Shown: piece after piece, positions 1 to 52,971 of the stretch | How positions within the stretch are numbered: position 1 is the stretch's first letter | How the letters are laid out: every line of letters begins with the position of its first letter | Source: Bacteriovorax sp. Seq25_V | GTDB taxonomy: Bacteria; Bdellovibrionota; Bacteriovoracia; Bacteriovoracales; Bacteriovoracaceae | Assembly (NCBI RefSeq): GCF_000447795.1 | Contig: NZ_AUNI01000004.1 | Span: 1-52,971, forward strand | Length of the DNA stretch: 52,971 nucleotides | Reading direction: 5' to 3' | Position numbers and translations under genes: made by a program | Notes under the pieces: generated by a model | What the model was told of the DNA's origin: nothing | Seen by the model: only the letters and a program-made list of their open reading frames with translations | Database searches by the model: none

Positions 1-144
1 TTAGCTACTTTTTTAGTTGCTTTCTTAGCTACTTTTTTAGTTGCTTTTTTAGCTACTTTTTTAGTTGCTTTCTTAGCTACTTTTTTAGTTGCTTTCTTAG
101 CTACTTTCTTTGTTGCTTTCTTAGCTACTTTTTTTGTAGCTTTT
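1..144. repeat. 24-bp tandem repeat inside the histone-like gene
   Basis: Six consecutive 24-bp units start at 1, 25, 49, 73, 97 and 121. They differ mostly at synonymous positions (T/C in the Lys codons, Val/Thr codon changes) and continue past the left edge. 24 bp is eight codons, so gain or loss of a unit keeps the frame. The first four units are nearly identical and the two nearest the start codon have drifted. Confidence 0.9.
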
Positions 145-182
145 TTTGCTGTCTTCTTAGCGGCTGCTTTTTTTACTGCCAT
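1..182 (-). CDS. Histone H1-like Lys/Ala repeat protein (partial, C-terminus off the left edge)
   Basis: The ATG at 182-180 follows a strong AGGAGG Shine-Dalgarno six bases upstream. The product opens MAVKKAAAKKTAKKATKK and then becomes an almost pure 8-residue repeat, KKVAKKAT, with no stop before the window edge. Such Lys/Ala tails resemble the C-terminal domain of histone H1 and the AlgP/Hc1-type bacterial proteins, which bind DNA non-specifically and compact the nucleoid; that function is inferred from composition only. The coding strand is nearly all A-rich codons. The full length is unknown, and the repeat number may vary between strains. A sigma-70-like promoter lies just upstream. Confidence 0.8.
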   Translation of the reverse strand, partial: MAVKKAAAKKTAKKATKKVAKKATKKVAKKATKKVAKKATKKVAKKATKKVAKKATKKVA

Positions 183-216
183 GACATCCTCCTGGTTTTT
201 TTCAATACTTATTCAT

Positions 217-245
217 AGGATAAACAACATTTTATTTCTGTGCAA
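217..245 (-). promoter_or_regulatory. Candidate sigma-70 promoter of the histone-like gene
   Basis: On the minus strand TTGCAC (245-240) and TATCCT (222-217) are separated by exactly 17 bases. The -10 element ends about 34 bases before the ATG at 182. Match by eye only. Confidence 0.4.
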
Positions 246-490
246 ACAAAAAAATAAAAATTTTATGCCTTTCCTAATTCTTTTTAAGTTTTTCTCTTAT
301 TCCCCCAGTTCGGAAAAAATTAAATTTTCCTTTAAAAAAATTTAAACTTTTTCTTTTTCAACCGACCCCTAAAGCTTCCATAACCTCAAAGCAAAAACTT
401 CAAAAACCAATATCCATCGATGTTTCAACGTTCACCCACACTAAAAAAAAAGACAAAAAAAAAGTAACTTTTTTTTCTCCAAAAACTAAA

Positions 491-515
491 AAAGCCCCTC
501 TTCGGAGGGGCTTTT
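491..515 (-). terminator. Intrinsic terminator of clpSA
   Basis: A 7-bp GC-rich stem, GCCCCTC/GAGGGGC, has a 4-base loop. It is flanked by A on one side and T on the other, and read on the minus strand it is followed by TTTTTTAGTTTTT. It lies about 35 bases past the clpA stop. Confidence 0.85.
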
Positions 516-550
516 GTTCTAAAAGTCGTGGTTAATTTTTTATTAATTTT

Positions 551-2917
551 TTAATGAACTTTTTCTTTAGCGGCCGTTAATTCAAGGGATACATCATTGC
601 CTACTTTTTTAACTAAAACCTTCCCACCCTTGGTCAATTTTCCAAATAAAACCTCAGACGAAAGTGGCGTCTTCAGCTTCTGGTCGATGATTCGAGCGAT
701 TGGTCGAGCTCCCATCTTCTCATCAAAACCAGTTTCGGCAAGCCACTTTTTAGCCTCATACTCAACTTCGAGCTCTACATTTTTTAAAGTTAATTGATGT
801 TCGAGTCTCGAAAGGAACTTTTCTACAATTTTTATGACAAATTCTGTGCCAAGTTTATTAAAATGGACAATTTGATCTAAGCGATTCCTAAATTCAGGGG
901 AAAAAAAGTTCTTTATCGTCTTATCTCTCTTTGAAATATTGCTATCAACCTTACTTCCAAGACCAATACTTCCCGTATCCATCTCTTTAGCGCCAGCATT
1001 TGTTGTCATAATTATGACTGTATTTCTAAAATCAGTTACTCTTCCCTGCGAATCAGTAAGCTTTCCATGATCTAAAACTTGTAAAAGAATGTTAAAAAGG
1101 TCCGGATGTGCCTTCTCAATCTCATCAAGAAGCACAACACAATGAGGGTTTTTCTTAACCGCATCTGTTAAAGTCCCCCCTTGGTCATAACCAACATAAC
1201 CCGGAGGCGCACCAATAAGTTTAGAAATGGCATGCTTTTCCATAAACTCAGACATATCGAATCTTTCAACATGACAACCAAGTTCACTTGCAAGTTGCCT
1301 TGCAAGTTCAGTCTTCCCTACCCCAGTTGGGCCAGCAAAAAGGAAACTAGCGATTGGTTTATCTTCATTTCCAAGACCTGACTTAGACATAATGATCGAT
1401 TGAGTGACGAGATCTACCGCATGGTCTTGTCCATAAATCAGAAGTTTAAGGTTCTCATTTAGATTTTTAATCTTATCTTTCTCAGTTGTTTCCACAGTAA
1501 TCTTTGGAATATTGGCCATTTTAGCCACAACAACTTCAATATCTTTCTTAGAAATCGACGACTTTCTCTTGCTCTGAGTTCTAATTCTATTAAGAGCACC
1601 GGCCTCGTCGATAGCATCAATTGATTTATCTGGATTGTGTCTGTCTGTTAGATATCTTGCAGTTAGGTCAACCGCAGCTCTTAAAACAGAATCAGATATC
1701 TTAATTTCATGAAATTGTTCAAATTTAGAACGAAGTCCTTTCAAGATATGGAAGGTATCATCTAAAGATGGCTCATCCACATCAACTTTTTGAAATCTTC
1801 TATTAAATGCGGGGTCTTTTTCGATAAATTTTCTATGCTCACCATATGTCGTACTACCGATACATCTTAAAGTTCCATTACTAAGAGCTGGCTTTAAAAG
1901 ATTAGAGGCATCCATTGAACCACCTGTTGTCGCCCCTGCTCCCATCACCGTATGCATTTCATCAATAAAAAGGATGGTGTTCTCTCCGGCATCATTCATT
2001 TCTTGAAGTTCTTTGATCACACCCTTAAGTCTCTGCTCAAAGTCCCCGCGATATTTTGCTCCCGCAACAAGCGAGGCCATATCAAGGGCAAAGACTTGAG
2101 TATCAAAGAGAATCTCTGGAACATTTCTTTCATTAATTCTTCTTGCAAGACCTTCGACGATCGCAGTCTTTCCAACCCCTGCCTCCCCAACGAGAAGAGG
2201 ATTGTTCTTTCTTCGCCGACAAAGGACCTGAACGATTCTTTCCACTTCTTCTTCTCTTCCCACAAGAGGGTCAATTTTATTTTCGAGAGCAAGTTTATTA
2301 AGATTTTGAGAGTACTTATCAAGGAATGTTGTCTTCTTAGTAGGAATATCCTCACTTTCAAAGTCATCATTACCAAGTCGCTCAACATTATCTTGTTCAA
2401 CAGCACTTTCTGGAGCATCAATACCATGAGAAATTGCTCTCACGATATCAAATCTCTCGATTCCTTGTTTTTGAATTGTATAAAGAGCGAAACTCTCCTT
2501 CTCTTGGAAAAGAGCGACTAAAAGATTAACTCCTTTAATATGTCTTTTTCCCGCAGACTGAACATGAATTGCAGCGCGCTGAATTACTCTTTGCAGTGCT
2601 AATGAGATTTCTGGTTGGTATTCAATTCCATTTTCCTTAGCAAGAGATCTAAGTTCATCATTAACAAATTGTCTTTTAGAGAGATCTTCAATCTGCTCTG
2701 AGCTCAAAATGCTAAAGTTTGATTCATCACTAATAAACTCTTCAAGATCTCTTCTCATCTCAGATACCTCTGCCCCACAATGAGTTAAGATATCCACAAC
2801 CTGCTCGTCACCGAGCATAGCAAGAAGAACATTTTCAAGAGTGAGGTATTCGTGCTTTAATCCGTTAGCGCGACGAATTGCCTCATTAATAATTGTTTCT
2901 AGTTTTTTTGACATCAT
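551..2917 (-). CDS. clpA: ATP-dependent Clp protease ATP-binding subunit ClpA
   Basis: AAA+ unfoldase that feeds substrates to the ClpP peptidase in the cytoplasm. Visible in order: an N-terminal double Clp-N repeat; a first AAA module with Walker A GEAGVGKT (about residues 244-251) and Walker B LFIDE; a second module with Walker A GPTGVGKT (about 529-536) and [15 protein letters not shown]; and an SIGLG segment (about 650) matching the IGL loop that docks on ClpP. I chose the ATG at 2917 (an ATG also follows at 2914) because AGGAAA lies upstream and the N-terminus [13 protein letters not shown] matches the family. The open frame extends 17 codons further, but those overlap clpS. The 788 residues are near the usual ~750. 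It lies 13 bases after clpS and is probably co-transcribed. No clpP is nearby. Confidence 0.97.
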
Positions 2918-2930
2918 AATTTTTTGTTTC

Positions 2931-3299
2931 CTATTCTGGCTCCATAGTACAAAGCAGTGGATGGCCATTTTGTTTAGCTTCGAGTGAAACTTTCTTCATT
3001 TTACTCTCTGCAACTTCGTAGGAGAAAATTCCGCAAACTCCACGACCTTCGTTATGAACTAAGAGCATAATGGCATATGCCTCCTCTTGATTCTTTCCAA
3101 AGATTTTCTCTAATACATAAATCACAAACTCCATCGTGGTGTAGTCATCGTTATGTAAAAGAACTTTATAACGTGGCGGGCGCTTTAACTTTTTACGCGT
3201 AATAACACCTAGTTCACCGTCGCTTTCTTCATCTCCAGTACTTAAGATGGGATTAAAGCTTTTCATGTCAAGAGCTTGTAGATTAATTTTCACTTCCAT
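2931..3299 (-). CDS. clpS: ClpS adaptor protein
   Basis: N-end-rule adaptor that binds ClpA and delivers substrates with destabilising N-termini. The core is clear: PPRYKVLLHNDDYTTMEFVI, then a helix ending in the EAYAIMLLVHNEGRGVCGIF segment, then the Glu/Cys-rich end. A non-conserved N-terminal tail of about 40 residues makes it slightly longer (122 aa) than E. coli ClpS (106 aa). AAAGGAG lies 9 bases before the ATG. It is directly upstream of clpA, the standard order. Confidence 0.96.
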   Translation of the reverse strand: MEVKINLQALDMKSFNPILSTGDEESDGELGVITRKKLKRPPRYKVLLHNDDYTTMEFVIYVLEKIFGKNQEEAYAIMLLVHNEGRGVCGIFSYEVAESKMKKVSLEAKQNGHPLLCTMEPE

Positions 3300-3360
3300 A
3301 TTAAATTATCTCCTTTAAGTATTATCTCTCTGTACCTGATAGTTTACAAGGGCCGGGAAT

Positions 3361-3389
3361 TAGACAAAATCTTATGATATACTCATAAT
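3361..3389 (+). promoter_or_regulatory. Candidate promoter and palindrome between clpS and the TerB-like gene
   Basis: TAGACA (3361-3366) is 17 bases from CATAAT (3384-3389), pointing toward the gene at 3423. A perfect palindrome TTATGA-N5-TCATAA (3372-3388) covers the spacer and overlaps the -10, as a repressor operator would. It sits in the divergent clpS/TerB gap, so it could affect both genes. Confidence 0.4.
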
Positions 3390-3422
3390 ATGTAAATAAG
3401 TATACGAAACATTGGACAATTC

Positions 3423-3932
3423 ATGGGATTTTTTGACCTTTTTATACATGCTGAAAAGAAAGAGTTTATTAATAAGATTCACCAAAAGCTAAGTACTGAC
3501 TTCTCACATCTTGATGATAATAAGTTAGTTATTTTGGCATGCCTTTCTGGCCTCTTGGCCCGAGTCGCCTATGTTGACTTTAACGTAAGTGACGAAGAGA
3601 AGGAACATATAAAGAAATCACTCATTGAGTGTATGAAATTAACTGACCCAGAGGCTGAAATTGTTACTAAGATTGCAGTTGATGAGATGAAAGAGCTTTA
3701 TGGACTTGATTCCCGTATTTACTGTACACCGTTAAATAATATATTAAACAACGACGCAAAATACACAATTCTCGAATTACTCTTTGCCGTTGCAGCCAGT
3801 GATGGGAATGTTGATAATGAAGAATCTAATGAGATTAGCTACATTGCGAAATCTCTTCTTCTTGAAAAGAAGTATTTTCTAGCTGCTCAGGCTGGGGTTA
3901 AAGATTTTCTTGGTATTTTGAAAAAAGATTAA
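3423..3932 (+). CDS. TerB-like helical protein
   Basis: The 169-residue all-helical protein has the pattern of the TerB / DjlA N-terminal domain family. ACLSGLLARVAYVDFNVSDE and, in a second half, LFAVAASDGNVDNEES are the paired acidic 'A..D..v...E' motifs thought to bind metal. There is no signal peptide or membrane segment, so it is probably cytoplasmic. The role is unknown; TerB relatives are linked to tellurite and stress responses and to membrane-associated systems. It is a single gene, divergent from clpS and convergent with the next gene (6-base gap). Confidence 0.7.
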   Translation: MGFFDLFIHAEKKEFINKIHQKLSTDFSHLDDNKLVILACLSGLLARVAYVDFNVSDEEKEHIKKSLIECMKLTDPEAEIVTKIAVDEMKELYGLDSRIYCTPLNNILNNDAKYTILELLFAVAASDGNVDNEESNEISYIAKSLLLEKKYFLAAQAGVKDFLGILKKD

Positions 3933-3938
3933 GCGGAA

Positions 3939-4958
3939 CTAAATTCCGCCCTTCCCTAGACCAATTGGTAAATTGAAATTAAATCCCAGAAGATAGTCAC
4001 GGGCCCTGGTTTGTCCAAAAACCAGAGACAATTTTTGAAGATACTTATTTTCGATAAATACTGGTGAGAAATTTGGATAGAGATTAACTTTATACCTCAT
4101 ATTCTCTCCACTATTTAAAAGCACAGACGCGACAAGCTCATCATTTCTTTCAAAATAATAACCAATAACAAATCTTCCTTTCTGCTTTAATGGATTTGTC
4201 AAAGCGATTCCCGCAAGTAACGAGTGCGTCCTCTCTCCTTGATACATTGAAAGTCCACCCATATTTTGCATACCGGTGTGAATAATAGGCGCATAATTTG
4301 AGAATTTTAAAAACTCAGGACGATAGATGTAATTAAGTCCAGGATTGAATACATTGTCTGTACTCACATCCCAAATAGGTTGTCCATGCCATGCTCTCAT
4401 TCCAAGATCTTGAGTTAGAAATTCGATCCATTCATGCTTTGTGCTTAAAACAAAACCCAGAACATCAAAAACGTACAAATCAGCAATATGATCGTGACTT
4501 GTAATCTCCTCATGTGAAGTCTCAAGAGCTTCATTTCCAAGATGTGTCGCGTAGGTCGTAAGAAGAGTCCAAAGTGGAGCTATAGGATAATTATAATACT
4601 CAAAATATTGTGTTAACCAATAGGAGTCATAACTCGCCCCCATTGTGTGTAATCCGATATTTGGAATAACTCGCGAAGATAAAAACTCATCACGAAAGAA
4701 CTTTCCATAACCACCATCACGTCGAATAGACTTATCAGGATTTTTTATTCGATTGTAAACTTCTTGATGTTTTCTTCTATAATCATCTTGCTGGAACCAC
4801 TCTGGATTTTGAATAACATCAAATGAACCATTAAAATAATATTTTACAGGAAAGAAGAAACCATCTCTTTTCTCATTAAAGATTTGAACCTTATCTGTGC
4901 CATAAGATGAAGTTTGTAAAAAAATGGTGATACAAATAAAAACTATTTTAAAAGACAT
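3939..4958 (-). CDS. Exported protein, possibly outer-membrane associated (DUF3943-like?)
   Basis: 339 residues with a hydrophobic N-terminal signal (MSFKIVFICITIFLQTSSYG). The middle contains GLHTMGASYDSYWLTQYFEY and, further on, a D-x-x-A-D-L-x-V-F-D-x-L-G segment. This recalls DUF3943-type envelope proteins, but the match is by eye and weak. The C-terminal half alternates polar and aromatic residues (YYFERNDELVASVLL) and could form beta-strands. It overlaps the preceding gene by 16 bases, so the genes at 6024, 5296 and 4958 form one operon read leftward. Function not recognised. Confidence 0.6.
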   Translation of the reverse strand: MSFKIVFICITIFLQTSSYGTDKVQIFNEKRDGFFFPVKYYFNGSFDVIQNPEWFQQDDYRRKHQEVYNRIKNPDKSIRRDGGYGKFFRDEFLSSRVIPNIGLHTMGASYDSYWLTQYFEYYNYPIAPLWTLLTTYATHLGNEALETSHEEITSHDHIADLYVFDVLGFVLSTKHEWIEFLTQDLGMRAWHGQPIWDVSTDNVFNPGLNYIYRPEFLKFSNYAPIIHTGMQNMGGLSMYQGERTHSLLAGIALTNPLKQKGRFVIGYYFERNDELVASVLLNSGENMRYKVNLYPNFSPVFIENKYLQKLSLVFGQTRARDYLLGFNFNLPIGLGKGGI

Positions 4959-5296
4959 GGATTATTAACTGCATTAGCATAAATTACTGGTATAAACTCG
5001 GAAACCTTAGCCCTCCCAGGGGCAAATGGCAACGGAAAAGACATTGGATATTGAAAGGTCGCCGAACGATAATTATCCTTTACCCAGTAATACCACTCTC
5101 TACCTCTTTTATCCCTCAACCAGGGCCTAAGATTTTCAAATTCTAGTTTAGTGGGATAACGATTATTCTTATCACAAAACCTCTTAAGCTCTATTTGAAT
5201 ATCGATAGCATCATCAACCATCATAATATCTTCAACCAAAACTTTTGAGGCCATTAGAGTAAGGACAATCGCTAGAATGATAAAATAAAGCTTCAT
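4943..5296 (-). CDS. Small exported or signal-anchored protein
   Basis: 117 residues. A hydrophobic N-terminus (LYFIILAIVLTLMA) is followed by a short acidic and then aromatic periplasmic part with an RGREWYYWVKD motif and two Cys. Its start codon is coupled to the upstream gene through TAATG (shared A at 5296), and its 3' end overlaps the next gene by 16 bases. No family recognised; the position suggests it works with its two operon partners. Confidence 0.6.
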   Translation of the reverse strand: MKLYFIILAIVLTLMASKVLVEDIMMVDDAIDIQIELKRFCDKNNRYPTKLEFENLRPWLRDKRGREWYYWVKDNYRSATFQYPMSFPLPFAPGRAKVSEFIPVIYANAVNNPCLLK

Positions 5297-6024
5297 TATA
5301 GCTCGATGATAATTCTTCCAAATTTTTCATCAAATTTTATGAGAAAAGAATCTGTCTCAAGCTCTCTATCTATTTTTTCGTCTATCTCAAAGTCGATAAT
5401 GACAAGTTCTTTTCCTTCATCAAAGTAATTAAAACAAAGACCAGTGCTTCCACTTTGAAGAGGCATTTGCACGACTTCACCACTGCCAATTCTTGGGTCA
5501 ATCCAATTAAAGTGTGACCCGATTGTTTCTCGGTTAGCATTACTTGTATGGACTTCAATATGAGAAGTCGCACCAAGTGGAGATAGCATTGAGTACTTTG
5601 CAATCTGCCCGCCCCATTCTTTATACCAAAGATCTGAGTACTCACTTCCCCATGTTGAGAGAAAATCTCCGTCATGTAGTCTACAAATATTAATCATCGT
5701 ATCCTCTTCAGGAAGCGAAACATTCTCTAAGCTCTTTCCTTCATTTGAAGAATTAATCAGATCGATAAAATTACCTCTAAATTCTTTTAAGCAAGAAAGA
5801 CTAATTCCTACTTTTTTTGCTTCTCCACAAACCCTAGGGTCCAAAAATTCAACAAAAAAACCATTCTTTAAATAAATATAAAAGCCACCCCATGGCATCT
5901 CCGGATCATCACTTTCGCCATGAACGAAGATCTCTTCTGGTAATAAATTTTTGAAATATTTGAAAGCATCTTTGTAAGCCGCTTCTGAAGGTTTGATATA
6001 AATATGATCGAGATAAACACTCAT
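5296..6024 (-). CDS. Glyoxalase/VOC-like domain protein
   Basis: 242 residues, no signal peptide. It begins with LDHIYIKPSEAAYKDAFKYF and continues to GGFYIYLKNGFFVEFLDP, the beta-alpha-beta pattern of vicinal-oxygen-chelate proteins (DUF5829-like). SHIEVHTSNANRE in the second half could supply a second VOC half. The reaction is unknown. AAAGGAG lies just before the ATG. First gene of the three-gene leftward operon. Confidence 0.5.
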   Translation of the reverse strand: MSVYLDHIYIKPSEAAYKDAFKYFKNLLPEEIFVHGESDDPEMPWGGFYIYLKNGFFVEFLDPRVCGEAKKVGISLSCLKEFRGNFIDLINSSNEGKSLENVSLPEEDTMINICRLHDGDFLSTWGSEYSDLWYKEWGGQIAKYSMLSPLGATSHIEVHTSNANRETIGSHFNWIDPRIGSGEVVQMPLQSGSTGLCFNYFDEGKELVIIDFEIDEKIDRELETDSFLIKFDEKFGRIIIEL

Positions 6025-6109
6025 TAAAACTCCTTTGATGATCTTACTCTTCGGTCATAAAAAAAGAATGCACAGAATATTTCAAAAAAGTTTAAAGAAG
6101 AGAAAAAAA

Positions 6110-6138
6110 TTGCTAATAAGCGACCATTTTTATACAAT
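6110..6138 (+). promoter_or_regulatory. Candidate promoter of the SH3-domain gene
   Basis: TTGCTA (6110-6115) and TACAAT (6133-6138) have a 17-base spacer. Transcription from here would begin near 6145. That excludes the longer open frame starting at 6035 and supports the start at 6176. Confidence 0.45.
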
Positions 6139-6175
6139 AATTCAAATTATTATTTATTTACAAGGAAGTAGATCA

Positions 6176-6871
6176 ATGAAAGAGACACACACAGACAACT
6201 CTTTAGATGATTTTGAAAAAAAGATTAAAGCAAAAATCAATTTTCAAAATATGCTCGATAGAAATATCAAGAAGAATGAAAATACACCAGTTTCAGATCT
6301 TATTAGATCAACAACACAAACTGTGCTACCAAAAGATGAATTTAACTCCCAACAGAATAAGATTGATACAAGTGCAGTAACAGAGAAACTTGATCGTCTA
6401 GAAGGTCTGGTACAATCTCTTATTATCAATCAGCAAACAATGAAGAGTCTTATTCCTGAAAATATTCCAAGTAATGATAAATCTCTTGAAGTGGATCAGT
6501 TAAAAGAAGTAATTGTTAAAAGTAATGAGAATCAAAAAAAATTAATTTTGAATTCTCTAATTATTTTATCAATTGTTTCTGTCACAACGGCGTATATACT
6601 TTCTAACACCAATAAAAAGAGTAGAGAATTAGTCGTCACTCCAGCGCCAATAGCAAAGGTTGTTGAGACGCCAACATATATCACAACGAAATATTTAAAC
6701 ATGCGAACAATTGCTAGTACTAAAGGAGAGATTCAACTTGTAATACCTCCGAATTCACGTATTAAAATCATCGAAGAAAAAGGTGATTGGAAATTAATTA
6801 ACTTTAAAGATTACGTGAAAAACACAGAGTATAAAGGTTGGGTTTACGGAGAAAACTTAAAGAAAATATAA
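6176..6871 (+). CDS. Membrane-anchored bacterial SH3-domain protein
   Basis: 231 residues from the ATG at 6176, preceded by AAGGAAG. The open frame extends 47 codons upstream, but that part overlaps the candidate promoter. Domains: an acidic, helical cytoplasmic N-terminal region of about 115 residues; one transmembrane segment (LILNSLIILSIVSVTTAYIL, about 123-142); then a periplasmic C-terminal SH3b domain beginning KYLNMRTIAS and ending GWVYGENLKKI. SH3b domains often bind peptidoglycan or peptides. The topology (soluble N-terminus inside, SH3 outside) suggests linking a cytoplasmic process to the wall, which is inference. Confidence 0.75.
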   Translation: MKETHTDNSLDDFEKKIKAKINFQNMLDRNIKKNENTPVSDLIRSTTQTVLPKDEFNSQQNKIDTSAVTEKLDRLEGLVQSLIINQQTMKSLIPENIPSNDKSLEVDQLKEVIVKSNENQKKLILNSLIILSIVSVTTAYILSNTNKKSRELVVTPAPIAKVVETPTYITTKYLNMRTIASTKGEIQLVIPPNSRIKIIEEKGDWKLINFKDYVKNTEYKGWVYGENLKKI

Positions 6872-6883
6872 GCTAATTTCCTA

Positions 6884-6911
6884 TTGCACATTTTCCAAAT
6901 ACCGTTAAAAT
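6884..6911 (+). promoter_or_regulatory. Candidate promoter of the DUF3015 gene
   Basis: TTGCAC (6884-6889) and TAAAAT (6906-6911) have a 16-base spacer. GAGGAG follows about 20 bases later, before the ATG at 6943. Confidence 0.45.
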
Positions 6912-6942
6912 TCTCGTATCAATAAAAACTGAGGAGATTAAA

Positions 6943-7371
6943 ATGAAAAAGATTTTTGCAACAATTGCATTATTAGCTACAACATCTACATTTGCAGCTC
7001 ACGGGCCAGCAGGTTGTGGTCTTGGTTCTGTTCTTTTCGAAGGTAAAGAAGGACTAGTGTTTAATGTTCTTGCTGCTACTTTCAACGGTACTTCAGGTAA
7101 CCAAACTTTTGGTATGTCTACAGGTACTCTTGGATGTGAAGATGCTAAAAGTGCACAAGTTTCTGCTGTTTCTTTCATCGAAAACAACCTAACAGCACTT
7201 TCAACAGACATTTCTAGAGGAGAAGGTCAAACTCTTGATGCTTACTTAACTCTAATTAATGCTCCAAAAGCAAACAAAATGGAACTAAAGAAAAACTACA
7301 AAACAATTTTCTCTGGTGACATGGCAGCAAAAGATATTCACACAAGAATTTCTACACTAATCCAAATGTAA
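6943..7371 (+). CDS. DUF3015 family secreted protein
   Basis: 142 residues with a classic signal peptide cleaved after TFA. Family hallmarks: AGCGLGSVLFEGKEGL near the mature N-terminus, ATFNGTSGNQTFGMSTGTLGC in the middle, and two Cys that could form a disulfide. DUF3015 genes often sit beside DUF4105 genes, as here. The cellular role is not established. GAGGAG sits before the ATG and a terminator lies just after the stop. The codons are unusually regular, as in an abundantly made protein. Confidence 0.85.
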   Translation: MKKIFATIALLATTSTFAAHGPAGCGLGSVLFEGKEGLVFNVLAATFNGTSGNQTFGMSTGTLGCEDAKSAQVSAVSFIENNLTALSTDISRGEGQTLDAYLTLINAPKANKMELKKNYKTIFSGDMAAKDIHTRISTLIQM

Positions 7372-7377
7372 TCAATT

Positions 7378-7401
7378 GGCCCTAGTAATAGGGCCTTTTT
7401 T
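7378..7401 (+). terminator. Intrinsic terminator after DUF3015, touching the DUF4105 start
   Basis: GGCCCTA/TAGGGCC-type stem (7378-7395) with a short loop and a TTTTTT tract. The tract ends 3 bases before the ATG of the next gene. Confidence 0.8.
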
Positions 7402-7404
7402 AAA

Positions 7405-9243
7405 ATGCTTAAAATTTTATCTACACTTATATTTCTCTCAACTCCTGTTTCAGCAAGTCAATTTGATGATCAGTGGCTTAAACTCCTGAGATACCAGAAA
7501 TCAATCTTTGGTTCATACGAAAGCCAGGCTGATAATAGTGAATTTTTTCTTTCTCCTGATGGGAAAAAATTCCCAGATGCCGAATTTCAGGCAACAAAAG
7601 AAAGTATGATGATCTCAAAGATATCTGAGAGTCATACAATTTGCCTCTTCCCAGCAAGAGCAACTTATGTCAGTAAAAAATTAAAAATGAAACTTCCTTT
7701 CAGTCCTCTTGAATGTAAGAAGACTAAGGATTTATTTAATAAGATCAATCTCGATTCAGTTTCTCTCGTGTTTAGTTCTTACTTTATCGAAAAGCCGGCA
7801 TCGGCTTTTGGTCACACTTTCTTAAAGCTTAGAAGTAAAGACTCTAAAGATGAAAACAATGATTACCTTGATTACGGGGTAGATTACTCAGCTCAAGTCA
7901 CAACATTAAACCCTATCATGTATGGTGTTCTAGGTATCTTTGGGGGGTTCTACGGGAAATTTTCTTTGATGCCATATTATGTGAAGATCAAAGAGTATAA
8001 CGACATGGAGTCCCGAGATCTTTGGACATTTAAAATTAATCTTAATGAAGATGAAAAGAAGCAATTTATATATCATCTTCTTGAAATGAATCGCGCGAAG
8101 TTTGATTATTTCTATTTTAAAGAAAATTGCTCATACCATGTGCTAGCTCTTCTTGATGCGATTAAGCCAGGAGCAAATCTTATTGAAAAATTAAGCTTCT
8201 TTGTTCCACCCATAGATACCCTACATGCTATAAAAAAAGCCGAGATCATTGATGAAGTTAGAATTCGTCCTTCAAAATATCAGACACTCCTAAAGCGAAT
8301 TGAAACTATCCCAAGTTCACTTCGAGGTCTTTATCAAGACTCGATTGAAAAAGAATCTGTCTCCGATTTAAAAGTTTATGAAGCTTTATCAGAACAGGAC
8401 AAAGTGGACCTCTTAGATTTTTTAACTGAACTCATCGACTTTAATAATGCCGAGACTCTCGCCTCTTCACAAAATGAGGGTTATAAAAATATTGTAAAAA
8501 AGAAACTGGCACTAAACCTTAAAAGAAGTGAAATTAATACATCATCTAAAGCTCTCGATTTTAGCAATATTGTAAAGTATGACTCTCCCCTCGAAGCACA
8601 TAACTCAAAGAGAATCAGAGTTGGTTATGCAAGAAATGAACAGCTAGACAGTAATAATCTAAATTTTGAATTTCGCTTTGCTCTCCATGATTATCTTGAG
8701 GATAAAGTTGGTTACATACCTTACGCGACTTCTGAGCTTTTTAATATGAAACTTACTTACCTTGATAAGAACCAGAAGCTACGTCTTGATAAAATTGATT
8801 TCGTGAATGTCGAGGCGATTAGACCAAAGTCAATCATTTCAAATAAACTAAGTTGGCGTTTCACACTCTCTCTTGAATCAGATCAATATGCACTTAAAAA
8901 CCGTTATTCACAGAATATGAATATCGCTCTTGGTAAGAGTTTCATCTTTAAAGAAGTTACAACCTCGCTATTTGTAAAATCAGATAATAGCTATGATCTT
9001 AAAGTCGGCCGCTATATTCCAACTATTGGTCCTAACTTCCTACTCGTTACCAACAATAGCTTCCTCAATCTTTCGATCGACTTAAGCTACATGTATGACA
9101 TTAAAGATACGCAAGAGTTCTCTTTAAATCTTAAGACAAGGGCTCGTATACCAGTGTCAAAACAGTCACAAATAGCCTTAATCTTTGAAAAAAACGCAGA
9201 GATAAAGCCAATATATTCAATTGGTTACCAATTAAACTTCTAA
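7405..9243 (+). CDS. DUF4105 (Lnb N-terminal periplasmic domain) protein
   Basis: 612 residues with a signal peptide (MLKILSTLIFLSTPVSAS). The DUF4105 core includes SYFIEKPASAFGHTFLKLRS with its conserved His, a GGFYGKFSLMPYYVKIKEYN stretch, and ENCSYHVLALLDA, whose Cys and His resemble an NlpC/P60-type Cys-His pair. The C-terminal third (about 400-612) alternates strands ending YSIGYQLNF, an outer-membrane barrel-like finish. It probably acts at the envelope, and peptidase-like activity is plausible but unproven. No Shine-Dalgarno is visible between the preceding terminator and the ATG, so expression must use read-through or an unusual start. Confidence 0.85.
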   Translation: MLKILSTLIFLSTPVSASQFDDQWLKLLRYQKSIFGSYESQADNSEFFLSPDGKKFPDAEFQATKESMMISKISESHTICLFPARATYVSKKLKMKLPFSPLECKKTKDLFNKINLDSVSLVFSSYFIEKPASAFGHTFLKLRSKDSKDENNDYLDYGVDYSAQVTTLNPIMYGVLGIFGGFYGKFSLMPYYVKIKEYNDMESRDLWTFKINLNEDEKKQFIYHLLEMNRAKFDYFYFKENCSYHVLALLDAIKPGANLIEKLSFFVPPIDTLHAIKKAEIIDEVRIRPSKYQTLLKRIETIPSSLRGLYQDSIEKESVSDLKVYEALSEQDKVDLLDFLTELIDFNNAETLASSQNEGYKNIVKKKLALNLKRSEINTSSKALDFSNIVKYDSPLEAHNSKRIRVGYARNEQLDSNNLNFEFRFALHDYLEDKVGYIPYATSELFNMKLTYLDKNQKLRLDKIDFVNVEAIRPKSIISNKLSWRFTLSLESDQYALKNRYSQNMNIALGKSFIFKEVTTSLFVKSDNSYDLKVGRYIPTIGPNFLLVTNNSFLNLSIDLSYMYDIKDTQEFSLNLKTRARIPVSKQSQIALIFEKNAEIKPIYSIGYQLNF

Positions 9244-9249
9244 AGCTCC

Positions 9250-9277
9250 CTTGACTTCCTCTCCTTAGCACCCATCT
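9250..9277 (+). promoter_or_regulatory. Sigma-32-like heat-shock promoter upstream of fxsA
   Basis: CTTGACT (9250-9256), N13, ACCCATCT (9270-9277) agrees with the E. coli sigma-32 pattern CTTGAAA-N11-16-CCCCATNT at most positions (7 of 8 in the -10). The same arrangement with the same spacing precedes the hsp20 gene at 46604-46631. Confidence 0.6.
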
Positions 9278-9294
9278 TACATTTTTAACCAATC

Positions 9295-9309
9295 CACTCT
9301 GGAGGAGTG
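9295..9309 (+). promoter_or_regulatory. Small hairpin over the fxsA ribosome-binding site
   Basis: CACTC (9295-9299) can pair with GAGTG (9305-9309). This closes a 5-base loop that holds the GGAG of the Shine-Dalgarno immediately before the ATG at 9310. The stem is only 5 bp, so its stability is modest. Confidence 0.35.
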
Positions 9310-9789
9310 ATGTTTTCAATTTTATTGCTACTTTTTACTGTAATACCAGCGCTCGAAATATACCTACTATTTAATATTGGTGCTCAAATTGGTGGTTTAA
9401 ATACCTTATTTATTGTTCTATTCACTGGTTTCACTGGAGCCTACCTCGCTAAGAGTCAAGGCCTTCAGATCCTATCTCGCATTCAAGAGGACCTCTCTCG
9501 CGGAGCGGTTCCTGCGAATGAGTTTATCCATGGCTTACTTGTTTTTGGCGGTGGTCTACTTTTATTAACTCCAGGATTCCTAACTGACATTATGGGAATC
9601 GCCATGGTTTTTCCTGTAACAAGAATAATGATTGCTCACTTCTTCAAATCGTATTTTGAAAGAGCTATTCAGTCAGGAAATGTTCAGTTTTATAGCTTTT
9701 CATCTGGAACAAGGAATCAGCAAGAATCGCCTGGGCCAAACCGTCAAGTTGGGCCTGATACTTACGAGGCAGAATTCAAAAAAAAATAG
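9310..9789 (+). CDS. fxsA: FxsA family membrane protein
   Basis: 159 residues with three to four hydrophobic segments: LLLLFTVIPALEIYLLFNIG, TLFIVLFTGFTGAYLAKSQG, and GGGLLLLTPGFLTDIMGIAM. These are the FxsA fingerprints, including the PALEIYL and LLLTPGFLTD motifs. It is an inner-membrane protein; E. coli FxsA eases phage F exclusion of T7, and its normal role is unclear. The ATG at 9310 follows GGAGG with a short 4-base gap; a GTG one codon earlier lies too close. The C-terminus is a hydrophilic tail. It heads a run of six genes and has a sigma-32-like promoter. Confidence 0.9.
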   Translation: MFSILLLLFTVIPALEIYLLFNIGAQIGGLNTLFIVLFTGFTGAYLAKSQGLQILSRIQEDLSRGAVPANEFIHGLLVFGGGLLLLTPGFLTDIMGIAMVFPVTRIMIAHFFKSYFERAIQSGNVQFYSFSSGTRNQQESPGPNRQVGPDTYEAEFKKK

Positions 9790-9809
9790 TTTCAACCGAT
9801 TAGTATCCT

Positions 9810-10310
9810 ATGGAACATACTGACGAAAAATCACAAGAGGTCCACTTTAGGATCTTAAATGCTGTAACGAAACTTGAAGTCTCAAAAGGTCATCTGGGTT
9901 GGAAAATTTCAGATATCGCAAAAGAAGCTGATGTTACAAGAAGCCTTGTTTATTATTACTTGGGCAAAGATAAGCAGGTCATTCTAAGTGAGGCCGTGAA
10001 ATTTATGCTAGAAAAGATTTTCAATCTCTTCGAAGATGAGCCTGTCCAAGTGCAATATCGTATCAAAATAGCACTTCAAGAAATAAAGAGAATGCCTTAT
10101 CTTTTGGTTCTATTTATATTAAATAGAAAACAAGATAACTTCATTGGAGAGATTATCCGAGTCGGAGAAGAACGCCTCTTCTCCCTGCTACAAAGGCTCT
10201 ATCCAGCAATGAAGCCAAATGATATTTTAAAAATATACTTGCTAGAATTGGGGGCGGCCATGTATGGTGACCTTACCGAAGCGCAAGTGGAAGAGTTCTT
10301 CCCTGAATAA
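9810..10310 (+). CDS. TetR-type transcriptional regulator
   Basis: 166 residues. The N-terminal helix-turn-helix is recognisable: ILNAVTKLEVSKGHLGWKIS, then DIAKEADVTRSLVYYYLGKD, the TetR 'iA..aGvs.g.lY.YF.sKe' pattern. The C-terminal ligand and dimer domain is short and not assignable. It lies 20 bases after fxsA and 24 before ilvA, so it may regulate the run it sits in. No good Shine-Dalgarno is seen before the ATG. Confidence 0.75.
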   Translation: MEHTDEKSQEVHFRILNAVTKLEVSKGHLGWKISDIAKEADVTRSLVYYYLGKDKQVILSEAVKFMLEKIFNLFEDEPVQVQYRIKIALQEIKRMPYLLVLFILNRKQDNFIGEIIRVGEERLFSLLQRLYPAMKPNDILKIYLLELGAAMYGDLTEAQVEEFFPE

Positions 10311-10334
10311 CCAAATATAACAAAAAGAGATAAA

Positions 10335-11543
10335 ATGATTTCGTTCAACGATATATTAGAAGCTAGAGAGCGCATAAAAAAACAAATTATCAAAACACCC
10401 ACGACATATTCTTCAACGTTAAGTTCAATGGTTAAATGTAATGTATATTTAAAACTAGAGAATCTTCAGTTAACTGGAGCGTATAAAGTTCGTGGAGCAC
10501 TTAATCGTTTAGAGAAATTAAGTGACAAAGAAAAAGAAAATGGAGTCATTGCATCAAGTGCAGGAAACCATGCTCAAGGTGTAGCGCTAGCTGCAAAGAA
10601 GCTTGGTATCAAAGCAACTATCGTAATGCCAGAGACAACTCCCCTTTCCAAAATACAAGGAACAAAGAAATTCGGTGCAGAAGTTATTTTACATGGAAAT
10701 GTTTATGACGAAGCTTATGAAAAAGCTAGAGAACTGCAAAAAGATGGTGGTAAAACTTTCATCCATCCATTCAATGACCATGACATTATTGCAGGTCAGG
10801 GAACTATCGGTCTTGAAGTATTTGAAGAAATCGAAGATATCGATATTGTCGTGATACCAATTGGTGGAGGTGGTCTCATCTCAGGTTGTGCACTTGCGCT
10901 AAAAACTTTAAAGCCTACGATTAGAATCATTGGCGTTGAAGCAACACAAATGCCGGCCATGAAAACGAGTATTGAAAATGGAAAAATCACAACTATCAGC
11001 AAAGCGAAGACTATCGCAGATGGAATTGCTGTCACAACGATTAAAGAGAATACTTTTGAAATGGTTCAAAAGTATGTCGATGAGATTGTAACAGTTTCAG
11101 AGGCTGAAATTGCCCATGCTATCATGATGCTACTTGAAGTGGAGAAAGTTTTAACAGAAGGAGCAGGAGCTTGTGCTTTTGCCGCATTGGCCTCGGGAAA
11201 AATCGCCGATATCAAATCAAAAAATGTTGGGATCATTGTTTCTGGAGGAAACCTCGACCTGAACTTTCTATCAAAAGTAATTGAAAGAGGCCTAACTGCT
11301 GATGGGAGAAGATGTAATCTTAAGATTGTTGTTCCCGACTCTCCAGGAGTTATCGCAGATATAACCAAAACAATTGCAAAACACGGTGCAAATATTCTTG
11401 AAATTCACCACAATAGAAACTTTGCCAATACACACCTAGGTGAAACTACTGTAAACTTCTCTCTAGAGACAAAAGGTCATCAGCATATCGAAGAGATCAT
11501 CGAATCCCTTCGAACTAGTGAATACAAATTAACGAGAGAATAA
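10335..11543 (+). CDS. ilvA: Threonine ammonia-lyase with ACT domain
   Basis: 402 residues. PLP enzyme converting threonine to 2-oxobutanoate and ammonia, the first step toward isoleucine. It shows the PLP-lysine motif GAYKVRGALNRL (Lys about 51), SAGNHAQGVALAA, the glycine loop IPIGGGGLISG that holds the PLP phosphate, and a C-terminal ACT domain (PDSPGVIADITKTIAKHGAN). The length fits the ~400-residue single-ACT form rather than the 500-residue two-ACT biosynthetic IlvA, so it could be catabolic (tdcB-like). The stop overlaps the astE start as TAATG, which indicates translational coupling. Confidence 0.92.
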   Translation: MISFNDILEARERIKKQIIKTPTTYSSTLSSMVKCNVYLKLENLQLTGAYKVRGALNRLEKLSDKEKENGVIASSAGNHAQGVALAAKKLGIKATIVMPETTPLSKIQGTKKFGAEVILHGNVYDEAYEKARELQKDGGKTFIHPFNDHDIIAGQGTIGLEVFEEIEDIDIVVIPIGGGGLISGCALALKTLKPTIRIIGVEATQMPAMKTSIENGKITTISKAKTIADGIAVTTIKENTFEMVQKYVDEIVTVSEAEIAHAIMMLLEVEKVLTEGAGACAFAALASGKIADIKSKNVGIIVSGGNLDLNFLSKVIERGLTADGRRCNLKIVVPDSPGVIADITKTIAKHGANILEIHHNRNFANTHLGETTVNFSLETKGHQHIEEIIESLRTSEYKLTRE

Positions 11544-12565
11544 TGCCATCTATAATCGAGAAACTATATAAAGGAAGTTCATTTCTTGAACTGACGAAAG
11601 AAAATGAGAGTAGACTCCCGTCTGAAAAAGATATTCGTAAAAATTACACATTAGAGATTCTTGGAACAGGTCTTTTAAAAATTATTCCAAACAATGTTGA
11701 TAGCAGTCATGCCTATATCATCTCAACAGCAATTCATGGTAACGAGACAGCTCCGATTGAAATTGTTGATGGTATTTTAAAAGATTTCTTTAAAGGTTCT
11801 CTTCAGATTTGTGCACCGACACTTTTTATCTTCGGTTCACCAAAATCTATGAATATTCAAAAGCGCTTTGTTGACTTTAATTTAAATAGGCTTTTTGCAG
11901 GAGCCTGGAGGAATACTAAGCCTTGTTATGAGACAACTCGAGCAGAAGAGCTTGAAAAGGTTTGTTACGACTTTCGAAATGAATTTAATAAACATCAACT
12001 TGCACATTATGATCTGCACACAGCAATCAAACCTTCCAAGCATGAAAAATTTGCGATCTATCCATTTGCAATAGAAAGGGCAAAGGTGTCTGAGACACAG
12101 ATTGCCTTCATGGAAGATCTTGGTTGTGAGGCGGTTCTCTTTTCTAAATCAAAATCCACAACTTTCTCATGTTTCAGTGCCAATGAGCTAAGAGCTGAAA
12201 GTTTCACAGTAGAGCTTGGAAAAGTATGGCCCTTTGGAAAGAACCCCACAGAAAATTTTAAAAAAGCTGATGACACACTAAGATCACTTCTTTCTGGACA
12301 CTATGTTACAAGAGAGAAGCCGAGTGAATCACTTATCAAGTACGATGTTCATTCATCAATCATTAAGCAGGGTAGTAACTTCAAGTTTCTGTACACAAAA
12401 GATGTCGATAACTTTGAAAGCTTTGCTAAAGACACCCCTCTTTATGAAGATAATGGTAAAATATATAAAACTGAAGAAGATGAGCTCGCTCTAATTTTTC
12501 CAAATACAGACGTGGAAATTGGACAAAGAGCTGGACTACTTCTTAGAAGGAGAAGAAATGACTAA
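11543..12565 (+). CDS. astE: Succinylglutamate desuccinylase / M14-family deacylase
   Basis: 340 residues. Zinc hydrolase of the AstE/aspartoacylase group, with STAIHGNETAPIEI (zinc His and Glu), FVDFNLNRLF, HYDLHTAIKP (third zinc ligand) and SFTVELGKVWPFG (catalytic Glu). AstE removes succinate from N-succinylglutamate in the last step of the AST arginine pathway. No other ast gene is here, so the substrate could be a different N-acyl amino acid. It is coupled to ilvA by TAATG and overlaps the next gene by 8 bases. Confidence 0.85.
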   Translation: MPSIIEKLYKGSSFLELTKENESRLPSEKDIRKNYTLEILGTGLLKIIPNNVDSSHAYIISTAIHGNETAPIEIVDGILKDFFKGSLQICAPTLFIFGSPKSMNIQKRFVDFNLNRLFAGAWRNTKPCYETTRAEELEKVCYDFRNEFNKHQLAHYDLHTAIKPSKHEKFAIYPFAIERAKVSETQIAFMEDLGCEAVLFSKSKSTTFSCFSANELRAESFTVELGKVWPFGKNPTENFKKADDTLRSLLSGHYVTREKPSESLIKYDVHSSIIKQGSNFKFLYTKDVDNFESFAKDTPLYEDNGKIYKTEEDELALIFPNTDVEIGQRAGLLLRRRRND

Positions 12566-13076
12566 GAAAATTACAATCGTTGTTGCAAGTGATGGAAAGA
12601 ATCTCGATCTTGCAAATCAAATAACTAAAGATGCAAAAGTTGATAATGTTGAATTCAATATTATTAGATTAAGCCAGTACTCTCTTCCTCTTTACACAAA
12701 TGATGAAGAGCAGGCCAATGGAATTCCACAAGCAGCAAAAGACCTCTATTCAGAACTTAAGCCAAGCCATGGTTACATCTTTATTGCTCCAGAGTACAAT
12801 GGTTCAGTTCCACCTATCTTCATTAACTCTATTGCTTGGGTAAGTAGAAGTGGTAACGAAGACTGGAGAGAGGTTTTTAATGAAAAACCAGCAATTATTG
12901 CTACTCATAGTGGAGGTGGAGGAATCCACGTTCTAGAAGCAATGCAAAGCCAACTTTCATTTATTGGAGTGAATGTTATCGCAAGAAAGCTTCACACGAC
13001 TTACTCTAAACCACTTAATCTAGATAGCTTAGATGCGGCGATGAGACAATTAGTCCAGTATGCAAGTCTCGGATAA
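12558..13076 (+). CDS. NADPH-dependent FMN reductase family flavoprotein
   Basis: 172 residues from the ATG at 12558, preceded by AAGGAG; the longer open frame from 12519 lies inside astE. Flavodoxin-like fold with an N-terminal beta-strand and phosphate loop (TIVVASDGKNLDLANQI), FIAPEYNGSVPPIFINSIAW (the family 'PeYNgS.p..lKN.iDw' signature) and the glycine-rich THSGGGGIHVLEAM. It reduces FMN or quinones with NAD(P)H. It overlaps its neighbours by 8 bases upstream and 17 downstream. Confidence 0.88.
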   Translation: MTKKITIVVASDGKNLDLANQITKDAKVDNVEFNIIRLSQYSLPLYTNDEEQANGIPQAAKDLYSELKPSHGYIFIAPEYNGSVPPIFINSIAWVSRSGNEDWREVFNEKPAIIATHSGGGGIHVLEAMQSQLSFIGVNVIARKLHTTYSKPLNLDSLDAAMRQLVQYASLG

Positions 13077-14133
13077 AATAGACGATAAGAAATTTGACTG
13101 TAAGAGGTTTCCACTGAACCTCTTGCATCTTCTACAAAATAGTTCCTGTACAATACCAGAGACCGGCTGGCAGCCAATCTACTTTTCAAATGAAAAATCT
13201 ATTCTCCCTAGCTTCATCAAAGGTCACAGTTATGGAGATTATATATTTGATTGGGCCTGGGCTGATTTATACAATCGCCTAGGAATGGATTATTATCCTA
13301 AAATGGTCCACTCCCTACCCTTCACGCCTATAAACGCTCCAAAGTTCCCACTGGGAATTGATATAGAGTTACTAGAAGCTTCGATCGCTTTCTATACGAC
13401 TCAGTCTATAAATTCTCATCACTTTCTATTTATCGATCGTCAACTAGCGGCACTACTTGAAAGTTATGGCTATAAAACCCAAAAGACGATTCAGTATCAT
13501 TTTTATAATATGTATAAATCTTTTGAAGATTATCTAAATAATCTCAAAGCACGAAAGCGAAAACAAATAAAAAAAGAAATTAAAGCAATTGATAAATATA
13601 ATATTGATTTTGAGCTTATTTCGGGTTCTAACCTTTCAAAAGAACTTGCAAACGACTGCTATCAACTTTACCTGAGTACGATATCAAAAAAACGTGCTAT
13701 CCCTTACCTAAAAGAAGATTTCTTTCTAGGCTTAAAAGATTCCCTAGGTGATAATTTTCTAGTTCTATTTGCTAAGAAGGATAATAAAAATATCGCCATG
13801 AGTACATTCTTTAAAACCGACAAGACTCTCTATGGTCGCTACTGGGGAATTGATGCGAATATACAAGACATCCCTCTACTGCATTTCTATATGTGTTATT
13901 ATTTTGGAATTGAATACACTATTAAGCATAAGTTAGAGCTTTTCGAAGCAGGGGCCCAAGGAGAGCAAAAACTAATTAGAGGCTTTACACCCGTTGAAAT
14001 CCTAAGCTCACATCATCTTAAAGAAGATAGAGCTAGAGAGATCATTTTTAACCACATCGATCAGCAAAATGAAGAAGTCCTGAGCTCAATAGAAGAGCTC
14101 AAGAACTATTTACCTTACAAGATTACTCCCTAG
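13060..14133 (+). CDS. FemAB-like acyltransferase (PF04339 family)
   Basis: 357 residues. Resembles the peptidoglycan-biosynthesis-like GNAT group (FemAB_like): SFIKGHSYGDYIFDWAWADLY, a central ARKRKQIKKEIKAI basic helix, MSTFFKTDKTLYGRYWG, and the C-terminal FEAGAQGEQKLIRGFTPVE, a hallmark of the family. It probably transfers an amino acid or acyl group, but the substrate is unknown. It starts inside the end of the FMN reductase gene and ends convergently with the GST gene (11-base overlap of stops). Confidence 0.8.
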   Translation: MQVSDKIDDKKFDCKRFPLNLLHLLQNSSCTIPETGWQPIYFSNEKSILPSFIKGHSYGDYIFDWAWADLYNRLGMDYYPKMVHSLPFTPINAPKFPLGIDIELLEASIAFYTTQSINSHHFLFIDRQLAALLESYGYKTQKTIQYHFYNMYKSFEDYLNNLKARKRKQIKKEIKAIDKYNIDFELISGSNLSKELANDCYQLYLSTISKKRAIPYLKEDFFLGLKDSLGDNFLVLFAKKDNKNIAMSTFFKTDKTLYGRYWGIDANIQDIPLLHFYMCYYFGIEYTIKHKLELFEAGAQGEQKLIRGFTPVEILSSHHLKEDRAREIIFNHIDQQNEEVLSSIEELKNYLPYKITP

Positions 14134-14695
14134 GGTCAGTTTCGATGTAGATATCTTTTACAGACTGAGTCTTATAGAAATTTGATATTTGTGAATATTT
14201 ATCAAGATCAAAAATGTTGCGAAACTTGATCCAGTCAATTAAACAGTACAACCAAATCGAGCGAATTGATAAGTCGCTATCGTATGAGCTGATATCTTTC
14301 TCAACCTCTGCAAAACAGTCCTCGACTCTCTTTACATGGTTCATCGCAAACTTTGTCTTCCATTCAGGATCATCACCGAAGAATTTTAACTGAAATAAAT
14401 GAACAGCAGAATCATTAATTTCATCAATCATTTTTAACTTCATTTTATCTTGGATTGAAAGTGTCTCACCAATACTCGCAAGTAAATATTCTGCAATGAT
14501 TAAAGAATCGAAAATAACAGAATCACCATCAATAAGTAACGGTACTCTTCTAATTGAGCTTAGAGAACTGACTCTTTGAACGCCTTCAGGAGATCTAGTA
14601 TCAAGTACTTCAAAGTCACATTTAAAATCTTTTAATTCGTTAATAACCCTAATGCGTCTAACAAACGGAGATGTTTTGGATCCAATTAATTTCAT
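14123..14695 (-). CDS. Glutathione S-transferase family protein
   Basis: 190 residues. The N-terminal thioredoxin-like half begins MKLIGSKTSPFVRRIRVI with the catalytic Ser/Thr region, then RRVPLLIDGDSVIFDSLIIA, where D-S replaces the usual E-S glutathione gamma-glutamyl contact. The C-terminal half is helical. It probably detoxifies electrophiles or is a stringent-starvation-like GST. A clear GGAGGAA precedes the ATG. It overlaps the convergent acyltransferase gene by 11 bases. Confidence 0.88.
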   Translation of the reverse strand: MKLIGSKTSPFVRRIRVINELKDFKCDFEVLDTRSPEGVQRVSSLSSIRRVPLLIDGDSVIFDSLIIAEYLLASIGETLSIQDKMKLKMIDEINDSAVHLFQLKFFGDDPEWKTKFAMNHVKRVEDCFAEVEKDISSYDSDLSIRSIWLYCLIDWIKFRNIFDLDKYSQISNFYKTQSVKDIYIETDPRE

Positions 14696-14745
14696 CTATT
14701 CCTCCAATAATTAAATACCATTAGATGATAGATTAAAGATATAAT

Positions 14746-16332
14746 TTATCCAACTAATTCTTCGTTCAACTCATCAATTCCAACAAGTGGAAGCATCAAG
14801 CGAAATTCCAGTAAAGTATCTCCATTTATCTTAAAGTCGAGGGTCCCACCAAGATTATTGGCCATCGTCTGAAAAGTTTTAAAAGTTGTGCTATTTGCTC
14901 GATGTTCGCCAAAGAGAGATAGATAATTAAAACCTTGCTTATTTTTTAAGTTATCTTGCTTTTCAAAGTAAATATCGACGAGAATATATTGCTCTTCGTA
15001 TAGTTTGGTATCAGTCGCAGTTAACGCAAGCACTCCTTCGTTTTTATAAATACTCAAACTCTCAATAGCATACTTAATTATGTCTCTGACTTTAGGCTGA
15101 TCCAGATATATATGAGTCGGTATTGATGGGGCGATCTGTGTAAAGACTTTTTTATCAAGTTTAAGTTCACTTACAATAGAGTTCACACACCCACTGAGAA
15201 ATTCATTTACATCCGTGTTCATATACTTCCCTTCATAATTTGTACTAGCCTCTTCACTCGTACTTATTACAGAAGCATTACGAATTAAATCTTTTAGGTG
15301 GAGATATTCACTCTCTGCTAGTTCAACTAGCTTGAGATTCTCCTTACTGAGATTATCCTCATGAACTCGATGAAGAGTACGATTTAAAACTTCCATTGGC
15401 ACATTTAATTCTTTATCAATTTGAGCAAATAGTTGTTTCCTATGTTCTGAATAATCTATAAACTTTGCCCTATCATCTCTCAGCTGTTGCTCCTTAGACA
15501 ATACTCTCGTAGAAAAGCTCTTCATACTAGTAATGATTTCCTGCAACTCTGCGGGATAAGCCCATGAGTCTTCAACAAAGTTTTCATGAGATAAGAGAGA
15601 GTCTGTATGGCGAGCAATTTTATGTAAAGGAATTATTAAGGAAAAAAGAGTATACAAGAGTAGACTCAAAACCACGCCCACACTAACAGTTGTCATCACA
15701 AAATTACTGCTATATAAGTCATTGAAGCCATCAGCAACAACCTCTTGGATATTCTTTTCAATCGCGCGAACTTCTTCACGGTAAGTTTGACTTACTTTTT
15801 TTATAGACTCTGATGCACGAGCTAACTCATTTACTGCTTTATCAACTTCAGTAGCTCCAAGATTACCAGTCTTTACTAATGAGCTAGCATTTTCAATGGT
15901 ATTATTGAGATAAATTGCTTCATTGTGGTATAATTCAATTGATAGAAATTTTAGAAGATATTCTGATTTTGCTTCAAGAAGATATTTTTTTATTTCATTA
16001 TATTCACTAATAGATGCATCAATATTCTTCTTCATTGTTTTATTGCTATTTTCAAAACTAACTAAAAAATCACTTAACCTCAGGTTCTTTGCTTTGAAGC
16101 GCTCTATATCATTTATCATATTCTCTACAGACTGCTGCAACTGGCCCTGAATTTGTGCAACAAAATAAATATGCTCAGTTAGTTTTGCCCCCTGGTTTGA
16201 GATTTCCATTAAAGATAACTTCTTTGCTTCTAGTCTCTTATTCTCGAAATAGAATAAACTTGAAAAGACGACGCAAAAAATAATGAATAAACCAATGTAG
16301 TTTTGTAAAAAGTTAGGTCTTTTATTTCCCAT
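14746..16332 (-). CDS. Degenerate sensor histidine kinase (likely pseudokinase)
   Basis: 528 residues. TM1 (about 11-28), a long helical periplasmic sensor region, TM2 (about 211-234), a HAMP-like linker, then a dimerisation helix LFAQIDKELNVPMEVLNRTL (301-320) that aligns with the usual 'vSHELRTPLn' motif, but Lys307 stands where the phospho-accepting His should be. The ATPase part (about 375-520) lacks the N-box asparagines (VRDIIKYAIESLSIY) and a recognisable DxGxG or GxGLGL box. The frame is intact, so this looks like a maintained non-catalytic sensor rather than a decayed gene. AGGAATT precedes the ATG. A response regulator is not adjacent. Confidence 0.75.
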   Translation of the reverse strand: MGNKRPNFLQNYIGLFIIFCVVFSSLFYFENKRLEAKKLSLMEISNQGAKLTEHIYFVAQIQGQLQQSVENMINDIERFKAKNLRLSDFLVSFENSNKTMKKNIDASISEYNEIKKYLLEAKSEYLLKFLSIELYHNEAIYLNNTIENASSLVKTGNLGATEVDKAVNELARASESIKKVSQTYREEVRAIEKNIQEVVADGFNDLYSSNFVMTTVSVGVVLSLLLYTLFSLIIPLHKIARHTDSLLSHENFVEDSWAYPAELQEIITSMKSFSTRVLSKEQQLRDDRAKFIDYSEHRKQLFAQIDKELNVPMEVLNRTLHRVHEDNLSKENLKLVELAESEYLHLKDLIRNASVISTSEEASTNYEGKYMNTDVNEFLSGCVNSIVSELKLDKKVFTQIAPSIPTHIYLDQPKVRDIIKYAIESLSIYKNEGVLALTATDTKLYEEQYILVDIYFEKQDNLKNKQGFNYLSLFGEHRANSTTFKTFQTMANNLGGTLDFKINGDTLLEFRLMLPLVGIDELNEELVG

Positions 16333-16473
16333 AAATAATTCCTAGTAGATATATGGGAAATTTTAAAATTAGAATATAAAGATATCATGGATAAAATATG
16401 AGAATAATAAGACATTGCCTCTATCAATAGATAGAGCTCTTAAGCTATTAAAAACGAGGAAAGAGTTAAGCAA

Positions 16474-16950
16474 CTAGTCCTTAGATTGGCAGGATTTTAA
16501 TAAATAGATATTTTCTGGATATTGGTATACACCAGCACAACCGTAGGCTTTCTGACTATCTTTTGTGGTATAAAGTGAAAAGTAGTACTTATCCTTAATG
16601 ACCTGCACCTTACCTGTTTGAGTACTTTTTGCTTTTATCTCAACTGTTGCAACGTAGGCTTCAACATCTTTATCAACAACATTTACTTCAAGAACTTTGA
16701 CATCCTTCATCGAGTCCACAATGAAATTAGGATTTGATTCTAACTCATTTGAAGCATCGAACACAACAAGAGCATGTGGAAATTTATTTTGAGCAAGACA
16801 CTTACTTCCATTGTTTCCATCAATACGTGCACCAGATAAATCAACTTCAACGACGTCAAGAGCTTTTTCTTGAAGCGACTTACTACTCGGACACTCAAGC
16901 GCGAATGTATTAAACATAAATAACATACTTAGAAATGCACTAAACTTCAC
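16474..16950 (-). CDS. Secreted protein of unknown function
   Basis: 158 residues with a signal peptide (MKFSAFLSMLFMFNTFALEC). Four Cys remain in the mature part, two near the N-terminus and two near the end (YGCAGVYQYP, LLKSCQS). The start is GTG at 16950 with AAGGAA upstream. It overlaps the 3' end of the lipoprotein gene by 11 bases and is therefore coupled to it. No family recognised. Confidence 0.65.
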   Translation of the reverse strand: MKFSAFLSMLFMFNTFALECPSSKSLQEKALDVVEVDLSGARIDGNNGSKCLAQNKFPHALVVFDASNELESNPNFIVDSMKDVKVLEVNVVDKDVEAYVATVEIKAKSTQTGKVQVIKDKYYFSLYTTKDSQKAYGCAGVYQYPENIYLLKSCQSKD

Positions 16951-18277
16951 GAGTATTCCTTTGATTTATAATTTCTGTCCCTGTCGCTTTATCGTAACAG
17001 CCGTTAATACAATCTTCACCTTTTAGCTTAATTCTCTTATCAGAAATACACTCAGGATCAGATGTTCGATGTCTAATGATATCAAACTTTGGTGATAAAG
17101 TTAACTTCTTACTATCAACCTCTGTCTGAGTTCCTTTTACTATTTTTTGACACATTTTCACTGCAGACAATCTAAGGTTATTAAACATTGTTCCACCATT
17201 ATGCTTTGAGATATGTACTCTTGATGGACCATAGCCATTATTTATAGAACCACTATGAATATATGTGAAATTGAAATCACTAATTTTAATACCTTTACAG
17301 TTATTAGCTTTTGCGTATTTTTTAATTGCAAGTGGATCATTCCCAATCTCATCAACCATCACAATATGATTTCCAGATACATTAATCATATCTCCAGCTT
17401 GAATTGTATTGTTCGCATCAAATTTTGCCGTATCAAGACAGCTTTTTTTACTGTGAAGAGTTTGATTAAAGTTTGTTGTCGTAAGACTTGAAAAAGGTCC
17501 GGAGTCTGTTTGGACTTTAAGACCCTGAGAAGCTAATGCAACAGAGATAAAACTTGAACAGTCTATTCCCGCCGCAGGTTTTGAAGAACTACTCACCCCT
17601 TCCCCTTTAGTAAAAAGATTAAGCTCCCCACTTCTATTTGGTGCCTTACGTGAACCATAACCATATACAGGAGGCTTAAGTCTTGCATCAGTACACTGAG
17701 GTCCAGGATAATTTGGATCTTCTCCAAGATCTTTAAGTACAATATGTGAACTTATATAGGCCTTAGTATCAGTAATATTTCTTATGCGAGGACCGGCTGC
17801 ACTCTTAGGAGCACGAATTCCTCGTAAAGACGGGGTATTGACGTCGATAATTTTATCGATTGCTGAACAACTTTGAAACATAGTTGCAAGAACTTTTCTC
17901 GCCCCACGAACTGCAGGATTAGCTAGTCTCTTTACACCATTACTATCTTCATAAAAGTCCCCACACCCAATACTTGGGGAGGATAAGCTTCGATCGATAA
18001 AGCCAGTAAGTTCGTCTGAGCTTGGAAAAGTTGTAAAATTATCAGTAAGTTTTCTAGCATCAGCTTCCCATGCTTTCTCTTCTTCTGACTTATAATCTTC
18101 ACCCTCTTCGATTGAGTTGTCTGCGTAGGGATCTGTGATTTCTTCTTTTTGTACGACTTGCTTTTTCTTAGCTTTGACTAGAGTCTCAGCCTGATTTTGC
18201 ATATTATTTTGCGTGGCCACACAGCTGGCAAAAAATATGAGAAGTAAAAACTTTGAGTTAATTTTAAAAAATTTCAA
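16940..18277 (-). CDS. NlpC/P60-like cysteine hydrolase, lipoprotein
   Basis: About 445 residues. The start MKFFKINSKFLLLIFFASC uses TTG at 18277, 9 bases after GGAG; a GTG at 18292 would add five residues. The lipobox FFASC predicts lipid attachment. After an acidic linker, the catalytic part shows AAGIDCSSFISVALASQG (nucleophile Cys), a GDMINVSGNHIVMVDEI strand with the catalytic His, and then a Cys-rich tail. NlpC/P60 enzymes cut peptidoglycan stem peptides, which in a predator could act on its own or prey wall. It is coupled to the small secreted protein downstream. Confidence 0.75.
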   Translation of the reverse strand: MKFFKINSKFLLLIFFASCVATQNNMQNQAETLVKAKKKQVVQKEEITDPYADNSIEEGEDYKSEEEKAWEADARKLTDNFTTFPSSDELTGFIDRSLSSPSIGCGDFYEDSNGVKRLANPAVRGARKVLATMFQSCSAIDKIIDVNTPSLRGIRAPKSAAGPRIRNITDTKAYISSHIVLKDLGEDPNYPGPQCTDARLKPPVYGYGSRKAPNRSGELNLFTKGEGVSSSSKPAAGIDCSSFISVALASQGLKVQTDSGPFSSLTTTNFNQTLHSKKSCLDTAKFDANNTIQAGDMINVSGNHIVMVDEIGNDPLAIKKYAKANNCKGIKISDFNFTYIHSGSINNGYGPSRVHISKHNGGTMFNNLRLSAVKMCQKIVKGTQTEVDSKKLTLSPKFDIIRHRTSDPECISDKRIKLKGEDCINGCYDKATGTEIINQRNTREV

Positions 18278-18484
18278 TTTTAGGTTCTCCACTGACTTCT
18301 CTACTCAACTTCTTATCGGACAAGTTCCTTAAAATATTAGTATATTCAATGAGGCTACTATTCCAGAGAGAAACTATTAACCGACCAACAATCTAAATTA
18401 AATCAAATACATATGCAGAGCAGTCATCCTTTGGAGATGCCAATTTTTACTGTCTATTTTCAATATTTTATATAGAATAGAAGT

Positions 18485-19087
18485 ATGGTGAAAGTATTTA
18501 ACCTCTATTTTAAACATCCTTTGATTTGGGTTTACCTAATCCTTAGTCTTATTATGCTAATATACTTAGCCTCAAAGAATTTATTACTTCCATATAGCTA
18601 TCTCTTTTTAATTCTGATAATTGCTCCATTTTATGAGTGGCTTCTTCATAAATATGTTTTACATGGACGCGCTCTTAATGAGTCAGAAGCAAAGCAAAAA
18701 TATATGGACCGCCTCCATCGAGATCATCATCGATATCCCAAAAAAGTTGATCTCCTCTTTGCACCACTTAGTGCCGGACTATCAATCCCAATTCAATTCT
18801 TTATCCTAGGTTGTCTTGTTACCCAAAACATTGATATTGGAATATATCTCGCCTTTGTAAGCCTTACTTATTATCTCTTCTACGAATGGATACATTTGGC
18901 TCATCACGTGGACTCATATTATCCTAAAACAGGATGGGGAAAAGCCTTAAAGAACTCTCACCTTCTTCACCATTATAAAAATGAAAACTATTGGTGGGGG
19001 GTAACATCAAACTTTGGTGACAAAGTTCTTGGTACCTACCCTTTATCAAATGAAGTTGCAAAATCGACGACAGTTAAAGAGATATAA
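18485..19087 (+). CDS. Fatty acid hydroxylase superfamily membrane protein
   Basis: 200 residues with about four membrane helices and the di-iron histidine clusters of PF04116: HKYVLHG, HRDHHRYP, HLAHH and HLLHHYKNENYWWGV, ending in GDKVLGTYP, which is diagnostic for this superfamily (sterol desaturase, carotenoid and fatty-acid hydroxylases). The substrate cannot be told. There is no Shine-Dalgarno; a TAGAAT hexamer (18473-18478) ends 6 bases before the ATG, as in a leaderless message. Confidence 0.88.
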   Translation: MVKVFNLYFKHPLIWVYLILSLIMLIYLASKNLLLPYSYLFLILIIAPFYEWLLHKYVLHGRALNESEAKQKYMDRLHRDHHRYPKKVDLLFAPLSAGLSIPIQFFILGCLVTQNIDIGIYLAFVSLTYYLFYEWIHLAHHVDSYYPKTGWGKALKNSHLLHHYKNENYWWGVTSNFGDKVLGTYPLSNEVAKSTTVKEI

Positions 19088-19153
19088 ACTGCTCCATTTT
19101 AAAGAGATAAAATAACCTCTACCTTTTTTTCAAAAAATGCATATCATTAGAGT

Positions 19154-20377
19154 ATGAAAAAAATTATTAAACAAATACTCCACGTCGATAACTACTCCTT
19201 TGAAAAGATTGCTAGAGACTACAGAACACCACTCTATATTTATTCTCAGCTTGCCCTCGAAGACCAGTATCTCGATTTCTATAATTCTGCCCTTGAAGCC
19301 ACAATCACCAGGCCAATGGTTTGTTTTGCACTGAAAGCAAACAACAACATCAATGTCTTGAAGAGTCTTGCGAAGCTTGGTTGTGGCGCAGACATTGTTT
19401 CCGGTGGAGAATTAAAGCAAGCTTTAAAAGCTAAAATACCTGCAAATAAAATTGTCTTTTCGGGGGTTGGAAAAACAGCCGAAGAAATAACTCTTGCACT
19501 AGGAGCTTCAAAAGATGGCATCTACTCTTTCAATGTTGAGTCAGTTGAAGAACTTAAAGAGATAAATATTATTTCAAAGAAATTAAATAAGCGAGCAAGA
19601 ATAAGCCTTAGGCTGAACCCTGAAGTTCTTGCCAAGACCCATAAACATATCTCTACAGGGCATAAGACACATAAGTTCGGTATCCTAAAAGAAGACATAG
19701 CAAAAGCAGTTAAGAAGAAAAGTCTCTGGACACACTGTGACCTTAAAGGTCTTAGTATTCACATTGGTAGTCAACTGACGTGCCTAAAGGCGACAAAGAA
19801 GGCGGTCGCGCAAATGTGCCAACTCGCTCTTGATCTTAAGTTAGATCTTGAATTTCTTGATGTCGGGGGTGGACTCGGTGTTGATTATGAAAGAAAAGAA
19901 AACACACCTAGTGCACTTGAATATATGCAAGCCATTCAAGAATCACTTCAAAAAAATTATTATACAAAAACAGACAAGAGACCACGAATCGTTTTTGAAC
20001 CTGGTCGTTTTATAGGTGCCTACTGTGGATATTTTTTGACAAAAGTTCTTCGCACAAAGAAGTCGGGCGATTGTAATTTTGTCATCGTAGATGGTGGAAT
20101 GAATGACTTCGTGAGATCATCACTCTATGGAGCTTATCATGAGATTACTCCCGTAAAAGCTCGTAAGTCAGAACTGATGCTAACAGATATCGTCGGACCA
20201 ATTTGTGAAACAACTGATTGTTTTGCCTCAAAAAGACCAATGACGAAACTTCAAAAAGATGATCTGATTGTTGTTGAAGACGTTGGGGCTTATGGGCACA
20301 CAATGTCTTCAACCTATAATATGAGAGAACGAGTTGGTGAAATTTTCATCACCAAAGAAGGAAAGATTATATCTTAA
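19154..20377 (+). CDS. lysA: Diaminopimelate decarboxylase
   Basis: 407 residues. PLP enzyme making L-lysine from meso-diaminopimelate. Motifs: PLP lysine in VCFALKANNNINVL (Lys about 61), GLSIHIGSQL, DVGGGLGVDYE (phosphate loop), FEPGRFIGAYCGYF, and the substrate-binding GPICETTDCFAS (C-E-x-x-D). It ends MSSTYNMRER, as in the family. No Shine-Dalgarno is present and TATCAT (19142-19147) ends 6 bases before the ATG. Only 66 bases separate it from the previous gene, too short for a lysine riboswitch. It converges with the CarD-like gene (11-base overlap). Confidence 0.96.
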   Translation: MKKIIKQILHVDNYSFEKIARDYRTPLYIYSQLALEDQYLDFYNSALEATITRPMVCFALKANNNINVLKSLAKLGCGADIVSGGELKQALKAKIPANKIVFSGVGKTAEEITLALGASKDGIYSFNVESVEELKEINIISKKLNKRARISLRLNPEVLAKTHKHISTGHKTHKFGILKEDIAKAVKKKSLWTHCDLKGLSIHIGSQLTCLKATKKAVAQMCQLALDLKLDLEFLDVGGGLGVDYERKENTPSALEYMQAIQESLQKNYYTKTDKRPRIVFEPGRFIGAYCGYFLTKVLRTKKSGDCNFVIVDGGMNDFVRSSLYGAYHEITPVKARKSELMLTDIVGPICETTDCFASKRPMTKLQKDDLIVVEDVGAYGHTMSSTYNMRERVGEIFITKEGKIIS

Positions 20378-20849
20378 ATTTCTGCTCAAGAGACTTATTA
20401 ACTAGATCTTTGGCCTCAGCTTCTTCGAGGTCAAAAACAGTCATAACTTCAAGAACAATATTATCAAGAAAATTACTTAGAATTTTTGTTTCCGCTGCTC
20501 CCCTATCATTTATAGAAACGAGAGTTCTTACATTCATAAAAACCTCATCAATATTTTGGTGAGTAACTTGTCCCTTGAAATATGTAATACGATCTTTCTT
20601 TGAATCAAACTCTGGAGTTGGAACTTCACTTGAAAGAAGTTTCAAATGATCATTAAGATCATTTTGTGGAGTTAGAAGTCTAAAAGTTGCAGACTTTTCA
20701 AGTGGAACCATCGTTCTAATATTATGATCAACTGATTCAATTACATAAAAATCACGGTTCGTCCCTTCTGGCCTTTCAATATCAACAATTACCCCAAGAC
20801 CAAAACTTGACGAGATAACTTTATCATTAATACATAATTTCTTATTCAT
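20367..20849 (-). CDS. CarD/CdnL-family transcription regulator
   Basis: 160 residues. The N-terminal Tudor-like RNA-polymerase-interaction domain is clear: INDKVISSSFGLGVIVDIER, YVIESVDHN, and TMVPLEKSATFRLL. The C-terminal half is helical. CarD/CdnL proteins stabilise open promoter complexes. CGGAG precedes the ATG. The stop overlaps the lysA stop by 11 bases. Upstream (20850-21014) only a terminator for the next gene is visible. Confidence 0.85.
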   Translation of the reverse strand: MNKKLCINDKVISSSFGLGVIVDIERPEGTNRDFYVIESVDHNIRTMVPLEKSATFRLLTPQNDLNDHLKLLSSEVPTPEFDSKKDRITYFKGQVTHQNIDEVFMNVRTLVSINDRGAAETKILSNFLDNIVLEVMTVFDLEEAEAKDLVNKSLEQKFKI

Positions 20850-20972
20850 AAGAAGACTCCGAAAGATTTATCTAAAATTGAATTGCTTGATGATTTTTTC
20901 GACTATCACTAACAATGGAGTATTCATTATCTCAAATGTTCAAAGTAGCGTCAACAGAGGGGTTTAATCAGG

Positions 20973-21004
20973 AAAAATGAAGGCCCTTGACTTAAGAACC
21001 TTCA
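20973..21004 (-). terminator. Probable terminator of the small secreted gene
   Basis: Read on the minus strand, TGAAGG (21004-20999) pairs with CCTTCA (20983-20978) and a TTTTT run follows. It lies 10 bases after the stop at 21015. The loop is long (about 15 bases), so strength is uncertain. Confidence 0.5.
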
Positions 21005-21014
21005 AGAAATTTTA

Positions 21015-21356
21015 TTAAAATCTACACTGAACATTAACATTTGCGCCAATAATCGGATCATTATATGGATTAATAGCATTTACGAATGCCCAAACACTCT
21101 GTCCTGCTCCTATCCAACCACTGAAGTGTGACTGAAGAGCTGCTCCAAAGCGACTTTGCCCAAATACAACACCTTGACAAAATAGAGGTGCACCAAAGCT
21201 ATTTACGATTACACAACGTGCACTTTGAGGATTAGCAAAACATCTTACGTCTTTTGCATGTGGATAAAACCATCCGTTCGGATAATAGTTAGCAAATGAT
21301 TTCATTCCAATCGCAAGAACAGTCACAAGAACAATACCTTTTAACAACTTCAACAT
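21015..21356 (-). CDS. Small secreted protein, four cysteines
   Basis: 113 residues with a signal peptide (LKLLKGIVLVTVLAIGMKSFA). The mature part is Gly/Trp/Phe-rich (YYPNGWFYPHAKDVRC, SHFSGWIGAGQSVWAFV) with four Cys likely paired in the periplasm. GGAG precedes the ATG. No family recognised. It is a single gene with its own terminator. Confidence 0.65.
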   Translation of the reverse strand: MLKLLKGIVLVTVLAIGMKSFANYYPNGWFYPHAKDVRCFANPQSARCVIVNSFGAPLFCQGVVFGQSRFGAALQSHFSGWIGAGQSVWAFVNAINPYNDPIIGANVNVQCRF

Positions 21357-21531
21357 ACTTTTATCTCCAAATAATTTTGCGCATCAAAGCATATTTATTT
21401 TTCTTCGTAAACGGCCCCTGAAAGAAATCATATAAAGCACTCTAACATACTGAAAACATGTAAAACTTCTCATGGAAAAACTAAGTGAAAAACGCTACTA
21501 TTTGCGAAATTAATCGAAAAAAGGGACACAA

Positions 21532-23532
21532 ATGACTGATCTATTCAAAGAAGCCATTTTAAATGGAATACCTTCAACTCTTCCACCGAAGAAAGAATAC
21601 GAAACAAGTATTAACCACGCTCCAAAAAGAAAAAATATATTAAACGAAGAAGAGAAAAAGTTAGCACTACGAAATGCCCTTCGTTATTTTCCAGCAGATC
21701 TTCATCCTGAACTTGTGACAGAGTTTAGAGAAGAATTAGAAAAGTATGGTCGCATTTATATGTACCGCTATCGCCCAGATTATAAAATACATGCGAGATC
21801 AATTAACGATTACCCACACAAATCAAAGCAGGCCGCTGCAATTATGCTGATGCTTTCAAATAACCTCGATTATGCTGTTGCACAACATCCACATGAGCTT
21901 ATTACTTATGGTGGAAATGGCGCAGTTTTTCAAAACTGGGCACAATATCTACTGACAATGCAATATCTTGCGACAATGACAGATGAACAAACTCTTGTTC
22001 TTTACTCTGGTCACCCAGCAGGGTTATTCCCTTCTCACAAAGATGCTCCAAGAGTTGTTGTTACAAATGGAATGATGATTCCAAATTATTCGAAGCCAGA
22101 TGACTGGGAAAAATTTAATGCACTTGGTGTAACTCAATACGGTCAAATGACAGCTGGTTCATTCATGTATATTGGGCCACAAGGAATTGTTCACGGAACT
22201 ACAATTACAGTATTAAATGCGCTCAGAAAGATTTCAAAAGAAGCTGTAACAGAAACAGCCGGAAAGGTTTTCGTGACAGCTGGACTTGGAGGAATGTCAG
22301 GAGCTCAACCTAAAGCAGCTGTTATTGCAGGATGTATTGGAGTGGTGGCTGAAGTTAATCCTAAGGCCGTTAAGACGAGACATGAACAAGGATGGGTTGA
22401 TGAAGTATTCACTGACCTCGACGAATTAATGACGAGGATTAAAAAGGCACAGACTAATAAAGAAGCCGTATCTCTTGCGTACCAAGGAAATATTATTAAT
22501 CTATGGGAAAAGTTTGCAGAAAGTGATCTTCATGTAGATATTGGTTCTGACCAAACGTCTCTACACAATCCATGGGCCGGTGGTTATTACCCTGCCGATC
22601 TTTCTTTTGAAGAATCAAATGAAATGATGGCAAATAACCCTGAACAATTTAAAAAAGAAGTACAAAAAAGTTTAGTAAGACACGTCAATGCAGTTAATAA
22701 ACTTGCAGATAAGGGAATGTATTTCTTTGATTATGGAAATGCATTTCTTCTTGAGGCCTCACGTGCCGGAGCTGACATTATGAAGCCTGGTTCTACAGAG
22801 GATTTCAAGTATCCTTCATATGTTCAAGACATCATGGGACCAATGTGTTTTGACTATGGCTTTGGCCCTTTCAGATGGGTTTGTACATCAAGTACACAAG
22901 AGGACCTTGACCTGACTGACCAACTTGCAACAGAAGTACTTGAAAGACTCATGAAAGAATCTCCAAGTGAAATTACTCAACAGATGCAAGATAATATTGT
23001 TTGGATTAAAGGAGCTAAAGAGAATGACCTCGTTGTTGGATCTAAAGCACGTATCCTTTATGCAGACAGTGACGGGCGGATTGAAATTGCTCTTGCATTT
23101 AACAAGGCCCTTCGAGACGGAAAACTAAAAGCTCCAGTTGTCCTTGGTCGCGATCATCACGATGTTTCAGGTACAGACTCTCCTTTTAGAGAGACATCAA
23201 ATATTTATGATGGATCAAGGTTCACAGCAGATATGGCCGTTCAAAACTTTGTTGGAGACTCTTTTAGAGGAGCAACTTGGATTTCTCTTCATAACGGAGG
23301 TGGCGTTGGCTGGGGAGAAGTTATGAATGGTGGCTTTGGAATGGTACTTGATGGAAGTGAAGACTGTGATCGTCGTATTAAATCAATGCTATTTTGGGAC
23401 GTAAATAATGGTATCAATAGACGATCATGGGCAAGAAATGAGGGCGCTACTTTTGCAATTAAGAGAGCGATGGAAAAAGAGCCTCTTTTAAAGGTAACTA
23501 TTCCAAATCTTGTAAGTGACGATTTACTATAA
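21532..23532 (+). CDS. hutU: Urocanate hydratase
   Basis: 666 residues, longer than the common 557-residue form but typical of the long bacterial urocanases. NAD+-dependent hydration of urocanate in histidine breakdown. Motifs: RYRPDYKIHARSINDYPHKS, YGGNGAVFQNWAQYLLTMQY, TAGLGGMSGAQPKAAVIAGC (NAD-binding), HNPWAGGYYPADLSFEE, and the C-terminal ISLHNGGGVGWGEVMNGGFG. No hutH, hutI or hutG is nearby, so it stands alone. AAAGGGA precedes the ATG. Its terminator is fused with the start of the next gene. Confidence 0.95.
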   Translation: MTDLFKEAILNGIPSTLPPKKEYETSINHAPKRKNILNEEEKKLALRNALRYFPADLHPELVTEFREELEKYGRIYMYRYRPDYKIHARSINDYPHKSKQAAAIMLMLSNNLDYAVAQHPHELITYGGNGAVFQNWAQYLLTMQYLATMTDEQTLVLYSGHPAGLFPSHKDAPRVVVTNGMMIPNYSKPDDWEKFNALGVTQYGQMTAGSFMYIGPQGIVHGTTITVLNALRKISKEAVTETAGKVFVTAGLGGMSGAQPKAAVIAGCIGVVAEVNPKAVKTRHEQGWVDEVFTDLDELMTRIKKAQTNKEAVSLAYQGNIINLWEKFAESDLHVDIGSDQTSLHNPWAGGYYPADLSFEESNEMMANNPEQFKKEVQKSLVRHVNAVNKLADKGMYFFDYGNAFLLEASRAGADIMKPGSTEDFKYPSYVQDIMGPMCFDYGFGPFRWVCTSSTQEDLDLTDQLATEVLERLMKESPSEITQQMQDNIVWIKGAKENDLVVGSKARILYADSDGRIEIALAFNKALRDGKLKAPVVLGRDHHDVSGTDSPFRETSNIYDGSRFTADMAVQNFVGDSFRGATWISLHNGGGVGWGEVMNGGFGMVLDGSEDCDRRIKSMLFWDVNNGINRRSWARNEGATFAIKRAMEKEPLLKVTIPNLVSDDLL

Positions 23533-23562
23533 AAACTCTCAAGTAAAATTAAAATATTTTCG

Positions 23563-23594
23563 AAAAGGACTAAATGAAATTAGTCCTTTTTTTT
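23563..23594 (+). terminator. Terminator of hutU that contains the start of the next gene
   Basis: Perfect 11-bp stem AAAAGGACTAA (23563-23573) / TTAGTCCTTTT (23580-23590), a 6-base loop ATGAAA, then a T-tract through 23594. The loop's ATG is the start codon of the downstream lipoprotein gene, and the AAGGA of its ribosome-binding site lies in the ascending stem. Confidence 0.8.
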
Positions 23595-24506
23595 ATATCA
23601 TCTATTCTCCTTACCTCTTGTGCAACGAATAGTCAGAATCGTTCAATTAGTAGTATCGAAGACTCTTCCTGCACAGAACTTTTTAAAACTTACTTACATG
23701 CTACGAGCCCATTTAATTATCAGATTAATCTCGATAGAGTTTTCAAAGAAATCGAGGCCCTTGAAAGTAAGTTTCCAAATCAACTAACTACAAAGATAGA
23801 GGGGCAATACGACGGTGAGCCAATCTATCGTATCGATATGCCTGGTTATGGAACTGGAGATAAAAAGAAAATTATTATCACTTCAGGTGTTCATGGAAAT
23901 GAATCTGTGGGTGTCAGTACTTTATTAAAAGTCATTAATCAAATTGTATATGATAAGAACATGAGAACAAAGTTTGACTTTGTTTTCTTCCCTGCTCTAA
24001 ACCCAGGGGGATTACGTCAAAACACTCGTCGTCTAAAGAACGATGTCGACCTCAATCGAACTTTTACAAAAGGAAAAGAACAAGGTGTTACAAAAATTCT
24101 TCAAGAATCACTCGATGGAGAGGAATTTGAACTCGCTCTCGATCTTCACGAGGCCTACACCAAAAATGGATTCTTTGTTATCAAAGCAGATAAGGAAGAC
24201 GATCAATTAACTAAAGAATCTTTATCAATCATTGATGAAAGTTATATGCTAACTTCAAAAGATGGCCAGTATCCGTACAATGTACCAAATGTAAAAGATC
24301 CGCGTAAAACATCTTACATTCTATACTCACCTGGTGAGACAGCATCATTTAATCCTGGAACACTCAAAGGTTTTTTCAAAACAAACTTGAAGGCCAAGTA
24401 TGCTTACACCATTGAGTCTCCGGGACAAATAGAGCTTCGAAAGCGACAAGAAATTTACATCAATATCGTTCGAAGCTTTCTCGATAATTACTCTAAACGA
24501 GATTAA
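23574..24506 (+). CDS. M14-family zinc carboxypeptidase/deacylase lipoprotein
   Basis: 310 residues. Lipoprotein signal MKLVLFFISSILLTSCA with lipobox LTSC. Zinc hydrolase motifs: ITSGVHGNESVGV (HxxE), FPALNPGGLRQNTRRLKNDV followed by DLNRTF, ALDLHEAY (third zinc ligand) and YTIESPG (catalytic Glu), as in the succinylglutamate desuccinylase/aspartoacylase branch. It may trim peptidoglycan or prey peptides at the envelope; the substrate is unknown. Its first codons lie inside the hutU terminator hairpin. The stop overlaps the convergent lipocalin stop by 4 bases. Confidence 0.82.
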   Translation: MKLVLFFISSILLTSCATNSQNRSISSIEDSSCTELFKTYLHATSPFNYQINLDRVFKEIEALESKFPNQLTTKIEGQYDGEPIYRIDMPGYGTGDKKKIIITSGVHGNESVGVSTLLKVINQIVYDKNMRTKFDFVFFPALNPGGLRQNTRRLKNDVDLNRTFTKGKEQGVTKILQESLDGEEFELALDLHEAYTKNGFFVIKADKEDDQLTKESLSIIDESYMLTSKDGQYPYNVPNVKDPRKTSYILYSPGETASFNPGTLKGFFKTNLKAKYAYTIESPGQIELRKRQEIYINIVRSFLDNYSKRD

Positions 24507-25024
24507 AATTTGCTGATCACAAGCTCTGAAGTTTCAAATCCGAGAGTCTTTGCGTAATCTACATACTCTTGAAAAACCTCAGCTGGCATAGATGTCTCGC
24601 GAGACATAATCCATAGAGATTTTTTGTTATTCGAACCAACTAGAACATACTCATAATTCTCATCTAATTTTAAAATTTGGTAATCACCTTTAACTCTGAA
24701 AAGCTTTGTCCAAAAATTATCAAAAGTTACTTCGAGAGAAGCGTTAGTTAGTTTATTTTTAACTACGGCCTTACCTTCGATTGTTTTAGTCTTTCCATGC
24801 TTTTTAATACAAGTGTTAAGAACACTAACAGTTCCTTCACCAATTAGTTCATAATCTGCTGTTTGAGCAATACATTTCTTTGTGAATCTCTGTGGAAGAG
24901 CTGCAACTGCATTCCACTTCCCTACGTAGCGCTCAACTTCAACTTGTGATACAGTTGGAAGTTGCTTTGCTGCAAAACAAAGAGTTTGAGATACAAATGC
25001 TACCATCACTAATAAAGTCTTCAT
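24503..25024 (-). CDS. Blc-like bacterial lipocalin
   Basis: 173 residues from the ATG at 25024, which follows AAAGGAG; the open frame continues 25 codons upstream without signals. A signal peptide ends near CFAA; there is no proper lipobox, unlike E. coli Blc, so it may be soluble in the periplasm. Lipocalin motifs: VERYVGKWNAVAALPQRFTK (the G-x-W signature), FDNFWTKLFRVKGDYQILKL, EYVLVGSNNKKSLWIMSR. It probably binds lysophospholipid or fatty acid. Confidence 0.88.
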   Translation of the reverse strand: MKTLLVMVAFVSQTLCFAAKQLPTVSQVEVERYVGKWNAVAALPQRFTKKCIAQTADYELIGEGTVSVLNTCIKKHGKTKTIEGKAVVKNKLTNASLEVTFDNFWTKLFRVKGDYQILKLDENYEYVLVGSNNKKSLWIMSRETSMPAEVFQEYVDYAKTLGFETSELVISKF

Positions 25025-25081
25025 TACTACTCCTTTGTTATATGTTAACAACTTATACAAATTTGGTAATGGCAAAACAAC

Positions 25082-25110
25082 TAGACAAAATTTAGACACA
25101 GGAATAATAT
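25082..25110 (+). promoter_or_regulatory. Candidate promoter of the thioesterase gene (possibly leaderless)
   Basis: TAGACA (25082-25087), a 17-base spacer, TAATAT (25105-25110). The ATG at 25118 begins 8 bases after the -10 ends, where transcription would be expected to start. Confidence 0.5.
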
Positions 25111-25117
25111 TGGCCTT

Positions 25118-25855
25118 ATGAAAAAGATATACAAGGATTCAGTTTTTACTTACCTCTATCACATTAATGCTGGAGACGTTTGTCCGAAAGGCCAACTGAG
25201 TTTAAAAAAACTTATGCTACTCTTTCAAAATATCGCACTTGATCACTACACCTCAAGAGCACAAACCTGGGATGAACTTGTAAAGAAAAAACAGGCCTGG
25301 GTTCTGACAAAAATTGAACTCGACCTTAGGCAAACCCCATTTCTAGCACAAGATATAAAGCTTTCGACTTGGTCGCGCGGGACGCAACAGTTTAAAGGTT
25401 TCAGAGAGTTTGAGGTAACTTGTGAAGACAAAACACTTATTACTGCAAATACCAGCTGGATTTATCTTGATCTCGTAAAGAAGTCACCAGTGGCCTTTAA
25501 TCAATCACTATTTCCAAACTTCACTCCATCTACCACTTCGAATTTTGAAGGACTTGATAACACATGGAGAATCAAGGAAGACTTCAATCTTCAAAACGAA
25601 ATTGAATATAAACTTCGCTACACAGATTATGATATCAATAATCACTTAAACAATACTGTCTACTTTGAGTTATTAGAAGATTATATGATGAACAATCAAA
25701 TTGAGAGGCCAAAGAAGATACGTGCAATTTTCAAGAAGGAAGTGCCTTTTCATATTAAGGCACTAGAGCTTGGAATGATAAAGAATGAGTCTTGTTACAC
25801 TATTGTTTTTAAGAGCGAAAGCGAGACTCATTTCTTAGCAGAGCTAGAGTTCTAA
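25118..25855 (+). CDS. Acyl-ACP thioesterase
   Basis: 245 residues, double hot-dog fold of PF01643: FTYLYHINAGDVCPKGQLSL, LFQNIALDHYTSRAQTWDEL, AWVLTKIELDLRQTPFLAQD, STWSRGTQQFKGFREFEV, then the second hot-dog with YTDYDINNHLNNTVYFELLE, whose Asn/His match the catalytic N-x-H of the family. It releases free fatty acids from acyl carrier protein. No close Shine-Dalgarno; the AGGA at 25100 is 14 bases away. Converges with the PLD gene (4-base overlap). Confidence 0.88.
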   Translation: MKKIYKDSVFTYLYHINAGDVCPKGQLSLKKLMLLFQNIALDHYTSRAQTWDELVKKKQAWVLTKIELDLRQTPFLAQDIKLSTWSRGTQQFKGFREFEVTCEDKTLITANTSWIYLDLVKKSPVAFNQSLFPNFTPSTTSNFEGLDNTWRIKEDFNLQNEIEYKLRYTDYDINNHLNNTVYFELLEDYMMNNQIERPKKIRAIFKKEVPFHIKALELGMIKNESCYTIVFKSESETHFLAELEF

Positions 25856-27276
25856 GGACAACCGTAGAACTCTCCTGATTTTAGACCATAATACTTACAA
25901 TCTCTCTTTCTAAAAATATTTTTAAACATTCCAGGAGCTTTCTTATAAGCCTCTTTCCTCACTGCAAGAGTTTCATTCCAAGTAAGAGAAATTGGTGTAT
26001 ACGAGTGTAGAGAGATTGAATCCTTTTCAATTTTTGTCAGCCCATCAAAGATCTCACTATCTGGACGATCTTCGCTATCTCTATTTAAACTCCAAAGGTG
26101 ATCAAACTCTCCTTTAAACGCCTTATAGATTTCACTGAACTCAAGTCCTTGGTAGATAACCATATTATCAAACTGGTTTTGTTCCGCAGTTCTAGAGATA
26201 TTATATGATCCAGAAATTAACTTTGTTTTGGTTAAATCCTTCTCATCAAAATCAATAAGAATATATTTATGGTGATTTAAAAACCAGTAACGTGGGGAAG
26301 GTGCGAAACTGTAAAACTTAACTCGAACAGGTGCTTCTTCTTTAGAGATTTTTTTCCAGTCCGCAACAAACTGCGGGGTCATCTCTTTGTTATTTGGAGC
26401 TGTTTTAAATTCTTGATTATCCACAGCAAGTTTTACATCTACTCCTCTTTTAACCGCTTCGATAAGAGCATCTGTTACATCTCTAATATTTAAGTGATTA
26501 AGAGATAGGTAGATATTCGATTTCGCTGCATTAATTTCTTTAATGATTAAATCTCTAACAAGCCAAGTGTGATTCTTTGCTCCACCACGTTTGCTAAGTG
26601 CGAAGTACTTACCTTCACCATAGGCCTTAGTTGTTGTAGAGTTCTTTTTTAATGTGAAGTTCATAGAAGATGAATAAAGAGAAACATCTTTTGAAGTTGG
26701 TAGATTAGTTGAATTTACAGACTCCAATGCAGGAGCATTAACTTCATCTGCACTAATAAAGTCCTTACCAGTATTCCAAAGGACTGCAAACTCTTGATTA
26801 AATTCTTTTAAAAGCGACTTTTCCGTTTCTGTTTCGATCTTATGGAAAATGAAGTTTTCACTATATTTTGACTTTGCTCCACCGGAAAGATTTGCTGAAG
26901 TATTAATAAGCATTGTTTCATCAATAATGAAGAACTTTTCATGCATATTCATAGTCGCAATCTTTACCTGACCACCACTTAATTCTAATTCTTTTGCGTA
27001 ATCAATAACTCTCTGAGTTCGTGCGAGTGTGGGATGAAGTACCACTTTAACTTCGGCTCCCGCTTTCGCTGCTGTCGTCATAGCTTCGAGAGCCTTTTTG
27101 TCTGACCAACTATATACAGTCACATAAAGTTTCGAAGTTGCACTGGCACTATAATCATAGATTTTATCAAAAGCCTCAGCTCCCTGATGTGGCGAGAACA
27201 AAGCAGATGTTTTAGCAAAACTTTGTGACGTGATAAATAGTGATAAAGCTGCGAATAGTAAACTTTGTAATCTCAT
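25852..27276 (-). CDS. Secreted phospholipase D family protein
   Basis: 474 residues with a signal peptide (MRLQSLLFAALSLFITSQSFA). Two intact HKD motifs are present: HEKFFIID followed by NTSANLSGGAKSKYSENF, and HHKYILID followed by SGSYNISRTAEQNQFDN. Together they form one active site that cuts phosphodiesters in phospholipids or, in some relatives, DNA. It is exported, so prey membrane or nucleic acid is a plausible target, by inference. It is divergent from the EEP nuclease gene across 189 bp. Confidence 0.9.
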   Translation of the reverse strand: MRLQSLLFAALSLFITSQSFAKTSALFSPHQGAEAFDKIYDYSASATSKLYVTVYSWSDKKALEAMTTAAKAGAEVKVVLHPTLARTQRVIDYAKELELSGGQVKIATMNMHEKFFIIDETMLINTSANLSGGAKSKYSENFIFHKIETETEKSLLKEFNQEFAVLWNTGKDFISADEVNAPALESVNSTNLPTSKDVSLYSSSMNFTLKKNSTTTKAYGEGKYFALSKRGGAKNHTWLVRDLIIKEINAAKSNIYLSLNHLNIRDVTDALIEAVKRGVDVKLAVDNQEFKTAPNNKEMTPQFVADWKKISKEEAPVRVKFYSFAPSPRYWFLNHHKYILIDFDEKDLTKTKLISGSYNISRTAEQNQFDNMVIYQGLEFSEIYKAFKGEFDHLWSLNRDSEDRPDSEIFDGLTKIEKDSISLHSYTPISLTWNETLAVRKEAYKKAPGMFKNIFRKRDCKYYGLKSGEFYGCP

Positions 27277-27465
27277 TCATTCCCCCAAACTCGTTTAATA
27301 ACAAAGTGCACACAACGCATATCGCATAATTTATTGTCTTAAAAGAAATTTATTAAGAGATTTTTCGCCCATACCTTTTTTCAATAACTTAACTACCGCG
27401 AGAATAAAAAGATTAGACTTATCAATCGGCCAAACATATTATTTTTACATAGTCAGGGAAGATTA

Positions 27466-28335
27466 ATGAAAAAAATTATTATCACAGTATTTGCAATGGC
27501 AGCTCTTCATGCCAACGCTAGCCTTAAGATCACAAGTTTTAACTTGAAATGGTTTGGTTCAGGTGGTGAGCTTTCAGGTAAGAATTCTGACGAATACCGT
27601 GCACCTTGGCTGAGTGAGTTCATCGCAAAATATCTCTCAACAACCGAAGTGATTCTTTTCCAAGAAGTTGTCGACACCCAAAAACTAATCAACTTGATGG
27701 CTTCATTGAACTTCGATTGCCATACCTATCTAGGAAGCGGCTCACGTCATCAACATCTCGTTCTATGTCATACAGACAAGTATTCATTCTCTCCGGAAGA
27801 AGGTGATGACAATAATATTTTTGAAGATATCGCCACAATCAATGGTTCAAAACTTCGCCCTGCTATATCTGGAGTAATTAAAGAAAAAAAATCAAAGAAG
27901 TTCCTCGCACATGTATTAGGTGTTCACCTCAAGGCTGGAAAGCGAGAGGGACAAATGCGTGAGATACAAACCCAACTTCTTACAGAAAGAATTAAGTCTT
28001 ATAAAGACAAACTTCCAGTCATTCTTCTTGGTGACTTTAATTCTTACCCCAAGGAGTTTTCAGGTGCTCCAGTTGGAGATCTCGAGAGAATGGATGAACT
28101 GTACCAAGAAGTTGGATTGAAGCGAGTAAAACACAATTTTAAAAATACATTCAAGTCATTTAATTATGGACACCTCTTTGATCACTTTTGGATCTCTAAT
28201 CAACTTAATATTAAAAGTGTTGATGTCTTTGAAGCATGTAACAATAATAACTCGAAGCTATATCGATACCGTAATTTAAGCTTCTACAATCGCTTTATTT
28301 CTGACCACTGTCCGATCACTGTTGAAGTTCAATAA
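27466..28335 (+). CDS. Secreted endonuclease/exonuclease/phosphatase-family enzyme
   Basis: 289 residues with a signal peptide ending HANA. EEP catalytic signatures are in order: ITSFNLKWFGSGG (Asn), VILFQEVVD (metal-binding Glu), VLGVHLKAGKREGQ (His), VILLGDFNSYP (D-x-N) and FISDHCPITVEV (terminal D-H pair). It is probably a DNase-I-like nuclease acting outside the cytoplasm. GGGAAG precedes the ATG. It is paired divergently with the phospholipase D. Confidence 0.9.
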   Translation: MKKIIITVFAMAALHANASLKITSFNLKWFGSGGELSGKNSDEYRAPWLSEFIAKYLSTTEVILFQEVVDTQKLINLMASLNFDCHTYLGSGSRHQHLVLCHTDKYSFSPEEGDDNNIFEDIATINGSKLRPAISGVIKEKKSKKFLAHVLGVHLKAGKREGQMREIQTQLLTERIKSYKDKLPVILLGDFNSYPKEFSGAPVGDLERMDELYQEVGLKRVKHNFKNTFKSFNYGHLFDHFWISNQLNIKSVDVFEACNNNNSKLYRYRNLSFYNRFISDHCPITVEVQ

Positions 28336-28468
28336 TCCTAACTCAAAAGTTAGCATTTAAATTATTTAGATACGTTTCTCGAGACTTGACGCATGTCTAA
28401 TGGTTTCTTCCTTGACCAAATGCGGGCCCAATTCTAAAAGGTTTTATCAATAAAATTACGGAGCGATT

Positions 28469-29719
28469 GTGAAACTAGTTACTACTCTTATCTTTGTTCT
28501 TATCACAAGTTTATCTTATTCTGCTGTTTGGGAAGCGACTAATTCATGGGATATGAATTATGAAGAAGAATACTCAAATTGGATAAAAAGCTCAAACGTT
28601 AATGAAACAATGTTTATAGATCCGAAATCTCCTTATTATGGAATTAAGGCAGACTGTGCAGATGCAGCTTATGCACTACGAGCGATCTTCTCATTTGAAC
28701 ATTCTCTTCCATTTGCTGTAAAAAATCCATCAGGTTCACGTGGAAAGATTAAGACTTTTAACAATGAATTAAATAACTGGGATAAATATGGTGCTCCAAA
28801 CAAGAAACTTGTCGCGATGATTAATACAATTGGAGCAAGTGTTGGGAGTGAAAACTTAACTTACTTCGATTCTTATCCAATCGAACTTTCTTCAACAAAT
28901 GCCGGCAGCTTGTTCACTTATAAGATTAAAGCACGTAATGGAAACTTCATTCGTCACGTTTACAATATAAAAAATATTAACCCTGTTGGTACTTTTGATA
29001 CGATCTACTCAACTCAAGCAATTAAAGCAGCTGGGGAGCCGATGACAAGACGTAAGTCAAAAGAGTTTGTAAATCTTCCACATGATCCGTGGGGATTTAA
29101 GAGACTAAGATGGCCAGAGCATATTGGAGTCTCAATCAACTCGTTGCCAGAAGAGTTAAATGCATCTAATCATCAATTCAAAATTGCTCAAGACTTAGGA
29201 AGTAAGAAATTCTTTGCATACGTAAAGACTCTTCTAAAGACAGAGGACGAGGATCCTGCCAACAAGCTCTATCGTGCTTTAACGGCTACTTGTGAAGAAG
29301 CTGTTGCAAGAATCAAGTATGTTGACCAAGCACTTCTTTACCTTTCTCAAACTGGTAACAAGTGTATGGATTATAGAGACTTCGATACATACTCAACTCC
29401 AGCAAGAGATAAGGCCCTAACAGAAACATTTGTAAGACTAAAAGATACGTATACTGAACTTGAAAAAAATGGTGAATTAAGTAGAGCTAATCCAGAGCAT
29501 GTTCAAATCTTAGAAGCAATCTTTAAGAATGTTCATATGCCTGAAGCAGACTTACTTAAATTTTGTAGTGTAAACTACTCGTCTTCTTCAAAGATTTCAC
29601 TTAAAGAACTTTGGAGAAGAATCAATAATGGTCTTCTCTCTTCACACCCAAATGATACAGTAGAGCTTCGTTGGGGAGAAAAAACAGGACCAAAGACTAG
29701 CTGTAAAAGATGGTACTAA
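28469..29719 (+). CDS. Secreted protein, possible papain-like cysteine hydrolase
   Basis: 416 residues from a GTG start (28469) preceded by ACGGAG; signal peptide ends SYSA. YGIKADCADAAYALRAIFSF places a Cys at the start of a helix, and NFIRHVYNIKNINPVGTFDT gives a His strand followed by Asp. This order suits a papain/NlpC-type triad, but no family match is certain. The rest is helical with three further Cys. The next gene starts 3 bases later, so the two are co-transcribed. Confidence 0.55.
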   Translation: MKLVTTLIFVLITSLSYSAVWEATNSWDMNYEEEYSNWIKSSNVNETMFIDPKSPYYGIKADCADAAYALRAIFSFEHSLPFAVKNPSGSRGKIKTFNNELNNWDKYGAPNKKLVAMINTIGASVGSENLTYFDSYPIELSSTNAGSLFTYKIKARNGNFIRHVYNIKNINPVGTFDTIYSTQAIKAAGEPMTRRKSKEFVNLPHDPWGFKRLRWPEHIGVSINSLPEELNASNHQFKIAQDLGSKKFFAYVKTLLKTEDEDPANKLYRALTATCEEAVARIKYVDQALLYLSQTGNKCMDYRDFDTYSTPARDKALTETFVRLKDTYTELEKNGELSRANPEHVQILEAIFKNVHMPEADLLKFCSVNYSSSSKISLKELWRRINNGLLSSHPNDTVELRWGEKTGPKTSCKRWY

Positions 29720-29722
29720 TTT

Positions 29723-30286
29723 TTGAATAAGAAAGTTTTAATACCTAGTCTAGTTATTCTCATTATTGGTGTTGTTCTCTACTATTTCTATACCTCTGAA
29801 CAACACCTCGGCCAACAATCTCCTACAACACTCACATTCGAAGAAAAACAGATCAAGAGAAAAGAAATAATGATGCCCAAAGAGCATCAATCAGGTGAGT
29901 CACTCGCATGTGAGCGAGCTTATAGAAAGCTTGGCGCAGGTAAGCTTCGTACAAAATCAGATCTACGCTTCATCAACAAACATTTCGAATACGAAGGAGA
30001 AGTCTATCGAACACGCTTTTTCTATGATGATGGTGCAGAGGGGGATGTACCAACTTACCTAGTCTATAAAGAAGATAGTGATCAATTTCCGGTTATTATC
30101 GAATCTTCAAAGTACCAACCAGGAAAGCAATTTGCTTTCTTCAATAAGAATATCAATGTATTTCTTTTCACAGAGAGTGGGATTAATCAGACGCTTGATA
30201 GTGAAAATGAAATCTTCACTCATTACGAAAATGAGAAGTTGATCGAGATTATTTCAACCAACCTCAACTGTAAATTTAACAACTAG
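29723..30286 (+). CDS. Small signal-anchored protein of unknown function
   Basis: 187 residues. The start is TTG at 29723, directly after the previous stop, giving MNKKVLIPSLVILIIGVVLY, a single membrane anchor, and then a periplasmic domain with two Cys. No strong Shine-Dalgarno, so translation probably depends on coupling. The stop overlaps the convergent mepA stop by 11 bases. No family recognised. Confidence 0.6.
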   Translation: MNKKVLIPSLVILIIGVVLYYFYTSEQHLGQQSPTTLTFEEKQIKRKEIMMPKEHQSGESLACERAYRKLGAGKLRTKSDLRFINKHFEYEGEVYRTRFFYDDGAEGDVPTYLVYKEDSDQFPVIIESSKYQPGKQFAFFNKNINVFLFTESGINQTLDSENEIFTHYENEKLIEIISTNLNCKFNN

Positions 30287-30995
30287 AGACTTCTTCCCAC
30301 TCCATTGATATACTATCGCAACCAGCCCCTTTCGGTGGTTCGGCCTGGGACTCACACTTCTTACTTCCTTCTGGACAACCAAGACGAACGTGAAAGTGCG
30401 TTTGATGAAGCTTAGCTGGCCTTAGTCTTCTTAAGAACTCTACAGTCCCAGGATCTTTCAGCTGTCCACTATTAGATGCTAACTTACAGAATTCTCTCTT
30501 TATTGCAGTATCAACAAAAATTCTTCGAACGTCATAATTTTCAACCAAGTACTTTAGCGCCGTATAATTTCTTTGAACATGAAAGTTTTTAGTTACTTTT
30601 GATCCTGATACAAAATATTCTGCCCACTCTGGATTATTAACGTCTTGCGCTTTTTCATTCACGCGATAATAAACAATATCAGCATCGAGACCATTTTGAT
30701 GACTTGTATGGCGAGTTGCTCGTCCACCATTAACAGCTGCAAGATCTCCAACTTGGATACTCTCTGCGCTTGGAAAATTTTCTCTCGAAAAATTTGCAAG
30801 CCCCTCAATGAGATTTAACATTTCTTCGGTGGCATATTGTTTCCCTCTACTTTTATAGAGTTTAACTACATTAATATTTCTATCAATAATTGAAAGTGAA
30901 TCTTTAAGACTACCCTTTGAATAGAAACCTACGGCTTCAGCTGCATTTGAAGAAAATGCCATTGAAAGGCAGATCAAAGTAATAAAAGCATACAT
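30276..30995 (-). CDS. mepA: Penicillin-insensitive murein endopeptidase MepA
   Basis: 239 residues with a signal peptide (YAFITLICLSMAFSSNAA). LAS-type zinc endopeptidase that cuts D-Ala-meso-DAP cross-links. Zinc and catalytic motifs: RATRHTSHQNGLDADIVYYR (H and D ligands) and LHQTHFHVRLGCPEGSKKC (second His set), plus IFVDTAIKREFCKLA. C-terminal Cys residues probably form disulfides. In this setting it may remodel prey or own wall, an inference. Confidence 0.92.
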   Translation of the reverse strand: MYAFITLICLSMAFSSNAAEAVGFYSKGSLKDSLSIIDRNINVVKLYKSRGKQYATEEMLNLIEGLANFSRENFPSAESIQVGDLAAVNGGRATRHTSHQNGLDADIVYYRVNEKAQDVNNPEWAEYFVSGSKVTKNFHVQRNYTALKYLVENYDVRRIFVDTAIKREFCKLASNSGQLKDPGTVEFLRRLRPAKLHQTHFHVRLGCPEGSKKCESQAEPPKGAGCDSISMEWEEVSSC

Positions 30996-31057
30996 CCTGT
31001 AACCTCTTTTAAAAATTTAATATGAACTTAGATTTTATACTGTTTTTAAATAAAAAA

Positions 31058-31085
31058 AAAGCTAGGACATTTAACCTAGCTTTTT
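31058..31085 (-). terminator. Bidirectional-looking terminator after the ABC-F gene
   Basis: GCTAGG/CCTAGC stem (31061-31066 and 31075-31080) with A-runs on one side and T-runs on the other. Read on the minus strand it lies 15 bases past the stop at 31100 and ends in nine T. Confidence 0.8.
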
Positions 31086-31099
31086 GATCTTTTATACCG

Positions 31100-32689
31100 T
31101 TATTTATTTAGGTCGAGATACTCATCATAAGTAATATACTTATCAAATTGAATACTACCATCAATTTTTATAATTCTATTTGCAACAGTTTGCACGAACT
31201 CATGATCGTGTGAAGTGAATAGAATTACTCCACCATTATATCTAATTAAACCATCGTTTACGGAAGTAATACTCTCAAGGTCTAAGTGGGAAGTTGGGCC
31301 ATCTAGAATAATTGCGTTAGCTCCAGAAAGCATCATCTTTGACAGCATACACCTAACTCTCTCCCCCCCGGAAAGAACATTAGTCTTCTTAAGCGCCTCT
31401 TCTCCAGAGAAAAGCATTTTTCCTAAGAAACCTCTAATAAAACTTTCTTCTTTGTTTTGAGAGTACTGTCTTAACCAATCAACAAGATTCAAGCTTCCAC
31501 TGTCAAAGTATTTTGAGTTATCTGTTGGGAAATATGAAGTAGTGATTGTAGAACCCCATTCATAAGTTCCACTATCTGGCTCCATCTCACCGGCAAGGAT
31601 TTCAAATAATGTTGTTTGAGTTAAATCATTTTCTGATAAGAAGACAATTTTATCATCTTTGTTGATTGCAAAAGAAACATTATCAAGAATCTTTACTCCA
31701 TCAATTGATTTAGAAATACCATCAACTCTAAGGATTTCCTTACCTACTTCTCTATTTGGTTTAAAATCTACGTATGGGTATTTTCTTGTCGATACAGGAA
31801 GTTCATCAAGCTGAATTCTATCAAGTTGTTTCTGTCTTGAAGTTGCTTGCTTAGATTTCGAAGCGTTCGCACTAAAGCGCTGGATAAACGCCTTAAGTTC
31901 TTGTGCCTTTTCTTCCGCCTTCTTATTTTCTGCAGCTCTAAGTTTCTGTGCAAGTTCACTTGAACTCTTCCAAAACTCATAGTTCCCAGCATAAGCAGTC
32001 AGTTTCCCAAAATCGATATCAGCAATATTTGTACAAACCTTATTTAAAAAGTGTCTGTCGTGGGAAATAACGATAACTGTATTTTTAAAATCTAATAAAA
32101 AGTTTTCTAACCACTGAATCGCTTTGATATCAAGGTGGTTGGTAGGCTCATCAAGAAGTAGAATATCAGGAGAACCAAAAAGAGCTGATGCGAGAAGAAC
32201 CTTAACTTTCACATCTGCTTGAAGATCTTTAAGTTTCGTTTGAAGAAGTTCTGCGCCAATTCCAAGACCACTTAGAATTACACCAACTTCTGATTCTGCT
32301 TCCCATCCATTCATGTCCGCAAAGTCAGCTTCTAATTCAGATGCTCTAATTCCATCCTCATCAGTAAACGGGTCTTTCATATAAATAGCATCTTTTTCTT
32401 GCATGATTTTATATAATTTCTCATTTCCCATAAGAACAGCATCCATCACTGTATACTCATCAAATGCGAAGTGATCCTGTCTTAAAACCGAAATACGTTG
32501 TCCAGGAGCTGTAAATACTTCACCAGTATTTGGCTCAATGTCACCGGCTAAAATTTTTAGAAACGTAGACTTCCCAGCTCCATTAGCACCGATAAGTCCG
32601 TAGCAATTTCCTGGTGTAAACTTGATATTTACATCATCAAATAATTTTCTGCCGCCAAAGGCTAAACTGACATTTTGAACAGTAATCAT
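31100..32689 (-). CDS. ABC-F family ATPase, YbiT-like
   Basis: 529 residues, soluble tandem ATPase with no membrane domain. NBD1: Walker A GANGAGKST (34-42), a degenerate signature LKDLQADVKVKV (also unusual in E. coli YbiT), Walker B DILLLDEPTNHLD and SHDRHFL. A linker follows (about 235-300). NBD2: the Walker A site is LSENDLTQTTL (351-361), with no GxxGxGK; the signature LSGGERVR is intact (439-446); Walker B reads ILDGPTSHLD, with Gly464 in place of the catalytic Glu. So only one of the two composite ATP sites can work. ABC-F proteins act on ribosomes. AGAGGA precedes the ATG. Confidence 0.9.
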   Translation of the reverse strand: MITVQNVSLAFGGRKLFDDVNIKFTPGNCYGLIGANGAGKSTFLKILAGDIEPNTGEVFTAPGQRISVLRQDHFAFDEYTVMDAVLMGNEKLYKIMQEKDAIYMKDPFTDEDGIRASELEADFADMNGWEAESEVGVILSGLGIGAELLQTKLKDLQADVKVKVLLASALFGSPDILLLDEPTNHLDIKAIQWLENFLLDFKNTVIVISHDRHFLNKVCTNIADIDFGKLTAYAGNYEFWKSSSELAQKLRAAENKKAEEKAQELKAFIQRFSANASKSKQATSRQKQLDRIQLDELPVSTRKYPYVDFKPNREVGKEILRVDGISKSIDGVKILDNVSFAINKDDKIVFLSENDLTQTTLFEILAGEMEPDSGTYEWGSTITTSYFPTDNSKYFDSGSLNLVDWLRQYSQNKEESFIRGFLGKMLFSGEEALKKTNVLSGGERVRCMLSKMMLSGANAIILDGPTSHLDLESITSVNDGLIRYNGGVILFTSHDHEFVQTVANRIIKIDGSIQFDKYITYDEYLDLNK

Positions 32690-32824
32690 TTCAACAATCC
32701 TCTTAAATAAATTTTGGCCACAATATCATAAAAAATACGATACTTCCAATGTTTTATACACACCGCAAAAAGCCATAAGGCGATAAAGAGGAAATACTAT
32801 ATAAATAAATACTAAGGAGTACTC

Positions 32825-33235
32825 ATGAACCAAAACTTAATATATTTTCCATGTCTTGCAATGATTTTATTAACCGCATTTGTCATGGGGGTAATGTTCT
32901 TAAGAAGAGTCAAGGCCCTTAAAGAAAAGAAAGTTAGCATGAAGCACTTTCGTACCTACTCAACTAATGATGATGTACCAGAACTTGCAATACAAGCAGC
33001 AAGAAATTATACAAACTTACTGGAAACCCCAACCCTTTTCTACGTTGTATGTGTATTTACATTTGTTATGAACCGAGTGGATATCTTTAGTCTTACAATG
33101 GCATGGGTATTTGTTGCTCTCAGAATAATTCATAGCTATATTCATCTAACTCACAACAATGTTATGCATAGGATGAGATCATTTGCTCTAAGCTGGCTTA
33201 TCATTCTTATTCTAGCAATCAGACTGGCCTTTTAG
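32825..33235 (+). CDS. MAPEG-family membrane protein
   Basis: 136 residues with four hydrophobic helices. ARNYTNLLETPTLFYVVCV and WVFVALRIIHSYIHLTHNNV match the conserved N-x-x-E-x-P/A-x-F and R-x-x-H-S-x-x-H features of MAPEG proteins. Eukaryotic relatives are glutathione transferases; bacterial ones are mostly uncharacterised. A strong AAGGAG precedes the ATG. Confidence 0.85.
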   Translation: MNQNLIYFPCLAMILLTAFVMGVMFLRRVKALKEKKVSMKHFRTYSTNDDVPELAIQAARNYTNLLETPTLFYVVCVFTFVMNRVDIFSLTMAWVFVALRIIHSYIHLTHNNVMHRMRSFALSWLIILILAIRLAF

Positions 33236-33250
33236 CTAAGGCCTTTATTT
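33226..33250 (+). terminator. Terminator of the MAPEG gene
   Basis: GGCCTT (33226-33231) / AAGGCC (33238-33243) with a 6-base loop, then TTTATTTTCTTTT. The stem overlaps the gene's last codons. Confidence 0.65.
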
Positions 33251-33742
33251 TCTTTTAAATTTAATAATAATTTTCTTTCCACTCAAGTCAAAGTCAGGGT
33301 TTAGTGAGTCTACATTTTCAGGCACAGGAACAGAACGCATAAAACTTGAGGTGAAACTCGAGATGATTTCTCCTGATTCATTTTTCTCCTCTTTCTTGAT
33401 CTGACCGCTTACCATTATCATCTCATCTTTAATGTTGATTTTAAGGTCATCTTTATTGACCCCTTCAGCGATTATATCAACATACTTAAACTTATCATCC
33501 TCACGAGCTTCTATCTCAACATCATTTGACTCCATAATTGAGCCAGTAATTCCTTGAATCGAATTACCAAAGAATAATTTTTTTATTGCGCCAATATCTC
33601 TAGCATCGCCAGGATTAGAAAATTTTTGCTTTACTTGGGCCTGAGGATCGAATGGGTTAAAGGGTTTACGTTCAGAGCCAGTGCTTTCGCAATGGGCACT
33701 AAGAGAAGAAGTTAATAGCACAAGTAGAGCTAAGTGTTTCAT
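33245..33742 (-). CDS. Exported small heat-shock-like (Hsp20/alpha-crystallin fold) protein
   Basis: 165 residues from the ATG at 33742, right after GGAGG; the longer frame starts inside the promoter. The signal peptide MKHLALLVLLTSSLSAHC predicts export, with Cys at the end of a lipobox-like segment only loosely. The C-terminal ~100 residues follow the alpha-crystallin layout: VEIEAREDDKFKYVDIIAEG, VNKDDLKINIKDEMIMVSGQ, then FMRSVPVPENVDSLN and GKKIIIKFKRK. Small heat-shock proteins are nearly always cytoplasmic, so an exported one is unusual. It lies downstream of mtgA with its own promoter. Confidence 0.7.
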   Translation of the reverse strand: MKHLALLVLLTSSLSAHCESTGSERKPFNPFDPQAQVKQKFSNPGDARDIGAIKKLFFGNSIQGITGSIMESNDVEIEAREDDKFKYVDIIAEGVNKDDLKINIKDEMIMVSGQIKKEEKNESGEIISSFTSSFMRSVPVPENVDSLNPDFDLSGKKIIIKFKRK

Positions 33743-33765
33743 GAGACCTCCATCAGATTTATTAT

Positions 33766-33793
33766 AGGATAAAACGGAGTTAAAAAATGTCAA
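33766..33793 (-). promoter_or_regulatory. Promoter of the exported Hsp20-like gene
   Basis: Perfect TTGACA (33793-33788), a 16-base spacer, TATCCT (33771-33766), 23 bases before the ATG. Sigma-70 type, not heat-shock type. Confidence 0.6.
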
Positions 33794-33810
33794 GATTATG
33801 AAAATTTTTA

Positions 33811-34551
33811 TTAAAACCTAAAAAGTAAAGGCTCACCTTTTACTTCAGTTGCTCGATCTTTAGTGATGACTTTTGCAATTGCAAGTTTATCAATTATTGA
33901 GTCAACCACTTGAGATGCAAAAATAGTTAATTCTTTATCATAGAAAGATTGAGCATAACGTACAGGACTTGGTAAGAGCATCGCAAGAAAAGCTCCTTCT
34001 TTCACCTCTAAATTCTTTGCTGATTTAGCAAAGTAGAACTGAGAGGCCTGGTTGATTCCATAGAGATCTTCTCCGTATTGAATAATATTAAGATAACTTT
34101 CTAAAATTTTATCTTTACTTAAGTAGTGCTCAAGGGCAATTGAACTTCCAAGCTCTAACACTTTTCTAAGAAAAGATCGCTCCGAATCAAAAAGAAGATT
34201 CTTAGCTAATTGTTGTGTAATAGTACTTGCACCACGAAGTTTTTTTCCATCGATGGCATCCATGAGAGCGATTTCTATTTGCTCATAATCAAACCCATGA
34301 TGATCAAAAAAAGCCCAGTCTTCACTGATAACAATTGCCATATAGGCATCTTTAGGAATTGCAGAAATCTTTATCCAAGATTTTGGTCTTTGGGAAACAA
34401 CCTTATAAGACACACCACCTTCTTTAGGCTTGGTGATCTCAACATATCCTTCTCTGAGCGCTTTAATCTGGGAGATTCCTAGAACTTGGTAGAGCCATCC
34501 TCCAAGCGCTAAAACCCCAATGAATGTGAGTATTAATAGTTTCTTCATCAT
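33811..34551 (-). CDS. mtgA: Monofunctional peptidoglycan glycosyltransferase
   Basis: 246 residues. One N-terminal membrane anchor (LLILTFIGVLALGGWLYQVL), then a GT51 domain: VISEDWAFFDHHGFDYEQIE (catalytic Glu in E-D-x-x-F-x-x-H-x-G), LRGASTITQQLAKNLLF, KILESYLNIIQYGEDLYGIN and a second glutamate region. It polymerises lipid II into glycan strands without a transpeptidase domain. The start has two adjacent ATGs and no close Shine-Dalgarno. Confidence 0.93.
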   Translation of the reverse strand: MMKKLLILTFIGVLALGGWLYQVLGISQIKALREGYVEITKPKEGGVSYKVVSQRPKSWIKISAIPKDAYMAIVISEDWAFFDHHGFDYEQIEIALMDAIDGKKLRGASTITQQLAKNLLFDSERSFLRKVLELGSSIALEHYLSKDKILESYLNIIQYGEDLYGINQASQFYFAKSAKNLEVKEGAFLAMLLPSPVRYAQSFYDKELTIFASQVVDSIIDKLAIAKVITKDRATEVKGEPLLFRF

Positions 34552-34616
34552 AAAAAATAGTTCAAGACTCCTTATAATAATTGAGCTATAACGATGTCAA
34601 ACAGGGAGATGTAAAA

Positions 34617-35024
34617 ATGACAGAGAATCCACTTTACAACGCACTAGACCCAAAGAAAAACAAATACTTAGGTCTACCAAAGAATAAACTACTTAAATAC
34701 TGTAAAGATAAAAATATTGATGCTGAATATGATGACGATGCTGAAGATTTATCATTTCTTCTTTATCGTTATGAAGAAAATGAAAAGATGACTTTCGAAG
34801 AGATTAAGGAAGCTGTAGATTCAATCGGGCTTGAATCTACAGATAGACAGCACGAAAATCTTATGGTGCTCATTACTTACGAACTAGCACTTCTTGATCT
34901 AATGGATTGTGAAAGAGATGAACTTGAAGAACTTTGCGATGAGTATGAGATTGAGTTTGAAGGTAAAGAGGATGATCAGTTAATTGTTGATCTTGCAATT
35001 GCCTTACTTACAACAGAAGAATAA
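34617..35024 (+). CDS. Small acidic protein with a duplicated SAP/HeH-like motif
   Basis: 135 residues from the ATG at 34617 (GGGAG upstream; the open frame runs 12 codons further up). Strongly acidic. Two segments align with each other: NKLLKYCKDKNIDAEYDDDA and RDELEELCDEYEIEFEGKED, each a 'L..yC....I......d' helix-extended-helix pattern like SAP or HeH motifs, which in other proteins bind nucleic acid; here the charge argues against direct DNA binding. The function is unknown. A terminator follows. Confidence 0.6.
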   Translation: MTENPLYNALDPKKNKYLGLPKNKLLKYCKDKNIDAEYDDDAEDLSFLLYRYEENEKMTFEEIKEAVDSIGLESTDRQHENLMVLITYELALLDLMDCERDELEELCDEYEIEFEGKEDDQLIVDLAIALLTTEE

Positions 35025-35031
35025 CTAAAAG

Positions 35032-35058
35032 AAAGGGTTACATTTGTAACCCTTTTTT
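35032..35058. terminator. Shared bidirectional terminator
   Basis: GGGTTAC (35035-35041) / GTAACCC (35046-35052), 4-base loop, A-run on the left, TTTTTT on the right. It lies between two convergent stops (35024 and 35063) and works in both readings. Confidence 0.85.
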
Positions 35059-35062
35059 AATT

Positions 35063-36811
35063 CTATGTTAATGACTTAATAGTTTCCTCTAGCATATGTT
35101 CATATTCTACTTCTTTCAACTTTTCTTCAACAACTTCTTCAATATGATATTCCTGTGATAGTCCGATATATATTGAGTAAATAGATACTAATAATATTAG
35201 AGCAAACGGAAGTCCTGTGCATATCGCAGCTGTTTGCAATGTCGTCAATCCTCCACCAAGTAACAAGGTGACAGCAAGAATCCCCTCCATCACGGCCCAA
35301 AAGATTCTTTGGGGTATTGGTGAATCAAGTTTCCCACCTGACGTTAAATGATCAACAACAAGTGAACCTGAATCCGAAGATGTCACAAAGAACACGGAAA
35401 CAAGTATGATCGCAATAAAAGACAGAAGACCAGATAATGGGTAATCTTCAAGTAAAACAAAGAGTGCTGTCGCAACATTATCTTTTACGGCCGCCGAAAT
35501 ATTTCCATGATGATTTAACTCACTAAAGATTGCAGTACCGCCAAATACACTCATCCAAATAAATGAAAGAAGAGATGGTATTAAAATTACACCAATAATA
35601 AATTCTCTAACTGTTCTTCCTTTAGAAATACGAGCAATAAACATCCCTACAAATGGTGACCATGAAATCCACCATGCCCAGTAAAAGACTGTCCATCCTC
35701 CCTGCCAATTAGTGTCTTTAAAGGTCTCTGTCCAAAGACTAAGCTGAGGTAATTTTTGAATGTAGAAACCGATACTCTGAGTGAATCCTCCAAGGATAAA
35801 AACAGTTGGTCCAACAACAAGTAAGAAAAGCATAAATATGGCAGCGAGCCCCATATTAATCCCACTTAAATACTTTACACCTTTATCAAGTCCAGATGCC
35901 ACAGAAAGAGTCGCAAATCCTGTGATAATACAAATTAGAATCACTTGCACTGTAACTGAAATTTCAACATCAAATAGTTTGTTTAATCCGGCATTCACTT
36001 GCTGAACACCAAAACCAAGGGAAGTCGCTAAACCTGCGAGAGTCGCAAGAACAGAGAGCACATCAATTACATTTCCCCAAAAACCATATATTCGCTCACC
36101 AAGAAGAGGATAGAAAATACTTCGAATTGTAAGTGGGAGACCGCGGTTAAAACTAAAGAAAGCGAGTCCTAAACCAACTAGTGCATAAATTGACCATGGG
36201 TGAAGTCCCCAGTGAAAGAACGTCACGGCCATCGCTGCTTGAGCAGCTTCTGCGGATCCAGGGGCAAGAGAATTAAACATCGGAGACGGTGCTTGAAGAT
36301 GACTAATAGGTTCACCGACACTCCAAAACATAAGTCCGATGCCCATCCCTGCACTAAGGAGCATGGCATACCACGCCTTTCTTGAAAACTCTGGCTTTGC
36401 CTTTATGCCTCCAATTCGAATACTCCCAAAACGGCTAAAGGCAAAAAACAAGCAGGCAATCACCATGATATTTGAACTTAAAATAAAGAACCATCCCGAC
36501 TTTACAGAAATGACTTTCAGCACTTCAGCAAAAAACTCTTTTGATTCTGTTTGAAACATCAGACAGAGAGTTATAAAAACGACAAGTAGTGCTGAGGCAA
36601 TAAATGTAACCTGAGGATGAATATCAAAACCATATCCTGTCCAGTTACTCTCCCCCGGCTCCTGCGCAGGAGAATCATTGAACAAAGATGAAGTAGGTTT
36701 AATCTGCAAACCTTTAAATGGTTCACGATCTTGAATGGCCCGCTTCCGCGCTTTCTTTTCCGCTTTTTCAAGCTTATTTAATAATTGTGTCTTTTCATTG
36801 TGATCTTCCAT
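35063..36811 (-). CDS. BCCT-family betaine/carnitine/choline transporter
   Basis: 582 residues with about twelve membrane helices. Family signatures: MFWSVGEPISHLQAPSP, FHWGLHPWSIYALVGL, and the tryptophan-rich WTVFYWAWWISWSPFVGMFI followed by ARISKGRTVREFI. It takes up osmoprotectants by proton or sodium symport and suits a marine or brackish life. It has hydrophilic N- and C-terminal tails. The leader on the minus strand holds a hairpin (36863-36836). Confidence 0.93.
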   Translation of the reverse strand: MEDHNEKTQLLNKLEKAEKKARKRAIQDREPFKGLQIKPTSSLFNDSPAQEPGESNWTGYGFDIHPQVTFIASALLVVFITLCLMFQTESKEFFAEVLKVISVKSGWFFILSSNIMVIACLFFAFSRFGSIRIGGIKAKPEFSRKAWYAMLLSAGMGIGLMFWSVGEPISHLQAPSPMFNSLAPGSAEAAQAAMAVTFFHWGLHPWSIYALVGLGLAFFSFNRGLPLTIRSIFYPLLGERIYGFWGNVIDVLSVLATLAGLATSLGFGVQQVNAGLNKLFDVEISVTVQVILICIITGFATLSVASGLDKGVKYLSGINMGLAAIFMLFLLVVGPTVFILGGFTQSIGFYIQKLPQLSLWTETFKDTNWQGGWTVFYWAWWISWSPFVGMFIARISKGRTVREFIIGVILIPSLLSFIWMSVFGGTAIFSELNHHGNISAAVKDNVATALFVLLEDYPLSGLLSFIAIILVSVFFVTSSDSGSLVVDHLTSGGKLDSPIPQRIFWAVMEGILAVTLLLGGGLTTLQTAAICTGLPFALILLVSIYSIYIGLSQEYHIEEVVEEKLKEVEYEHMLEETIKSLT

Positions 36812-36835
36812 AGACTCTCTTTTTTATAAATTTAA

Positions 36836-36863
36836 TTCCTCCTTACATAATCGTATGGAGGAA
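36836..36863 (-). promoter_or_regulatory. Hairpin in the leader of the BCCT transporter gene
   Basis: TTCCTCC (36836-36842) pairs with GGAGGAA (36857-36863), and inside that TAC with GTA, leaving a 6-base loop with one A-A mismatch. It lies 25-52 bases before the ATG. One arm carries GGAGG, so it could mask or supply a ribosome-binding signal. No T-tract follows on either strand. Confidence 0.35.
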
Positions 36864-36915
36864 CCATTCATTTATAAAAAACTGAGAGAGTTAGGAAAAA
36901 GCGAATCGCTCAATA

Positions 36916-39888
36916 TTAATTATTCAGCATGCGACGAGATTCCTCATTTCTTATTAACTTCATAGAGTTAGCTTTAGAAATAATAGAATACTGAGTCCCC
37001 GAGTTGTCTTCGATAACCTCAAGCTTTCCATCTGCTATTTGTTTAACAATTCTAAGTTTAGCCTTATCATTACTTTCCATAAACTTATTGAATGCTTCAA
37101 TATAATCTGGTGATAAATCTTTATCTGAAACGTCTACTGCATTTGCAAAATGTACAGAAACATCATTCTCTAATTCAACTCCATCTTTATTAATAAGTTG
37201 AAATAAGTTAGTTACCGCAACAGTTTCGTAATCATTTTTTGGCTTATCATCTTTGCTACCAACTTTTAAATTAGCTTCAATCGATTCGTTATCCTGTAAT
37301 TCCTTAAGAACTGCAAATGCTGGTGAATTCTCATCTTCAAATTGTCCATTGACAACAGGATTACCTTGGCGTGCAGTTGGAATAACTCCAACAGATGAGC
37401 TGTTAACACTACTTGAAATACCTTGAGAGATACTACCAGACGAAGAAACCGACTTTGCCGAAGCTGACGCTCTACTTTGAGTTTTTCGAGTATTTGAAGT
37501 GGTCGCTATACTTTGATTTTGTACACTTTCTACTTCTTGAGATTTACTACTTTCCTTATCATCTAAACTATTGCTTAGTTTTGCAAGCTTCGCTTCTAAC
37601 TCACCCTTCTTCTTTTCAAAGTTTTCCATAACAGTAGTCTTCTTAGTGTTATTTGCTTTACCAAAAAGTTTTTCAAGCTCCGCCTCTGCTGCTTGATTTT
37701 TTTGTGCTGCTGACAGTTTTTGAGAACTATTATTCTCTGACAAACTTCCCTCTTGAGCTACGTACTCTTTTGCAGCTTTAATTTCAGCGACTCTTTGGTC
37801 ATAGACAGAATTTGCTACATCTCTACTAACACCAGACTCTTGTGCAATCCTATCAACCATCTGCTCACGATTTGATTCATTATAAACATTTTCAAGAGCA
37901 GCAGCTTTCTGGGCCATCTCCTGAACTGAGTTGGCGCCTAAAATCTCTTTTGCTTGCTTCAGAGAACTCACCTCTTTACTCTTCGCTTCAGATTTTTCTC
38001 TCGCACTTCTTCCTTCTTCCCCAAACACATCAACAGCTTTTGAAGCAATTCCCGTTGCGACAGCAGCTTTTCCTAAACTCGCAAGCTTATCTATATTTGT
38101 ATTAGAGTTTTCGTCTTTCTTATGATGAGAAGAATTAGAGCTTCCATTTGTTTGCCCGTCATTTCCTTTATTATGCTGATTTTGGCCACTCTTTCCATGG
38201 TCCAAAGCAAGAGAGTCCTGTTGTTTATTATTTGTTGTCTTCTCTTCTACTCTTTTGGCCTTATCTTCGAATCTTGAATCACGACTTTTAGTATCTCTAG
38301 AACCAACACCCGTAGAGGAACTTGCAACATCTTTAGGCTTATTATTTTGATTTGAGTGTCCAGCAATATGCTGATATTCAGATCTAACCTTTTGAGAAGT
38401 ACGTGTTCCTCTAATCGCTACATTTCGTTTTGTGTGATCATCACGCTTATCAATTACTTGTCTAACTATTCTTCTCTCATCATACTTAGCATCCATAGCT
38501 AAGGCTATTCGAGATCTTCTGGCAACAGCTCCAGATCCAGCGCTAGCTAAAATTCTATTCGATGTGTTTACACCCATTCTCGACATTCTCTTAGACATAC
38601 GAAGAGGATCACTTAAAAAATCCCCAACAGCTAAGGTTGCCTTTACAACTTTTAGCTCTTCTACATGAGCAATAATTTTTTCAGATAATGCCTTACCTTT
38701 TTTTAGTATCTCAGCAGATCTAGCAATTGCTGTAGAAGCAGTACCACCAACATTTTTTACACTTGTTATAATTTTACTTTCAGCTTTAATTGCAGCAACT
38801 GCTGCCGGAGATTTCATCGTTGGAGAAACTTTTTGAATTTTTGTTGCAACTTTTTGTGAAAGCTTTCTCAGTGTATGAGCACCAACTTTTGCACCAATTG
38901 ACACCATATTACCAGCACCAGCGGTAAAGACCATCACCCCAAGCTCTGATGTAATTGCTCCAACGGCAGCACATGTTGCGTTTATCTTATCATTACAGTC
39001 GATACACTCGTAACTAGCAAGCGGAGTCTTACACTCTGACATATGTGGTGTCCCCTCCCATTCCTGGCAGAGAACCGAAGATCTAATCCAAGTGTCGAGA
39101 CTCTTTTTCATATTAGACATCATATCTGCAAAGTATCCAGCAGGATCTTCAGTTAACTTCTTTACATCTTCATCTGTTTTTTCAGACATTGCATGAGCTT
39201 CATCTAACTTACTATCAAACCAACTAGATGGGCTAAAAAGATAGCTTGTTCCAGTTTTTACCACATCCCACACACTAGTCATTGTTGACCAAAAGCTTGA
39301 AAGAAAAGCAGTGGTAACTTCTGTAAGACAGTCACCTTGACCCTTGTCAAGACAATCAGAAGGAAGTTCATCATCTCCTTTCACTTTCTTTGCGAGACCA
39401 TTACTAATTCTCTTACTTACGAATTCAGGCAATAATGTTTCCGCAGCGGCATTTATTGAACGATAACTATTACAGGTCCAGACATTCTCACAGCTGTCCT
39501 GATTCTTTTTTACTTCCTGAGGTGTACACTTCACCTGCGCAGTCGCATCTGCTGCCATAAGCTTCAATTTCTCGATCTCAGACGTTTGAAGAACATCCTC
39601 ACCGGAACATGTCACTTCTCCTAAAAGCGCGTCAGGCATACCTGCATTGTTATCTCCTGAAGCACTTTCCTCTTCAGCATCTTGAACATCATCATTAATT
39701 TCGAGCGCTAGTTTTAAACAGGTATCATCTATTTGTTCAACATAGTTGTCGGGAAGAATTTCTTCACCATTAAAACAACTACTCTCCAAAAGACCTACTT
39801 TTTCATCAAAAGCTAACTCACGAGCATGCGCTTGAGTTAGACATAAGATACATAAGATAAATAACTGTTTTTTAACTAGAGAAAACAT
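36916..39888 (-). CDS. Large secreted protein with cysteine-rich head, disordered middle and folded tail
   Basis: 990 residues, signal peptide (FSLVKKQLFILCILCLTQAHA). Residues about 30-330 hold some sixteen Cys, several as close pairs (CIDCNDKINATC). A hydrophobic patch follows (LGVMVFTAGAGNMVSIGAKV), then a basic region (RMSKRMSRMG). About 490-620 is low-complexity and rich in Ser, Asn, Lys and Asp. About 650-800 is charged and probably coiled-coil. After a Ser-rich linker, a final ~130-residue domain (SPAFAVLKELQDNESIEANL to the end) looks globular. No enzyme motif or family recognised; size and layout resemble secreted effectors or surface proteins. Confidence 0.7.
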   Translation of the reverse strand: MFSLVKKQLFILCILCLTQAHARELAFDEKVGLLESSCFNGEEILPDNYVEQIDDTCLKLALEINDDVQDAEEESASGDNNAGMPDALLGEVTCSGEDVLQTSEIEKLKLMAADATAQVKCTPQEVKKNQDSCENVWTCNSYRSINAAAETLLPEFVSKRISNGLAKKVKGDDELPSDCLDKGQGDCLTEVTTAFLSSFWSTMTSVWDVVKTGTSYLFSPSSWFDSKLDEAHAMSEKTDEDVKKLTEDPAGYFADMMSNMKKSLDTWIRSSVLCQEWEGTPHMSECKTPLASYECIDCNDKINATCAAVGAITSELGVMVFTAGAGNMVSIGAKVGAHTLRKLSQKVATKIQKVSPTMKSPAAVAAIKAESKIITSVKNVGGTASTAIARSAEILKKGKALSEKIIAHVEELKVVKATLAVGDFLSDPLRMSKRMSRMGVNTSNRILASAGSGAVARRSRIALAMDAKYDERRIVRQVIDKRDDHTKRNVAIRGTRTSQKVRSEYQHIAGHSNQNNKPKDVASSSTGVGSRDTKSRDSRFEDKAKRVEEKTTNNKQQDSLALDHGKSGQNQHNKGNDGQTNGSSNSSHHKKDENSNTNIDKLASLGKAAVATGIASKAVDVFGEEGRSAREKSEAKSKEVSSLKQAKEILGANSVQEMAQKAAALENVYNESNREQMVDRIAQESGVSRDVANSVYDQRVAEIKAAKEYVAQEGSLSENNSSQKLSAAQKNQAAEAELEKLFGKANNTKKTTVMENFEKKKGELEAKLAKLSNSLDDKESSKSQEVESVQNQSIATTSNTRKTQSRASASAKSVSSSGSISQGISSSVNSSSVGVIPTARQGNPVVNGQFEDENSPAFAVLKELQDNESIEANLKVGSKDDKPKNDYETVAVTNLFQLINKDGVELENDVSVHFANAVDVSDKDLSPDYIEAFNKFMESNDKAKLRIVKQIADGKLEVIEDNSGTQYSIISKANSMKLIRNEESRRMLNN

Positions 39889-40035
39889 TTTATGTGTACC
39901 GTTCCTTTTTTTCCTATCAGTGTAATTAATCGAATCATTTGTTAAAATACTTTAATACTTCGCAAGAGTTTTCGAAGTTAATTTTTTTAAATTAAGATGA
40001 AGTAAAATTAATTTGTTGATACAATTAAGGACATT

Positions 40036-40587
40036 ATGTTGAGTAACTTTAGAAGATCCATTTTAAAACAACTACTTGTAGTATTTTTTCTACCTACGTT
40101 AAGTTCCTATGCTAAATTAAATACCTATAGTATTTCTGAAAAAACATTTTCTATTGATGTCGATAAAAGTTGGCAATTTGTAGAAAACTTATCAAGTTCA
40201 CCACTTGTTTTACTTGGGCCAGTGAAAGACAAGAAAAGAATTGTGGTATCAGTAAGTCCAACAACAGTAAAAGATTTCAAGTTTGATGAAAAGAAAATTG
40301 AAACCTCTGTTTCTGATTACGAGCAGGGCCGTAAAAAATGGCTAGCAAAAAATAAAGGGCAGTTAATTAGATTTTTACCATACTCGCACGAGTCTTGGAA
40401 AAATATCAAGGAAGTACATTCAATCGGGTTTCAATATAAAGTTCTTGGAACAACATACTTTGAAAGAACTTACTTCTTTAATTGTGTCGATGAACTATTC
40501 AATATCAATACTCTATTTACAGAGAAGCAATATAAGAAAAGTAATCATATTGTAGATAGTATGCTTCACTCAATAGACTGTAAGTGA
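40036..40587 (+). CDS. Secreted protein of unknown function
   Basis: 183 residues with a signal peptide ending SSYA. The mature part begins KLNTYSISEKTFSIDVDKSW and resembles the PsbP/DUF1795 layout (strand-rich, 'F.i..P..W.' start) only loosely. Two C-terminal Cys could pair. AAGGA precedes the ATG. The stop abuts the convergent gene with no gap. Confidence 0.6.
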   Translation: MLSNFRRSILKQLLVVFFLPTLSSYAKLNTYSISEKTFSIDVDKSWQFVENLSSSPLVLLGPVKDKKRIVVSVSPTTVKDFKFDEKKIETSVSDYEQGRKKWLAKNKGQLIRFLPYSHESWKNIKEVHSIGFQYKVLGTTYFERTYFFNCVDELFNINTLFTEKQYKKSNHIVDSMLHSIDCK

Positions 40588-41112
40588 TTAGATTGGAAAT
40601 ATAAACCCAAGACTATGATGACTAATAACTGGGGTGACGAGATTCATCATCTTCACCTCCAGTGACTTAGAAGTATAAAGAACAAAATTCATTTCAACTC
40701 CAACAATTGGTACAAAGTAGAAATTTCCAACGTTGGCAAAGTATGCTCCCTCAGAGAAATCAAAACCTTCTTGATCAAAATGATAAAAACCAACTGTAGC
40801 TTGAAGCTCTACTCGCTCGCTCTGATAAAATTGATACGAATATGTTCCGCCCCATATTGGTTTACAATAGGAATTCTCTCCTACTAGAAAGCCCCACTGT
40901 TCATTCTCACTGCTTTGCACTCTAAATGATTTAAGATCTGTATAGATAATCCCTGACCCCTCTGAAAGCTCATTACATAAAGGCTTAGAGTATTTACCTT
41001 CAGGCTTTTGAATATGAGGAGTTATTCCACCAACGATATAACTAAACTCCGAGGCCTTGGTCACAGAAGTAATTAGCAACAAAATATTAAGAACAATTAG
41101 TTTTCTCATCAT
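40588..41112 (-). CDS. Small outer-membrane barrel-like protein
   Basis: About 174 residues from the paired ATGs at 41112/41109 (signal peptide MRKLIVLNILLLITSVTKAS). The open frame extends 35 codons to 41217 with GAGGA abutting that ATG, so the start is uncertain. The mature part alternates in beta-strand fashion (GGTYSYQFYQSERVELQATV, YFVPIVGVEMNFVLY) and ends with the aromatic-terminated GFIFPI. Two Cys. No family recognised. Confidence 0.55.
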   Translation of the reverse strand: MMRKLIVLNILLLITSVTKASEFSYIVGGITPHIQKPEGKYSKPLCNELSEGSGIIYTDLKSFRVQSSENEQWGFLVGENSYCKPIWGGTYSYQFYQSERVELQATVGFYHFDQEGFDFSEGAYFANVGNFYFVPIVGVEMNFVLYTSKSLEVKMMNLVTPVISHHSLGFIFPI

Positions 41113-41267
41113 TGCTAATAATTCAAGATCTGGGCCATCTACAGAGTCGTAACTAGCTGAAATAAACGAAACAACTCCTATGAACTTAGACAGCTGCCTA
41201 GCTTGTAGACATTCCATTCCTCGAAAGGATACACTTTTTCAAAGTATTCATACACAGGGAGCAGAGG

Positions 41268-41708
41268 ATGAAACTATTTCTAGCATTAATCACATTATAT
41301 TCAACAACAGTATTTGGAGATTGTGGGACTTCATTTAACAACGGAGTTAACCATTACAATTTTGCAACTACTTATTTCAACACTGGTGTAGACGAATACA
41401 ACAGAGCGGTTGAGGAAGCTTCAAAGCCAACACCTAATTTTGATATTGTTTGTAGAAATTTACTGAACTCTTATGCGGGATTTTTTACTGCAAAGAATTC
41501 ATTTAAAGAGTGCCGTGATAATTTTGCAGAAGCTGTAAAGTCATGTAGCGGAGATAATAAACTAACAGCAATGAAGTATAGTAATGTTTGTTATGAGGCC
41601 CTACAAACGTCTCTTGCAAATATCAACGCTGTTGAAGGAAATATTAAAGGTACATGTTACACAAGACAACCACTTCAAGAACAAGAACTATTTGAACTAG
41701 GAAACTAG
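41268..41708 (+). CDS. Small secreted helical protein
   Basis: 146 residues, signal peptide ending VFG, then six Cys across a helical mature part (NGVNHYNFATTYFNTGVDEY, a run of Tyr/Asn-rich repeats). An SD-like AGAGG precedes the ATG. A terminator follows. No family recognised. Confidence 0.6.
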   Translation: MKLFLALITLYSTTVFGDCGTSFNNGVNHYNFATTYFNTGVDEYNRAVEEASKPTPNFDIVCRNLLNSYAGFFTAKNSFKECRDNFAEAVKSCSGDNKLTAMKYSNVCYEALQTSLANINAVEGNIKGTCYTRQPLQEQELFELGN

Positions 41709-41718
41709 AAACAAAAAA

Positions 41719-41740
41719 GGGAGCATCAGCTCCCTTCTCT
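41719..41740. terminator. Shared bidirectional terminator before cspA
   Basis: GGGAGC (41719-41724) / GCTCCC (41729-41734) with ATCA loop, A-run at left, TTCTCTTT at right. Serves the secreted gene and, on the minus strand, the cold-shock gene. Confidence 0.85.
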
Positions 41741-41769
41741 TTAGTTAATTATATAAAAATTTATTTTAA

Positions 41770-41964
41770 TTATATACGATTAACTTTTACAGCACATGGA
41801 CCTTTTAATCCGTCGCCTACTTCGTACTCAACTTTGTCACCGTCAGAGATTTGTCCACCTTCAACACCAGTGATGTGTACGAATAAGTCTTTTCCTCCGT
41901 CATCTGGAGTAATAAAACCGAAGCCTTTTTCTTGATTAAAAAATTTAACTTTACCTGTTTCCAT
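41770..41964 (-). CDS. Cold-shock protein (CspA family)
   Basis: 64 residues, OB fold that binds single-stranded RNA/DNA. RNP1 (KGFGFI) and RNP2 (LFVHI) are both present: GKVKFFNQEKGFGFITPDDG, KDLFVHITGVEG. The end GLKGPCAVKVNRI is the usual finish with a Pro-Cys variation. AAAGGA lies before the ATG. The leader is about 57 bases with a strong hairpin. Confidence 0.96.
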   Translation of the reverse strand: METGKVKFFNQEKGFGFITPDDGGKDLFVHITGVEGGQISDGDKVEYEVGDGLKGPCAVKVNRI

Positions 41965-41987
41965 AAAAATTCCTTTAAAACATAAAC

Positions 41988-42009
41988 GTTATATACTCGC
42001 GTATATAAC
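41988..42009 (-). promoter_or_regulatory. Perfect hairpin with GNRA loop in the cspA leader
   Basis: On the minus strand GTTATATAC-GCGA-GTATATAAC: a 9-bp perfect stem, almost all A-U, closed by C-G over a GCGA (GNRA-class) tetraloop. It ends 23 bases before the ATG. Confidence 0.7.
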
Positions 42010-42027
42010 AAAAAATCATGAACGTAT

Positions 42028-42055
42028 TTTATAGTGAGTTGACGCCTAGGTAAAG
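42028..42055 (-). promoter_or_regulatory. Candidate cspA promoter
   Basis: CTTTAC (42055-42050), a 16-base spacer, TATAAA (42033-42028). It places the start of the RNA near 42021, so the hairpin at 42009-41988 is transcribed. Confidence 0.5.
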
Positions 42056-42127
42056 AAAATATTTTTAAAAAGTGAAATAAGTTGATTTAAGTAGCCAAAC
42101 ATAAACTTACAAATTTAATATATTTTC

Positions 42128-43012
42128 ATGTTTGATATCAACATCTTAGCCATGATCGGTGGTGCACTTGCAATAGGGTTTAGTCCTATAATTTCAAAAG
42201 CCATGAAGCTACCGCCTTCAACTATTGGTTTTTATAGGTTTTTCATTGGTTTTGTTTGTCTCGCCCTAATTCTTTTAATGAAGAAATCTAAGATAGATTT
42301 TATGAAATTGAAGAAAATGCTTGTCCCATGCCTACTTGGGGGATTTTTCTTCTCTTGCGACCTTTGGCTCTGGCATCGCTCAATTATTTATATCGGAGCA
42401 GGAATTTCCACATTATTGGCAAATACACAAGTACTCTACCTTGTTTTGATCGGAATTCTATTTCTCGGCGAAAGACCACGATGGTACTTTTTCTTAGCTT
42501 TATTTTTAACAGCACTTGGCGTGATAATGACAACTTCTTCACTAGCCTCATTTGATTTTGAAAGCTTGAAAATGAAAGGAATATTCTATGGTCTTCTCAC
42601 TGGTTTAAGTTATAGCTTTGTTACTCTTTCTTTAAAAAAAGCAAATGAACAAGCCGAGAACCCTGGTGCATGGCCAATCTTTTTATTAACTTTCTTTGCT
42701 TCAATTTTTTCATTCATATTCATCGTTATAGAAAAAGAAGTTCACGTACCACAAGGCATAGATATAGTTTACGCTTTAATTTACGGTGGAGTTATTCATG
42801 CATTTGGTTGGATACTTATCTCAAAGGCCATTAGGGTTCTTCCTGTCGCACTTGTAAGTCTCATCTTATTATTACAACCAGTATTTGCAACAATCCTGGG
42901 TGTTCTGATTTACCATGAGGAAATAAACATAATTCAAGGCTCTGGTCTTGTATTAAGTTTAGTTGGAATTTATATTGCGATGGTTTCGAAGGAAAAGAAA
43001 AAGGAGGCCTAA
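42128..43012 (+). CDS. EamA/DMT-family transporter
   Basis: 294 residues, ten predicted helices in two EamA repeats (first: FSPIISKAMKLPPSTIGFYR; second: GIFYGLLTGLSYSFVTLSL). Drug/metabolite superfamily exporter; the substrate cannot be told. No Shine-Dalgarno; TAATAT (42116-42121) ends 6 bases before the ATG. A terminator overlaps the stop. Confidence 0.9.
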   Translation: MFDINILAMIGGALAIGFSPIISKAMKLPPSTIGFYRFFIGFVCLALILLMKKSKIDFMKLKKMLVPCLLGGFFFSCDLWLWHRSIIYIGAGISTLLANTQVLYLVLIGILFLGERPRWYFFLALFLTALGVIMTTSSLASFDFESLKMKGIFYGLLTGLSYSFVTLSLKKANEQAENPGAWPIFLLTFFASIFSFIFIVIEKEVHVPQGIDIVYALIYGGVIHAFGWILISKAIRVLPVALVSLILLLQPVFATILGVLIYHEEINIIQGSGLVLSLVGIYIAMVSKEKKKEA

Positions 43013-43025
43013 ACCTCCTCTTTTT
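43003..43025 (+). terminator. Terminator of the EamA gene
   Basis: GGAGG (43003-43007) / CCTCC (43014-43018) with a 6-base loop containing the stop, then TCTTTTT. Confidence 0.65.
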
Positions 43026-43026
43026 A

Positions 43027-43509
43027 TTAATTCTTTTTATAAATATAAATTGGGTATGAACCAGTTTTCTTACACGAGTAAGGAGTAACTGTTTGTTCAT
43101 TAAACACTCTTAATTCATCTCCGTTAACTGAGTATGTAAATACACCTTGCTCTTCAACCCCAAAAAGTTGCTTTCTAAGAATTGACTCCCAGGCTTTGGC
43201 ATTACACTCTACAGAGTCAACAGCAAGAAACCCTTCGTACTTATTGTCATCAATTAGAGAGTATTTCCCTAAGTTGATCTGAGTACAATCTAGCTTAAAT
43301 GGAGCCCATTTTGCACTCTTTGCGATAGCAGTCATTTTAATTTCCGCATCACTGATATCAAAACGAACATCATACTGCATAAATTTACCACCAAGCTTTA
43401 AGTCTTCTCCATTACTACATTGAATTTTTTGAAGAATAAAACTCCCTTGAGGTAAAGCTGCACTCACACTACTTGCCATAACTAAAAGGGCTAGAATCAT
43501 TTTTTTCAT
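43027..43509 (-). CDS. Small secreted protein in the haem/TonB gene set
   Basis: 160 residues, signal peptide ending VSA. Four Cys, strand-rich (SFILQKIQCSNGEDL, GVFTYSVNGDELRVFN). A strong TAGGAG lies before the ATG, 9 bases after the receptor gene. The position suggests an accessory to uptake, for instance a periplasmic or surface binding protein; that is inference. No family recognised. Confidence 0.6.
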   Translation of the reverse strand: MKKMILALLVMASSVSAALPQGSFILQKIQCSNGEDLKLGGKFMQYDVRFDISDAEIKMTAIAKSAKWAPFKLDCTQINLGKYSLIDDNKYEGFLAVDSVECNAKAWESILRKQLFGVEEQGVFTYSVNGDELRVFNEQTVTPYSCKKTGSYPIYIYKKN

Positions 43510-43518
43510 TAGATACTC

Positions 43519-45519
43519 CTATAGAAAATTAACCTTATATTCAAAACTTATTTTATAATCTCTACCTGCTTCCATTATATTAGAAGCATGCTTACGGTAA
43601 CGTCTGTTGGTAATATTATCAAAGTTCATATTTATTTTAACAACGTCACCAAAAAATCCTTTTGACAGGAAAACATTGTGAACAAATGAGCGAGGTGTTT
43701 CATCAGTCCTTTCTGTTGTTTCACGATTGATTCGATCCTGCTTTAAGCTTAATACACTTTGATAACCATAATCAAAGCTGTATTGATCAAGATGATGTGC
43801 AAGATAGAAGTTATAGTGATCAGCAGGAAGATCAGCAATATAAAGTCCTAATATTTTATTTGTCCCACGAATCTTTGTATAAGAAATCCGTGATTCAAAT
43901 TGATCATAAATATACCCAAGACCCAGCTCATCACCAGTAAGAGAAACTAAGTCAATATTCACTGATTGAGTAGTACCATTTTCACCATCAAAAATAGCAC
44001 GATCAATTTTTTCGAGAGAGATATAGTCATCGATATGACTCCAATAACGAGATGCCGTTAAAGAGATCAAATCCTCAGATGAAAATAAGTTTCTTTCATA
44101 TTTTACCCCAACTTCAATAGTCTTAGACCTCTCTACTTTTAAATCCTCATTAGGAATAAAATAATTATCAGCAATGAAGAAACCATCCCCTGGATGATGG
44201 AGTCCGTCAGCAAAAACATCTTGAACCTTAGGAGCGTTAAATCCTTCACTATAATTCACACTAAGAGTCAGTGCCTGAGTAGGCTTAAACCGAACTCCAG
44301 CTTTTTTAAGTAACCCATTATCTCCACGCTCAGAGAATTTATTTGAGTTTAATTTATAATCTTGATATTTTAACCCAGCGCTAAGATCAAAATAATCAGA
44401 TACAAAAACTCCATCTACATAAATTGATTTCTGACGAGACTCTCCACTTGGATATGATTCAAGTTTCTCAATATTTCTATTTCCAGAAAGAGTATCAGTT
44501 AAAAATTCTACTCCTGAAAGGAGACTAACTTTCGAAATAACAGTCTTCTTTTTCAAAGAAAGTTGCTTCGAATTAATATCTCTTCTTTCAATTTGCTTAT
44601 CGCTCTTTCGAACCTTTGTCAGTTTTTGATCAGTATTACTTGCTCTCAACTCGAGTTGTTGCTTTCTTAAGTCAACGCCCACAAGCTGCGTAGTTCTTTT
44701 AATTGTATTATCACCATTTAATTCTAAATCATCCTCAGGAGGATCAAGAGTCGGATTTATTGGAACATTATCTTGACGAGTAAAATAGTCACCCTGAAGA
44801 AGAAAATCAAAATTGCGATAGTTAAACTTGTACTTAGCGAGAAAGCTATCATCTTCAAAATTCGAATGAGGTAGTGTTGAGCGATCACCTAGAACAATAT
44901 TGCTCGCATCTCTGTTTCCTACACTTAAAATATAATTCGACTTTTTATCTTTTCCGTAAATTTTTATTCCTACATATTTTTCTTTATTCGAACCCTGCTG
45001 AGAAGACTGAATTGACGCCCCAAAATCTTCCTTTGCATTTAAGTAGTCAGTCGCTTCGATAGTGCGAAGGCTCACTCCTCCACCAACGCTTCCACTTCTT
45101 GAGAAATTTGAAGTGTCCTTATCAATTTTAACTTCTTTGATATTCGCCGTATCGATGGCCATCATCGTATTGTGATCTGTTCTAAAACTCTGTTTCACCC
45201 CATCCACATACATATAAAGTTTTGAGGCCTGAAGACCTCTTACCTGAATGGCCTCACCACTTGAACGTGGTCCCCCAGAAGTTGTGGCATTTGAAGAAAA
45301 CTTCAAAATATCATCAAGTGAAGAATTATTAGTATTTGAGAGATAGTCTTGCCCGAGGTAATCAAAGGAATTTGACTCTACATCACTAGAAAGTTGAAGC
45401 TGTTGCCCACTATCTTGTCCTTCATAAATATTTACTGTCTCAAGATTATAGACCCCATCCTGACCATAAGATTGGCCCAACAATATAATTGGAAGCATGG
45501 CAATAAACTTTTGTTTCAT
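43519..45519 (-). CDS. TonB-dependent outer-membrane receptor, haem type
   Basis: 666 residues with a signal peptide. Plug domain: SSLDDILKFSSNATTSGGPR, EAIQVRGLQASKLYMYVDGV, VGGGVSLRTIEATDYL. Barrel of about 22 strands ending in FEYKVNFL. A FNAPKVQDVFADGLHHPGDG segment followed by a NEDLKVERSKTIEVG segment matches the FRAP...His...NPNL region of haem/haemoglobin receptors, so a haem role is likely. The His pair in GLHHPG may be the ligand. Weak Shine-Dalgarno. It lies between tonB and a small secreted gene. Confidence 0.88.
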   Translation of the reverse strand: MKQKFIAMLPIILLGQSYGQDGVYNLETVNIYEGQDSGQQLQLSSDVESNSFDYLGQDYLSNTNNSSLDDILKFSSNATTSGGPRSSGEAIQVRGLQASKLYMYVDGVKQSFRTDHNTMMAIDTANIKEVKIDKDTSNFSRSGSVGGGVSLRTIEATDYLNAKEDFGASIQSSQQGSNKEKYVGIKIYGKDKKSNYILSVGNRDASNIVLGDRSTLPHSNFEDDSFLAKYKFNYRNFDFLLQGDYFTRQDNVPINPTLDPPEDDLELNGDNTIKRTTQLVGVDLRKQQLELRASNTDQKLTKVRKSDKQIERRDINSKQLSLKKKTVISKVSLLSGVEFLTDTLSGNRNIEKLESYPSGESRQKSIYVDGVFVSDYFDLSAGLKYQDYKLNSNKFSERGDNGLLKKAGVRFKPTQALTLSVNYSEGFNAPKVQDVFADGLHHPGDGFFIADNYFIPNEDLKVERSKTIEVGVKYERNLFSSEDLISLTASRYWSHIDDYISLEKIDRAIFDGENGTTQSVNIDLVSLTGDELGLGYIYDQFESRISYTKIRGTNKILGLYIADLPADHYNFYLAHHLDQYSFDYGYQSVLSLKQDRINRETTERTDETPRSFVHNVFLSKGFFGDVVKINMNFDNITNRRYRKHASNIMEAGRDYKISFEYKVNFL

Positions 45520-45579
45520 TGCTCAAACTTAGCACAAAAATCTCATAATGTGTCACGTAATTGTAGAAGATAGTGATTG

Positions 45580-46173
45580 TTACAATATTTCAAAGTTCAG
45601 GGGAACAATAAGCTGAATTGGTGCCTCTGCGTGCTCATCTGGAACCTGTGGAAGATCTTCGAGACTCTCGATTGTCTCTAACGCCGACTTATTTAAAAGG
45701 TCATATTTTGCTGTTTCCACTATTTTTAAGTTACTAATTTTATTAGGAAAACTCACCTCAAAGTAGACCTTAACAACTCCTTGTTGCTTAAGCCTTTTTG
45801 CGACTCGCGGATACTTTTTATTCTTAGTGATCATCTCTCGAATGACACTCGTGTACCTCGCGACGGAGTCGCTTGTCCCTTGGCTTTTCCTATTTTCTCG
45901 CTTAGCAACACTTAATTGAGGCTCAACGGCCTTTACTGAAGGAGTTTTAATAGTCCTTTTTAGCTTCTTCTCTACGATCTTTTGATTAAGACGTGATTTA
46001 GAAGCTTTATGCGATTTGAGAAAAATGGAAGTTCTTGCGAGAGACTTCTCAGATAATGTCTCTCCAAAATTTTTCTTTGTCACAATTTCTACTTTCTGAG
46101 CACTAATTAACATCATTGCATGAACAATAAGCGATGTTATGAATGCTAAAGGTGTGACAAAATTACGTTTCAT
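45580..46173 (-). CDS. tonB: TonB-type energy transducer
   Basis: 197 residues: one N-terminal membrane anchor (FVTPLAFITSLIVHAMMLIS with the transmembrane His seen in TonB), a Lys/Arg-rich linker instead of the usual Pro-rich one, and a C-terminal TonB domain (KYPRVAKRLKQQGVVKVYFE, then the YDLLNKSALETIESL helix). It passes proton-motive energy to the receptor encoded next. No exbB/exbD nearby. TATAAT ends 7 bases before the ATG. Confidence 0.88.
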   Translation of the reverse strand: MKRNFVTPLAFITSLIVHAMMLISAQKVEIVTKKNFGETLSEKSLARTSIFLKSHKASKSRLNQKIVEKKLKRTIKTPSVKAVEPQLSVAKRENRKSQGTSDSVARYTSVIREMITKNKKYPRVAKRLKQQGVVKVYFEVSFPNKISNLKIVETAKYDLLNKSALETIESLEDLPQVPDEHAEAPIQLIVPLNFEIL

Positions 46174-46211
46174 GAGTTTTATTATAGGCCAAAAAAGAGT
46201 AAAAGTATTAC

Positions 46212-46595
46212 ATGTTTAAAAATTTTATAGGTATTACATTATTTTTGATCATCACCTATGTATTCGGAGGAAGCTTCCTTTCGATTACAGAACGTAGACA
46301 TCTTCTTCATTTGATAATTATTCTTGTTATCTTGGCGATCATTATTTCTCCATCAATAAGTTCAGCAACCCGTAAAAGTAAAGAAGAAAATAATATTGAA
46401 CCTGAAGTTCTCGATGCTGAACGTGATCCTATGGACTTTCACAATGATTTCACAAAAGTCGGCTGCTCATCAGATTACCAAGATAGTGTAACACCAAAAG
46501 AGATCAAACCGATAGACTATAGTGGAAATGCAATCGAAGCTGGAATTAAAGAAATCGAACACGACATAAGTCATTTAAATAATTCTAAAAAATAA
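46212..46595 (+). CDS. Small two-helix membrane protein
   Basis: 127 residues. Two hydrophobic segments (GITLFLIITYVFGGSFLSI and LLHLIIILVILAIIISPSI), then an acidic cytoplasmic tail with one Cys. Starts 38 bases from the divergent tonB start; no good Shine-Dalgarno. No family recognised. Confidence 0.55.
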   Translation: MFKNFIGITLFLIITYVFGGSFLSITERRHLLHLIIILVILAIIISPSISSATRKSKEENNIEPEVLDAERDPMDFHNDFTKVGCSSDYQDSVTPKEIKPIDYSGNAIEAGIKEIEHDISHLNNSKK

Positions 46596-46603
46596 TTTTT
46601 CCC

Positions 46604-46631
46604 CTTGACGATTTTTATTCTCCTACCATCT
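46604..46631 (+). promoter_or_regulatory. Sigma-32-like heat-shock promoter of hsp20
   Basis: CTTGACG (46604-46610) preceded by CCC, N13, TACCATCT (46624-46631). Same layout and spacing as the element before fxsA (9250-9277). Transcription would begin near 46638. Confidence 0.65.
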
Positions 46632-46654
46632 TATTCTTAGAAAGGAAGTGGCCA

Positions 46655-46678
46655 CTCCGAGTGCTTAATAATTTGGAG
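46655..46678 (+). promoter_or_regulatory. Hairpin masking the hsp20 ribosome-binding site (possible RNA thermometer)
   Basis: CTCCGAG (46655-46661) can pair with TTTGGAG (46672-46678), including two G-U pairs, over a 10-base loop. The right arm holds the GGAG of the GGAGG Shine-Dalgarno (46675-46679). Weak, wobble-rich stems over the Shine-Dalgarno are typical of RNA thermometers in small heat-shock genes. Confidence 0.4.
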
Positions 46679-46684
46679 GTTCCT

Positions 46685-47152
46685 ATGAAAAGATTTGAAA
46701 TTGCACCGCTAAGATCGGTGAATCCATTCGCATTATTTGATGAGTTTGAAAAAGGCTTTTGGCCTAAAAATGTACGAAACTTTCAAGCAGATGAAATGTT
46801 TCCCAAACTAGAACTTTGGGAAGAGAACGATGTCTTCTTCGCAAGTGTTGATATCCCAGGGGTCGACAAGGACTCAATTAACATCGATATTAACGATGAT
46901 ATCATTTCAGTCTCTGGTGAAAGAAAAGAAGAAAAGAAATCTGAAGGTTATAGTGAAAAGTACTATGGAAGTTTCAAACGAAGCTTTAGAGTTCCTAATA
47001 GCTATGATCTAGAAAAAGTTGAAGCTCACTTTGAAAATGGTGTCCTTTCCCTTGCTGCCCCAAGAATCCAAGAAAGTGAAAAACCTGTTAAAAGAATAGA
47101 AATTAAATCAGAAAGAAATGGAATATTTGAAAGACAGAACCCCTCTTCATAA
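46685..47152 (+). CDS. Small heat-shock protein Hsp20
   Basis: 155 residues from the ATG at 46685 after TTGGAGG; a GTG eight codons upstream lacks a suitable ribosome site. Alpha-crystallin domain: FPKLELWEENDVFFASVDIP, INIDINDDIISVSGERKEEK, then YYGSFKRSFRVPNSYDLEKV and ENGVLSLAAPRI (the family 'GvL.l..pK' region). Holdase chaperone in the cytoplasm. Its stop lies in the terminator stem. Confidence 0.93.
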   Translation: MKRFEIAPLRSVNPFALFDEFEKGFWPKNVRNFQADEMFPKLELWEENDVFFASVDIPGVDKDSINIDINDDIISVSGERKEEKKSEGYSEKYYGSFKRSFRVPNSYDLEKVEAHFENGVLSLAAPRIQESEKPVKRIEIKSERNGIFERQNPSS

Positions 47153-47165
47153 GAGGGGTTCCTTT
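47138..47165 (+). terminator. Terminator of hsp20
   Basis: Perfect 10-bp stem AACCCCTCTT / AAGAGGGGTT (47138-47147 and 47151-47160) with a 3-base loop, followed by CCTTTATTTA. The gapA stop lies just beyond, on the other strand. Confidence 0.8.
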
Positions 47166-47174
47166 ATTTATAAA

Positions 47175-48194
<1,020 letters not shown>

Positions 48195-48204
48195 CTAAAT
48201 ATTA

Positions 48205-48234
48205 TGTATACTCTAGTCCTATCTTTTATGACAA
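48205..48234 (-). promoter_or_regulatory. Candidate gapA promoter
   Basis: TTGTCA (48234-48229), an 18-base spacer, TATACA (48210-48205). The -35 lies inside the end of rlmG. Confidence 0.4.
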
Positions 48235-49322
48235 TCAATAATCACAAACTTACTATTACTTGCAATTGTCTTCGAATCTCCAAAGATTTGCTTAAGCTTA
48301 ATATGATAATTAAGATGTCTATTCCCAATAACGCGAAGTAAGCCTCCTCTTTCAAGACTTTGAAAAGCATCATTGAACATCTGCAGCGCAATAAAGTCTC
48401 CTACAATAGTCTGTTGATGAAATGGCGGATTACATAAAATTAGGTCAAATTTCTCATCATGAAACTCTGAATCAAAACAATTCGTCCAAAAAGTAATGGG
48501 CTCATCCGCAAAGTAGTTCTCAAAGTTAACTTTTGCACTTCTAATCGCCATTGCTGATTCATCAGCAAATGAAATATCAGCTTCCGGATTTACCAGCTTA
48601 GCTTTAATTCCAACTACTCCATTACCGCAGCCGAGATCGAGAATTCTTCTATAGCCTGTCGGTATATTCTCAAGAAAGAACCTTGTTCCGATATCAAGCT
48701 TTGAACGACTAAAAACATTTGAATAATTAGTAAATGGTTTTACAAAACCGTCAAAGTTAACAACGAGAGGATATTTCGTTAATCTTGAGACACTATTTTT
48801 TTCAAGCTTTCCAAACACTAGTCGAGCTTTTTTCTTGGCAAGACTTGTCCAGGTTTTTCCAAAATTACTTTCCAAAACTTCAAAAACAGTTTTTGGTAAA
48901 TGCTTTATCATCGCAGGACAGATAACTTCCGTTCCTTCCGTGAGTTTTGTCGCAAGAAAATTTATGACATCCTCAAAATAAGACATGTTCTTTGGAACTT
49001 TGAAAACGACTATATCAATCTTGTCCCACTCCTTTACATCTTCTAAAGACTTTTTTATTGGCCTTAACTCTCTTCCAAGATTCTTTGCGTTTTTTGTTAT
49101 GCCATGAAAACTTATAAATGAATCAGTCACGACATCAACGACATTATCAATATTAAAAGTTAGGGCACCAAAGCGGTCCTCAATAATTAAAACACCAGCT
49201 CCTCGATGTTGGAGTAGGTATTCTAAGACAAGTTCATCAGCCGCATCATATGGGCGAAGATTCACATCCTGATCTTTTGGGTAGCGCTCTAGTTTTGATA
49301 GGTCTTCAAATATTTTATCCAT
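48219..49322 (-). CDS. rlmG: 23S rRNA (guanine-N2) methyltransferase RlmG
   Basis: 367 residues. The N-terminal half is the RlmG/RsmC-type degenerate methyltransferase repeat (RPYDAADELVLEYLLQHRGA); the C-terminal half is catalytic with RRILDLGCGNGVVGIKA (SAM loop) and LILCNPPFHQQTI (N-P-P-F). E. coli RlmG methylates G1835 of 23S rRNA. No Shine-Dalgarno; TATAAA (49333-49328) ends 5 bases before the ATG. Confidence 0.88.
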   Translation of the reverse strand: MDKIFEDLSKLERYPKDQDVNLRPYDAADELVLEYLLQHRGAGVLIIEDRFGALTFNIDNVVDVVTDSFISFHGITKNAKNLGRELRPIKKSLEDVKEWDKIDIVVFKVPKNMSYFEDVINFLATKLTEGTEVICPAMIKHLPKTVFEVLESNFGKTWTSLAKKKARLVFGKLEKNSVSRLTKYPLVVNFDGFVKPFTNYSNVFSRSKLDIGTRFFLENIPTGYRRILDLGCGNGVVGIKAKLVNPEADISFADESAMAIRSAKVNFENYFADEPITFWTNCFDSEFHDEKFDLILCNPPFHQQTIVGDFIALQMFNDAFQSLERGGLLRVIGNRHLNYHIKLKQIFGDSKTIASNSKFVIIDCHKR

Positions 49323-49421
49323 ATTGTTTTATATCATGACAGTAAAATAGAAGAAAGGTTCTTGTTTTAATATACATGAGGTTAAGATATAATTAGCTAA
49401 TTCTCTAAACGGATATAGATA

Positions 49422-50798
49422 GTGAAAGAAGTTGAAGAAAACAATCAAGATTTATTTGATAGTATCTTAATAGATATTGATCAATATAATAATGAGAACA
49501 AGGTTCTCTACCCTTATGATATTAAGGAAAAACTTCTTGAACTTAAAGAAATGGATGAGGATAAGTTCCACATCATTCTTAAAAAACTTCCAAACGAACT
49601 CCTTGCCGAAGTTATCTCAGAAATGCCGGCCCATATCCAAGAAGACGCTGCTGAGTACCTCGGCTCATTTAAGCTTGCTAAAGTTGCTTCGGAAATGGAT
49701 ACCGATGATGCTGCTGACTTCATCCAAAATATTAGTGAAAACCATGAAACTATTGCGGAAAGTATTCTTGCAAACATCAATAAAGAAGATCGTGATCTTA
49801 TCGAGTCACTTATCTCATATGATGAAGACGCCGCCGGTTCATATATGCAGACCGAAGTTTTCGATGCGAAGTTAAATGACACTATTGGTGCATCAATTGA
49901 AAAGCTTGCAAAACTGAAGTCCGAAAGAGAAATTGATAATATCTATCATGTTTTCATTGTTGATCGAAACCAGAAGTTCATCTGCTCGATTGGTCTTGAA
50001 GAAGTTATTATTATGGACTTTAAAAAGACTTTCAAAGATATTGTTGAAGACAAGGAAAAAGAATATACCCAAATTAATTGTAATCACCTTGAAGACATTT
50101 CTGACGTTGTTGAAAAAGTAAGTAAGTATAACCTTTCAGTAATCCCTGTTCTCAATGAGGACGGTATTCTAATTGGACGTATTACATCCGACGACATTTA
50201 CGATATTATCGAGGAACAGGCTACAGAGCAGATCTATGGTCTTGCCGGGGTTAATGATGAGGCAGAGCAAGACTCGAACCTATTTAACGTTATTAAAACA
50301 CGAGCTGTTTGGCTTGGAATTAATCTTTTAACTGCAATTGCAGCGTCGATTGTTATCTCTTTCTTTGATTCAACAATTCAATCTCTTGTCTCTCTTGCCA
50401 TCCTTATGCCTATCGTAGCATCGATGGGAGGAAATGCAGGTACTCAAAGTTTAACCGTTACAGTTAGACAGCTCGCGATTGGTGACATCTCCGAAGAAGA
50501 TGCAAAAGAAACAATTATAAAGGAAGTCATTCTTTCCCTCGCTAATGGTTTTATGTTTGCAATCATCGTAGGGTTACTTTCTTACGTTTGGTTTAAGATG
50601 CCACTACTTGGCGTTGTTATTGGTTTATCTACAATTATCAACCTACTCTTTGCTGGATTCTTCGGTGCAATTATTCCACTGATTTGTGAAAAGTTAGATA
50701 TTGACCCAGCAGTCGCAAGTACTGTTCTGCTGACAACAATCACTGACATAGTTGGCTTCTTTAGCTTTCTTGGTCTTGCAAAATTAATCATGCTCTAA
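49422..50798 (+). CDS. mgtE: Magnesium transporter MgtE
   Basis: 458 residues from a GTG start. Order: N-domain of helical repeats (LPNELLAEVISEMPAHIQED), two CBS domains (AAGSYMQTEVF; VIPVLNEDGILIGRITSDDI), then five helices with MPIVASMGGNAGTQSLTVTV, the MgtE pore signature, and DPAVASTVLLTTITDIVGFF. The CBS/N part closes the pore at high Mg2+. The 99-bp leader is too short for an M-box riboswitch. The stop overlaps the next ATG. Confidence 0.95.
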   Translation: MKEVEENNQDLFDSILIDIDQYNNENKVLYPYDIKEKLLELKEMDEDKFHIILKKLPNELLAEVISEMPAHIQEDAAEYLGSFKLAKVASEMDTDDAADFIQNISENHETIAESILANINKEDRDLIESLISYDEDAAGSYMQTEVFDAKLNDTIGASIEKLAKLKSEREIDNIYHVFIVDRNQKFICSIGLEEVIIMDFKKTFKDIVEDKEKEYTQINCNHLEDISDVVEKVSKYNLSVIPVLNEDGILIGRITSDDIYDIIEEQATEQIYGLAGVNDEAEQDSNLFNVIKTRAVWLGINLLTAIAASIVISFFDSTIQSLVSLAILMPIVASMGGNAGTQSLTVTVRQLAIGDISEEDAKETIIKEVILSLANGFMFAIIVGLLSYVWFKMPLLGVVIGLSTIINLLFAGFFGAIIPLICEKLDIDPAVASTVLLTTITDIVGFFSFLGLAKLIML

Positions 50799-50809
50799 TG
50801 GAGAATTTT

Positions 50810-51274
50810 ATGAAGATACTACTTGGTTTTCTTATTGCTTCAAAAATTTACGCACTTGATATCAAACCTGGTCTTTGGGAACAAACAGTAAATCTTGATG
50901 CAGCTTCAATCATGAGCCTTCCACAGGTTCAGGCACAAATTAAAAACCTTCCAAAAGAGCAAGCTCAAATGGTCCTTTCGATGATGGCTTCGCAGATGGG
51001 TCCTCGAAAAACAGAAGAGTGTATAACAAAAGAAATGCTAACTTCTCCTGAAAAATTAATTCCACAAAACAAAGACTGTAAAATAAAAATTATTAAAAAT
51101 TCAGCGGACCAACTCTCTACATCTGTAGCATGTGAAGGAAAAATCACAGGGACAGCAACTTTAAAAAGAACAAATACCGAAAGTTATACGGGTGATTTCT
51201 CCGGAAAAGACGCATCAGGCAAAAACATGAAAATCACTTTCAGTGGTGCTTTCATCAAATCTAATTGCAAATAA
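50810..51274 (+). CDS. DUF3617-family secreted protein
   Basis: 154 residues from the ATG at 50810 after GGAG; another ATG at 50798 overlaps the mgtE stop. Signal peptide ends IYA. DUF3617 pattern: DIKPGLWEQTVNLDA at the mature start, a central KTEECITKEML with Cys, DCKIKIIKNSADQLS and TSVACEGKITGTATLKR. Role unknown. Likely co-transcribed with mgtE. Confidence 0.82.
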   Translation: MKILLGFLIASKIYALDIKPGLWEQTVNLDAASIMSLPQVQAQIKNLPKEQAQMVLSMMASQMGPRKTEECITKEMLTSPEKLIPQNKDCKIKIIKNSADQLSTSVACEGKITGTATLKRTNTESYTGDFSGKDASGKNMKITFSGAFIKSNCK

Positions 51275-51288
51275 CATAGTCAAATAAT

Positions 51289-51316
51289 CACCGAGCGTTT
51301 TACTCGGTGTCTTTTT
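51289..51316 (+). terminator. Terminator of mgtE-DUF3617
   Basis: CACCGAG (51289-51295) / CTCGGTG (51303-51309), 7-base loop, then TCTTTTT. Confidence 0.85.
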
Positions 51317-51373
51317 GCAGTCAATTAATAATCAATATTTTACGAATTGTTGGCATCAATTTTGCGAGAGTAT

Positions 51374-51403
51374 CTTTAAGAACATTGTGTTCTTAAAGGA
51401 GGT
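51374..51403 (+). promoter_or_regulatory. Perfect 11-bp inverted repeat merging into an orphan Shine-Dalgarno
   Basis: CTTTAAGAACA (51374-51384) and TGTTCTTAAAG (51388-51398) are exact inverse complements with a 3-base gap. AAAGGAGGT (51395-51403), a full match to the 16S anti-Shine-Dalgarno, starts inside the right arm but no ATG, GTG or TTG follows at a usable distance. The HNH gene starts 83 bases further with its own AAGGAG. Confidence 0.6.
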
Positions 51404-51480
51404 TCATAAGAAATATAGAGTTAGTTTTTAAGGAATAAAAACTTTCACGAATGCACACACACATGCACAAGGAGAGAACA

Positions 51481-52029
51481 ATGATTGATTTTCAAGGAAT
51501 CCTTATTTCAGGTACGCTCTACGTTAGTAGCTTAATTGCCATGATTTGCGTGTTCACAGTTTTAATACTACCGTCGAAGAAATTAAGTCATGCACAGATG
51601 GAGATTAAGTTTTCCGATTTAAACCAAACTACAGATTCGAAAGTAGTTTATGGAGACACTTCTAACTGGAAGTATCTCAGAGAAAAAGTTTTGGCCATAC
51701 AAGGTGAACGTTGCCTTTGTTGCGGAACTAAAACAGAATCAATGCATATTGATCATATTAAACCTAAATCACGCTACCCTCATCTAGAGTATATGATCGA
51801 TAATTTACAAGTACTTTGTCCGGACTGCAATAAAAGCAAATCGTTTACAGACGAAACAGACTATAGGAAGTCTAATCATCTCATAGCACTTTTACGTGAA
51901 GTGAATGAAAATAAACTTCTACAAAGAAAATATGTCTATAACTTCGAACTATTGCAAGCTCTAGCCAGTAAAAGGTTTAAAGCTGAGTTGAAAAACAAGG
52001 AGTACCCTCGAGTCCTTCCCCTCTCTTAA
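51481..52029 (+). CDS. Membrane-anchored HNH endonuclease
   Basis: 182 residues from the ATG at 51481 (AAGGAG upstream; a His-rich 10-codon extension from 51451 is open but lacks a ribosome site). One N-terminal membrane segment (GILISGTLYVSSLIAMICVF) followed by Lys-Lys, which by the positive-inside rule puts the nuclease in the cytoplasm. HNH motif: C-x-x-C at CLCCG, MHIDHIKPKSR (H-x-D-H), NLQVLCPDCNKSKS. Linked HNH domains nick or cut DNA; a membrane-tethered one is uncommon. Confidence 0.82.
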   Translation: MIDFQGILISGTLYVSSLIAMICVFTVLILPSKKLSHAQMEIKFSDLNQTTDSKVVYGDTSNWKYLREKVLAIQGERCLCCGTKTESMHIDHIKPKSRYPHLEYMIDNLQVLCPDCNKSKSFTDETDYRKSNHLIALLREVNENKLLQRKYVYNFELLQALASKRFKAELKNKEYPRVLPLS

Positions 52030-52971
52030 TATAAACTGCTCCAGTTAAATGGGGACAACATCCCTCAAATAAATAGAGTTATAGTAATTTATAAAAATAT
52101 CGACATGCTTTTGAAGCATGTCGATTCTCTTTGTCGTACACCAAGTTCTTCTTGCTAGTCTGTTAACACTTGCCCTAAACATGGCGCACGTGTGATTAAG
52201 TGTAAAAAGTGGATCGAATCTGAGCTTCTTTAGTTCACCTTGTCCAGCGATACAACCTCGTCCCCCTTTGTATCTCTTATATTCAGCTTCAGGAAAATAC
52301 CTACTCACAAATTTTGGATATGCTTGGTGCTCATCTGATTGAATTGTTGCATCTTGAGCGACAACATTTTTAATCTTTTCAAATACTACTTTTAATCCTC
52401 TTTCATGATCACTTGGTCGATATCCATATTTTTTTCGTGATTTATCAGCGAGTAGTCCAAATGCAGGAATGCTTGAAACCTTTGCTGCAAGTATATATCG
52501 ACGTTCTTTGTCGACTGCTATAGTAATCGAAAGCGGCTTCATTTTAGTATGCTCACTAGTGACCAAATCATCAAATTGCATCGCTTGTACTTTAGATTTT
52601 TCTAAATTCTTAAGAAACTTCTTTTGGTTCTTTTTTGCCTTTCTAGAGAAGTAATTCATGCGACTTTGTACAGTTTTGTAGTTTACCTTGTATTTTCTCG
52701 CACATGATCTCATGGAGTTGTTCGTAGCGAGATCTAAAAATAGTCTTCGGTTGATGCGTCTTTTCTTTTGATATTTTTCAAGAGCGAAAGTTGCACGAGA
52801 AAACTTTCCTCCGCAAGTTTTGCAGACAAAACGTTGGATTTTTCTCGAATCACTTCTCCGAAAAAAGAATCCATCTTTGGAAATAAGTTTGTTTTTAGTA
52901 GTTGAATGGCAGTCTAAATTTGGGCAGCGATATATCATAAGATGATTGATGCAAACCATGCCAAGATTCAT
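52030..52971. mobile_element. IS1-like insertion sequence, right part (continues past the window)
   Basis: Contains the transposase on the minus strand, whose stop lies at 52045. The plus-strand segment at 52033-52056 (AAACTGCTCCAGTTAAATGG...) partly resembles the IS1 terminal repeat (GGTGATGCTGCCAACTTA) and is a candidate end. The other end is outside the window. Confidence 0.5.
52045..52971 (-). CDS. IS1-related transposase (start at or beyond the window edge)
   Basis: 308 residues to the ATG at the last bases of the window; MIYRCPNLDC a few codons in is an equally good start. An N-terminal zinc-finger-like CPNLDC...CKTCGG, a helix-turn-helix (RSCARKYKVNYKTVQSRMNY), then a DDE-type core with AMQFDDLVTSEHTKMKPLSI, IQSDEHQAYPKFVSRYF and a C-terminal VNRLARRTWCTTKRIDM resembling IS1 InsB. 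I could not place the third acidic residue. InsA- and InsB-like parts are fused in one frame. Confidence 0.7.
   Translation of the reverse strand: MNLGMVCINHLMIYRCPNLDCHSTTKNKLISKDGFFFRRSDSRKIQRFVCKTCGGKFSRATFALEKYQKKRRINRRLFLDLATNNSMRSCARKYKVNYKTVQSRMNYFSRKAKKNQKKFLKNLEKSKVQAMQFDDLVTSEHTKMKPLSITIAVDKERRYILAAKVSSIPAFGLLADKSRKKYGYRPSDHERGLKVVFEKIKNVVAQDATIQSDEHQAYPKFVSRYFPEAEYKRYKGGRGCIAGQGELKKLRFDPLFTLNHTCAMFRASVNRLARRTWCTTKRIDMLQKHVDIFINYYNSIYLRDVVPI

Follow-up and report, generated by a model that had tools for sequence, protein, structure and literature searches.

The natural bacterial pseudo-histidine kinases that we met in a literature search, DivL, RetS and RcsD, each retain some kinase or phosphorelay components. 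DivL of Caulobacter crescentus is described as having its acceptor His replaced and showing neither kinase nor phosphatase activity, while its core binds a regulator and influences another kinase; it reads DivK~P, without activity even though the other boxes are retained (PMC4211667). RetS of Pseudomonas aeruginosa has a degenerate ATPase domain, does not autophosphorylate and acts by contact with GacS; it is reported to retain an H-box with HExxT, phosphatase activity and receiver domains, one of which is a phosphate sink (PMC5992135). The enterobacterial RcsD is portrayed in a preprint as having two membrane segments, a domain in the periplasm and a histidine kinase domain that is inactive, and the RcsC/RcsD structures are read there as speaking against a heterodimer in which an active and an inactive kinase pair 1:1 (PMC13317618). 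In Corynebacterium glutamicum, the ChrS-CA-fs variant is described as having lost the CA function and working with a paralogous kinase by heterodimerizing (PMC9491836).

Here we analyzed a stretch of 52,971 nucleotides from Bacteriovorax sp. Seq25_V (contig NZ_AUNI01000004.1; hereafter the window), which carries a gene resembling each of these in part. As in DivL, the acceptor His is replaced; DivL, however, has the N, G1, F and G2 boxes and PAS, whereas the window family has lost these boxes and has a periplasmic sensor, and Pfam gave no PAS match in the window protein, which sets it apart from DivL. RetS is the leading PDB match of the family both by profile and by Foldseek, but the window protein has neither HExxT nor a receiver and ends after the CA domain, and thus does not qualify as a RetS. 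The same early end distinguishes it from RcsD, which bears ABL and Hpt, and its natural conservation distinguishes it from ChrS-CA-fs, a laboratory-evolved frameshift. The family is therefore without the boxes or the motif kept by DivL and RetS, and has no receiver or Hpt. By analogy, a mechanism of the DivL/RetS type, namely binding to another kinase or to a response regulator, is most likely. A genus-restricted family that lacks the phosphatase motif and the N/G boxes in all members seen, and in three of five also the acceptor His, yet remains under selection, with an H-box broken differently in two clades, provides a natural case for what a kinase core does after losing its chemistry, here in predatory bacteria of the Bacteriovorax group. 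A literature search on Bacteriovorax/Halobacteriovorax returned no title or abstract start about their histidine kinases.

A kinase-like core without its catalytic residues

The open reading frame starts with ATG and contains no internal stop (Table 1). The first-pass annotation had described two membrane segments, a long sensor domain and a HAMP-like linker kept over 528 codons, and hydropathy, predicted helices and Pfam HAMP matches in the orthologs agree with this description, so that the family has the parts of a HAMP-domain transmembrane sensor. The HAMP match passes the Pfam cut-off of 25 bits only in the G004 ortholog (32.1 bits); it is slightly under it in G001 (22.0 bits), weak in G002 (12.6) and missing in G005. 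The TM2-HAMP stretch also drew many matches across the order when the sensor profile was searched against 129 genomes.

Table 1 Features of the pseudo-histidine kinase gene (window positions).
Feature	Position	Strand	Basis
Pseudo-histidine kinase gene, 528 aa	14746..16332	-	Open frame; orthologs in 5/6 genus genomes
First membrane segment, residues ~9-28	16249..16308	-	Kyte-Doolittle peaks
Periplasmic sensor domain, residues 33-208, predicted all-helical	15709..16236	-	Predicted helices; 9/176 residues invariant
Second membrane segment, residues ~211-233	15634..15702	-	Kyte-Doolittle peak
HAMP linker, residues 235-288	15469..15630	-	Pfam HAMP in orthologs; 6/54 residues invariant
Degenerate DHp (HisKA) hairpin, residues 289-362	15247..15468	-	hhalign; predicted helices 295-325 and 330-354; 7/74 invariant
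Lys307 codon, phospho-acceptor position	15412..15414	-	Alignments
His321 codon, invariant in five orthologs, acceptor +14 residues	15370..15372	-	Five-ortholog alignment
Degenerate CA (HATPase_c) domain, residues 363-528, without N, G1 and G2 boxes	14749..15246	-	Alignment; fold match to CA domains; 3/166 invariant
Ser425 codon, N-box Asn position	15058..15060	-	Alignments

The DHp/CA core of the window protein is CATALYTICALLY dead by sequence. The H-box region (residues 304-313) reads Q-I-D306-K307-E308-L309-N310-V311-P312-M313, which includes the D-K-E-L-N-V-P-M previously pointed out in the dimerization helix, and in the hhalign profile-profile alignment with seven canonical kinases K307 occupies the column of the phospho-accepting His. 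The absence of the N and G boxes was likewise seen correctly: Ser425 and Tyr421 stand at the canonical N-box Asn and Glu, respectively, and G1 (DxGxG) and G2 (GxGLG) are missing from all five orthologs, as is the N-box Asn, which is replaced by S (G000, the window genome), A (G001), T (G004), V (G005) or V (G002). At the acceptor position, the residues in the same order are K, N, K, H and H, and the canonical relative in genome G015 has H. The H-box keeps its Glu and has lost its His in G000, G001 and G004, with the Pro also retained in G000 and G001, whereas in G005 and G002 (LNHFLK-G/N-HI) the His is retained and Glu+1 and Pro+5 are gone; the H-box has thus been damaged in two different ways. 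The phosphatase motif HExxT/N is missing from all five (KELNV, NEVQK, KEVKK, HFLKG and HFLKN in G000, G001, G004, G005 and G002). The simplest history would be one in which the common ancestor already lacked ATP binding, with separate erosion of the H-box in two lineages afterwards. A highly divergent yet active kinase that uses non-standard residues would suit the CA fold, predicted intact, and Gly496 and Pro515, invariant in the five orthologs near the CA end, but is highly improbable given that the acceptor His is missing in three of five and the N-box Asn and both G boxes in all.

The kinship to histidine kinases emerges from the relatives. The window protein alone had no match to Pfam HisKA, HATPase_c or HAMP at E ≤ 1, and its identity as a histidine kinase therefore rests on the orthologs. 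In the four orthologs scanned, HisKA and HATPase_c stayed under the Pfam cut-off, with weak matches in G001 and G004 only. When a profile built from the C-terminal half of each of the five orthologs was aligned with the seven canonical kinases (hand-picked: L051, L052 and five of the 52 HATPase_c matches in G000), the probability was 98.4% and E 9e-15 over DHp and CA. In a PDB profile search with a four-ortholog profile, the leading matches were RetS (E 6e-7 to 9e-7), GacS (1.4e-6) and ZraS (1.3e-5), and the earliest match beyond histidine kinases and HAMP-bearing receptors came at E 0.13; the entries 7n0e and 7z8n appear there as 'Histidine kinase', and their specific names were taken from the Foldseek listing. 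Among the NCBIfam models, two sensor-kinase models matched the G001 ortholog (E 3e-15 and 3.5e-13), both under the curated cut-offs, and no kinase model matched the window protein or the G002 ortholog at E ≤ 1. The HMM search proposed by the first-pass annotation thus came out split, negative for the window protein alone and positive for the ortholog profiles.

The structure prediction proposed there revealed no other fold; the model resembles histidine kinases. We used a three-sequence prediction of moderate confidence (mean pLDDT 61.9; CA blocks mostly 65-82, dropping to 40-58 around residues 461-480, and 53-56 in the DHp for residues 301-350) and set aside a single-sequence one (mean pLDDT 51.8). 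In the model, the sensor is built of long helices, the DHp forms a hairpin, and strands and helices follow one another as in a CA domain. The best PDB match in Foldseek was the RetS kinase region (E 1.9e-9), with an rmsd of 8.8 and a TM-score of 0.53 by target length, indicating that the domains are not placed alike. VIA-align 2 superposed residues 370-518 on the NtrB CA domain (Z 15.4, rmsd 2.4, 126 aligned) and residues 364-516 on DivL (Z 14.9, rmsd 2.8, 137 aligned). The fold of the ATP-binding domain is thus kept in the prediction despite the lost boxes, and profiles and model together show that the family is a HisKA/HATPase_c sensor histidine kinase by descent. The VIA-align 2 rows for the sensor domain (six at Z 15.5-18.2, one at 14.9) were designed or unrelated helical bundles and were set aside, as they indicate only a predicted helical bundle.

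Orthologs, selection and neighboring genes

Five of the six genus genomes examined have an ortholog (G000, G001, G002, G004 and G005). The one in G002 was missed by a one-sequence search and found by the profile search, which detected none in G003. The locus is syntenic, with aspartoacylase-like and FMN-reductase genes nearby in all five (names outside the window were assigned by eye): the sensor gene adjoins the FMN reductase in G001 and G004, one FemAB-like gene lies between them in G002 and G005, and a FemAB-like and a GST-like gene in the window. In G003, an NlpC/P60-like lipoprotein gene and a small-protein gene directly abut the FMN reductase with no sensor between. The G003 FMN reductase is nearer to those of G001/G004 (61.7% identity) than to those of G002 (53.6%) and G005 (52.4%), which makes a secondary loss of the sensor gene likely, although not proven, since it is only 49.7% identical to that of G000.

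When the sensor profile was searched against the 129 genomes of the order, eight places matched over the greater part of it: the five orthologs, one kinase each from G015 and G059, both of which had been built into the profile, and another kinase of G059 (L052; E 3.9e-16). The other matches were partial, the longest covering 87-248 of 286 in G093, and most were confined to TM2 and HAMP; outside the genus, G015 and G059 were the only genomes in which most of the sensor was matched. A further search, of 368 genomes across the phylum (E ≤ 1e-20, up to three candidates scored per genome), found matches in eight: the five orthologs, G015, G059 and G016 (a 791-codon frame). Among 145 candidate stretches from viral contigs, there were no further relatives. 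Among the genomes searched, the pseudokinase was found only in this genus.

The nearest canonical relatives found are a hybrid kinase in G015 and its counterpart in G059 (L050, truncated where the contig ends), which share the sensor-HAMP-DHp layout and have their H-box His and N box, plus a receiver in G015. The G015 kinase (L051:5005-7041, 678 aa) has HATPase_c and a receiver above the cut-off and HisKA at 26.8 against 26.9 bits; its residues 6-433 match the G001 ortholog and 8-415 the G004 ortholog (E 2.8e-15 and 1.5e-14). Among the matches listed, no canonical kinase of the genus extends into the first 170 residues of the G015 sensor. The G015 gene has a presumed lon on one side and a porin-like gene on the other, with presumed clpX and clpP genes close by (L051:5005-8574), and the G059 counterpart follows presumed clpP and clpX and a porin-like gene, after which the contig ends. 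A DHp-CA tree that grouped the five pseudokinases (95/99) was set aside, as long branches were flagged.

The frame and the protein are under purifying selection. All five frames are open over 526-541 codons (in the assembly of G005, a few bases within the gene are undetermined), and in the two closest pairs pN is well below a saturated pS (0.29 against 0.75 for G001/G004; 0.26 against 0.79 for G005/G002). The first-pass annotation had suggested a dN/dS comparison, and its description of a non-catalytic sensor with an intact frame is supported; decay in this strain only, beside relatives with an intact His, is not the pattern, since the His is at its site in two orthologs and lost in three, and all five are without the ATP boxes.

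The protein diverges quickly, at 15-23% identity between the main lineages against 48-59% for the neighboring FMN reductase in the same genomes, which could also mean relaxed constraint. The divergence, the absence of the gene from G003 and the eroded catalytic motifs could be read as a decaying kinase on its way out; that five frames stay open at saturated synonymous divergence, that pN is so far under pS and that invariant residues exceed those of shuffled columns makes this scarcely credible. Across the five orthologs, 7 of 74 residues are invariant in the DHp, 6 of 54 in HAMP, 9 of 176 in the sensor and 3 of 166 in the CA domain (Fisher p against CA, in a small comparison: 0.011, 0.008 and 0.14 for DHp, HAMP and sensor, respectively). 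Shuffling columns within domains gave mean invariants of 0.19 (DHp), 0.11 (HAMP), 0.36 (sensor) and 0.23 (CA), a loose control because the alignment itself favors matches. In the seven canonical kinases, the CA domain is about as conserved as the DHp (16 of 163 against 8 of 74 invariant), mostly at the boxes. The relatively weak conservation of the CA domain in the window family suggests that HAMP-DHp is what does the work.

The genes beside the sensor vary. The first-pass annotation had proposed partner binding with the adjacent envelope genes, and the order lipoprotein, small protein, sensor on the same strand in G000 and G001 would fit an envelope adaptor working with the NlpC/P60 lipoprotein and the small secreted protein. 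This adjacency is limited to those two of the five sensor-bearing genomes. G002, G004 and G005 keep the sensor with other genes flanking it, and the lipoprotein had no match there at E ≤ 0.001 (assemblies 73-87% complete), while G003 shows the reverse, the pair without the sensor; in G002 and G005, moreover, a gene for an XRE-type regulator adjoins the sensor instead. The proposal is thus not supported by conserved adjacency, and we regard an envelope adaptor as very unlikely. The XRE-type regulator (L049:7609-8352 and L055:8674-9378) is 88% identical between the two genomes, went unmatched at E ≤ 0.001 in the four remaining genus genomes, and could be a clade-specific partner of the pseudokinase.

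As a separate observation, a gene for a small secreted protein comes after the NlpC/P60-like lipoprotein gene in all three lipoprotein-bearing genomes of the genus (window 16474-18292, L053:8123-9881 and L059:6892-8644), the likeness of the small proteins being judged by eye; the window lipoprotein is slightly under the Pfam NlpC/P60 cut-off (19 against 23 bits).

Candidate mode of action

The gene encodes a membrane-anchored pseudo-histidine kinase that, we consider, probably acts by non-covalent docking to another kinase or to a response regulator, partner binding being presumably the best remaining mechanism for a dead sensor. The periplasmic helical domain would receive a signal, which would be relayed through TM2 and the HAMP linker to the DHp-CA core. 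Lacking the residues for ATP binding and autophosphorylation and the HExxT/N motif, the core would perform no chemistry and would act by contact, either docking to or heterodimerizing with an active histidine kinase, or docking a response regulator, with the conserved HAMP-DHp part as the putative contact surface. Dimerization, the docking role and a partner encoded elsewhere are the parts of this explanation that we infer. With a 1:1 RcsC-RcsD heterodimer disputed in the RcsD preprint, docking between homodimers is, by analogy, as possible as heterodimerization. Findings that count against non-covalent docking include the absence of the gene from G003, which makes it dispensable in one species, its fast divergence, the modest structure model and the lack of NCBIfam kinase matches for the window protein and the G002 ortholog; phosphotransfer also stays formally conceivable in G002 and G005 because the acceptor-site His is kept.

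His321, 14 residues past the lost acceptor, is invariant in all five orthologs and replaced by Asn in canonical G015 and by Gly in G059 (the latter read by eye). In the second DHp helix, A339-E340-x-E342 is also invariant. We take His321 and A339-E340-x-E342 to lie in the part of the hairpin with which canonical kinases dock their response regulator, as reportedly seen in the HK853-RR468 work. Docking is the modest reading of this conservation, and a relocated acceptor the bold one.

On a broader form of the bold reading, a partner kinase would phosphorylate the protein in trans, on the H-box His of G002 and G005 or on the invariant His at +14. In canonical DHp domains, position +14 is a regulator docking site and not an acceptor site. 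The H-box His is present in only two of the five orthologs, and there it comes without the following Glu and the H-box Pro; HExxT/N is lost from all five. The H-box His of G002 and G005 still lends the idea some ground, as do the invariance of His321 in all five orthologs, its absence from the canonical G015 and G059 kinases, and the RcsD kinase-like domain, for which a non-conserved His has been put forward as acceptor (PMC3762810). We judge phosphotransfer in trans unlikely. That a partner kinase phosphorylates His321 itself in trans, two heptads down the same DHp helix, or that this residue is a binding site for a ligand or metal, is a long shot; if true, the family would consist of membrane sensors whose reactive His has moved and whose CA domain is dead.

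For the docking that we favor, the partner is probably encoded elsewhere than in the window, since the Pfam tables of 46 of its 56 ORFs (at least 120 aa) contain no other histidine kinase or receiver family; the other ten ORFs start at 1952, 2017, 2931, 10335, 19154, 21532, 46212, 49477, 49514 and 51451, and for one scanned ATPase the tables comprise the best 25 of 40 families. The G000 genome has 36 HisKA matches. Elsewhere in the window, a 990-codon ORF (36916-39888) had no Pfam match at E ≤ 0.01. One promoter-like site, which matches 11 of 12 consensus positions, lies antisense within the pseudokinase gene at 15905-15934; over the whole region scanned, the 20 such sites are no excess over the 17 expected.

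Follow-up and report, generated by a model that had tools for sequence, protein, structure and literature searches.

The hairpin that forms the predicted intrinsic terminator of hutU in Bacteriovorax sp. Seq25_V probably doubles as an attenuator of the lipoprotein gene that follows it, and the junction would be one case of a wider, partly conserved class of arrangements in the family. In the window, that is, the whole analysed stretch of 52,971 nucleotides, hutU occupies positions 21532..23532 of the forward strand (666 aa, stop codon 23530-23532), and its identity as urocanate hydratase is firmly established by the TIGR01228 model (E 1e-127, above the cut-off). The hairpin lies 29 nt beyond this stop, at 23562-23591, and reads GAAAAGGACTAA-ATGAAA-TTAGTCCTTTTT: eleven Watson-Crick pairs join 23563-23573 to 23580-23590 in a perfect 11-bp stem, to which a G-U pair (23562-23591) is added on the outside. 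The 5' arm (23562..23573, forward strand) contains the Shine-Dalgarno sequence AAGGA at 23565-23569, 4 nt from the ATG; the six-base loop ATGAAA (23574..23579, forward strand) consists of the start codon and codon 2 of the lipoprotein gene; and the 3' arm (23580..23591, forward strand) supplies codons 3-6, Leu-Val-Leu-Phe. The hairpin thus spans -12 to +18 relative to the ATG. The terminator U-tract, a run of eight T at 23587..23594 of the same strand, overlaps the 3' arm and encodes Leu-Phe-Phe of the signal peptide. The sequence-only reading had described the stem, the T-tract, the ATGAAA loop, the AAGGA within the stem and the Phe-Phe encoded by the T-tract, and both the sequence and the predicted fold bear out that description, coordinates included; its first interpretation is partly supported.

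The second gene, 23574..24506 on the forward strand, encodes a lipoprotein of 310 aa with an M14/succinylglutamate desuccinylase-like domain (AstE_AspA/Peptidase_M14-like match), a signal peptide MKLVLFFISSILLTSC and a lipobox, LTSC, read from the sequence. An in-frame TAA directly precedes the ATG at 23574, and no other ATG, GTG or TTG occurs within the first 70 codons, which rules out an alternative start and leaves this ATG as the sole usable one; consequently, the start of the lipoprotein really is the hairpin loop. Termination must take place somewhere behind hutU; what calls for explanation is the overlap of the terminator with the start of the next gene.

An intrinsic terminator is expected to consist of a G+C-containing stem of about 5-12 bp and a short loop, followed at once by a U-rich tract; the hutU hairpin has a 12-pair stem with three G-C pairs, a 6-nt loop and T8. 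An 81-nt RNA folds into the same hairpin, with a minimum free energy of -13.4 kcal/mol vs a shuffled mean of -6.7 (z -2.84). Across 853 kb of this genome, 175 terminator-like hairpins have a median of -13.1 kcal/mol, and the hutU hairpin by itself, at -12.7 kcal/mol, is close to that value; within 5 kb it is among six sites that look like terminators. Terminators of E. coli act at full strength if they lie more than 27 nt past the stop codon, and nearer to it the terminating ribosome represses them (PMC4824070); at 29 nt, beyond this limit, the hutU hairpin should therefore terminate well. A terminator 30 bp inside the coding region, or within the first 100 bp, still works there (PMC4824070). 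In both strength and position the hairpin is thus predicted to be an ordinary intrinsic terminator, in agreement with the earlier proposal that a terminator behind hutU overlaps the next start. It was also claimed that the stem is too exact to have arisen by chance, and this view gains support from codon redraws: when codons from the second on are redrawn synonymously by genome usage against an unchanged 5' arm, 0.9% of draws yield the full 11-bp stem.

The proposed masking of the next start stands in part. In the predicted fold of the read-through RNA, the Shine-Dalgarno region AAAAGGA is almost never unpaired (probability ≤0.04), so that the ribosome site is masked through this element, but the AUG remains exposed in the loop. 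Consistent with both observations, the preferred reading is that the hairpin, which is the predicted intrinsic terminator of hutU and in the focal species only also holds the start of the lipoprotein gene, would lower lipoprotein expression twice, by termination and then by masking. The U-tract would stop most RNA polymerases leaving hutU; in the minority of RNAs that read through, the Shine-Dalgarno sequence and codons 3-6 would be held in the stem. With its Shine-Dalgarno sequence paired, the read-through RNA should give weak lipoprotein expression, barring transcription that begins within the 5' arm. The terminator therefore sits within the first codons of a gene presumably cotranscribed from upstream, and it would act as a fixed attenuator between two same-direction genes rather than as a sensor of a known signal. 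That transcription really ends at this junction, what share of it reads through and how translation is affected are inferences.

The arrangement of the hutU junction recurs. In a survey of 2.0 Mb (853 kb of the focal genome, G000, 340 kb of G002 and 400 kb each of G048 and G043), genes and hairpins were called with our own scripts, and hairpins of at least 8 bp followed by a U-tract were counted in codons 1-40, 40-80 and 80-120 of 1462 genes against synonymous codon redraws. The first 40 codons hold 13 such hairpins vs 2.4 expected (Poisson P about 1.5e-6), the later bins 2 vs 2.0 and 0 vs 1.4, respectively. A stricter terminator definition retains 11 vs 1.67 expected. Hairpins without a U-tract stay near expectation (32 vs 22.6 and 13 vs 10.4), as do those followed by A (3 vs 2.0); since the excess is seen only with the U-tract, it is specific to terminators. 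Furthermore, all 13 early hairpins lie 6-113 nt past the stop of a same-direction upstream gene, which indicates that they are intergenic terminators absorbed into the second gene. Some of the survey cases may be miscalled starts. A similar test in G133, from another family of the phylum, gave 2 vs 0.5 expected, numbers too small to judge. Perfect hairpins of at least 8 bp around the start codon, with or without a U-tract, occur in 1.6% of the 1462 genes. Rho is present in the focal genome and in the phylum; its loss is thereby ruled out as a cause of extra intrinsic terminators, and the embedded ones are not a substitute for it. A separate observation in the focal genome concerns a ParA-like gene (C19:60459; L143:435-461). 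Here a perfect 12-bp stem, CATATGACTTCC-AAT-GGAGGTCATATG, is followed by TTTTT and holds in its 3' arm both the Shine-Dalgarno sequence GGAGG and the ATG of the gene; this hairpin is not conserved in relatives.

At three other junctions, gyrA-lipoprotein, rbfA-truB and phaR-OMP, the hairpin persists from genus to genus under a changing sequence, a sign that the structures themselves are selected. At the first (L176-L187), the start of a TPR lipoprotein gene lies inside the last part of gyrA or next to it. Of 16 genomes, 11 have a 9-11 bp hairpin there, located 3-11 nt past the gyrA stop and encoding signal peptide, as against the 1.6% of gene starts with a perfect hairpin of at least 8 bp in general. 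Its stem is GGCGCTGAT...ATCAGCGCC, or one base off, in five species of one genus, TAGGGCCGCAA...TTGCGGCCTTA in the focal genome (copy L183, near 1475-1506), TAAGGCCAGC...GCTGGCCTTA in G050 and CGGGGTGCTAA...TTAGCACCCTG in G002, the sequences being unrelated between genera. At the same junction in G109 (L188, reverse strand), a predicted hairpin extending from about 34 nt before to 16 nt after the match pairs the Shine-Dalgarno sequence GGAG and the ATG with signal-peptide codons and has no U-tract; it is predicted to be a case of ribosome-site masking minus the terminator.

The truB hairpin (L160-L171; C19:40490 in the focal genome) covers codons 8-17, over the GPxxGP motif, about 19-34 nt past the upstream stop; the name rbfA is our reading of the upstream ORF and of its place before truB. 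Every one of the 12 truB genes read in three genera has a stem GGCCC...GGGCC or GGGCC...GGCCC with a U-rich tail, with C-G to G-C covariation in which a third codon position takes part. The hairpin is absent from truB of three other genera, and the GPxxGP motif is missing from TruB of other genera. At the phaR-OMP junction (L212-L226; C9:98753-99409 in the focal genome), a hairpin with a U-tract lies over the signal peptide of an outer-membrane protein whose gene follows a phaR-like gene. Across an alignment of ten species, pairing holds in 92% of cells and 11 cells have changed on both sides, a covariation reached by none of 500 shuffles, which keep the columns but not the relatedness of the species. 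Three species of genus g11 carry a different hairpin of 12-13 bp with a U-tract at the equivalent place, in the first codons. Taking into account that the shuffle ignores relatedness and that the covarying stems are partly fixed by the protein (GPxxGP in TruB, PA...AG in the OMP signal peptide), the turnover of the whole stem at gyrA is given most weight. At these three junctions the start codon stands, for the most part, ahead of the hairpin, so that ribosome-site masking is not the common element; what they would share is a terminator between neighbours that sits at the beginning of the second coding sequence, where its U-tract often supplies codons for the hydrophobic stretch of a signal peptide.

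The hutU-lipoprotein pair itself is restricted to the focal species and absent from every other genome examined. Orthologues of hutU are 70-94% identical in 19 other genomes of the family, the closest named match outside the source genome being that of Bacteriovorax sp. DB6_IX (85%). In the readable 3' flanks the neighbour differs and is often convergent, and the hutU stop is often followed at a short distance by a hairpin with another sequence (G048, G050, G049, g16, L232), for example GGGGAGC-ACTT-GCTCCCC-TTTTTT in G050. As to the origin of the gene, the 666-aa hutU of the Bacteriovorax-like genus is 74-78% identical to many Bacteroidota genes, and most other family members carry a form only 34-38% identical; judging from these identities, it was likely acquired by transfer. 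Relatives of the lipoprotein occur at 45-48% identity in five genomes of the family and at 35-37% in three, none of them behind hutU, and a further related-locus search with the lipoprotein as query returned no match. A start-codon hairpin of the focal kind was not found in the lipoprotein relatives from G112, G127, G047, G109 and G076. The relative in G047 (L006, reverse strand, upstream of the match) has no ATG, GTG or TTG at a sensible start; GGAG is followed there by ATA, and an ATA start codon could be meant. In G002, which belongs to another genus, a 35% homologue lies behind another gene, and its start codon falls within the loop of a perfect 11-bp hairpin of unrelated sequence, GATTAGTGCTC-AATGA-GAGCACTAATC-ATTTTT.

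Being known from one species, the focal overlap may be recent and neutral. A rearrangement would then have put the lipoprotein gene behind hutU, and the terminator would have chanced to supply AAGGA and ATG; the hairpin would end hutU only, and low or absent expression of the lipoprotein would be tolerated. The absence of the gene pair from all relatives is what such gene packing would leave behind, the A-rich 5' arm of a terminator readily resembles a Shine-Dalgarno sequence, and the ParA-like start hairpin of the same genome is likewise unconserved. Nevertheless, the rarity of the full stem among synonymous draws, the G002 homologue that starts in the loop of a different hairpin and the conservation of similar overlaps at other junctions make this account somewhat unlikely. 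Still less probable is that the hairpin only blocks translation of RNA arriving from hutU, as in phage T4 I-TevI and IS elements, while the lipoprotein gene has a promoter of its own, from which transcripts starting at about 23569-23574, in the 5' arm, could not form the stem. The mechanism is established for I-TevI (PMC2988022); RNA starting at 23569 or 23571 keeps almost no structure (-1.0 or -0.3 kcal/mol), and the AT-rich DNA just upstream of the hairpin contains TAAAAT and TATTTT. Such a transcript, however, would be leaderless or devoid of a Shine-Dalgarno sequence, and a simple consensus scan found no promoter-like site of at least 9/12 at the place needed for a start in the 5' arm.

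The sequence-only reading had also raised a switch. In a regulated form of it, temperature, a protein or ribosome position would melt the hairpin and thereby shift hutU termination one way and lipoprotein translation the other. The presence of the Shine-Dalgarno sequence and the U-tract in one hairpin does mean that both functions must shift together. However, no Rfam model matches at the hairpin up to E 1, no alternative pairing partner or aptamer was seen and the focal junction is not conserved; a signal-responsive switch is therefore very improbable.

A broader and tentative proposal, to which we give a low probability, is that terminators in the first codons of second genes act as coupling sensors in Bacteriovoracaceae. 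Ribosomes running close behind the polymerase over the stop and the new start would prevent the hairpin and let the operon continue, while lagging translation would end transcription at once. The gyrA and truB hairpins are near enough to the upstream stops for ribosome position to control them. If coupling is sensed in this manner, intrinsic termination would do a job that is usually Rho's, and its most extreme case would be the hutU junction, with the start codon as the loop.

The value of the focal overlap lies in the entry it gives to a recurrent, partly conserved arrangement in Bacteriovoracaceae, the relatives of the predatory Bacteriovorax. The conserved junctions are natural test cases for the control of intrinsic termination by ribosome position, and embedded terminators are a warning for start-codon annotation. 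The use of the U-tract as signal-peptide codons explains how one stretch of DNA does two jobs.

Annotation usually places terminators in intergenic DNA, and a prediction that falls within a coding sequence is apt to be doubted. The E. coli frd terminator is known to act as the ampC attenuator, and the hutU junction resembles this system in that the terminator of the upstream unit doubles as the attenuator of the next gene; the ampC attenuator sits in the leader, whereas the focal hairpin covers the Shine-Dalgarno sequence, the start codon and coding sequence. With the tR2 constructs (PMC4824070) the junctions would share the dependence of efficiency on the spacing from the upstream stop and a terminator that works early in the coding region, although those are engineered E. 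coli constructs. A limited literature search found no description of such an arrangement outside phage. In phage T4, mobE and segF carry intrinsic terminators in their 5' coding ends, and partial termination of about 30% lowers the transcript of mobE (PMC2988022). Here too, a predicted U-tract terminator lies inside the start of a gene presumably dependent on upstream transcription; unlike these single mobile phage genes, the present ones are chromosomal, some of the junctions are conserved across genera, and the focal hairpin also holds the Shine-Dalgarno sequence and start codon. In T4 I-TevI, soc and e, and in Aeh1 mobE, hairpins mask the ribosome site in read-through RNA (PMC2988022). As in the I-TevI type, the hutU stem holds the Shine-Dalgarno sequence of the downstream gene; I-TevI differs in having a late promoter beside the hairpin that yields RNA unable to fold in this way, whereas the consensus scan found no promoter here, and its hairpin is not described as a terminator. 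By analogy, the hutU junction would combine a terminator of the T4 mobE/segF type with masking of the I-TevI type.
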